Source: Eubacteriales bacterium (lineage in GTDB: Bacteria > Bacillota > Clostridia > Oscillospirales > Oscillospiraceae). From it: a stretch of 33,532 nucleotides of DNA. The position numbers and the translations under genes were made by a program. Where the stretch lies: positions 1-33,532 of the forward strand of contig JAUMWJ010000024.1 in the NCBI GenBank assembly GCA_030529655.1, read 5' to 3'. The notes under the pieces are model-generated. The model was not told the DNA's origin, did not search any database, and worked only from the letters and a program-made list of their open reading frames with translations. Below are positions 1 to 33,532 of the stretch, piece by piece (the stretch's first letter is position 1; every line of letters starts with the position of its first letter).

Positions 1-27
1 CTAAAAGGATTTCCAAAAACCATAGTT

Positions 28-91
28 TTTTGGCGGCGTTTTTGCTTAATTTTTTCGCTGAAGAAAAAAGTAAGCCCCCGGAGGGAAACAT
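28..91. repeat. Divergent copy of dispersed hairpin repeat
   Basis: This stretch follows the same order of blocks as the better copies at 2972-3041 and 33463-33532: a GGCGTTTTT block, a T-run, a short loop, an A-run ending AAAAAGT, then CCCCCGGAGGG. It is clearly more diverged than the other two. It lies just beyond the stop codon of the minus-strand small gene at 99-272, so it could also serve as that gene's 3' hairpin. Membership of the family is judged by eye. Confidence 0.45.
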
Positions 92-98
92 GAACATC

Positions 99-272
99 TC
101 ACATCTCCCGTATCTCCGGAAACAGTTCCTCCAACTCTCCCATACGCAACTGCACCACCTTCTCGTGCAGCCATTCATATTCCGCCTGCGCCCGGCCGAG
201 CGCCTCATTTGCCTCTTGTAATGCCTCCTGCAAAGCCAGACTATGCGCGGCAAAATTACCCCAATCCAACAT
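99..272 (-). CDS. Small acidic coiled-coil-like protein, 57 aa
   Basis: I do not recognise a family. The frame begins with ATG at 272, six bases after a strong AGGAGG ribosome binding site, and ends in TGA at 99-101. The product (start MLDWGNFAAHSLALQEALQE) is rich in Glu, Leu and Gln with roughly heptad-spaced hydrophobics, so an alpha-helical coiled coil is likely. It has no signal peptide or membrane segment. It is divergent from the ribbon-helix-helix gene at 394, sharing a 121-bp AT-rich spacer. The strong Shine-Dalgarno sequence and the divergent partner argue that it is real; function is unknown. Confidence 0.6.
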   Translation of the reverse strand: MLDWGNFAAHSLALQEALQEANEALGRAQAEYEWLHEKVVQLRMGELEELFPEIREM

Positions 273-290
273 AATAATTTCCTCCTATAG

Positions 291-312
291 ATATATTTTG
301 AATATATTTTGT
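291..312. promoter_or_regulatory. Tandem AT-rich repeats between divergent small genes
   Basis: Two adjacent 11-bp copies of ATATATTTTG followed by A or T lie directly upstream of the 57-aa gene. An inverted relative (AAAATAT) appears near 367-373, close to the start of the ribbon-helix-helix gene. Ribbon-helix-helix proteins commonly bind short tandem or inverted sites in their own control region, so these are candidate operators; that role is inference. Confidence 0.35.
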
Positions 313-393
313 GTTTGTTTTCCACATTTTAGCATGGCGCAAACATAAAATAAGAAAAATAAACGCAAAATATGTCTATTTTGGGGCGATTAT

Positions 394-561
394 ATGTCGG
401 TGAAAAGTCTTTCAATCAGGATTGAAGATACCATGTTGGACAAGCTGCACATCGTGGCAGACTATGAGGGGCGCAGTGCCAACAGTCAGATTTTGATCCT
501 CATTCGCGACTGCATTGAGGATTACGAGCAGCGTCATGGCAAGATCCAGCCGGAAAAGTGA
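394..561 (+). CDS. Small ribbon-helix-helix (Arc/CopG-type) DNA-binding protein, 55 aa
   Basis: The frame runs from ATG at 394 to TGA at 559-561. The N-terminus SVKSLSIRIEDTMLDKL has the alternating hydrophobic/polar beta-strand (LSIRI) followed by a first helix. The central EGRSANSQILILIRDCIEDY has the usual turn and second helix of MetJ/Arc/CopG-type regulators. Length fits a single RHH domain. The ribosome binding site is weak (GGGG about seven bases upstream). It is divergent from the 57-aa coiled-coil gene, an arrangement that suggests autoregulation of the shared spacer. It could be an antitoxin-like regulator, but no toxin is visible nearby. The specific target is unknown. Confidence 0.7.
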   Translation: MSVKSLSIRIEDTMLDKLHIVADYEGRSANSQILILIRDCIEDYEQRHGKIQPEK

Positions 562-573
562 GGAAAATAATTG

Positions 574-695
574 ACCACCGTCAAACCAGCCGTTTCCCGC
601 CTGCTGCCGCAGCCGCCAAACGGGGTTTTTCCTCGAAATTGCCTCGCTTCATCTGCCGCAGGCAGCGCTTCGGCAATTTCCCCTTGACGGCGGTG
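574..695. repeat. Long imperfect inverted repeat upstream of glyS
   Basis: Outer arms ACCACCGTCAA (574-584) and TTGACGGCGGT (684-694) pair imperfectly, and inner arms GAAATTGCC (635-643) and GGCAATTTC (672-680) pair perfectly. Between them lie CTGCCGC/GCGGCAG-like segments. The right arm carries the -35 hexamer proposed for glyS. It could be a strong terminator-like structure for the RHH gene or the remnant of a small mobile element. Confidence 0.4.
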
Positions 696-712
696 GAAAA
701 AGGTGTTATCCT
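684..712 (+). promoter_or_regulatory. Predicted sigma-A promoter of the glyS T-box leader
   Basis: TTGACG at 684-689 and TATCCT at 707-712 are separated by exactly 17 bp. Initiation would fall near 719, just before the T-box leader. The -35 box overlaps the right arm of the inverted repeat at 574-695. Confidence 0.55.
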
Positions 713-718
713 GTCCTT

Positions 719-886
719 AATATTGAAAAGGCGATGAGGAGAGGTGGCGCTCTCCGGAGCCGCAGGAGGAAATGCCTGCCGTGTCGCTCGCGTTAAGGGT
801 GTAGAGTGTGGAGTGATCCAAATTCAGGTGGAACCACGGATAGTTTGCTATTCGCCCTGAGCCGATATTGGCTTAGGGCGATTTTT
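719..886 (+). ncRNA. T-box riboswitch leader of glyS
   Basis: The T-box sequence AGGTGGAACCACGG is at 826-839, and a terminator with stem CGCCCTgAGCC/GGCTtAGGGCG and a following T-run is at 853-886. By family knowledge, uncharged tRNA-Gly would stabilise the antiterminator and permit transcription of glyS. The part 5' of the T-box is only about 105 nt, shorter than a typical full stem I-III leader. It contains the GCGATGAGGAGAG opening motif usual near the base of stem I. I could not assign the specifier codon with certainty; a GGC is present at 746-748. Confidence 0.85.
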
Positions 887-928
887 ATTTTGTCCAATCA
901 AATATTCAGATAAAAAGGAGAACACAAC

Positions 929-2356
929 ATGAAAAACACCGAAAAAACGATGGAAAAAATCGTTGCCCTGTGTAAAAACCGCGGCTTTATCTTCGCCGGC
1001 TCCGAAATCTACGGCGGTCTGGCCAACACCTGGGACTACGGCCCCTTGGGCGTTGAGCTGAAGAACAACGTCAAGAAGGCATGGTGGAAGAAGTTCGTGC
1101 AGGAGAACCCCTATAATGTGGGTCAGGACAGCGCCATTCTGATGAATCCCCAGACTTGGGTGGCATCCGGCCATCTGGGCGGCTTCAGCGATCCTCTGAT
1201 GGACTGCAAGGAGTGCAAGGAGCGTTTCCGTGCCGATAAGGTCATCGAGGACTTCTGCGCCGAGCAGAGCATTGAGCTGCCCAAGCCCATCGACGCTTTC
1301 TCCCAGCAGGAGATGGCCGAGTTCATCGAGTCCCACAACATTCCCTGCCCCAGCTGCGGCAAGCACAACTTCACCGACATTCGTCAGTTCAACCTGATGT
1401 TCAAGACTTTCCAGGGTGTCACCGAGGATGCCAAGAACACCGTGTATCTGCGTCCCGAAACGGCACAGGGCATCTTTGTCAACTTCAATAATGTCCAGCG
1501 CACCACCCGCCGCAAGCTGCCTTTCGGCGTGTGCCAGATCGGTAAGTCCTTCCGTAACGAGATCACCCCGGGCAACTTCACCTTCCGTACCCGTGAGTTT
1601 GAGCAGATGGAGCTGGAGTTCTTCTGCAAGCCCGGCACGGATCTGGAGTGGTTCAGCTACTGGCGTGAGTTCTGCCACAACTGGCTGCTGGGTCTGAACA
1701 TGAAGGACGAAAATCTGCGCCTTAGAGACCACGATCCCGAGGAACTGTGCTTCTACTCCAAGGCAACCACCGACTTCGAGTTCATGTTCCCCTTCGGCTG
1801 GGGCGAGCTGTGGGGCGTGGCTGACCGTACCGACTACGACCTGACCCAGCATCAGAACACCTCCGGCGTGGACATGACCTATTTCGATCCCGAAACCAAC
1901 GAGCACTACATTCCCTATGTTGTCGAGCCCTCTCTGGGTGCTGACCGCGTGGTGCTGGCATTCCTGATCGAGGCCTATGACGAGGAGATCGTGGACGAAA
2001 CCAAGAACGACACCCGCGTCGTCATGCACTTCCATCCTGCGCTGGCTCCCTTCAAGGCCGCCGTGCTGCCCCTTTCCAAGAAGCTGAGCGACAAGGCTCG
2101 CGAGGTCTATGCTGAGATTTCCAAGGAATTCATGGTGGACTTCGATGAGACCGGCTCTATCGGTAAGCGTTATCGCCGTGAGGACGAGATCGGTACGCCT
2201 TACTGTATCACCGTGGACTTCGACACCGTGGGTGACGAGGCCAAGGGCATTGTTGCCGACAACTGCGTCACCGTCCGTGAGCGCGACACCATGGAGCAGG
2301 TGCGTATGCCCATCAGCGAGCTGCGTGACTACCTGCGCGAGAAGCTGGCATACTAA
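929..2356 (+). CDS. glyS: Glycyl-tRNA synthetase (single-chain dimeric type)
   Basis: This class II synthetase attaches glycine to tRNA-Gly in the cytoplasm. The 475-residue length fits the alpha2 GlyRS found in many Gram-positives, rather than the alpha2beta2 GlyQ/GlyS enzyme. It has WVASGH of motif 1 near residue 77. Motif 2 contains GKSFRNEI followed by [14 protein letters not shown], and motif 3 contains [14 protein letters not shown]. The C-terminal anticodon-binding domain begins around [19 protein letters not shown]. Two CxxC pairs (Cys93/96 and Cys140/143) look like a zinc knuckle in the insertion. The start follows AAAAAGGAG with good spacing. Expression is controlled by the upstream T-box, and a terminator follows the gene. 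No oddities were seen. Confidence 0.97.
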
Positions 2357-2366
2357 GAAAATTTAT

Positions 2367-2398
2367 AGGAGCAGACTTATTGTCTGCTCCTAATTTTT
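2367..2398 (+). terminator. Rho-independent terminator of glyS
   Basis: A perfect 10-bp stem (AGGAGCAGAC / GTCTGCTCCT) with loop TTATT is followed by AATTTTTA. It begins ten bases after the glyS stop codon. Confidence 0.85.
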
Positions 2399-2421
2399 AT
2401 CTCGGAGAAGGAGAAATACCT

Positions 2422-2547
2422 ATGAATATTAAAAAGCAACTGATGATCGGCGGTGCATTGCTGACCGTCACTTCCGCCGCCTGCCTGAAACTGGCCCAAT
2501 GGGCAGGGAAGAAGATCGAAGAGCGGCAGAAAAAGGAAAAGAAGTAA
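2422..2547 (+). CDS. Small single-pass membrane-like protein, 41 aa
   Basis: ATG at 2422 follows a GGAGAAGGAG Shine-Dalgarno at 2404-2413, and TAA is at 2545-2547. The product starts MNIKKQLMIGGALLTVTSAA, giving a short hydrophobic stretch, then a very basic tail ending KEKK. This pattern (positive N-terminus, about 15-20 hydrophobic residues, lysine-rich C-terminus) suggests a tiny membrane-associated peptide. It lies after the glyS terminator. No family is recognised. It is called mainly on the strong ribosome binding site and coherent composition. Confidence 0.55.
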   Translation: MNIKKQLMIGGALLTVTSAACLKLAQWAGKKIEERQKKEKK

Positions 2548-2629
2548 CGAAGTTATCTCTTTTGATTCTCTCCGAGGGCATCCTTTTGCTATCTATGGTA
2601 GGAGTTAATTTCGCCCTTGCGAGGGCGAG

Positions 2630-2655
2630 GTACTTTCTGTATGAGCAGAAAGTAC
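2630..2655. repeat. Perfect 10-bp hairpin in spacer
   Basis: GTACTTTCTG and CAGAAAGTAC flank the loop TATGAG. No T-run follows on either strand, so it is not a standard terminator. It sits next to another GC-rich hairpin at 2611-2628 and is probably part of an intergenic repeat. Confidence 0.55.
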
Positions 2656-2971
2656 CCAAAGACTCATTTAAAACCAAGGTTTTAAAGAATCCTTGCGCGT
2701 ATCGGCAAAGTGGAAAACAGAGGCTTTTCCCTCGCGTTGCATAGCGTGGCGCAGACTTAATCTAAATTATGCATCGCCTCAGCGTCTAACCCGCTCGTCC
2801 GCTTACATTTCTGGAATGTAGAAGTTTAATCTCCTACCGTTCCGCAATCTGCGGCAGCAATAAGAACAAAACGCGGTCATATTTGCACCAACGATATATG
2901 CCGTATAAGTTCGCGAAGTAATGATATGCAAATTTTCGCCGCAGTGTAGCCGCGCGAGGGAATTTTTAGAA

Positions 2972-3041
2972 CCGCAGGTTCTGAACGGCGTTTTTTGGTA
3001 ACTTTTTGCCGCTGTTGGCAAAAAGTCACCCGCCGGAGGCA
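2972..3041. repeat. Dispersed 70-bp hairpin repeat, copy A
   Basis: It matches the reverse complement of 33463-33532 at all but about three of 70 positions. It starts CCGCAGGTTCT, contains GGCGTTTTTTGGTAAC, then a hairpin with arms CTTTTTGCC and GGCAAAAAG, and ends CACCCGCCGGAGGCA. It carries no reading frame. The layout resembles REP/MITE-type intergenic elements. Confidence 0.85.
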
Positions 3042-3102
3042 TTCCCGTAAAACACCGACGATAGCAAAACACATTCACGAGTAGGACAATACCCACATAA
3101 AA

Positions 3103-3130
3103 AAGGACTTCACCGCATGGTGAAGTCCTT
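3103..3130 (-). terminator. Rho-independent terminator of pduL
   Basis: A perfect 12-bp stem AAGGACTTCACC / GGTGAAGTCCTT with a 4-nt loop is followed on the minus strand by TTTTATG. It lies just beyond the pduL stop codon. Confidence 0.85.
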
Positions 3131-3148
3131 TCCTTATAGCTATATCAA

Positions 3149-3718
3149 TCAGTCAACGATGATCTCGCCCTCGTTGGCACCACCGCAAGCGTTGTTCTCA
3201 TCGGTGTCGATGTGCATACCCACATTCCAGCCGGCGCCGGTGCGGATAACCACGTCGTCAAAGATGACCTTGCGGCCCTCGGCGCCCATGGCGACCTTGA
3301 CGATCTGACCGCTCTTGAGACCCATCTCTTCAGCAGCCTCGGGGGACATATGAATGTGACGCTTTGCCACGATCACGCCTTCCTTCAGCTCCAGCTCACC
3401 GGCAGGACCCACCAGCTTGCAGGCGCCGCTGCCCTCGATCTTACCGCTCTCGCGGATGGGGGCGTCAATACCGATGCTGCGTGCGTCGGTCATGCTCAGT
3501 TCCACCTGGCAAGCGCTGCGTGCGGGGCCCAGGATGGACACGTTCTTCAGCTCCTTCTTGGGGCCGACGACGGTGACGCGCTCATTGGTAGCGAACTGAC
3601 CGGGCTGGGACAGTTCCTTGCGGAAGGTCATCTGATAGCCTGCGCCGAACAGAACTTCCAGAGCTTCCTGGGTCACATGGATGTGACGGGCAGAGGTTTC
3701 AACAAGAATCTTCTTCAT
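3149..3718 (-). CDS. pduL: PduL-type phosphate acyltransferase (phosphotransacylase)
   Basis: The family interconverts acyl-CoA and acyl-phosphate; with acetate kinase it would make ATP from acetyl-CoA in fermenters lacking the classical Pta. The 189-residue protein shows the two histidine motifs that hold the zinc ions: RHIHVT (His12, His14) and KRHIHMS (His121, His123). GPARSACQVE and the C-terminal GWNVGMHIDTDENNA also fit. There is no N-terminal extension resembling a microcompartment targeting peptide, and no shell genes lie nearby, so a cytosolic housekeeping role is likely. It sits 18 bp downstream of the MATE gene and ends at a strong terminator. The substrate (acetyl versus propionyl) cannot be told from sequence. 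Confidence 0.93.
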   Translation of the reverse strand: MKKILVETSARHIHVTQEALEVLFGAGYQMTFRKELSQPGQFATNERVTVVGPKKELKNVSILGPARSACQVELSMTDARSIGIDAPIRESGKIEGSGACKLVGPAGELELKEGVIVAKRHIHMSPEAAEEMGLKSGQIVKVAMGAEGRKVIFDDVVIRTGAGWNVGMHIDTDENNACGGANEGEIIVD

Positions 3719-3736
3719 TTTTGTAATCTCCTTTAT

Positions 3737-5119
3737 TTACTCCTGCGGCTTTTCGATGCCGTTCAGGGGAATTTTGCAGATAATGGTTTTATATACGTGA
3801 ATAAAGCAGCAGACCGTCACAGCCAGGGCGGCGATTTCCGCGATGGGATAGCTCCACCATACCAGATTGCTGTTGCCGACGGCAGTGCCGTAGCGTGCCA
3901 GCAGGAAAGCGGCAGGAATCAGCACCACCAACTGACGGATAAACGAGGTGATCATGGAGTAGACGGACTTGCCCAGTGCCTGCAGCGTGCTGCCCAGGGC
4001 GATACACGCGCCGGCCAGAGCAAAACTCAGCGAGATGATACGCAGGCAAGGTACGCCAACGGCCATGAGCTCGTCTCCTGCGGAGAAGATTTTCATCAGA
4101 AGTTGAGGCACGGTCAGGAACACGATCATACCGAAGAGCATAATGCAGGAGGCGTAGGTCACGCTGCGCTTGACGGTTTCCATCATGCGCTTGCGGTTCT
4201 GCGCACCGTAGTTATAGGCAACAATGGGCACCACACCGTTATTGAGACCGAACACGGGCATGAAGATCAGACTGTTGATCTTGAAGAACACGCCGAAGGC
4301 GGTGGCGGCGGTTTCGTGTGCGGCATGGTAGGTGATGAGGATCTTGTTCATCAGGAAGGTCATCACCGAGCCGATGGCCATCATGATCACAGAGGGGATA
4401 CCGATGGCATAGATGCCGCCGACAATGCGCCAGTCGGGACGGAAATGACGGAAGTGCAGATGAATATCGGTGTTCTTCTTGCGGTTGAAGTAGAATGCCA
4501 ACACGCATCCGCAGCACTGACCGATGACAGTAGCGATGGCGGCACCCGCCACACCCAGCTTAAGCACGAAGATAAACACGGGGTCGAGGATAATATTGAT
4601 GATAGCACCCGTACCTTGCGTATACATGGAGTAGATACTGCGGCCCGTACCCTGCAGCAGACGCTCGAACATGACCTGACCGAACAGACCGAAGGAACAG
4701 CCGGTGATGATGTGGAGGTAGCTGTTGCCCATGTCGATGATGTGCTGCTGCTTGGTCTGGAAGGTAAAGAGGGCGTTGCTGAAGCACAGACCCAGCACGG
4801 CGGAGATGGCGAAACCCACGAACGCCAGAAAGATACCGTTGATGGCCACCTTATCGGCCCGCTCCTGCTGCCTTGCACCCAGAGCGCGGCCCATCATGGC
4901 GTTGACACCCACGGCCGTACCGGTGGCAAGGCCGATCATCAACTGCTGAGCGGAGAAGGCCAGCGAAACGGCGGTCAGTGCGTCCTGACTGAGCATGGCC
5001 ACGAACATACTGTCCACCACGTTATAAAGAGCCTGCACCAGCATGGACGCGATGATGGGCAGGGACATATTCCAAATCAGTTTGCGAATGGGCATAACGC
5101 CCAGTTTGTTTTCCTGCAT
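3737..5119 (-). CDS. MATE-family multidrug/cation antiporter
   Basis: This integral membrane exporter typically extrudes drugs or cationic compounds against Na+ or H+. The 460-residue product has about twelve hydrophobic segments in two similar halves. MATE-like features include SLPIIASMLVQALYNVVDSMFV near the N-terminus and a matching NNGVVPIVAYNYGA in the second half. I choose ATG at 5119 because it follows AAAGGAAG at suitable spacing. The in-frame ATG at 5146 lies nine codons upstream with no ribosome binding site. pduL follows 18 bp downstream, probably in the same transcript. The substrate is unknown. Confidence 0.93.
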   Translation of the reverse strand: MQENKLGVMPIRKLIWNMSLPIIASMLVQALYNVVDSMFVAMLSQDALTAVSLAFSAQQLMIGLATGTAVGVNAMMGRALGARQQERADKVAINGIFLAFVGFAISAVLGLCFSNALFTFQTKQQHIIDMGNSYLHIITGCSFGLFGQVMFERLLQGTGRSIYSMYTQGTGAIINIILDPVFIFVLKLGVAGAAIATVIGQCCGCVLAFYFNRKKNTDIHLHFRHFRPDWRIVGGIYAIGIPSVIMMAIGSVMTFLMNKILITYHAAHETAATAFGVFFKINSLIFMPVFGLNNGVVPIVAYNYGAQNRKRMMETVKRSVTYASCIMLFGMIVFLTVPQLLMKIFSAGDELMAVGVPCLRIISLSFALAGACIALGSTLQALGKSVYSMITSFIRQLVVLIPAAFLLARYGTAVGNSNLVWWSYPIAEIAALAVTVCCFIHVYKTIICKIPLNGIEKPQE

Positions 5120-5148
5120 CTTTTGTGACTTCCTTTTATCTATCATAA

Positions 5149-5167
5149 TTACAACATCTTATTGTAA
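5149..5167. promoter_or_regulatory. Possible operator dyad upstream of the MATE gene
   Basis: TTACAA and TTGTAA form a 6-bp dyad separated by seven bases, immediately upstream of the MATE coding region. Local repressors of drug exporters often bind such symmetric sites, but no regulator gene is adjacent. The assignment is tentative. Confidence 0.25.
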
Positions 5168-5240
5168 CACGGTGACACATAAAAGAAAACCCCAAAAGGA
5201 GAGGAATATCCCATAATTTCTGCTTAGTTTTTATAACAAA

Positions 5241-5269
5241 TATAGGGATGGACACCGTCCACCCCTATA
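5241..5269 (-). terminator. Probable terminator hairpin downstream of AlaX gene
   Basis: Thirteen-base arms (5241-5253 and 5257-5269) pair with one G-U when read on the minus strand, with a 3-nt loop. The following TTTGTTAT is a weak U-tract, so termination may be partial. Confidence 0.5.
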
Positions 5270-5309
5270 TAGTGATAACAAATCGTATAATATGATACAG
5301 ATAATACAA

Positions 5310-6455
5310 TCAGCAATGGAAAAACGCGTGAATTTCCGCTGCCGTGGCGGCAACACTGCCCTGCGCAAAACCGTCACGGCCACCGCCGCGACCGTTCAGT
5401 GCAGCGTTCATGTCTTTGACGAGCTGGCGAATGTCCTGCCCCGGGTGAATGATGGCGTACTTGTAACCGCCGTCCTCGCCGGCGAACACGGCACAGCGAC
5501 CGCCGCATTGTGCGCTGACCGCATCACACAGACGGCGCACGGCATCGGAGGACATCTCCTCCCGCACCAGCAACACATCGCCCGCATCTTTATAGGAAGC
5601 GGCGATTTGGGCAAAGGCGTCCTCCTCTAATTTGTCCGCCTTGGCCTTGACGGTCAAAAGTTCGTTCTGCAAACGCTCCACGGCGGCAAAGGTTTTCTCC
5701 GGCTTGACGGACAGCGCCTGACCGATGGCGCGGTTCTGCTCCCAGTTGGCGGCAAGGTACTTTACCGCACGCTCACCGCATAAAAGCTCCAGGCGCACAC
5801 CGTCACGGAATTTCTGCCAGCCGATGAATTTCACCAGTCCCACCTGACCGCTGAGCGATACATGGGTGCCGCAGCAGGCGCACATATCCGCGCCGGGGAA
5901 GGTGGTGATACGCACCGCACCGGTCAGTTCTTTTTTGCTGCGGTAGGGCAGAGCTTTTAGCTCCTCGGCGTTGGGCCACAGCACCTCAAAGGGGTGGTTT
6001 TCCCAAATGTATCGGTTGGCACGCGCCTCGATTTCCAGAACGCCCTCCCAAGGGATCTCGGCGTTGTAGTCGATGATCACGCTGTCACTGCCCATGTGGA
6101 AGCCGGTGTTGTCGCAGTGATAGGTAGCGCACAGCATACCGGACACGATATGTTCGCCGGAGTGCTGCTGCATATGGTCAAAGCGGCGCACCCACTCGAT
6201 TTCGCCGTGGACAGTCTCGCCGACAGTCAAAGCCTTATCGCAGGTGTGGACGATGACGCCGTCCTTTTCCTGCACGTCCCGCACGCGTGCATCGTTCAAT
6301 GTGCCGAAATCGCAGGGCTGACCGCCGCCCTCGGGATAGAAAGCGGTCTGATCCAGCACCACGGCGAAGCCCTTTTTCAAAGGCTCGCAGGACAGTACCT
6401 TGGCATCAAACGCGCGCATAAACGCATCTTCATAGTATAATTTTGTGGTTTGCAT
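5310..6455 (-). CDS. alaX: Alanyl-tRNA editing protein (AlaX, long form)
   Basis: AlaX hydrolyses mischarged Ser-tRNA-Ala (or Gly-tRNA-Ala) in trans. The 381-residue protein has the N-terminal barrel with FYPEGGGQP. The editing-site zinc motifs are H98-SGE-H102 and C194-CGT-H198. A C-terminal DHHA1-like domain contains GRGGGRDGFAQG, as in alanyl-tRNA synthetase. The presence of DHHA1 and the length indicate the long AlaX type. ATG at 6455 follows AAAAGGAG with suitable spacing. It starts 15 bp after the GNAT stop codon, so the two are probably cotranscribed. Confidence 0.93.
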   Translation of the reverse strand: MQTTKLYYEDAFMRAFDAKVLSCEPLKKGFAVVLDQTAFYPEGGGQPCDFGTLNDARVRDVQEKDGVIVHTCDKALTVGETVHGEIEWVRRFDHMQQHSGEHIVSGMLCATYHCDNTGFHMGSDSVIIDYNAEIPWEGVLEIEARANRYIWENHPFEVLWPNAEELKALPYRSKKELTGAVRITTFPGADMCACCGTHVSLSGQVGLVKFIGWQKFRDGVRLELLCGERAVKYLAANWEQNRAIGQALSVKPEKTFAAVERLQNELLTVKAKADKLEEDAFAQIAASYKDAGDVLLVREEMSSDAVRRLCDAVSAQCGGRCAVFAGEDGGYKYAIIHPGQDIRQLVKDMNAALNGRGGGRDGFAQGSVAATAAEIHAFFHC

Positions 6456-6470
6456 GTAGGAGTTCTCCTT

Positions 6471-6947
6471 TTATAGATCGATTTGATAAAAGAGGGCGCG
6501 TGTCAACGGATTGTTGTTATAGCGAGGAATCTGATAGAATCCCAGTTTGTCATAAAGACCGAGGGCGGCTGTCATGGCAGGAAAGGTGTCCAGCCGCACG
6601 TGGCGGTAACCGTAATTGCGTGCATCTGACAAAAGTTGCGCCATCAGTTTCAGACTAAGACCCATACCGCGAAATTCGGGATAGAGATAAATGCGCTTCA
6701 CCTCGCCGTATTCTGTGTCCAGCCTTGTCAGTGCGCCCATACCGGCAATTTCGCCGTCACAGGATATGACATAGATACTGCCATAGGGCGGTGCGTATTT
6801 TTCGGGCAAATGGGAAAGCTCATCGTCATAGCTTTGGTTGGCAAGGCAGGCGCGCATGCCGTCATCCACATCATACAGCATGGCGGCATAGGACGCGAAC
6901 AGAGGGCGTAAAAGTTCGGGGCGGTTCTGTGCGGGAATAAGCTCCAT
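6471..6947 (-). CDS. GNAT-family N-acetyltransferase
   Basis: The product belongs to the acetyl-CoA-dependent GNAT family. The acetyl-CoA loop is visible as VKRIYLYPEFRGMGLSLKL, followed by a motif B-like HVRLDTFPAMTAALGLYDKLGF. The start at 6947 gives 158 residues (MELIPAQNRPEL) and follows AAAGGAG. An in-frame ATG eleven codons upstream lacks a ribosome binding site. It leads an apparent two-gene unit with alaX. The acceptor substrate cannot be predicted. The pairing with a tRNA-editing enzyme is suggestive but proves nothing. Confidence 0.9.
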   Translation of the reverse strand: MELIPAQNRPELLRPLFASYAAMLYDVDDGMRACLANQSYDDELSHLPEKYAPPYGSIYVISCDGEIAGMGALTRLDTEYGEVKRIYLYPEFRGMGLSLKLMAQLLSDARNYGYRHVRLDTFPAMTAALGLYDKLGFYQIPRYNNNPLTRALFYQIDL

Positions 6948-7121
6948 ATATACACACTCCTTTGTACCATAGTGTGCCATAAAACGGGGAAAAGTGCAAG
7001 AAAAAAGGACAGCGCGCAGCGGAGAATTCCCATCTCTACCGCGGGTAGGTACAAATCTGCGTAAAACTGTGCTATGCTTTGATTCAGGAAAAGCTTTTCC
7101 GCCTAAAAAGGAGGAATCAAT

Positions 7122-7712
7122 ATGAATCAGTATGTGACAGGCTCCATGATCAGAAAGAGTCGCGAGGCAAAAAAGATGACACAGGCAGAGCTTGCCGCGG
7201 CGTTAAAGGTCAGCGACAAGGCGGTTTCCAAGTGGGAAACCGGCAGAAGCTACCCGGATATCACCTTGATTGAGCCGCTTGCCAAAGCACTTGGGGTTTC
7301 CACCATCGAGCTGCTTTCGGGCGAAAGCGTTACCAACCGCAACCGTGCTTTTGACATGAAAAAGGTCAGAATCTATGTCTGTCCCATTTGCGGCAATGTC
7401 ATCTTTGCCGCCGGCGAGGCGGTCATAAGCTGCTGCGGTATCGTCCTGCCGCCTCTCGAGGCAGAAACGCCGGGTGAGCATTGCCTTTTCCCGCTCAGAG
7501 TGGAAAGGGTTGAGGATGAATATTTCGTCAGTATAGATCACCCCATGGAAAAAGAGCACTATATCACCTTTATGGCGGCGGTGGCAGGTGACCGTGTGGA
7601 AATCCGGAAGCTCTATCCCGAAGGACCGGCAGAAGCCAGATTTAAGATCTGTCAGACAGAGTTTCTTTATTACTACTGCAATAAGCACGGTCTGTATGTC
7701 AAAAAAATATAA
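7122..7712 (+). CDS. XRE-family regulator fused to desulforedoxin and superoxide-reductase-like domains
   Basis: Residues 5-62 form a Cro/C1-type helix-turn-helix (MTQAELAAALKVSDKAVSKWETG). Residues 83-110 match a desulforedoxin FeCys4 site: Cys87, Cys90, Cys104, Cys105 as CPICGNV...SCCG. Residues 118-196 match the catalytic domain of desulfoferrodoxin/superoxide reductase, with HPMEKEHYI and YYCNKHGL. The five iron ligands are present as His120, His140, His146, Cys186 and His189, with spacings of 20, 6, 40 and 3, almost the family's. The Glu-Lys pair that precedes the first His in enzymatic SORs is Gly-Glu here, so sensing rather than catalysis is plausible. The start follows AAAAGGAGGAATCAAT. 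It is divergent from the GNAT-alaX unit and ends at a strong terminator. Fusions of this type are known in anaerobes; targets are unknown. Confidence 0.92.
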   Translation: MNQYVTGSMIRKSREAKKMTQAELAAALKVSDKAVSKWETGRSYPDITLIEPLAKALGVSTIELLSGESVTNRNRAFDMKKVRIYVCPICGNVIFAAGEAVISCCGIVLPPLEAETPGEHCLFPLRVERVEDEYFVSIDHPMEKEHYITFMAAVAGDRVEIRKLYPEGPAEARFKICQTEFLYYYCNKHGLYVKKI

Positions 7713-7735
7713 GAGTGCATTCCGCGCAAAACGGG

Positions 7736-7765
7736 AAAAAGGACGGCATATGCCGTCCTTTTTTT
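7736..7765. terminator. Bidirectional terminator between the HTH-SOR gene and aspS
   Basis: A perfect 13-bp inverted repeat (AAAAAGGACGGCA / TGCCGTCCTTTTT) with a 2-base centre has A-tracts and T-tracts on either side. It can terminate both the plus-strand regulator gene and the minus-strand aspS. Confidence 0.88.
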
Positions 7766-7776
7766 GGTAATCGGAA

Positions 7777-9549
7777 TTATTCCTCCACGGGTACCAACGC
7801 GATGTGCAGCTCGTCCAACTGAGCCTGTGTCACTTCAGAAGGAGCATCCATCATAATATCCTGTGCGTTCTTGTTCATGGGGAAGGGAATGATCTCACGG
7901 ATGGAGCTTTCGCCGGCCAACAGCATGACCATGCGGTCAACGCCCGGAGCGATACCGGCATGGGGAGGCGCACCGTAGCAGAAAGCGTTATACATGGCGG
8001 GGAACTTCTTCTTCACATCTTCCTCGCCCAGACGCACCATCTCAAAGGCCTTGATCATGATTTCGGGATCGTGGTTACGCACAGCGCCGGAGGAAAGCTC
8101 TACGCCGTTGCAGACCAGATCGTACTGATCGGCGGTGATGGAAAGGGGATCGATCTCGCCGCGCTCGGCCTTCAGCAGGGACTCCATACCGCCGCTGGGC
8201 ATGGAGAACGGATTGTGGCAGAATTCCAGCTCGCCGGATTCGTCGCCGATTTCGTACATGGGGAAGTCCACGATCCAGCAGAACTCATAGCGTTCCTTAT
8301 CCATGTGGCCCTCGCAGGCAGCGCCGAAGGTCTTGATCATCACGCCCACGCTCTTGGTGGCGCTCTCGCCTGCAGCGACCACTACCAAAGTGTTGGGAGC
8401 GAGGTTCAGCTTTTCTGCCAGCTTGTCCTTCACAGGAGCCACAAACTTGCCGATACCGCCGGCGATCTCGCCGTTTTCGTCCACCTTGAACCAGTAGCCC
8501 TTGCTGCCGCTCTGCACTTCGCAGTCGGTCAGCAGCTTTTCGATCTGCTTGCGGGTCAGCTTGCAGTCGGAGATGTCCACCATCTTCACGGTCTTGCCGC
8601 GGAATGCCTCGAATTCGCTCTCCACGAACAGGTCGGACACATTCTTGCAGGTCAAATCGATACGCAGGTCGGGCTTATCGGAGCCGTAGGTTTCCATGGC
8701 TACATTGTAGCCGATGCGGCGGAAGGGAGCGGCGGAAGCCACGTTGTAGGTGCCGAACTTGGCAAAGATGGGAGGCAGCACGTCCTCGAGAACGGCGAAC
8801 ACGTCGTCCTGCGTGGCGAAAGCCATCTCCATATCCAGCTGGTAGAACTCGCCGGGGCTGCGGTCGCCACGGGCATCCTCATCACGGAAGCAGGGGGCGA
8901 TCTGGAAATAACGGTCGAAGCCGGAGGTCATCAGCAGCTGCTTGAACTGCTGGGGCGCCTGAGGCAGGGCATAGAACTTGCCGGGATGCTTACGGGCGGG
9001 CACCAAGTAGTCACGAGCGCCCTCGGGAGAGGAGGCGGTCAGAATGGGAGTGGTGATCTCCAGAAAACCGTGCTCGGTCATAGCGGCGCGCAGGGCAGCC
9101 ACCACCTGGCAGCGCAAAATGATGTTCTGCTTGACGGCGGGGTTACGCAGGTCGAGGTAGCGATACTTCAGACGCTGGGTTTCGTCGGCCTCGCGGCTGC
9201 GGTTGATCTCAAAGGGCAGGGAGTTGTAGCGGCAGCGGCCCAGCACCTCGATCTTGGAGGGAACCACCTCGATTTCGCCGGTGGCCTGCTTGGGGTTCTT
9301 GCTGCTGCGCTCGCGGACAACGCCTTCCACGCTGATGGTGGACTCCTTGTTCAAGTCGCGGATAATGGCCATCATGTCCTCGGACTCCACCACCACCTGG
9401 GTGGTGCCGTAGAAGTCACGCAGCACGACGAAGGCGAAATTGCTGCCCACTTCGCGGACGTTCTCCATCCAGCCCACGATCTTGACCTGCTTGCCAGCAT
9501 CGGCAAGACGCAGCTCGTTGCAGTTATGTGTACGCATTTGCATCATCAT
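7777..9549 (-). CDS. aspS: Aspartyl-tRNA synthetase (bacterial type)
   Basis: This class II synthetase charges tRNA-Asp. The 590-residue length is normal for bacterial AspRS. An N-terminal OB-fold anticodon-binding domain (MRTHNCNELRLADAGKQVKIVGW) is followed by the catalytic core with motif 2 FRDEDARGDRSPGEF and motif 3 GIAPGVDRMVMLL. A GAD-type insertion lies around residues 290-420. The end carries FPMNKNAQDIMMDAPS. ATG at 9549 follows AAAAAGGAG; two further in-frame ATG codons follow at once. It is the last gene of the T-box unit with the membrane protein and hisS, 58 bp after hisS, and ends at the shared terminator. Discriminating versus non-discriminating specificity cannot be decided by eye. 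Confidence 0.97.
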   Translation of the reverse strand: MMMQMRTHNCNELRLADAGKQVKIVGWMENVREVGSNFAFVVLRDFYGTTQVVVESEDMMAIIRDLNKESTISVEGVVRERSSKNPKQATGEIEVVPSKIEVLGRCRYNSLPFEINRSREADETQRLKYRYLDLRNPAVKQNIILRCQVVAALRAAMTEHGFLEITTPILTASSPEGARDYLVPARKHPGKFYALPQAPQQFKQLLMTSGFDRYFQIAPCFRDEDARGDRSPGEFYQLDMEMAFATQDDVFAVLEDVLPPIFAKFGTYNVASAAPFRRIGYNVAMETYGSDKPDLRIDLTCKNVSDLFVESEFEAFRGKTVKMVDISDCKLTRKQIEKLLTDCEVQSGSKGYWFKVDENGEIAGGIGKFVAPVKDKLAEKLNLAPNTLVVVAAGESATKSVGVMIKTFGAACEGHMDKERYEFCWIVDFPMYEIGDESGELEFCHNPFSMPSGGMESLLKAERGEIDPLSITADQYDLVCNGVELSSGAVRNHDPEIMIKAFEMVRLGEEDVKKKFPAMYNAFCYGAPPHAGIAPGVDRMVMLLAGESSIREIIPFPMNKNAQDIMMDAPSEVTQAQLDELHIALVPVEE

Positions 9550-9607
9550 AAAACGCTCCTTTTTGATAAAGAATTGTATAATTAACTTAAATTATTACAA
9601 ATAGGAA

Positions 9608-10966
9608 TTACTTTTCCACAATAACCTTGCCTTGGTTCTTCTCATCGATGCCCTTGCGGATGAGGGCGATGGTATCGCTATGCCCCAGCTTGGTCTGCTC
9701 GCCGGAGGTCATATCCTTGCAGGTGACGATGTTCTGTGCGATCTCGTCATCGCCCAGGAACAGCACATAGGGAATGGACAGCTTGTCGGCATAGTTCATC
9801 TTGGCCTTGAATTTCTTGGCCTCGGTGTAAAGCTGGGTGCGGATACCGGTCTGACGCAGCTTGGTGGCCAGTGCGATAGCAGGTGCCAGATCATCGGTCA
9901 TGGGCAGGATCAGCACATCAGCCGGAGCGGTGGGCAGCTCGGGATTCAACATACCCTGCTCGCCCAGTACGTAGAACAGACGGGTCAGACCGATGGAGAT
10001 ACCCACGCCGGGCAGTTGACGGTCGGTGTAATACTCGGCCAGATTGTCGTAACGACCGCCGGAGCAAACAGAGCCGATCTCGGGGTGATCCAACAGAGTG
10101 GTTTCGTACACCGTGCCGGTGTAGTAATCAAGACCGCGTGCGATGGTCAGATCCACGGCGAAATTGTCCTCGGGCACGCCGAAAGCAGCCAGATACTTCA
10201 CCACGGTGTTCAGCTCGCTAAGACCCTCATCGAACTTCTCATCACGACCCTCGTAGCCCTTCAGAGCAGCCAGCACTTCTTCGTTGGTGCCGCGAATGGC
10301 GATGAACTTGAGAATTTCATCTGCCTGCGCGTCGCTCAGACCGCAGTCGTCCATCAGGCAGGCGCGCACCTTTTCTGCACCGATCTTGTCCAGCTTATCC
10401 ACGGTACGCATGATGTCGCCGCTCTTCTCGCTCAGACCCTGCATGGCGTAGAAGCCGTTGAGGATCTTGCGGTTATTGACACGGATCTGGAAGCGCTGTA
10501 AACCGAGAGAGGTAAAAGTTTCGTAGATAATGGCAGGGATCTCGGCCTCATTGGTGATGTCCAGCTTGCCGTCACCGATCACATCGATGTCGGCCTGATA
10601 GAACTCACGAAAACGGCCGCGCTGAGCCCGTTCACCGCGATAGACCTTGCCGATCTGATAGCGGCGGAAGGGGAAGGAGAGGTCGTTGTAGTGCAGTGCC
10701 ACATATTTGGCCAGGGGTACGGTCAGATCGAAGCGCAGGGCGATGTCGGCATCGCCCTTATTGAAGCGGTAGATCTGCTTTTCGGTATCGCCGCCGCCTT
10801 TTGCCAGCAGCACTTCGCTGGCCTCGATCACAGGGGTATCCAGCGGGGTAAAGCCGTAGCGTGCGTAAGTAGAGCGCAGAATGTCCATCATGCGTTCCAT
10901 CTGCTGCTGGGGCTGAGGCAGCAGCTCCATAAAGCCGGACAGCGTCCGGGGCGTCATTTTTGCCAT
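9608..10966 (-). CDS. hisS: Histidyl-tRNA synthetase
   Basis: This class II synthetase charges tRNA-His. The 452-residue protein has a start PRTLSGFMELLPQ, class II motif 2 YRGERAQRGRFREFYQ, and both histidine-binding signatures: LDYYTGTVYE and CSGGRYDNL. Motif 3 is GVGISIGLTRLFYVL. The C-terminal HGTP anticodon domain starts near PADVLILPMTDDL. The anticodon domain and both His motifs exclude the HisZ paralogue. It starts 18 bp after the upstream membrane-protein gene; CTTT-AGGAA-type ribosome binding bases (AAAGGAACAC) precede ATG. It is under T-box control with aspS. Confidence 0.96.
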   Translation of the reverse strand: MAKMTPRTLSGFMELLPQPQQQMERMMDILRSTYARYGFTPLDTPVIEASEVLLAKGGGDTEKQIYRFNKGDADIALRFDLTVPLAKYVALHYNDLSFPFRRYQIGKVYRGERAQRGRFREFYQADIDVIGDGKLDITNEAEIPAIIYETFTSLGLQRFQIRVNNRKILNGFYAMQGLSEKSGDIMRTVDKLDKIGAEKVRACLMDDCGLSDAQADEILKFIAIRGTNEEVLAALKGYEGRDEKFDEGLSELNTVVKYLAAFGVPEDNFAVDLTIARGLDYYTGTVYETTLLDHPEIGSVCSGGRYDNLAEYYTDRQLPGVGISIGLTRLFYVLGEQGMLNPELPTAPADVLILPMTDDLAPAIALATKLRQTGIRTQLYTEAKKFKAKMNYADKLSIPYVLFLGDDEIAQNIVTCKDMTSGEQTKLGHSDTIALIRKGIDEKNQGKVIVEK

Positions 10967-10984
10967 GGTATTGTGTTCCTTTCT

Positions 10985-11452
10985 TTATTCGTCCTCCGCG
11001 TCCTTTGCGGTTGTGTCCTCAAAATCAATGCTGAAATCCTGAATCAGGCCTGCTGCACCGGACAGTGCCGGGTGTTCTTCGTGACCGTCCAGCTCATCGG
11101 TTTCCATCTTCTTCATTTCCAACGCGACCTCTCGGTAGATATTGTCCGTTTCCGTTCCCTTATTGCGTCCGATCCTGAAGCCGATAAAGCCCAGTGCGAA
11201 CATCAGAAGGATAAAAACGAACCACAGCTTGGGAATGAGGCAGGTCAAAATACCGCCCACCAGAGCCAGGGTAAATGTACCGATTTCGGTATATTGAGAA
11301 CGCACTGAGCGGAATACGCCCTTTTTCTCACGCAGGGTTTTGATACGCCCCAGCTCCATGAAGCAAACAGCGATACGATACACGCAGAAAATGCAGATAG
11401 GTACCATATAGCTGTAGAGATTTTCGGTAAGGAAGTGGATGATTTTGTCCAT
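10985..11452 (-). CDS. Uncharacterised membrane protein, first gene of the T-box unit
   Basis: The 155-residue product is not recognised. Hydrophobic segments lie around residues 14-33 (YMVPICIFCVYRIAVCFMEL), 57-73 (IGTFTLALVGGILTCLI) and 75-93 (KLWFVFILLMFALGFIGFRI). They are followed by a highly acidic soluble tail rich in Glu and Asp. ATG at 11452 follows GATAAAGGAGAG. It begins just after the T-box terminator and ends 18 bp before hisS, so it should be transcribed with hisS and aspS. A membrane protein in the leading position of a synthetase operon is uncommon; a function tied to tRNA charging is not implied by the sequence. Confidence 0.8.
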   Translation of the reverse strand: MDKIIHFLTENLYSYMVPICIFCVYRIAVCFMELGRIKTLREKKGVFRSVRSQYTEIGTFTLALVGGILTCLIPKLWFVFILLMFALGFIGFRIGRNKGTETDNIYREVALEMKKMETDELDGHEEHPALSGAAGLIQDFSIDFEDTTAKDAEDE

Positions 11453-11481
11453 AAAAGCTCTCCTTTATCGTTAGTGGAACG

Positions 11482-11725
11482 CAAAAAAGCGCTCTCATCC
11501 CGTTTTTGGGACGAGAGCGCATAAACACTTCGTGGTGCCACCCAAATTCAGCCAGAAAAGGCCCTTATAGCTCCTGTTACGGGGAGTGTGCCGTGTCGGT
11601 TTCCCGACCCGCTCGAAAGCTGTCTTCACTCTGCCTGTTGCGATGCGCTTTCAGCCGATGGCGCATCTCTCTGGCGGCAAGCGGTGTAGAGCTACTCTTG
11701 CTTTGTCTGCACGGTTTATTCAGTA
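11482..11725 (-). ncRNA. T-box riboswitch leader of the membrane protein-hisS-aspS unit
   Basis: The T-box motif GGGTGGCACCACGA reads on the minus strand across 11530-11543. The terminator stem GCGCTCTCGTCCC/GGGATGAGAGCGC with TTTTTTG lies at 11482-11520. Upstream are the expected stem I elements. The segment GTGAAGACAGC contains a candidate specifier GAC (Asp) at 11622-11624 in the usual GAA-codon-A context. The specifier call is inference; His would be the alternative given hisS. A consensus promoter lies directly upstream. Confidence 0.9.
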
Positions 11726-11731
11726 GACATT

Positions 11732-11760
11732 ATTGTAAAAAACTTTTCCGAAAATGTCAA
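11732..11760 (-). promoter_or_regulatory. Strong sigma-A promoter of the hisS T-box unit
   Basis: On the minus strand TTGACA (11755-11760) and TACAAT (11732-11737) are spaced by exactly 17 bp. This is a near-perfect consensus, with initiation near 11725. It starts only a few bases after the mgsA-like stop codon. Confidence 0.85.
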
Positions 11761-11766
11761 GTGGGA

Positions 11767-12183
11767 TTACAGTGTCAGGGGCTTACTCTTGGGATTAACG
11801 ATGTCGCGCCAGTCCAGATCGCCTCGGGCAAGACCCAGCACCAGCATTTCGGCGGTAGCGATATTGCTGGCAAAGGGGATGTTGTTCTGGTCGCAGAGCT
11901 GGAAGATGTAGCTGACATCCTCGCTGGGCTTTTTATTATGGGGATCGTCAAAGCACAATACCATGTCGATTTCGTTATAGGCGATGCGTGCGCCGATCTG
12001 CTGACCGCCGCCGTGTGCAAAGGAGAGGAAGCGGTGGATCGGCAGGCCGGTGGCCTCAGCGATCTGCTGACCGGTGGTAGCGGTGGCGCACAGGGTATGC
12101 TGCGCCAGAATGCCGCAATAAGCGGTGCAAAATTGCACCATCAGTTCTTTTTTGTTGTCGTGTGCGATCAAAGCGATGTTCAT
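11767..12183 (-). CDS. mgsA: Methylglyoxal-synthase-like protein, probably inactive
   Basis: The 138-residue protein has the MGS fold signature: MNIALIAHD at the start, ATTGQQIAEATGL, and NIPFASNIATAEML near the end. MgsA proper converts dihydroxyacetone phosphate to methylglyoxal. Key positions differ here. The catalytic Asp of the GGDQQ motif (Asp71 in E. coli) is Gly60 (HGGGQQIG). The TGTTG phosphate loop reads TATTG. The segment holding His98 reads DDPHNKKPSED, without the His. His8 and an Asp near residue 80 remain. I choose ATG at 12183, which follows GGAAGGAG. It is 17 bp downstream of minD, the place mgsA often occupies in clostridia. Loss of activity is inference; the gene symbol marks homology only. 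Confidence 0.8.
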   Translation of the reverse strand: MNIALIAHDNKKELMVQFCTAYCGILAQHTLCATATTGQQIAEATGLPIHRFLSFAHGGGQQIGARIAYNEIDMVLCFDDPHNKKPSEDVSYIFQLCDQNNIPFASNIATAEMLVLGLARGDLDWRDIVNPKSKPLTL

Positions 12184-12200
12184 AATGCAGCTCCTTCCTC

Positions 12201-12938
12201 TTATATCTTCATCAAGGACACTTTGCGTCCCACGATGCGTTTGGCAATGTTTTCGTAAGCGCGTGCGGCGTAGTAGTTGCACTCGCGCAGGGCAATACCG
12301 CGATTCATGGCAAAACTCAGGTCGCTGTCCTCGGGTATCACGCCCAATAGGGGTAATCCTGCGGTGTCAATGGCGTCGTCGATGGTGGTGTGCATGGACT
12401 TGAGCATTTTTTTCTGCACGCGGTTCACTACCAGATGGATCCGGCCGGTAGGGAATCGACTTAATTCCGTCACCGTGCGCTGTGCATCGCGCAGAGCGAT
12501 GGCGTCGGTGGTGGTCACCACCACCACATTGTCGGCAAAATCGGTAGCCAGAAGAAAACCCTGTCCCAAACCGGCAGGGGCGTCGATCAGACAGTAGTCG
12601 AACTCCTCGCGGACTTGTTGTAAAAGGTCACGCATCTGGTCGGCAGAAATGGTCAGATCACCGCTTGCCACGGGTGCGCTGAGAAGATGCAGCGTGGGGT
12701 AATCGGGGTGGCACACAGCGCCTTCTGACAAAGTGCATCGCCCTTCGATCACATCGGTAAAATCCATCAGCGCCTTGTCGCTCATACCCAGCGCCAGATC
12801 CAGATTGCGCAGCGTGATGTCACAGTCCAGACACAGCGTGCGATAACCCAGTGCCGCAAGGGACAGACCCACATTAGCGGTAAAGGACGTTTTTCCTGTG
12901 CCGCCTTTTCCGGATACCACTGCGATGATTTTACCCAT
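12201..12938 (-). CDS. minD: MinD-family septum-site ATPase, C-terminally short
   Basis: MinD is a membrane-cycling ATPase that recruits MinC to block polar division. The 245-residue protein has the deviant Walker A GKGGTGKTS (residues 10-18), the MinD-like CDITLRNLDLALGM, and DFTDVIEGRCTL. The switch region DAPAGLGQGF also fits. Clostridial MinDs usually extend beyond the final RIVGRKV-type segment into an amphipathic membrane-targeting helix. This one stops at VSLMKI, so that helix appears absent or very short. Neither minC nor minE is next to it: rsmG lies upstream and the MgsA-like gene downstream. The start ATG at 12938 has a modest GAGG. It may still act with genes elsewhere. Confidence 0.85.
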   Translation of the reverse strand: MGKIIAVVSGKGGTGKTSFTANVGLSLAALGYRTLCLDCDITLRNLDLALGMSDKALMDFTDVIEGRCTLSEGAVCHPDYPTLHLLSAPVASGDLTISADQMRDLLQQVREEFDYCLIDAPAGLGQGFLLATDFADNVVVVTTTDAIALRDAQRTVTELSRFPTGRIHLVVNRVQKKMLKSMHTTIDDAIDTAGLPLLGVIPEDSDLSFAMNRGIALRECNYYAARAYENIAKRIVGRKVSLMKI

Positions 12939-12974
12939 AGTATAACCTCAAATTTCTCAAATTCCTTGTTGCTG

Positions 12975-13673
12975 TTAATGGAGGGGTGCTTTCTTGATTT
13001 TGGCGAATGTGCGTGGGAACGCGGTTGGGGTGTGCTTCACTTTGCGAATCACCACCACCCGGTGAACGATGTGGGTGCCGGGAATGGTGTAGTCGCGTAT
13101 ATCCTCTATCTTGCCGCCAAGCTGTGCCATCGCGCTTTTCGCCGTACGGATCTCCTCGTCGCTGTCCACGGATTTCATGGCCAGAAACTGTCCGCCTACC
13201 TTAACCAGCGGCAGCGCCAGCTCACACAGTACATTCAGCGCCGCCACGGCCCGTGAGGTGGCGATGTCGTACTGTTCGCGGTGCACAGCGGCAAATTCTT
13301 CGGCTCTGGCGTGGACACATTCCACGCGCTCAAGTCCCATTTCGCGGCAGGTATCCTGCAAAAAGGCGATCCGTTTCCCTAAGCTGTCCAATAGCGTCAG
13401 GTCAAAATCGGGCTTCAGAATCCGTAGGGGCATCCCCGGAAATCCGGCACCTGTACCCACATCCACCACACGCTTTCCGGAAAAATCTGCCATGTTCAGC
13501 AGTGCCGCACAGTCCAGAAGATGCAGCCGTGCCACATCTTGCGGCTGGGTGATAGCGGTCAGATTCATGACCTTGTTTGTTTCCAGCAGCCGCGCGGCAA
13601 AATCCATCAACGGTGCCGTGCTGTCTGTGGGGAGTGAGAGGGCGGCGAGACCCTCATGCAGAATTTCTTCCAT
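12975..13673 (-). CDS. rsmG: 16S rRNA (guanine-527 N7) methyltransferase RsmG
   Basis: RsmG (GidB) methylates G527 of 16S rRNA using S-adenosylmethionine. The 232-residue protein carries the SAM motif VDVGTGAGFPGMPL near residue 70, LLDSLGKRIAFL, and ATSRAVAALNVL, all typical of the family. ATG at 13673 overlaps the mscL stop codon by one base (TAATG), implying translational coupling. It belongs to the run serS-mscL-rsmG-minD on the minus strand. In many bacteria rsmG sits next to mnmG and soj; here soj and spo0J are close but mnmG is not seen. Confidence 0.95.
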   Translation of the reverse strand: MEEILHEGLAALSLPTDSTAPLMDFAARLLETNKVMNLTAITQPQDVARLHLLDCAALLNMADFSGKRVVDVGTGAGFPGMPLRILKPDFDLTLLDSLGKRIAFLQDTCREMGLERVECVHARAEEFAAVHREQYDIATSRAVAALNVLCELALPLVKVGGQFLAMKSVDSDEEIRTAKSAMAQLGGKIEDIRDYTIPGTHIVHRVVVIRKVKHTPTAFPRTFAKIKKAPLH

Positions 13674-14110
13674 TACTTGTTTTGTTCTTTCAGCAGGTCG
13701 CGGATCTCCGTCAGCAGCTCTTCGCTGGTGGGTGCGGCTGGTTCTTCGGGTTTGGCTTCCTCTTCTTTTTCTTCCTTCTTGTGCAGTCTGTTCATGGCTT
13801 TGATCATCAGGAAGATGACAAACGCGATGATAATGAAGTCGAGGATCACGGCAATCAGGTTGCCGAAGTTCACGGCTACCTCAGCCACAAAGTTGGGGTC
13901 GCCCTCTACACCCACGCCGGCCTTGAGGATCCATTTCCATGTGGAGAAGTCAATGCCGCCGGTGATCATGGAGATCAGAGGCATGATAATATCGTTGACC
14001 AGGGAAGTGGTGATCTTGCCGAATGCACCGCCGATGACAACGCCGATGGCCAGGTCAATCACGTTGCCGCGCATGGCAAATTCTTTAAATTCGCTTAAAA
14101 ACTTCTTCAT
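13673..14110 (-). CDS. mscL: Large-conductance mechanosensitive channel MscL
   Basis: MscL opens under membrane tension to release solutes in hypo-osmotic shock. The 145-residue length is typical. The N-terminus [19 protein letters not shown] is the diagnostic TM1 entry. It is followed by [20 protein letters not shown], a periplasmic loop, and a second membrane segment around residues 86-107 ([20 protein letters not shown]). A charged cytoplasmic tail KEEKEEEAK ends in a helix. The start at 14110 follows AAGGAG. The stop overlaps the rsmG start. Nothing unusual. Confidence 0.97.
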
Positions 14111-14173
14111 TTTCGCTTCTCCTTAAATACATAATGTATATATAACACAAAATATTACAAAGAGCAATCGTTC

Positions 14174-15496
14174 TTACTTCTTGGGAATGATAACTTCCTT
14201 GCCACCCATGTAGGGACGCAGGGCTGCGGGGATCACCACGCTGCCGTCGGGCCGGAGGTTGTTCTCCAGGAAAGCGATCAGCATACGGGGCGGAGCCACC
14301 ACGGTGTTGTTCAGGGTGTGGGGCAGATAGGTCTTGCCGTCCTCGCCTTTGACGCGGATCTTCAGGCGGCGTGCCTGGGCATCGCCCAGATTGGAGCAGG
14401 AGCAGACCTCAAAGTATTTCTGCTGACGGGGAGACCATGCCTCGATGTCGCAGGACTTGCATTTCAAGTCAGCCAAGTCGCCGGAGCAGCACTCCAACTG
14501 GCGCACGGGAATATCCAGCGAGCGGAACAGCTCCACGCTGTAACGCCACATTTTTTCGTACCAGTCCATAGATTCCTCGGGCTTGCACACCACGATCATT
14601 TCCTGCTTTTCAAACTGGTGGATGCGGTATACGCCGCGTTCCTCGATGCCGTGAGCGCCCTTTTCCTTGCGGAAGCAGGGAGAATAGGAGGTCAGGGTCT
14701 GGGGCAGCTTGTCCTCGGTCAGCATCTGGTCGATAAACTTGCCGATCATGGAGTGTTCGCTGGTGCCGATCAGGTAGAGATCCTCGCCCTCGATCTTGTA
14801 CATCATGGCGTCCATCTCGGCAAAGCTCATGACACCCGTCACCACATTGCCGCGGATCATAAAGGGAGGAATGCAGTAGGTAAAGCCCTTGTCGATCATA
14901 AAGTCGCGGGCATAGGCGGTCATGGCGCTGTGCAGACGGGCGATGTCACCCATCAGATAGTAAAAACCGTTGCCGGACACACGGCCGGCGGCGTCCATGT
15001 CAATGCCGTCAAAGCGTTCCATAATGTCGGTGTGATAGGGAATCTCGAAGTCGGGCGTGACGGGCTCACCGAAACGCTCCACCTCCACGTTACAGCTATC
15101 GTCCGGGCCGATAGGCACACTGGGGTCAATGATCTGGGGAATGACCATCATAATTTTGCTAAGCTGCTCGGTCACATCGTTGATGCGTGCGTCAAGCTGT
15201 GCCATGCGGTCGGCGTTGGCCTTCACGGCGGCGTTGTTGGCGTCGATCTGGGACTGCAGCTCGGCCTTTTTTGCCTCGTCCTCGCACTTTTTCAGCTGAC
15301 CGTACAGGGGGCCGTTTGCCTTGCTGAGCTTGTTGCGCTCAGCTTTCAGGGCATCGCTCTCCTGCATGGCGCTGCGCTTTTCGGCGTCCAGAGCAATGGC
15401 TTCGTCCACCAGAGGCAGCTTGGCGTTCTGGAACTTCTTGCGGATGTTTTCTTTGACCACTTCGGGATTTTCCCGTACAAATCGTATATCAAGCAT
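14174..15496 (-). CDS. serS: Seryl-tRNA synthetase, variant motif 3
   Basis: SerRS charges tRNA-Ser. The 440-residue protein starts MLDIRFVRENPEVVKENI and has the long N-terminal coiled coil (about residues 30-110) that contacts the tRNA long arm. Motif 2 is FRKEKGAHGIEERGVYRIHQF. The end of motif 3 keeps ALRPYMGG. The part usually reading GLAVGRTLVA is VVAPPRMLIA; the Arg is retained. The adjacent segment has extra cysteines (LECCSGDLADLKCKSCDIEAW). This looks like a divergent SerRS subgroup. No T-box was found upstream. The start at 15496 follows AGAGAGG. parB ends about 40 bp upstream. Confidence 0.93.
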   Translation of the reverse strand: MLDIRFVRENPEVVKENIRKKFQNAKLPLVDEAIALDAEKRSAMQESDALKAERNKLSKANGPLYGQLKKCEDEAKKAELQSQIDANNAAVKANADRMAQLDARINDVTEQLSKIMMVIPQIIDPSVPIGPDDSCNVEVERFGEPVTPDFEIPYHTDIMERFDGIDMDAAGRVSGNGFYYLMGDIARLHSAMTAYARDFMIDKGFTYCIPPFMIRGNVVTGVMSFAEMDAMMYKIEGEDLYLIGTSEHSMIGKFIDQMLTEDKLPQTLTSYSPCFRKEKGAHGIEERGVYRIHQFEKQEMIVVCKPEESMDWYEKMWRYSVELFRSLDIPVRQLECCSGDLADLKCKSCDIEAWSPRQQKYFEVCSCSNLGDAQARRLKIRVKGEDGKTYLPHTLNNTVVAPPRMLIAFLENNLRPDGSVVIPAALRPYMGGKEVIIPKK

Positions 15497-15519
15497 GGCT
15501 TGTAACCTCTCTTTATCAA

Positions 15520-15535
15520 TGTTTCATGTGAAACA
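15520..15535. promoter_or_regulatory. parS-like site abutting the spo0J stop codon
   Basis: TGTTTCATGTGAAACA differs from the canonical parS TGTTTCACGTGAAACA at one position. It lies between spo0J and serS, directly against the spo0J stop. It may be a second, weaker ParB- or Noc-type nucleation site. Confidence 0.65.
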
Positions 15536-16402
15536 TTATTTCTTTTTCATGGTATACAGGGCGTCGATCAGATCGTTCAAATCGTCCAGACCGTAGTATT
15601 CCAGCTCTATGTGACCTTTTTTGCGGCCGGAAACGATCTTGCAGCTGCGGTTCAATCGACTGCTCAGTTCACGGGCGGCTTCCTCGGCGTAATCCACGGA
15701 AATGCCTGTGTTTTGGGGTTTCTTCTTGTCCTCAGCGGTGAGTTTCTTTACCAAAAGCTCCGTCTGACGAACGGACAGGTCGTTCTTGATAATGGTCGCC
15801 GCCGCCTTTTCCTGTGCTTCCGGGGTGAGAGGCAGGAGAGTACGGGCATGACCGTTACTCAGCCGTCCGTCCTCCACCATGGCACGAACGGGAGGACAGA
15901 GGTTCAATAGACGCAGGGCGTTTGCCACGGCACTGCGTGATTTACCCACACGCTGGGCGGTTTCTTCCTGTGTCATGTTGTACTGGGTCATCAAAACCTG
16001 ATAACCCTCGGCTTCTTCAATGGGGTTCAGATCCTCGCGCTGCAGGTTTTCGATCATCGCCAGCTCCATGGCCTTGCGGTCATCGGCCTCGATGACGATG
16101 GCAGGCACTTCCTGCAAACCAGCCATACGGGCGGCACGCCAACGGCGTTCGCCGGCAATGATCTGATAGTAGCCGGATTGCAGCTTGCGGACCGTCAGCG
16201 GCTGAATGATGCCGTGTTCACGAATGGAATCTGCCAGATCAGCCAGCGCATCGGCGTCAAACTGTTTTCTCGGCTGGGAAGCGCAGCTTTCTACTTGTGA
16301 TATAGAGAGGAAAAGACTGTTCTTTTCCTCTTTGGTTTCCATTACATCGTCACCTAACAGGGCGGCGAGGCCTTTACCAAGACCTTTGGATGTGTTAGCC
16401 AT
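15536..16402 (-). CDS. spo0J: Chromosome-partitioning protein ParB/Spo0J
   Basis: ParB is the CTP-dependent clamp that loads on parS, spreads, and recruits SMC. The 288-residue protein has the N-terminal GLGKGLAALLG motif that stimulates ParA ATPase. The ParB/Srx CTPase domain holds SQPRKQFD and GERRWRAARMAGL. The helix-turn-helix is TQEETAQRVGKSRSAVANALRLL, and the C-terminus forms a dimerisation domain. I choose ATG at 16402, following AAAGGAG; a TTG one codon upstream is also possible. It is 18 bp downstream of soj, and a perfect parS lies upstream of soj. This is the standard soj-spo0J pair. Confidence 0.96.
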   Translation of the reverse strand: MANTSKGLGKGLAALLGDDVMETKEEKNSLFLSISQVESCASQPRKQFDADALADLADSIREHGIIQPLTVRKLQSGYYQIIAGERRWRAARMAGLQEVPAIVIEADDRKAMELAMIENLQREDLNPIEEAEGYQVLMTQYNMTQEETAQRVGKSRSAVANALRLLNLCPPVRAMVEDGRLSNGHARTLLPLTPEAQEKAAATIIKNDLSVRQTELLVKKLTAEDKKKPQNTGISVDYAEEAARELSSRLNRSCKIVSGRKKGHIELEYYGLDDLNDLIDALYTMKKK

Positions 16403-16420
16403 CAAAAAATCTCCTTTCCG

Positions 16421-17176
16421 TTAGGGATTCTTCTTCAAAAATTCGGCGGCAAGTGCGGTATAGGCCTCGGCGCCGCGGCAAGAGCGGTCATAGGAAGTAA
16501 TGGGCTTGCCGTGACTGGGTGCCTCGCTCAGTCGTACATTACGGGGAATCACCGTGCTGTAGACTTTGCCGGGGAAGAAACGCTTGACCTCCTGTGCCAC
16601 CTGCACAGACAGGTTGGTGCGTCCGTCAAACATCGTCAGCAGTACGCCCTCGATCTCCAGGCGGGGGTTCATGCTCCGTCGAACGATCCGCACGGTATTC
16701 ATCAGGTCGCTCAGACCCTCCAAAGCATAGTATTCTCCTTGCAGGGGAACCAACAGGGAGTGGGCGGCACAGAGCGCATTCAATGTCAGCAATTCAAGGG
16801 AAGGAGGGCAGTCGATCAAAATGAAGTCATAGTTTGCCTCCACAGCGTCCAGCGCAGTTTTCAGCAGGAACTGACGGTTCTCCATTTCGATCATTTCGAT
16901 GCCGGCACCTGCCAATGCCTTGCTGCTGGGCAACACATCGCCGTAAGGCGTAGACACAATGGCTTTCTCTGTCGGAACTCCGTTGATCAGCACATCGTAT
17001 ACCCCGTTGGACACGGATTTGTCCACGCCCATACCTGATGTCGCATTGGCTTGGGGGTCAAAATCGCACAGAAGCACGCGCTTACCGGCTTGCTTCAACG
17101 CTGCTGTCAGGTTGACGCAGGTAGTTGTTTTGCCCACACCGCCTTTTTGGTTGACGATCGCCACAATTTTTGCCAC
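16421..17176 (-). CDS. soj: Chromosome-partitioning ATPase ParA/Soj
   Basis: Soj is the Walker-type ATPase that binds DNA non-specifically and works with Spo0J; it also influences DnaA. Motifs are QKGGVGKTTTCVNL (deviant Walker A), DFDPQANATSGMG and LIDCPPSLELLTLNAL. The C-terminus shows NVRLSEAPSHGKPI, diagnostic of Soj. I prefer GTG at 17176, which yields the usual MAKIVAIVNQKGG start, over GTG at 17188. Neither has a good ribosome binding site, so the start is uncertain. A promoter at 17225-17252 lies upstream, and spo0J follows closely. Confidence 0.96.
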   Translation of the reverse strand: MAKIVAIVNQKGGVGKTTTCVNLTAALKQAGKRVLLCDFDPQANATSGMGVDKSVSNGVYDVLINGVPTEKAIVSTPYGDVLPSSKALAGAGIEMIEMENRQFLLKTALDAVEANYDFILIDCPPSLELLTLNALCAAHSLLVPLQGEYYALEGLSDLMNTVRIVRRSMNPRLEIEGVLLTMFDGRTNLSVQVAQEVKRFFPGKVYSTVIPRNVRLSEAPSHGKPITSYDRSCRGAEAYTALAAEFLKKNP

Positions 17177-17224
17177 GAAACAGCCCACTCGCTTTCTTTG
17201 GTAAAGTTTATTTCTGATTTATAT

Positions 17225-17252
17225 AGTATACCACAAAGATAAATTGTTGCAA
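17225..17252 (-). promoter_or_regulatory. Predicted promoter of soj-spo0J
   Basis: On the minus strand TTGCAA (17247-17252) and TATACT (17225-17230) are spaced by 16 bp. The parS palindrome lies about 40 bp further upstream. Confidence 0.65.
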
Positions 17253-17288
17253 GACTACGGCGAAAGAAAAATGCAAAAGTTTTGCAAA

Positions 17289-17322
17289 ACAGGCAGATGT
17301 TTCACGTGAAACATCTGCCTGT
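17289..17322. promoter_or_regulatory. Canonical parS inside a perfect 34-bp palindrome
   Basis: The core TGTTTCACGTGAAACA (17298-17313) is an exact parS match. The symmetry continues outward for nine more bases each side (left half ACAGGCAGATGTTTCAC). It lies between soj and the GH13 gene, four bases beyond the latter's stop codon. As RNA the palindrome would fold into a strong hairpin followed by GTTTTGC, so it may also act as a terminator for the GH13 transcript. Confidence 0.93.
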
Positions 17323-17325
17323 GGG

Positions 17326-19191
17326 TCACACCAATATAAGAGCAGAGAGCGGCGGCAGGCACAAATGCAGCAGCCGGTCACGAACAAAAAACTGCTGGGA
17401 GGTCAGCGCATCGGTTGCCAGGGAGGTTTCCCAAGGAAGCGTCAGCTCCAGCGGCTCGGTGGAAGCGTTCAGCGCAGTAACGGTGATTTCGTCGCCGCTC
17501 TGCCGCCGCAGAACAAGACCGCCGCCATTGGCGTAGAGATAGGTGATGTCTCCCGATTGCAGGGAAGGACGAGCGGCACGCAGATGGCCTAAGAGCTGAT
17601 AATAGCGCAGGAGTTTTTGATTTTCATTGCCCCAAGGGTAGGTGCCTCGGTTAAAGGGATCCTCGAAGCCCTCCATCCCCACCTCGTCTCCATAATACAC
17701 CGTGGGAGACCCGGGGAAGGAATAGAGAAGGGCTGCCGCCAGTTTCAGCCGCTGCAGACCCAAAAACCGCTCGGCAGGAGAGAGATGATAGCCGGCACGA
17801 CTGTCCTTGTCCCGGGGCGGCTGTGTGGCACCCAAAAGCGTCAAAATCCGGGGCGTATCATGGGTGGAGAGGGAATTCATGGCGGCGTAAAAGGCGGCAG
17901 GGGGATAGTTTTCCCGAATGGTTTCCATGGTTTCCTTAAAGTTTGCCGCATCGCCGCCCTGCAGCCATTCCAGCGCAGCGGTACGGAAGGGATAATTCAT
18001 CAAACCGTGGGTCTCTGCGCCCAATAAGTAGCGGCGGCGCTGTGAATAGGCGATTTTGTTGCTGCCGTCCTCCCAGACCTCACCCAGTAAAAAGCTGTCC
18101 GGCTTTTCCTCTGTCATCACGCGGCGAATAGCGGCAATAAAGTCGTCGGGCAGCTCGTCTGCCACATCCAGTCGCCACGCCGAGGCGCCTCGGCGCAGCC
18201 AATGCCGCACCACGCTGTCCTCGCCGGTGATCACAAACCGGCGATAGCTCGGCTCGTTTTCATTCACCGCCGGCAGCGTATGGATGCCCCACCAGGAGTC
18301 GTAGGAATCGGGCCAGTGATGAAACTGATACCACGGTGCGTAAAGGGAGGCAGGACTTTGTGCCGCACCCAACTGAGGATAATAGCCCTGCGCGTTAAAA
18401 TAGCGGCTGTTGGAGCCGGTATGATTGAACACGCCGTCCAGCATGACACGGAACCCACGCTTGGCGGCTTCATCGCAGAGTTGACGGAAGTCCTCCTCTG
18501 TACCCAGCATGGGGTCAATGGCCAAATAATCGGCCGTATCATAGCGGTGATTACTGGCCGCCTCAAAGATGGGATTAAGATAGAGGGTGGTTACAGAAAG
18601 ACTTTGCAGATAGTCCAGCTTGCTGATGATACCCCGTAAGTCGCCGCCGAAAAAATCACGGTTTGTCACCTCGCCGTTTGCCTCGGGACGGTAAAGCGGC
18701 GCTTCCGACCAATCGCGGTGGACAATGCGATCACCTACCGTACCGACAGGGTCGGGAAGACGGCTGCGACAAAAGCGATCTGGAAAAATCTGGTATGTCA
18801 CGCCTGCGCCAAACCATTGGGGCGTCTTGCTTTGGCCGTCATAGACGGTGAGCTGCCAGCGCTGCAGCTGGGATTCATGACAGTATCCGCTGCGTCCAAA
18901 GCAGACAATAGAGCCGTCACGACGCGTAAAGCGGAAGGCGTACCAGACAAGATCCGACTGCTGCGGCACGGTGAATGTGCCGCAAAACAGGTCGCCCTGA
19001 TCGCCGACGGCAGGCAGGGGAACGGTCAGCTCTGTGGCGGCAAATTCACAATGACATAAAAGCGCAGCGGAGACAAAACCCTCACGACGCAGAGGTCGGA
19101 GGGTAAATATAACCTCGGTGCCGCAGGCGGCGGCACCGAAGGGGAATTTATAACGACTGTCCCGAGGATCGAATACAAAGGCATCTGTCAT
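17326..19191 (-). CDS. Glycoside hydrolase family 13, neopullulanase/cyclomaltodextrinase-like
   Basis: The protein probably hydrolyses alpha-1,4 (and perhaps alpha-1,6) links in maltodextrins inside the cell, as there is no signal peptide. The 621-residue chain has an N-terminal immunoglobulin-like domain (about 1-115). A TIM barrel with the four GH13 regions follows: DGVFNH, WRLDVADEL (nucleophile Asp), LLGEVWEDG (acid/base Glu), and LSTHDTPR (transition-state Asp). A C-terminal beta domain ends the protein. GVTYQIFPDRF at the barrel start is typical of neopullulanase-type enzymes. ATG at 19191 follows GGAGG; a GTG five codons upstream overlaps that site. It follows the PBP2 gene by 24 bp. 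Exact specificity is uncertain. Confidence 0.93.
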   Translation of the reverse strand: MTDAFVFDPRDSRYKFPFGAAACGTEVIFTLRPLRREGFVSAALLCHCEFAATELTVPLPAVGDQGDLFCGTFTVPQQSDLVWYAFRFTRRDGSIVCFGRSGYCHESQLQRWQLTVYDGQSKTPQWFGAGVTYQIFPDRFCRSRLPDPVGTVGDRIVHRDWSEAPLYRPEANGEVTNRDFFGGDLRGIISKLDYLQSLSVTTLYLNPIFEAASNHRYDTADYLAIDPMLGTEEDFRQLCDEAAKRGFRVMLDGVFNHTGSNSRYFNAQGYYPQLGAAQSPASLYAPWYQFHHWPDSYDSWWGIHTLPAVNENEPSYRRFVITGEDSVVRHWLRRGASAWRLDVADELPDDFIAAIRRVMTEEKPDSFLLGEVWEDGSNKIAYSQRRRYLLGAETHGLMNYPFRTAALEWLQGGDAANFKETMETIRENYPPAAFYAAMNSLSTHDTPRILTLLGATQPPRDKDSRAGYHLSPAERFLGLQRLKLAAALLYSFPGSPTVYYGDEVGMEGFEDPFNRGTYPWGNENQKLLRYYQLLGHLRAARPSLQSGDITYLYANGGGLVLRRQSGDEITVTALNASTEPLELTLPWETSLATDALTSQQFFVRDRLLHLCLPPLSALILV

Positions 19192-19215
19192 GAAGCCAAC
19201 CTCCACGAAAGGAAT

Positions 19216-21300
19216 TTACTTGAGTACGGTATGTTCACCGACAATGGCAATTCCGACCTCGTCATGAGAGAAATAGGAGTTGATAATGTCCACGGCGGTG
19301 CTTGCCAGCGCCGCACCCGAACCGGCCTTTTCAATGGAGATCGCCACGGCGATCTGCGGATCGTCATAGGGCGCAAACGCCACAAAAACACCGTTCTGCG
19401 TCTGGGTATAACTGGTTTCCGCCGTACCTGTTTTGGCACCGGCAGATACCACGCATTGACTGAAGTTGCCTGCCAAGCTGGAGGTGGTCAAATTGTGCAT
19501 ACCTGACTTAATGGCTTCCACCGTACTGTCTTTCATTTTAACCACATTCAGCGGCTTTTCGTCATAGGCATAGACAAGGGTGGTATTATCACAGGATTTG
19601 ACGGTTTTCAGCAAATGCGCCGCATAATGCTCACCGTTGCCCACCAGCGTGGCAATATAATTGGCAAGCTGCAGGGGAGTGAACAGATTGTAGCTTTGAC
19701 CGATGGACGCCGTCAGCGTCTGGCCGTCTGTCCATTCAAGCCCGTTTGCCTCCGCATACTCGGGAGAGGCCACCGCACCCTTACTTTCCGCGCCGTCTTC
19801 GCCGCCGATCTCAATGCCGGTATACTCGCCAAGTCCGAACTGCCGCGCATAACTTGACAGCGTTTTGATACCTGTCAGTCGGCCCACCTCATAGAAAAAG
19901 TAGTTGCACGATACCGTCAGCGCCTGACTGACATTCACGCTGCCGTGTGTGCCGCCGGTGGAGGAATAGATCCAACACCTGGGCTGGGGAGAGGAATAGT
20001 AGTCATAAATGCCGCGGTCGATCACCGTGGTGTTGGGCGTAATGGTGCCGCTTTCCAAAGCGGCTACCGCTGTGCAGGGCTTAAAGGTAGAGCCGGGAGG
20101 ATAGGTGCCTTGTGTGGCACGGTTATATAACGGCGTACCCGCCTCATCATTGACAAGGTCATCATAAATCTCATCCCATTTGGACAGATCATAGGTGGGA
20201 TAAGATGCCATGGCCAGCACTTCGCCGTTACCGACACCCATGACCACCGCCGCTGCACCGCGTGTAACGCCATCGGTGGCGGTCATGCCTTGCACCGTCT
20301 TTGCCAGCGTGTTCTCGGTATCGGCTTGCAGGTCAATGTCCAGCGTCAGCGCCACCGTGTTGCCGGGCTGTGGCTCCTTGGTATACAGCTCACCTGTGAT
20401 TTTGCCCTCTGTGTTGGTGGTGATCAGGCGTGTACCGTCGGTGCCGTGGAGATAGTCCTCAAACGCCTCCTCTACACCGTCTCGCCCCACCAGCGTGTTC
20501 ATCAGATAGCCCTTATCACGATAGCCCACGATGCCGTTCTTCTCATCGCCCTCCCAGTCTTCTTTATAGATGGGGGAAAGACGGCCGAGAATGTGGGCGG
20601 CATAGGTGGTGTTATAGACACGAGCGGAAGCGGTGCCCGTTTCGACACCCTCATAATGCCCGTCCACTACCTGCGAAATCAGCTCCACCGTTACATCAGA
20701 GGCAAAGACATACTTGCTGTCAAGCAAGTGACAGACGGACAGCTCATACCGCACACCGGCGATCAGGCGCGCCTGTGCGTCTGTATAGGTGCTGTCAATG
20801 TGGTACATTTGACGCAGCAAGGTAAAAAACGCACCTGCATCCGTGTCGGGGAGAACCGTAGAGGATGTGTGATAGTTTATTTCATAATGATCCAGAAACA
20901 GCTTGAAGTTGTCATCCGTTCTGTTGGCATAGGATACAGGCACGGTTTTGCTTAACGGCAATGTATCACGCCATGCGACCCGATTCCTTTGACACAGTTG
21001 AATCAGACGCCAGATGGCAGCATTTTCTTGCCCATCATCATCGGAAAACACCGCATCATCCAATGTGAGCGTATAGGTCAGGCGGTTGGATACCAGCACC
21101 TTGCCGTTACGGTCCGTAATAATGCCGCGAGAGGCCTCCACCGTTTCCGTGGTGGCATTACTGGTGATGGATTTGGCACGGTATTCGCTGCCGTGTACAA
21201 TCTGCGTATAGTAAAGCACCGCTGAATATGCCAAAAGCACGGCTGCAAAAAAGCCGAGCAAAACACGGAGTCGGGTTTTCAAGGGGTCGTAAGATTTCAT
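19216..21300 (-). CDS. mrdA: Penicillin-binding protein 2 (elongation transpeptidase)
   Basis: PBP2 is the class B transpeptidase of the elongasome, cross-linking lateral-wall peptidoglycan. The 694-residue protein has an N-terminal cytoplasmic start and a single membrane anchor (RVLLGFFAAVLLAYSAVLYY). The PBP dimer domain holds ASRGIITDRNGKVLVSN. The transpeptidase domain has the SxxK motif STFK (Ser404), SCN, and KTG (Lys623 onward). Family assignment to PBP2 rather than a sporulation or division PBP rests on mreC and mreD immediately upstream. The start follows AGAAAGGAG. rodA is not adjacent. Confidence 0.93.
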   Translation of the reverse strand: MKSYDPLKTRLRVLLGFFAAVLLAYSAVLYYTQIVHGSEYRAKSITSNATTETVEASRGIITDRNGKVLVSNRLTYTLTLDDAVFSDDDGQENAAIWRLIQLCQRNRVAWRDTLPLSKTVPVSYANRTDDNFKLFLDHYEINYHTSSTVLPDTDAGAFFTLLRQMYHIDSTYTDAQARLIAGVRYELSVCHLLDSKYVFASDVTVELISQVVDGHYEGVETGTASARVYNTTYAAHILGRLSPIYKEDWEGDEKNGIVGYRDKGYLMNTLVGRDGVEEAFEDYLHGTDGTRLITTNTEGKITGELYTKEPQPGNTVALTLDIDLQADTENTLAKTVQGMTATDGVTRGAAAVVMGVGNGEVLAMASYPTYDLSKWDEIYDDLVNDEAGTPLYNRATQGTYPPGSTFKPCTAVAALESGTITPNTTVIDRGIYDYYSSPQPRCWIYSSTGGTHGSVNVSQALTVSCNYFFYEVGRLTGIKTLSSYARQFGLGEYTGIEIGGEDGAESKGAVASPEYAEANGLEWTDGQTLTASIGQSYNLFTPLQLANYIATLVGNGEHYAAHLLKTVKSCDNTTLVYAYDEKPLNVVKMKDSTVEAIKSGMHNLTTSSLAGNFSQCVVSAGAKTGTAETSYTQTQNGVFVAFAPYDDPQIAVAISIEKAGSGAALASTAVDIINSYFSHDEVGIAIVGEHTVLK

Positions 21301-21334
21301 GAGGTGCTCCTTTCAGGCAGAGGGATCCGTCCGA

Positions 21335-21838
21335 TCAATCCATTTGGGAACGGGTATGCAGCCGGCGAAAAGGGAAGAAAATCAAAGGCATACACACCAC
21401 AGAAAGCAACAGTTCCTTTGCCAACAGCAAAAGCGCAGGGGAAATGGCAAGGCCTGTACTGTATGAGAGAAACAAAATCTGCAGCAGATCACATAAAATG
21501 ATCGCCAGAACAGACACAATAACCGCGCAGAAAAAGCCCGGTACAAGCACACGCTTTGCAATGAGCATCGCTGCAGCTGCCGCCACAAAAAAGGCAAGCG
21601 TGTAAAAACAGGGAATCGGGCCGGTGGTCGTCAGATCCGTCAGCAAACCGAAGAACAGGGAAAACAGCAAACCCTCATTCCCTTCCCACATGGTGGCTAA
21701 TGCCACGATCACAGGAAGCAGAAACGGATGGATGCCCCAAACGGTCACATGGGGAAGTACCCAGCTCTGCAGCACCACAAAAAACAGGGTGGTGAGACTG
21801 TAAAACAACCATTTTAAGGTGTAGTCGCGTCGCGTCAT
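21335..21838 (-). CDS. mreD: Rod shape-determining protein MreD
   Basis: MreD is a membrane component of the elongasome linking MreC and PBP2. The 167-residue product has about five hydrophobic segments. Examples are LFYSLTTLFFVVLQSWVLP and LLFSLFFGLLTDL, the latter a typical MreD feature with the conserved GLLTD motif. The start at 21838 follows GGAGGGACGGT. It is 11 bp downstream of mreC and 34 bp upstream of mrdA. Confidence 0.92.
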   Translation of the reverse strand: MTRRDYTLKWLFYSLTTLFFVVLQSWVLPHVTVWGIHPFLLPVIVALATMWEGNEGLLFSLFFGLLTDLTTTGPIPCFYTLAFFVAAAAAMLIAKRVLVPGFFCAVIVSVLAIILCDLLQILFLSYSTGLAISPALLLLAKELLLSVVCMPLIFFPFRRLHTRSQMD

Positions 21839-21849
21839 ACCGTCCCTCC

Positions 21850-22689
21850 TCAGTCTACAATATCAAAGGAGGTGATGACAAAGACTTCGGTCAGTTCCGA
21901 CAGGTTTGCCTGGGGCGTAAGAATGGCATATTTGGTCAGTCCGCCATCATCGGTCATGATCTCCTCCACCGAGCCAATGACCAATCCGGACGGATAATAG
22001 CCGCCCAGTCCCGAAGTAACCACCAGATCGCCGTTATACAGACCGCTTTCGCTTGCCAGATAGTTGAGCTTTAAACGATTGCGGCTCATCAGCTCCAGAT
22101 CACCCATGGCCACCGTGGTTTCCCCTGTGCGAAAGACCTTTGCGCCGATCTGGGCCTCTGTGTCCAGCACCGTGGCCACGGTACACCAGTTCAGCCCCAC
22201 ATCCGTGACAATGCCCACCAGATAACCTTCGCTGTCTACCACGCAGTTGCCCTGTGCAATGCCGCAATTCGTGCCTTTGCCCAAAGTCAGCGTGGACGAC
22301 CAGTTGGTGATGCTGTGCTCGGTAATATACGCGGATTCAAAAACAAAATCCCGGCGCTGCTGGCGCAGTGCCAGCAGCGTACGCAGACGCTCATTCTCCT
22401 CACTGTCCGCATTGGCCTGACGCACGCTTTGCTCCAATGAGGCGATCTGGCGGCGCAGCTCGGCATTCTCTTTTTGTAATTCCTCCACCGATGTAAAGTG
22501 GTCGGAAAGGTTGCCTGTCCAACGGGACACAGCCGCACCTGCCGCACGAAACGGCGATGCCACCACACCGGCAGCATTGCGCAAAAATCCCGAGCCGCCA
22601 CCGACAGACGATACAATGCACATTATGACCGCAATCAGCGTGACCGCGGATAGGATCAGTATTCCGGTTTGTGAGAAGAATTTTTTCAT
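21850..22689 (-). CDS. mreC: Rod shape-determining protein MreC
   Basis: MreC is an extracytoplasmic scaffold of the elongasome. The 279-residue protein has a single N-terminal membrane segment (GILILSAVTLIAVIMCIVSSV). A coiled coil follows (VEELQKENAELRRQIASLEQ), then the double beta-barrel with GNCVVDSEGYLVGIVTDVG and GLGGYYPSGLVIGSV. mreB would normally lie just upstream; here Maf does, 12 bp away. The start at 22689 has AAGGAA upstream. Confidence 0.95.
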   Translation of the reverse strand: MKKFFSQTGILILSAVTLIAVIMCIVSSVGGGSGFLRNAAGVVASPFRAAGAAVSRWTGNLSDHFTSVEELQKENAELRRQIASLEQSVRQANADSEENERLRTLLALRQQRRDFVFESAYITEHSITNWSSTLTLGKGTNCGIAQGNCVVDSEGYLVGIVTDVGLNWCTVATVLDTEAQIGAKVFRTGETTVAMGDLELMSRNRLKLNYLASESGLYNGDLVVTSGLGGYYPSGLVIGSVEEIMTDDGGLTKYAILTPQANLSELTEVFVITSFDIVD

Positions 22690-22701
22690 GATTTCAATTC
22701 C

Positions 22702-23280
22702 TTATGATAAAAGTGTGACACCAAATTCCCGTAACATTTGACTTAAAAGCAGGACCGGCAGGCCCATGACATTGAAAAAGTCGCCGTCAATGCGCTCCAC
22801 CAGCAAGGCACCTTGCCCCTGTACGCCATAGGCACCGGCTTTATCCATGGGCTCGCCGCCGGCAATATACGAGCGAAGCTCGGCTTCCGCAGCAGAGCGA
22901 AAATAGACATCCGTAGAGGCACTGCGAGTGAGCATCCGTGCGCCTTGCCGCACGGTGACACCGGTGCAGACCGTATGGCGGCGTCCGGAAAGTGCTGTCA
23001 GCATACGCAGGGCATCGGCGGTATCGGTGGGCTTGCCCAAACGCTTATCGTCCAAAAAAACCATAGTGTCCGCCGTAATGACGATCTCATCGTCATCGGA
23101 GGGAACGGCCTGCGATTTTTCCCGTGAAATATAGGATACAATGTCGGCAGGGGACAGATCATCAGGATACCACTCCTCCACCTGCGGCACACGGATGGTG
23201 AAATCCGCAATGCCGATGCGCTGCAACAGCTCCTGTCGGCGAGGTGAGCCGGAGGCCAATACGATTTTCGCCATATCCAT
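22702..23280 (-). CDS. maf: Maf-like nucleoside triphosphate pyrophosphatase
   Basis: Maf proteins hydrolyse dTTP, UTP or modified nucleotides, and some affect septum formation. The 192-residue protein has the N-terminal SGSPRRQELL motif, SYISREKSQAV, ITADTMVFLDDKRLGKP, and SGRRHTVCTGV. The end contains DKAGAYGVQGQGALLVERIDGDFFNVMGLP, written here in its typical order. I choose ATG at 23280, overlapping the dut stop codon as TGATG. The GTG one codon before and ATG two codons later are alternatives. It is coupled with dut upstream and mreC downstream. Confidence 0.94.
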   Translation of the reverse strand: MDMAKIVLASGSPRRQELLQRIGIADFTIRVPQVEEWYPDDLSPADIVSYISREKSQAVPSDDDEIVITADTMVFLDDKRLGKPTDTADALRMLTALSGRRHTVCTGVTVRQGARMLTRSASTDVYFRSAAEAELRSYIAGGEPMDKAGAYGVQGQGALLVERIDGDFFNVMGLPVLLLSQMLREFGVTLLS

Positions 23281-23729
23281 CACCTACCTGTGGAACCGAA
23301 GCCGCCTGCGCCGCGCTCCGTTTCGTCCAGTGTGTCAGTGAGCGTAATTTGGGGCTGTACCACGGGTACGACCATCAACTGAGCAATGCGGTCACCGGGT
23401 TGGATCGTGTAGCTCTCCCCGGAGAGATTCACCAGACCTACACCGATCTCACCTCGATAGTCGCTGTCAATGACACCCACACCGTTAGACAGGCAGATGC
23501 CTTTTTTGATGCCCAGTCCGCTGCGTGCAAAGACCAACGCCACATAGTCCGGCGAGGGCAGCGCAATGGCAATACCGGTGGGCACCAGCGCACGCTGAGA
23601 GGGAGCAAGCGTCAGGGGCGCGTCAATGCAGGCACACAGATCCATGGCGGCGGCGCCGGCAGTAGCAAAATGGGGGACGGGAATCTCCTGCCCGATACGA
23701 GAGGAGAGAGCTTTGATTTTCAGTTCCAT
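23280..23729 (-). CDS. dut: Deoxyuridine 5'-triphosphate nucleotidohydrolase
   Basis: dUTPase converts dUTP to dUMP, keeping uracil out of DNA and feeding dTMP synthesis. The 149-residue length is normal for the trimeric type. Motifs are visible: AAAMDLCACIDAPL (1), ARSGLGIKKGICL (2), GVIDSDYRGEIGV (3), GDRIAQLMVVP (4), and the C-terminal GAGGFGSTGR (5). The start at 23729 follows AAAAAGGTG. It is the first gene of a probable dut-maf-mreC-mreD-mrdA-GH13 transcript. Confidence 0.97.
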   Translation of the reverse strand: MELKIKALSSRIGQEIPVPHFATAGAAAMDLCACIDAPLTLAPSQRALVPTGIAIALPSPDYVALVFARSGLGIKKGICLSNGVGVIDSDYRGEIGVGLVNLSGESYTIQPGDRIAQLMVVPVVQPQITLTDTLDETERGAGGFGSTGR

Positions 23730-23798
23730 AGTAACACCTTTTTGTTGGTAAAAATAATAACAATTTGTAAAATAACAATTAAATATTACGTAATGTAA

Positions 23799-25862
23799 TT
23801 ACTCTACACCGCGATAGAACAGGCCGCGGGTATAATGGGGGGGCATCCAGTCGCCCTCGCCCTTATAACGGCGCAGTATAGCGACACACTCCTCCGGTGA
23901 TTCGGTGGTGAAGCGCAGACGGGCATACTGCAAGCCGATGCGGCGGTACTCCGGCTTATCCGCTAAAAAGAGAGTTTTGCTGTTTTCGATCTCGTTGCGG
24001 TGGCCGTACATGGGGAGTAGGGGGAACTTGGCGCCGGTGCGGTCAATGAGAACATTCGCCTGATCGCAGCGACAGCCCACATGGTTGGCGATGACGCAGT
24101 TTTCCGTCACCATCAGCGGCAACGCGCCATAGACGATGGCCTCGCAGGGGAGATATTTCTTCATATCACGCACCTGCTCATAGCGCAGTTCAAAGGACAC
24201 CGCAGCGGTGGACAAGCCCTGCTGCTTCCAAAACAAAAGACCGCGGGAATTAAAAATATTCAGTCCGAAATCGCCGCGAATTTCCAGACCCAAGTCTTTC
24301 ACGATGGGCAGGTGACCCAGATTGCTGACGGCCACAGCGGAGATATGCTGTGCCTTTTGCAGTTTTTCCCGAAACAACGCCTCGTCCGCTGTGCGGAAAA
24401 TGCGAGGCAGCACGGCGCAGAAGGTGGTTTGCCCCACATAGGGGGACAGATCCATTGTATCCAGTAATTCCAAGGGGATATACACCGTATCGGGACGGCA
24501 GGCAATCAACTCGGCACTGAGCTGCTGCGGCTTCATAATGGAACAGGTGAAACGGGGAAGTTGGGATTCGTTTTGACAGTCCGGCAAGGGAGCCGCCATA
24601 AAGGTGCGGCGCGGCGGCATGGCAAGAAGCTGTGCCTCCAACGCAGACAATGCGTCACGGCGCAGGGCGTTAATGGCGCCGGCGCTGAGCATCAAGCCGT
24701 GCTCCAGCGTGATGTGGATTTGCGAAGGAACAAACAGCGTACCGCCGGTTTTCGATAGGCGCATACGCAGCTCATCCTCGGTCAGGGCGCGGTTGCGCGC
24801 CGTTTCAGGCATAGTGCCACGGACGGTGACGGTTTTGTCGCGGCAGGTGGCGGTCAGCGTGGCGTTCTCGCCTGCTCGCACCGTGCATTGCATGGTGACG
24901 GGGAGGGTAAAATGCTCGGTTTCGTATTCTGCTTTGACCCGGGCAAACCATTCCTCCGGCCAACGGGCATTCTCCGGACGCGTACCAAACATATGGGCAC
25001 CCTTTTCGCCCCGATAATAACCATCGGTAAAACCGTTACGGCTGAACGCCTCCGCCAGTTGGCGCGTTTCGTCCTTTGTAGGGGCGCGCTTTTCATCCAG
25101 CAGGTGACGGTAGACGGAAGTGATCACCGACACATATTCCGGACGCTTCATGCGACCCTCCAGCTTCAGACACGCCACGCCCATGTCGGACAGCTCCTGC
25201 ACATAGGCAGACAGGTTGGCATCCTTCAAGCTCAAGGGATGTTCGTTCTTACAGGCGCTATTGACCCCATAGGGCAGGCGACAGGGTTGGGCGCAGCGAC
25301 CGCGATTGCCGCTGCGTCCGCCGATCAGGGCGGACATTTCGCACTGACCGGAATAGCACATACACAGCGCACCGTGGAGAAAGGTTTCGATTTCCGCCCC
25401 ACAGCCATGGCATATTTCCGCAATATCATGGCGTGACAGCTCACGGGCCAGCACCACACGCTCCATACCCAAATCGGCAGCGGTTTTGGCACCACCCAGC
25501 GTATGAATACTCATTTGTGTGCTGGCATGAATGGGAAGATCAGGGGCGACCTCACGGCAAAGCGTCAATGTGCCCCAATCCTGCACCAAGACTGCGTCAA
25601 CACCCATATCAGACGCTTTTCGCAGCAGTTCAGCCGCTTCGGGTAACTCGCGGTCAGTTAAAAGCGTATTCAAAGTGAGATAGACCTTGACGCCGCGCAA
25701 ATGACAGTAACGCACCGCCGAGGCAAAGGATTCCTCAGAAAAATTCTGGGCACTGCGACGGGCGTTGAAGGAACCAAAGCCCATATACACAGCATCGGCA
25801 CCGCTTTGCACCGCCGCCACCATCGCCTCCCACGAACCGGCAGGAGAGAGAAGCTCGGTCAT
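23799..25862 (-). CDS. Peptidase U32 family protein, RlhA-like size
   Basis: The U32 family includes RNA hydroxylation enzymes (RlhA, TrhP) and proteins first called collagenases. The 687-residue chain begins MTELLSPAGSWEAM, with an N-terminal TIM-barrel-like domain. The U32 signature HGALCMCYSGQC lies near residue 165. More cysteines follow (GRCAQPCRLPY), fitting an iron-sulfur cluster. A C-terminal extension contains CVIANHVGCRC. The length is close to E. coli RlhA (23S rRNA hydroxylation), but the exact RNA target is unknown. The ATG lies one base after the zapA stop (TGATATG), so translation is probably coupled. Confidence 0.92.
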   Translation of the reverse strand: MTELLSPAGSWEAMVAAVQSGADAVYMGFGSFNARRSAQNFSEESFASAVRYCHLRGVKVYLTLNTLLTDRELPEAAELLRKASDMGVDAVLVQDWGTLTLCREVAPDLPIHASTQMSIHTLGGAKTAADLGMERVVLARELSRHDIAEICHGCGAEIETFLHGALCMCYSGQCEMSALIGGRSGNRGRCAQPCRLPYGVNSACKNEHPLSLKDANLSAYVQELSDMGVACLKLEGRMKRPEYVSVITSVYRHLLDEKRAPTKDETRQLAEAFSRNGFTDGYYRGEKGAHMFGTRPENARWPEEWFARVKAEYETEHFTLPVTMQCTVRAGENATLTATCRDKTVTVRGTMPETARNRALTEDELRMRLSKTGGTLFVPSQIHITLEHGLMLSAGAINALRRDALSALEAQLLAMPPRRTFMAAPLPDCQNESQLPRFTCSIMKPQQLSAELIACRPDTVYIPLELLDTMDLSPYVGQTTFCAVLPRIFRTADEALFREKLQKAQHISAVAVSNLGHLPIVKDLGLEIRGDFGLNIFNSRGLLFWKQQGLSTAAVSFELRYEQVRDMKKYLPCEAIVYGALPLMVTENCVIANHVGCRCDQANVLIDRTGAKFPLLPMYGHRNEIENSKTLFLADKPEYRRIGLQYARLRFTTESPEECVAILRRYKGEGDWMPPHYTRGLFYRGVE

Positions 25863-25863
25863 A

Positions 25864-26178
25864 TCAGCGCTTATTCTGCGCCTTGAACAACTGGCGCTTC
25901 AGCTCGGATACCTCATTCTTTGCCTGCGTGGCCTCATCCAGATAGGTCTTGACCTGACGGCGCAGGTTTTCAGACGCTTCCTGTGCCTTATAAAGCTCAT
26001 CGGCAATGTTCAGCGCCGCCAAAACAGCCGCGTCTGCACGGCCTACATGAGCACCGTTCATCACCTCGGTCATCTTTTCGTCCACTAAAGAGCCGACCTT
26101 TTCCATATAGGCGGCATTTTCCTCCGCTACCAGCGTGTATTCCTCGCCGCAGATGTTCATTGTTACGCGATTTGCCAT
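25864..26178 (-). CDS. zapA: Cell division protein ZapA
   Basis: ZapA binds and cross-links FtsZ protofilaments. The 104-residue product begins with the family globular domain (RVTMNICGEEYTLVAEENAAYMEKVGSLVDEKM). It ends in a long coiled coil (SENLRRQVKTYLDEATQAK) with a basic tail. The start at 26178 follows ACAGGAGG. A strong promoter lies at 26229-26257. The U32 gene follows without a real gap, a pairing common in clostridia. Confidence 0.93.
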   Translation of the reverse strand: MANRVTMNICGEEYTLVAEENAAYMEKVGSLVDEKMTEVMNGAHVGRADAAVLAALNIADELYKAQEASENLRRQVKTYLDEATQAKNEVSELKRQLFKAQNKR

Positions 26179-26228
26179 ATGTGAAACCTCCTGTCATTTG
26201 TGTAGATGCAGATACCTATACATAATCT

Positions 26229-26257
26229 AATATAGCACAAAGGCGAAAGACTGTAAA
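26229..26257 (-). promoter_or_regulatory. Predicted promoter of zapA
   Basis: On the minus strand TTTACA (26252-26257) and TATATT (26229-26234) are spaced by exactly 17 bp. The spacer coincides with one copy of a 15-bp direct repeat (26237-26251). Confidence 0.7.
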
Positions 26258-26477
26258 GACTTTCCGGTTTTTCAAAGAACCAATTTGGTTCTTTGAAAAA
26301 ATGTTTTGCGCTGCGCTCGGGTGCCTCGTGGCCCACCATAGTAGACCATTTCGACACTTCGCTCCGCGAGAAGTATTTTTTGCCACGTACATGCCGCGGC
26401 AAAAAATGATTTTAATTCTTTGCCGCCTATGGACGGCAAATGTGAGGAGCTTTTCTGAAAAAACAAAGGCGAAAGAC
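26237..26477. mobile_element. MITE-like spacer element flanked by 15-bp direct repeats
   Basis: ACAAAGGCGAAAGAC occurs exactly at 26237-26251 and 26463-26477. Between them is about 210 bp with no gene. It has a perfect 16-bp inverted repeat with a one-base centre at 26268-26300 (arm TTTTTCAAAGAACCAA). It also has ATTTTTTGCC/GGCAAAAAAT arms near 26375-26409 and TTTGCCG/CGGCAAA near 26419-26440. The ends (GGTTTTTCAAAG and, reversed, GTTTTTTCAGAAAAG) look loosely like terminal inverted repeats. No transposase is present. The direct repeat may instead be two copies of a terminator-type motif. Confidence 0.4.
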
Positions 26478-26495
26478 AGAATTGCCCTTCGCCTT
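26465..26495 (-). terminator. Probable terminator of ogt
   Basis: On the minus strand AAGGCGAAG pairs with TTTCGCCTT, leaving a loop of about 11 bases. TGTTTTTTC follows. It lies about 15 bp beyond the ogt stop codon. Confidence 0.65.
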
Positions 26496-26510
26496 AGACG
26501 GAAAGTTGAT

Positions 26511-26969
26511 TTATTCGGAAATTTCGGCCTGCTCCAATGTCAGAAGATACCGCTTGGTATCCAGTCCGCCGGCATAGCCCGTCAGCTTGCCGTCTGCTCC
26601 AATGACACGGTGGCAGGGGATGAGAATGGGAACGGGGTTGCAATGGTTGGCCATGCCGATAGCGCGGCAGGCCTTGGGCTTGCCGATAGCGGCCGCCTGC
26701 TGACCATAGGTGCGCGTTTGCCCGTAAGGAATCTGACAGAGGGCAGACCACGCCGCCTTTTGGAACGGTGTGCCGTGTGGGTCGAGCGGCAGGTCAAATG
26801 TGCGGCGCTTGGCAGAAAAGTATTCCGTCAGTTGCTGTTTGGCACGGCATAGCAGTTCTGTGGGCGGTTCGCTGACACCGTCGCCGCCGAATTGGATGGC
26901 GGTAATGGCGCCGTCAGCTTCTGTAACGGTCAAAAGTCCGATGGGGGTTTCCATGGTAAAAGTGGACAC
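26511..26969 (-). CDS. ogt: Methylated-DNA-protein cysteine methyltransferase
   Basis: This suicide enzyme removes alkyl groups from O6-alkylguanine in DNA. The 152-residue product has an N-terminal ribonuclease-H-like domain (TPIGLLTVTEADGAITAIQF). The C-terminal active site is LIPCHRVIG with nucleophile Cys119. GTPFQKAAWSALCQIPYG and YGQQAAAIGKPKACRAIG also fit the family. I choose GTG at 26969 because it follows AAAGGAG at eight bases; an upstream ATG at 27023 has no such site. It is divergent from the Noc-like gene. Confidence 0.94.
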   Translation of the reverse strand: MSTFTMETPIGLLTVTEADGAITAIQFGGDGVSEPPTELLCRAKQQLTEYFSAKRRTFDLPLDPHGTPFQKAAWSALCQIPYGQTRTYGQQAAAIGKPKACRAIGMANHCNPVPILIPCHRVIGADGKLTGYAGGLDTKRYLLTLEQAEISE

Positions 26970-27102
26970 GGTATCAGCTCCTTTCCCTTTCAGTATAGCA
27001 CAAATCAGGTCACAGGCGCACAATTTTTATAATTTCCCGACAGGTTTCGCCCGAATTTGCGTGGGAGAGGCGATACAATGGGGAATAAAGGAGGAGATAC
27101 AC

Positions 27103-27918
27103 ATGAAAAATAACCGAAAAGGCGAGTTTTTGTCCAGCCGTGTCCAATATCTGCCCATCAACCAGATTCGGCCCAACCCTCAACAGCCGCGGCGTCATTT
27201 CGACGTAAAGGCCCTGGAGGAACTGGCACAGAGTATCCGTACATACGGTATCCTGCAGCCATTGACCGTGCGAAAAACCACAAGCGGCTACGAATTGGTG
27301 GCAGGGGAGCGCCGATTGCGTGGGGCTCGAATTGCACAGCTCAAAGAGGTGCCCTGTCTGTTGGCGCAGGTGGATGAGGAGGATTCGGCATTGCTGGCGT
27401 TGATCGAAAACCTGCAGCGGCGCGATCTGGATTACTGGGATGAGGCGGAGGCGATCGCACGGCTGATCAGCCGGTATAACCTGAGTCAGGAACAGGCGGC
27501 AAAAAAAATCGGCAAGTCCCAATCCGCTGTGGCAAACAAGCTGCGGCTTTTGCGGTTAAGCGATACGGTACGCCAAAAGCTGCAGGAGACGCAGTTGACC
27601 GAGCGACACGCCCGTGCGCTGCTGCGGCTGACGGATGAGCAGGAGCAGCTTCGTGTGATCGACCGCATCGCCAAGCGGCAGCTCAATGTGGAACAGACGG
27701 AAAAATATATCGACGAGCTCCTGCGCGAGATACAGACTGTGCCGCCAAAAGGACGCACCACCTACATTATCAAAGATGTGAGGTTGTTCCTGAACAGCGT
27801 CAATCGGGGATTGGATATGATGCGGCGTTCCGGCGTGGATGCCGACTGGGGACGGAAAGATACCGACGACGCCATTTTACTGACCATTCGTATTCCCAAA
27901 AATGTACATACGCAGTGA
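27103..27918 (+). CDS. noc: Second ParB-family protein, Noc-like
   Basis: The 271-residue protein has a ParB/Srx CTPase domain with NPQQPRRHFD and GERRLRGARIAQL. It also has IENLQRRDLDYWDEAEAI and a helix-turn-helix LSQEQAAKKIGKSQSAVANKLRLL. The C-terminal dimerisation region differs from the Spo0J in this window. Noc proteins use the same fold to keep division away from the nucleoid. The amphipathic N-terminal membrane helix of Bacillus Noc is not obvious here (start MKNNRKGEFLSSRV). No ParA is adjacent. ATG at 27103 follows AAAGGAGGAG. A terminator follows. A Spo0J paralogue with another role is the alternative. Confidence 0.8.
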   Translation: MKNNRKGEFLSSRVQYLPINQIRPNPQQPRRHFDVKALEELAQSIRTYGILQPLTVRKTTSGYELVAGERRLRGARIAQLKEVPCLLAQVDEEDSALLALIENLQRRDLDYWDEAEAIARLISRYNLSQEQAAKKIGKSQSAVANKLRLLRLSDTVRQKLQETQLTERHARALLRLTDEQEQLRVIDRIAKRQLNVEQTEKYIDELLREIQTVPPKGRTTYIIKDVRLFLNSVNRGLDMMRRSGVDADWGRKDTDDAILLTIRIPKNVHTQ

Positions 27919-27924
27919 AACAGG

Positions 27925-27955
27925 AAAAGGACACGACGCTGTCGTGTCCTTTTTT
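27925..27955. terminator. Terminator between noc-like gene and prmA
   Basis: The 13-bp stem AAAAGGACACGAC / GTCGTGTCCTTTT with loop GCT is followed by T-residues on the plus strand. A-tracts on the other side allow it to serve convergent prmA on the minus strand as well. Confidence 0.88.
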
Positions 27956-27963
27956 AAACTGAT

Positions 27964-28917
27964 TTACTCACACAGATAGCTGAACCAGCCCTCGCTCTGT
28001 CGGGTTTCCAGAATCACCCAACCGTTGTCACGCAGACACTGCGCCACCTCCTCGGCCCGGTCGTCAATAATGCCGGAGCAGAGGAACAGACCGCCTTTCT
28101 TCAAAAACGGACGAAGCTGCGGCGCAAGTCCCATGATCACATCCGCCACGATATTGGCCACGATCACATCACACTCTGTACCGAACTCGTTTTGCAGCTG
28201 ACGGTCAGAGAGGACATCGCCCCAGCGCACGGTATATCGATCCTTGCCTACGCCGTTGAGCGACGCATTTTCGTACGCCACATCCACGCACTTTTCGTCA
28301 ATGTCGCAGGCAAAGGCGTGGTCGGCACCCAACAGCAGCGCTGCGATGGACAATATACCGCTGCCGCAGCCCAGATCCAGCACCTTTTCGCCGCCGTGAA
28401 TGTGTTGTTCCAATGCGGTCAGGCACAGACGAGTGGTGGCATGACTGCCGGTGCCGAAGGTCAGACCGGGATTGAGCACCAGCGGAATACGACCCTGTGT
28501 GTTCGCCTGCTCCCACTCCGGTACCACGATCAAACGCTCACCGATCTCCATGGGTTTATAAAACTGCTTCCAGTTATTCTCCCAATCGGCATCGCAGAGA
28601 TTGCTTGAGGTAAGAGTCAGAGGTGCATAATCGCTGTGCTGTGCCTTAAGAGCGCTGAGCGCCATACGCACCTGCGCCAGCGTGGCATAGCCCGCCGCAC
28701 TGTCCTCCAGATAGAAGGTGATGCGGCACACGCCCTTCTTCTCCTGCAGCAGCGACTCGTCCACATAATCCCAATACTGGCGGTTGTTCTCCAGAAAATC
28801 GTGGAAATCACCTTCCTCGTCAATGACAAGGCCGGTGACGCCCAGATCCTCCAGCATTTCGCTGACGCTGTCAATGCCGCCGGGTGTGGTGTCAATGGTT
28901 AATTCCAGCCAATTCAT
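27964..28917 (-). CDS. prmA: Ribosomal protein L11 methyltransferase
   Basis: PrmA trimethylates ribosomal protein L11 using S-adenosylmethionine. The 317-residue length is normal. The N-terminal substrate-binding domain (MNWLELTIDTTPGGIDSVSEML) is followed by LVLNPGLTFGTGSHATTRLCL. Next come the SAM motif VLDLGCGSGILSIAALLLGA and NIVADVIMGLAPQL. Its ATG lies three bases after the degV stop. GGAAGTGA inside the end of degV could serve as the ribosome binding site, suggesting coupling. It converges on the noc-like gene across a shared terminator. Confidence 0.95.
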   Translation of the reverse strand: MNWLELTIDTTPGGIDSVSEMLEDLGVTGLVIDEEGDFHDFLENNRQYWDYVDESLLQEKKGVCRITFYLEDSAAGYATLAQVRMALSALKAQHSDYAPLTLTSSNLCDADWENNWKQFYKPMEIGERLIVVPEWEQANTQGRIPLVLNPGLTFGTGSHATTRLCLTALEQHIHGGEKVLDLGCGSGILSIAALLLGADHAFACDIDEKCVDVAYENASLNGVGKDRYTVRWGDVLSDRQLQNEFGTECDVIVANIVADVIMGLAPQLRPFLKKGGLFLCSGIIDDRAEEVAQCLRDNGWVILETRQSEGWFSYLCE

Positions 28918-28920
28918 ATG

Positions 28921-29793
28921 TTATCGTTCACTTCCTATGAAAAAGAGTCCCACGGTATTCGGACCGGTATGACTGCCGATGACCGGGCCGATATAATTGA
29001 TATACACCGCCTTGACGCCAAGCCGTGTTTTCAATTCCTCGGCGATCCATCTTGCTTCCGCTTCACAGTCGCCGTGGCAGATAAACATGGTTTGCTTTTC
29101 CGGCGCGATCGCCAGACGCTCCACCGCGTCGATCAGCGCTGTCAGACTGCCTTTGCGGCCACGGGCCTTGCCCACCGCTGTCAGCTTGCCCTCGTCCGAC
29201 ATATGCATGACGGGTTTGATGGAGAGCATCGTGCCAAGCAGCGCCGTGGTGGCCGATACCCGTCCGCCTAATTTCAGATAGTTCAGATCGTCCACAGTAA
29301 ACCAATGGCAGATCTTGCCCTTAGTCTGCTCTGCCCACGATGCCAGCTCATCAGCATTCAAGCCGTTTTTCTTCTGCTCATGCGCCAGATACAACAGCAG
29401 ACCCTGACCCAGAGAGGCACACAATGTGTCGACCACATAAATGCGGCCATCGGGATAGTCCGCTATCACTTCATTGGCGGCGATCACGGCCGACTGGTAG
29501 GTGGTGGACAGAGCCGAAGAAAAGCAAAGGCAGACAATGTCCTTACCCTGCGCCAAAACAGAGCCCATGGCATCCTCGAACTGCCCCACATTCGCCGCAG
29601 AGGTGGTGGCCAGCTTGCCACAGCGGATCTTCCCGTAAAATTCTTCGGGGCTGATGGCAGAGCCATCCAGCAGGTTGGGGTAATCCTTGCCATCCATGTG
29701 CAGCATCAGCGGCAGCACATATAAATCCATCTGCTGCGCCATATAGGCGTTCAAGTCGCAGCAGCTATCCGTCATGATCACATAATCTCGCAT
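28921..29793 (-). CDS. degV: DegV family fatty-acid-binding protein
   Basis: DegV (FakB-type) proteins bind fatty acids and can present them to a fatty-acid kinase. The 290-residue protein begins RDYVIMTDSCCDLNAYM. It has ATTSAANVGQFEDAM and CLCFSSALSTTYQSA in the first domain. The second domain contains LNYLKLGGRVSATTALLGTMLSIKP, the usual signature. The start at 29793 follows AAAAGGAG. prmA follows. No FakA kinase is in the window, so its partner is unknown. Confidence 0.94.
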   Translation of the reverse strand: MRDYVIMTDSCCDLNAYMAQQMDLYVLPLMLHMDGKDYPNLLDGSAISPEEFYGKIRCGKLATTSAANVGQFEDAMGSVLAQGKDIVCLCFSSALSTTYQSAVIAANEVIADYPDGRIYVVDTLCASLGQGLLLYLAHEQKKNGLNADELASWAEQTKGKICHWFTVDDLNYLKLGGRVSATTALLGTMLSIKPVMHMSDEGKLTAVGKARGRKGSLTALIDAVERLAIAPEKQTMFICHGDCEAEARWIAEELKTRLGVKAVYINYIGPVIGSHTGPNTVGLFFIGSER

Positions 29794-29909
29794 GATATAT
29801 GTCTCCTTTTCGGGGGTAGATTACTACTTTTATACCATGTTTCCTATGCGAATAAAAGGGAATTTAAAAAGTTTATAGTTTGTTCATCTGCTGGCAAATA
29901 TTCCCATTC

Positions 29910-31277
29910 TCACTTGCCCACACAGAAACGGGAGAAAATCGTGGCGACCAAATCTTCCCGAATACTCTTGCCATTTAGCTCGCCCAAAGCGGAAAGTGCA
30001 TTTTCTGCATCGGACAGCACCACATCGGCGGTCATGCCGATCCGCAGCGCACCGCGCGCCTCACGAATGGCGTTCAGGGCGCGGCTGACGGCATCTGCCT
30101 GCCGGGCGTTGGTCAAAAGCTCGCCCTGTGCCGTTGTGCCAACAGGGTAGAGGGAGGTAATGTGGTCGGTGAGGACGGTCAGCCCTTCGCCGGTTTTGGC
30201 GGAAAGGGAGATCACATTGTCAAAGCGGTCAGCCAGCATGCCGATGTTGATTTTACGCTTAAGATCGGCCTTGTTGACGATGACCACAAGGTTGGCCACC
30301 TCTTTGGCAACGGCGATGGCGGCCTCGTCCTCGCTATCAAGCGGAGCGGAGCCGTCCAGCACCAGCAGAGCCAATGATGCCTGTTTTGCGGCATCGCGGG
30401 AACGCTCCACACCGATCTTTTCCACGCTGTCGGCGGTTTCGCGGATGCCGGCGGTGTCGATCAGGCGCAAGAGGACATGATCAAGGCGCACTTTTTCCTC
30501 CACCGTGTCACGGGTAGTGCCCGCCACATCGGTGACGATGGCTCGGTCATAGCCCAAAAGCGCATTAAGCAGCGAGGACTTGCCGGCGTTGGGCTTGCCT
30601 AAAATCACCGTGGGTATACCCAATTTCAGCAGCTTGCCGCGAGAAAAAGTGGCCAGCAGCTCCTCCAGCTTATTCTCACTGCGGCGCAAGGTGTCCAATA
30701 TGTCCTCACGCTGCAAGTCCGCAATGTCCTCATCGGGGTAGTCCACCACGGCATAAAAACGGCTGACAATCGCCATGAGCGCATCATAAATCTCGTCCAC
30801 CGTGCGGCTGAGTGTGCCGGAGAGCTGCCCCACTGCATTGCGTGCTGCCTCGGCGGTTTCGGCATCAATCAGGTCAATGACGGATTCGGCCTGAATGAGA
30901 TCCATGCGGCCGTTTAAAAAGGCGCGTTGTGTAAACTCGCCGCCCCTGGCCTGCCGTGCGCCCTTGCTGAAAAGAGATTGCAGTCCCTCATTGAGCACCA
31001 CCGGTGAGCCGTGGCAGTGGATCTCCGCACAGTCCTCACCGGTATAACTGTGAGGTGCGCGAAACAGCACACACAGAGCGTTATCGATCACACGACCCTC
31101 GCTGTCCAGCAAATCGCCGTAGATCATTTTGCGGCCTGCCTGCTCGGACATGGGCTTGCCGTTTTTGGGACAGAACACGCCGTCCAAAATAGCGCAGGTG
31201 TCCTCGCCGCTCAGGCGCAATATGCCGATGGCGGAGGGGACCTGCGCCGTGGCGATGGCGGCAATGGTATCACTCAT
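29910..31277 (-). CDS. mnmE: tRNA uridine-5-carboxymethylaminomethyl GTPase MnmE
   Basis: MnmE, with MnmG, modifies the wobble uridine of several tRNAs. The 455-residue protein has the N-terminal folate-binding domain (SDTIAAIATAQVPSAIGILRLSG) and helical domain. The G domain shows GKPNAGKSSLLNAL (G1), DVAGTTRDT (G2), DTAGIR (G3) and NKADL (G4). It ends in FCVGK, matching the catalytic CxGK motif. The start at 31277 follows AAAGGAG. mnmG, its usual partner and often its neighbour, is not in the window. It is divergent from the dnaD-like gene. Confidence 0.97.
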   Translation of the reverse strand: MSDTIAAIATAQVPSAIGILRLSGEDTCAILDGVFCPKNGKPMSEQAGRKMIYGDLLDSEGRVIDNALCVLFRAPHSYTGEDCAEIHCHGSPVVLNEGLQSLFSKGARQARGGEFTQRAFLNGRMDLIQAESVIDLIDAETAEAARNAVGQLSGTLSRTVDEIYDALMAIVSRFYAVVDYPDEDIADLQREDILDTLRRSENKLEELLATFSRGKLLKLGIPTVILGKPNAGKSSLLNALLGYDRAIVTDVAGTTRDTVEEKVRLDHVLLRLIDTAGIRETADSVEKIGVERSRDAAKQASLALLVLDGSAPLDSEDEAAIAVAKEVANLVVIVNKADLKRKINIGMLADRFDNVISLSAKTGEGLTVLTDHITSLYPVGTTAQGELLTNARQADAVSRALNAIREARGALRIGMTADVVLSDAENALSALGELNGKSIREDLVATIFSRFCVGK

Positions 31278-31376
31278 AGGAAATATCTCCTTTATCTACA
31301 ACTGTATTTTTCATTTTACCACACACCGCTGAAAAAGGGAAGTGGCGGAAAATTGCAAAAATACGCTTTTGTACCC

Positions 31377-31405
31377 TTTACGAAAAAAGAGTTATCGTGT
31401 AAAAT
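31377..31405 (+). promoter_or_regulatory. Predicted promoter of the dnaD-dnaI-like operon
   Basis: TTTACG (31377-31382) and TAAAAT (31400-31405) are spaced by 17 bp, placing initiation near 31412. That is about 20 bases ahead of the ATG. Confidence 0.65.
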
Positions 31406-31433
31406 AAAGAAAAAATGAGGGAGGAGGTGCGCC

Positions 31434-32342
31434 ATGAGCGGCTACATTTTGCGGCAGGACGAAAAAAGCTATGTGCTCAGTTCCGGTCAGATCGACACTT
31501 TGATCCAAAAGGGCGATGGCGATGCGGTACTTTTATACCTGTTTTTGCTGCGCTCGGGAAATCCTCCCACCAAGCAGGAGCTGATGCGCCGCCTCCGCTG
31601 GAGCGAGCTGCGGCTGGACAACGCCGAACGGGCCTTGCAGCAGATGGGACTCATCGACCGTCCGGCAGAAGCAAAGACGCTGGAGCCGGCGGAAGAAAAA
31701 CCGGCATACAGCAGCGAGGACATGGCGACATTCCACGAAGATCCGATGTTTGAGGCGCTGTTCACGCAGGTGCAGGAAAAGCTGGGCAAAAAGCTCAACA
31801 GCAACGACAGTCAGATCTTGGCCAATCTATACGACTGTGTGGGACTGCCCTGTGATGTGATCTATCTGCTGCTTAACCACTGTTTGGAGCGTGCCGAGCG
31901 AAAATACGGTGTGGGCCGCAAGCCCACGATGCGTCAAATGGAGAAAGAGGGCTACTACTGGGCAAGGCAGGGGCTTTATGATCAGGAGAGCGCGGCGCAG
32001 TATCTGCGGGAATACGACAGGAAGCGCGGCCTTATGGCACAGTACATGAAGGTGCTGGGGATCGGCGGCCGTCCGCCGGTGGTCAGCGAGGAGCGCTATA
32101 TCCGTACATGGATCGACTGGGGATTTGACCCTGATACCGTGGCCATGGCCTACGACAAGACGGTGTTTTACAAAAAGGAACTGAAATGGCCGTATCTCAA
32201 CGGTATTTTGAAGCGCTGGCATGAACAGGGATGGCACAGTGTGGCGGCGGTGGAGCAGGGCGAGCAGCAGAAGCTGCAAAAGAACAACAAGGCTGCCGAC
32301 AAGAACACGGATAAGAACGCATGGATGGAAAAATATATGTAA
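31434..32342 (+). CDS. dnaD: DnaD-domain replication protein
   Basis: DnaD-type proteins remodel DNA and help load the replicative helicase during initiation and restart. The 302-residue product has an N-terminal winged-helix-like part (AVLLYLFLLRSGNPPTKQELMRRLRWSEL). A central DnaD-like helical domain contains SNDSQILANLYDCVGLPCDVIYLLL and carries into the YIRTWIDWGFDPDTVAMAYDKT segment. A Lys-rich C-terminus ends the protein. The start follows GGGAGGAGGTGCGCC. It is 13 bp ahead of a DnaC/DnaI-like ATPase gene, supporting a helicase-loading role. Confidence 0.9.
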   Translation: MSGYILRQDEKSYVLSSGQIDTLIQKGDGDAVLLYLFLLRSGNPPTKQELMRRLRWSELRLDNAERALQQMGLIDRPAEAKTLEPAEEKPAYSSEDMATFHEDPMFEALFTQVQEKLGKKLNSNDSQILANLYDCVGLPCDVIYLLLNHCLERAERKYGVGRKPTMRQMEKEGYYWARQGLYDQESAAQYLREYDRKRGLMAQYMKVLGIGGRPPVVSEERYIRTWIDWGFDPDTVAMAYDKTVFYKKELKWPYLNGILKRWHEQGWHSVAAVEQGEQQKLQKNNKAADKNTDKNAWMEKYM

Positions 32343-32355
32343 GGCGGTGTGACAG

Positions 32356-33348
32356 ATGGCATATGACGGCAAGGTAATGCGCGCGGCATTGGAGCAATTT
32401 CAGGCGGATAAACAGCGGCGAAGTGCACAGTTTATAGAGCGACAAAGCCGTATTTTTCACCAGATTCCGGAGCTGCAGGAAATTGATCGGGAACTGCGCG
32501 GCACCATGTCGCAGATCATTGCCTCCGCTCTGCAGCGGGGCACCGATCCGCTGCCTGCTATTCGCGTGATACGGGATAAAAATCTGGATCTGCAGCGCAG
32601 ACGGGCAGAATTGTTGACGGAAAACGGCTTTAATGAGGATGCGCTGGAGGAAAAGCCCTACTGCGCACTTTGCAGCGATACCGGTTATCGGGGCGGCGGT
32701 GTGTGCGCCTGCCTGCAGGAATACTATAACCGGGCGCAGATTACCGAGCTTTCCCAGATGCTGGATCTGGGTACACAGAGCTTTGATACCTTTGATTTCA
32801 ACTGGTACGATGCCGACTGCCACGAGAGAAGTATCTCTTCCCGTGAGCGTATGGAGAAGAACTTCGACATCTGTCAGGATTTTGCCAACGAGTTTGGCCC
32901 ACGAAGCGGCAATTTACTGCTGTCCGGCGATCCGGGTTTGGGCAAGACCTTTTTGTCCGCCTGCATTGCCCGCGTGGTCAGCGAAAACGGCTTTTCCGTG
33001 GTATACGACACGGCAGCCACCATTTTTGCCCGTTTTGAGGCAGCGAAGTTCCGCCGTGATGAGGAGGATTCTTCTGATGAAGATGTGGCGCGATATGAAA
33101 ACTGCGACCTGCTGATTCTGGACGATCTGGGTACGGAGATGACCACCACCTTTGTGCAGAGTGCGCTGTATCAACTCATTAACGGACGGTTGCTGGCAGG
33201 GAAAAAGACCATCATCAGCACCAATCTCAACCCCGATGAGTTGGGACGGCGATACTCCCGGCAGATCCAGTCCCGCTTGGAGGGTGAGTATTGGATCCTG
33301 CCCTTCTTCGGCGAGGATATTCGGAAGCTGAAACGGGAACGGAGATAA
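32356..33348 (+). CDS. DnaC/DnaI-like helicase-loader ATPase
   Basis: The product resembles DnaI/DnaC AAA+ loaders of the replicative helicase. The 330-residue chain has an N-terminal helical part. A cysteine cluster (Cys103, Cys106, Cys117, Cys119 as CALC...CAC) fits the zinc-binding region of DnaI. The AAA+ domain has Walker A GDPGLGKT (residues 191-198), Walker B LLILDDLGTE, sensor STNLNPDELG, and an arginine-finger region RYSRQIQSRL. The ATG follows AAGGCGGTG. It follows dnaD directly, and a terminator follows. An IstB-type transposition ATPase is excluded by context and the cysteine-bearing N-terminus. Confidence 0.92.
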   Translation: MAYDGKVMRAALEQFQADKQRRSAQFIERQSRIFHQIPELQEIDRELRGTMSQIIASALQRGTDPLPAIRVIRDKNLDLQRRRAELLTENGFNEDALEEKPYCALCSDTGYRGGGVCACLQEYYNRAQITELSQMLDLGTQSFDTFDFNWYDADCHERSISSRERMEKNFDICQDFANEFGPRSGNLLLSGDPGLGKTFLSACIARVVSENGFSVVYDTAATIFARFEAAKFRRDEEDSSDEDVARYENCDLLILDDLGTEMTTTFVQSALYQLINGRLLAGKKTIISTNLNPDELGRRYSRQIQSRLEGEYWILPFFGEDIRKLKRERR

Positions 33349-33374
33349 GGATACATTTTCGTGGGATTATTTGT

Positions 33375-33408
33375 AACAGGGATTTTGCGCAGGCAAAATC
33401 CCTGTTTA
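33375..33408 (+). terminator. Terminator of the dnaD-dnaI-like operon
   Basis: A perfect 14-bp stem AACAGGGATTTTGC / GCAAAATCCCTGTT with loop GCAG ends in TATTAT. The T-tract is short but the stem is strong. Confidence 0.75.
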
Positions 33409-33462
33409 TTATAGGCATGGGCAAATTGGGATTTGTAGGGGAGAGATTTGTCTTTCTTTATT

Positions 33463-33532
33463 TGCCTCCGGCGGGTGACTTTTTGCCATCAGCGGCAAAA
33501 AGTTACCAAAAAACGCCGCTTAGAACCTGCGG
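33463..33532. repeat. Dispersed 70-bp hairpin repeat, copy B (reaches the window edge)
   Basis: This is the inverse orientation of 2972-3041, with about three mismatches in 70. It holds the same hairpin arms CTTTTTGCC and GGCAAAAAG and the CCGGCGGGTGA block. It is cut by the end of the window, so its full length is not known. Confidence 0.85.

Follow-up and report, generated by a model that had tools for sequence, protein, structure and literature searches.

Proteins in which a helix-turn-helix (HTH) domain precedes a desulforedoxin-type (Dx) Cys4 site and a superoxide reductase (SOR)-type domain form the HTH-Dx-SOR class of SORGOdb, in which 19 proteins were catalogued in 2011 (PMC3116461). 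SORGOdb gives CXXCX15CC as the Dx pattern in general rather than as a rule for the HTH-Dx-SOR class (PMC3116461). In a literature search of partial coverage, we found no functional study of HTH-Dx-SOR proteins. Repressors of the P22 C2, 434 and lambda cI type have operators that are dyads adjoining their own promoters, and their C-terminal half is an oligomerisation or cleavage domain. TrtA of Treponema denticola resembles the protein analysed here in being an XRE-type regulator of an anaerobe with a link to oxygen stress (PMC12724145). We rejected it as a relative because it comprises 104 aa and lacks a Dx-SOR part; similarity to functional proteins was not detected past residue 81 in the study describing it (PMC12724145). 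Filifactor FA796 was also set aside as a comparator, as it is described as a 1Fe-SOR and the relevant part of its description does not mention an HTH.

The gene of interest lies at 7122-7712 on the + strand of the window, i.e. the whole analysed stretch of 33,532 nucleotides (contig JAUMWJ010000024.1), and encodes a protein of 196 aa, an assignment based on the open reading frame and on Pfam, TIGR00320 and PDB matches. Residues 10-64 (7149-7313, + strand) match Pfam HTH_3 with an E value of 9.8e-15. In a PDB search, the P22 C2 repressor 1adr aligned with residues 1-69 (E 5e-5), and this match rises to E 4.2e-10 with the profile of the relatives' alignment A2. The Cro/C1-type HTH is followed by a desulforedoxin-like Cys4 site, CX2CX13CC (Cys87, Cys90, Cys104 and Cys105; 7359-7439, + strand), recognised by column conservation, and by an SOR-like domain (7440-7697, + strand) with the ligand columns His140, His146, Cys186 and His189, recognised by Pfam Desulfoferrodox (PF01880; residues 137-192, E 1.2e-5) and by alignment with the PDB desulfoferrodoxin 1dfx (residues 80-192, E 1.5e-10). 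TIGR00320 (desulfoferrodoxin) matches residues 81-192 (E 9.2e-14) with 51.7 bits, below the model cut-off of 146.9; the Pfam Dx model PF06397 matches weakly, with an E value of 0.028 that is below its cut-off; and the A2 profile matches 2ji2 with an E value of 1.8e-15. Judged by these comparisons, the homology to desulfoferrodoxin is far above chance. The sequence-only reading of this DNA had proposed a Cro/C1-type HTH in an open reading frame at this position and a divergently oriented GNAT gene beside it, and both are borne out, the latter by an open reading frame at 6471-6947 on the - strand (Pfam E 1.1e-16). Downstream, a purpose-written script detected a terminator-like hairpin with A/T tails (7736-7764, + strand), and hairpins of this type were found 3' of the gene in 13 of 70 relatives tested vs 0 of 70 shuffles; a terminator tool with other rules reported no terminator at 7736-7764. 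In the window, the gene is probably monocistronic.

How does this protein compare with the described systems? As in the SORGOdb HTH-Dx-SOR class, an N-terminal HTH is followed by a desulforedoxin-type Cys4 site and then by an SOR-type domain, and the earlier statement that this fusion is a known architecture agrees with that entry (PMC3116461). By contrast with the SORGOdb pattern, the spacing in the Cys4 site is X13 rather than X15, the Glu-Lys pair is missing and the first His is shifted (PMC3116461). We treat the window protein as having the HTH-Dx-SOR architecture; the 19 SORGOdb proteins, which we compared by their description, may share the X13 spacing and the missing Glu-Lys. Compared with desulfoferrodoxin and other 2Fe-SORs (1dfx, 1vzg, 2ji1; TIGR00320), the protein is homologous over residues 80-192 and largely keeps the iron ligands, but it scores below the TIGR00320 cut-off, sits across a long branch with 100/100 support, lacks Glu-Lys and carries an additional HTH. 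Finally, it resembles the P22 C2, 434 and lambda cI-type repressors (HTH_3) in the sequence of its HTH and in having a dyad by its own promoter, whereas its C-terminal half is a metal-type domain.

We assembled relatives from two sources. From a genome scan that returned at least 568 relatives among at least 596 stretches, 80 loci were taken; these were chosen by peptide patterns, several of which contained ligands, so that ligand counts are biased upwards. Loci from a survey of 197 genomes of the order are free of this selection bias. In that survey, among the matches listed, 195 of the 197 genomes were matched in some way, in most cases through the HTH only, and 32 had a full-length or nearly full-length relative; these 32 carriers include partial or broken genes (G035, G086, G124 and G193). 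The resulting set comprises 108 distinct family proteins, after removal of a copy of the window (L082) and of identical proteins (L083 and L085); alignments A1 and A2 were built on 65 and 64 of them, respectively, and the tree on 56. In this tree, which also contains 30 stand-alone Dx-SORs, a 100/100 branch divides the family from the stand-alone proteins, in an analysis with few columns and a bootstrap that had not settled. The family gene is present in Treponema (Spirochaetota) as well as in Clostridia. At ten Treponema loci (L004, L009, L019, L029, L042-L044, L049, L058 and L075), the gene is accompanied by its operator and is close to the clostridial forms. It is likely from these sequences that gene and operator moved as a unit by horizontal transfer between Treponema and Clostridia.

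Among the 108 proteins, the Cys4 columns are kept almost without exception (Cys87, 108; Cys90, 108; Cys104, 108; Cys105, 105), in line with the earlier assignment of a desulforedoxin site to these four residues, and so are four of the SOR ligand columns (His140, 108; His146, 107; Cys186, 107; His189, 106). The window spacing CX2CX13CC is shorter than the CXXCX15CC of 1dfx, and the 30 stand-alone Dx-SORs are likewise longer there. The first His is different. Five SOR iron ligands had been claimed, and four of these stand, but His120 does not line up with the first iron ligand of the family: in 101 of the 108 relatives, that His occupies the column of Phe123 of the window protein, three residues past His120, and the A2 profile aligns the E-E-H of the family on the E-K-H of PDB desulfoferrodoxins. 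In the window, L002 and L003, the His comes three residues earlier and is followed by a 3-residue insertion (GEHCxxPL), and in four further relatives the first-ligand column holds Q (two), D (one) or a gap (one). In the ligand spacings 20-6-40-3, which had been likened to those of desulfoferrodoxin, the 20 needs correction. The spacing is 17-6-40-3 in all 101 in-register relatives, and the value of 20 is coincidental because the insertion after His120 offsets a 3-residue deletion of the family before His140. Thus, the description of the SOR-like module as complete is weakened for the window protein, and with the first His displaced, the iron site there may be different, which we count against the reading that we prefer below. 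Cys121, beside His120, is restricted to the window clade (3 of 108). One relative, L108, lacks the first His, His146, Cys186 and His189, so that one of five SOR ligands is left, yet it retains the operator at 18.7 bits. This looks like regulation without a complete metal centre, and we likewise count it against that reading.

The residues in front of the first His bear on whether these proteins are enzymes. In the window protein, Gly118-Glu119 directly precedes His120 and there is no Glu-Lys. Across the family, 1 of 101 members (L008) has EK in front of its first His, as compared to all 30 of the stand-alone Dx-SORs from this order, and the position of the Lys is acidic in 59 of the 101 in-register members. 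Alignment across the family indicates that the loss of Glu-Lys is family-wide while the metal ligands are retained. Work on the D. baarsii SOR is said to show that the Lys matters for catalysis. Superoxide reduction is reported, in the title of a paper, for a Nanoarchaeum equitans SOR that lacks the Glu, and the Ignicoccus hospitalis SOR, which lacks the Lys, is reportedly active as well. The loss of the pair argues for a non-catalytic role, but it is no proof of one because an SOR is reported to work without the Glu. The earlier suggestion that Gly-Glu hints at sensing must be read in the same way: the alteration is real and family-wide, but the hint is weakened by these two reportedly active SORs.

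An alternative, therefore, is that the protein is an autoregulated working enzyme, in which the Dx-SOR part retains reductase activity towards superoxide or some other small oxidant and the only role of the HTH is to set the supply of the protein, with or without metal sensing. In favor of this alternative, a protein whose own gene is its only detectable target needs a further output, activity has been reported for an SOR that lacks the Glu, and the 1.6 Mb genome of the organism (97% complete) has a single PF01880 match, namely the 7122-7712 gene. Two rubrerythrin and two Fur-family matches are present in the same genome. If active as an SOR, the protein would be the sole SOR-family protein found in this genome, as judged with a model that misses some divergent family members (e.g. 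none is reported in G002). Besides the family-wide replacement of Glu-Lys and the often acidic Lys position, the shifted first His of the window protein speaks against an enzyme, and so does the presence of a stand-alone SOR match, besides the family gene, in 22 of the 32 carriers. The latter co-occurrence (the figure for non-carriers is 80 of 165, giving p 0.05, with G142 and G174 counted on partial matches) is not used in support of our preferred reading. On balance, we regard a working enzyme as unlikely, but with a substantial chance of being correct.

The main new result lies upstream of the gene. The arms CTACC and GGTAG had been proposed as a candidate operator; they are present at 7036-7040 and 7044-7048 (+ strand, separated by gcg), within a weight-matrix site at 7032-7056 that scores 16.7 bits, and all but one of the 105 family promoters have the corresponding site. 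The dyad abuts a poor -35 hexamer, TACAAA (7050-7055, + strand), assigned from the -35/-10 spacing in the family. Conservation identifies an extended -10 element, TGC TATGCT (7070-7078, + strand, with the -10 hexamer at 7073-7078), and the leader contains a ribosome-binding site, AGGAGG, by sequence (7109-7114, + strand). A sigma-70 scan reported no promoter on the + strand, and the promoter call is based on conservation. In the family, a site of the form CTACG-N3-CGTAGGT(T/A)G abuts a poor -35 upstream of 104 of 105 genes; the 105 upstream regions leave out the 5'-truncated L100, L105 and L111. The -35/-10 spacing is 17 in 99 of these 105 promoters (best of 15-19), and TGn precedes the -10 in 72. 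An exact dyad CTAC-N5-GTAG occurs in 48 of the 105 upstream 180-bp regions, as compared to a maximum of 7 for any 4-bp dyad in five shuffled sets, and CGTAGGT occurs in 65 of the 105, where 1.0 is expected. With a 25-bp weight matrix (consensus approximately nACTCTACGnnGCGTAGGTTGCnTT), 104 of the 105 family regions exceed 6 bits vs 1 of 315 shuffles; this comparison is flattering, as the matrix was trained on the same 105 regions, but the exact-dyad counts are independent of the matrix. From these comparisons, the CTACC/GGTAG arms are part of a strongly conserved candidate operator-promoter.

The window, L002 and L003 have the operator-promoter blocks in common, with little conservation further upstream. 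In L002, the operator site is immediately preceded by a terminator-like hairpin and, for that reason, probably serves only the family gene in that locus. The 5' leaders of all three loci also share a further perfect palindrome, GGAAAAGCTTTTCC, in identical form (7087-7100, + strand, in the window), and the window copy is the only exact match in its genome. With a transcription start at approximately 7085, this palindrome would cover about +3 to +16. The three loci with this palindrome are also those with the insertion after the first His.

The sequence-only reading of a one-component redox regulator suggests a set of target genes, such as an oxidative-stress regulon. In the genome of the organism, TCYACNNNNSGTRGGTW has one exact match, which is the 7036-7048 site; allowing up to one mismatch, there are 10 places in all vs 34 for the reversed control. 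In 64 genomes, the strict pattern gave 7 exact matches, spread over 7 of the 32 carriers, with none among the 32 non-carriers. The remaining 25 carriers, including the genome of the window, are without a strict exact match, and nearly all tested family promoters hold a variant site; the strict pattern is thus insensitive and would overlook such variants in front of other genes, and we count this against the preferred reading. Among 391 genomes of the class, the strict pattern gave 4 matches, one already known from the 64-genome set; of the three others, the one in G450 precedes a family gene, the one in G307 precedes an operon that comprises an FMN_red flavoprotein gene and a family gene, and the one in G082 is within a reverse-transcriptase ORF. 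In total, 9 of the 10 distinct exact strict sites precede a family gene, its split copy or its operon, and one is in the reverse-transcriptase ORF. A looser pattern gave 13 exact sites in the 32 carriers, of which 12 belong to a family gene (one of them split) and one to a remnant. With this looser pattern and one mismatch, there were 66 matches in the 32 carriers vs 127 control matches; by position, 17 of the 66 belong to family genes (in 16 genomes), one to a remnant and two to promoter copies, and the other 46, counted by position only, are fewer than the control matches.

Several sites were rejected as regulon members. The site at C1:1294097 in G168 precedes a truncated HTH remnant that is followed by an FMN_red-type gene, that on C38 in G193 precedes the 5' piece of a split gene, and that in G082 is inside the reverse-transcriptase ORF. 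The second sites in G194 and G139 resemble copies of the promoter (one mismatch) with no family gene behind them, in G139 judged by sequence alone. We count these two near-copies, as well as the G307 site, against the preferred reading. In L156 and L186 (about 9674-9785), the family genes are split or truncated and the conserved promoter site is still there.

The weight matrix, which was applied to individual loci, detected no site above 10 bits at the two rubrerythrin and two Fur-family loci of the same genome or at 30 stand-alone SOR loci, of which the five from carriers (L115, L116, L119, L133 and L137) bear on the question; this restriction to individual loci, too, we count against the preferred reading. 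Of the earlier proposal, the HTH-Dx-SOR fusion stands, but the sites appear dedicated to the protein's own promoter, with no others found at the sensitivity used. The joining of an HTH to redox-type metal sites, the G307 operon with its FMN reductase and the possibility that variant or half sites escape the pattern searches are all compatible with a stress regulon. The looser-pattern counts below control and the absence of sites above 10 bits at the rubrerythrin, Fur and SOR loci speak against one, and we consider a regulon improbable. Because exact sites are found almost only at the family gene or its copies, self-control is favored over a stress regulon. One private site per gene copy is the best-supported reading of these searches, with weaker, variant or half sites possible elsewhere.

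Does the protein itself bind this site? Residue 40, placed by analogy at the end of the recognition helix, covaries with motif position 16: Thr occurs with A or G in 97 of 97 cases, Arg with T or C in 7 of 7, and there is one Asn with A. Gln42 is accompanied by C at motif position 6 in 31 of 34 cases, and 17 of the 30 best residue-site pairs involve residues 1-70, a segment that accounts for 32% of the tested columns. This pattern would fit binding of the 7036-7048 dyad by the HTH. However, this covariation is confounded by descent because all seven Arg40 proteins fall within one ten-row subclade of the tree, and we count this against the preferred reading. An independent-pair test of residue 42 yielded one supported pair and was dropped as evidence because the supported pairs were too few.

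Another regulator might bind the conserved site and control the gene instead, which would be compatible with a covariation confounded by descent. In the same genome, the XRE paralogue L149 (contig C13 of G000; gene at 1554-2420) has an HTH that is 63% identical over residues 7-66 and a weak look-alike site, TCCACtaccGGTGGATTG (1498-1522, 11.8 bits), before its own start. By eye, the HTH of this paralogue is followed by a membrane-type stretch. Speaking against control by another regulator are a site that accompanies the gene in both Bacillota and Treponema and exact strict sites in 7 of 32 carriers vs 0 of 32 non-carriers, a comparison of limited sensitivity. We judge it to be quite improbable, and binding by the protein's own HTH remains our preferred reading.

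The neighboring genes were compared in the 62 of 81 loci in which the gene was recognised, using longest-ORF picks rather than gene calls. The commonest neighbor type, GNAT at scattered positions, recurs in 13 of the 62 loci, and no other type exceeds this number, which speaks for the preferred reading. A flavoprotein gene of one family adjoins the family gene or its remnant in four loci by tblastn (L191, 764-1447; L075, 5594-6271; L037, 2947-3621; L186, 9841-10509), with an FMN_red/Flavodoxin_2 assignment by Pfam for L191 and L186; in L061, there is a partial flavoprotein match 1.2 kb away. The adjoining flavoproteins are possible electron donors or transfer partners, which would fit a working enzyme. 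The neighborhoods also bear on the idea that the Cys4 and His/Cys sites report the supply of iron or zinc rather than oxidants. Such a metal-availability sensor would fit ligands that are conserved without the catalytic pair, but no obvious metal-transport cluster was seen among the most recurrent neighbors (22 clusters inspected by eye in the 62 loci), and we give this idea little credence.

Based on these comparisons, we suggest a model in which the protein regulates itself. In this model, the cI/P22 C2-like HTH would bind as a dimer to the dyad at 7036-7048, abutting the -35 of its own weak promoter. Lambda cI activates PRM from a centre near -43, and a dyad next to a weak -35 combined with an extended -10 is the position of a class II activator. 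The centre of the window dyad is also near -43, a position that would allow activation or repression, so that the sign of control is conjectural. The C-terminal FeCys4 and Fe(His/Cys) sites would change state with superoxide, O2 or the redox state of the cell, and the changed metal state would alter DNA binding; metal binding and the signal are both presumed. As a result, the cell could tune the amount of this single protein. Redox-dependent self-control by an HTH protein is the simplest account of the data, and we lean towards a self-regulating iron (redox) protein of this kind, albeit with modest confidence. More tentatively, and with rather less than even confidence, we propose that an SOR fold that has lost Glu-Lys serves here as a dedicated oxidant sensor in a one-protein loop, with a private operator that is kept across phyla and no other targets.

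Taken together, our findings suggest that the protein mainly controls its own production, perhaps upon oxygen stress, in a gut-type anaerobe. Given the exact operator, the own-gene pattern of its sites and the family-wide loss of Glu-Lys, a single protein and a single short DNA would suffice to test whether an SOR fold senses superoxide.
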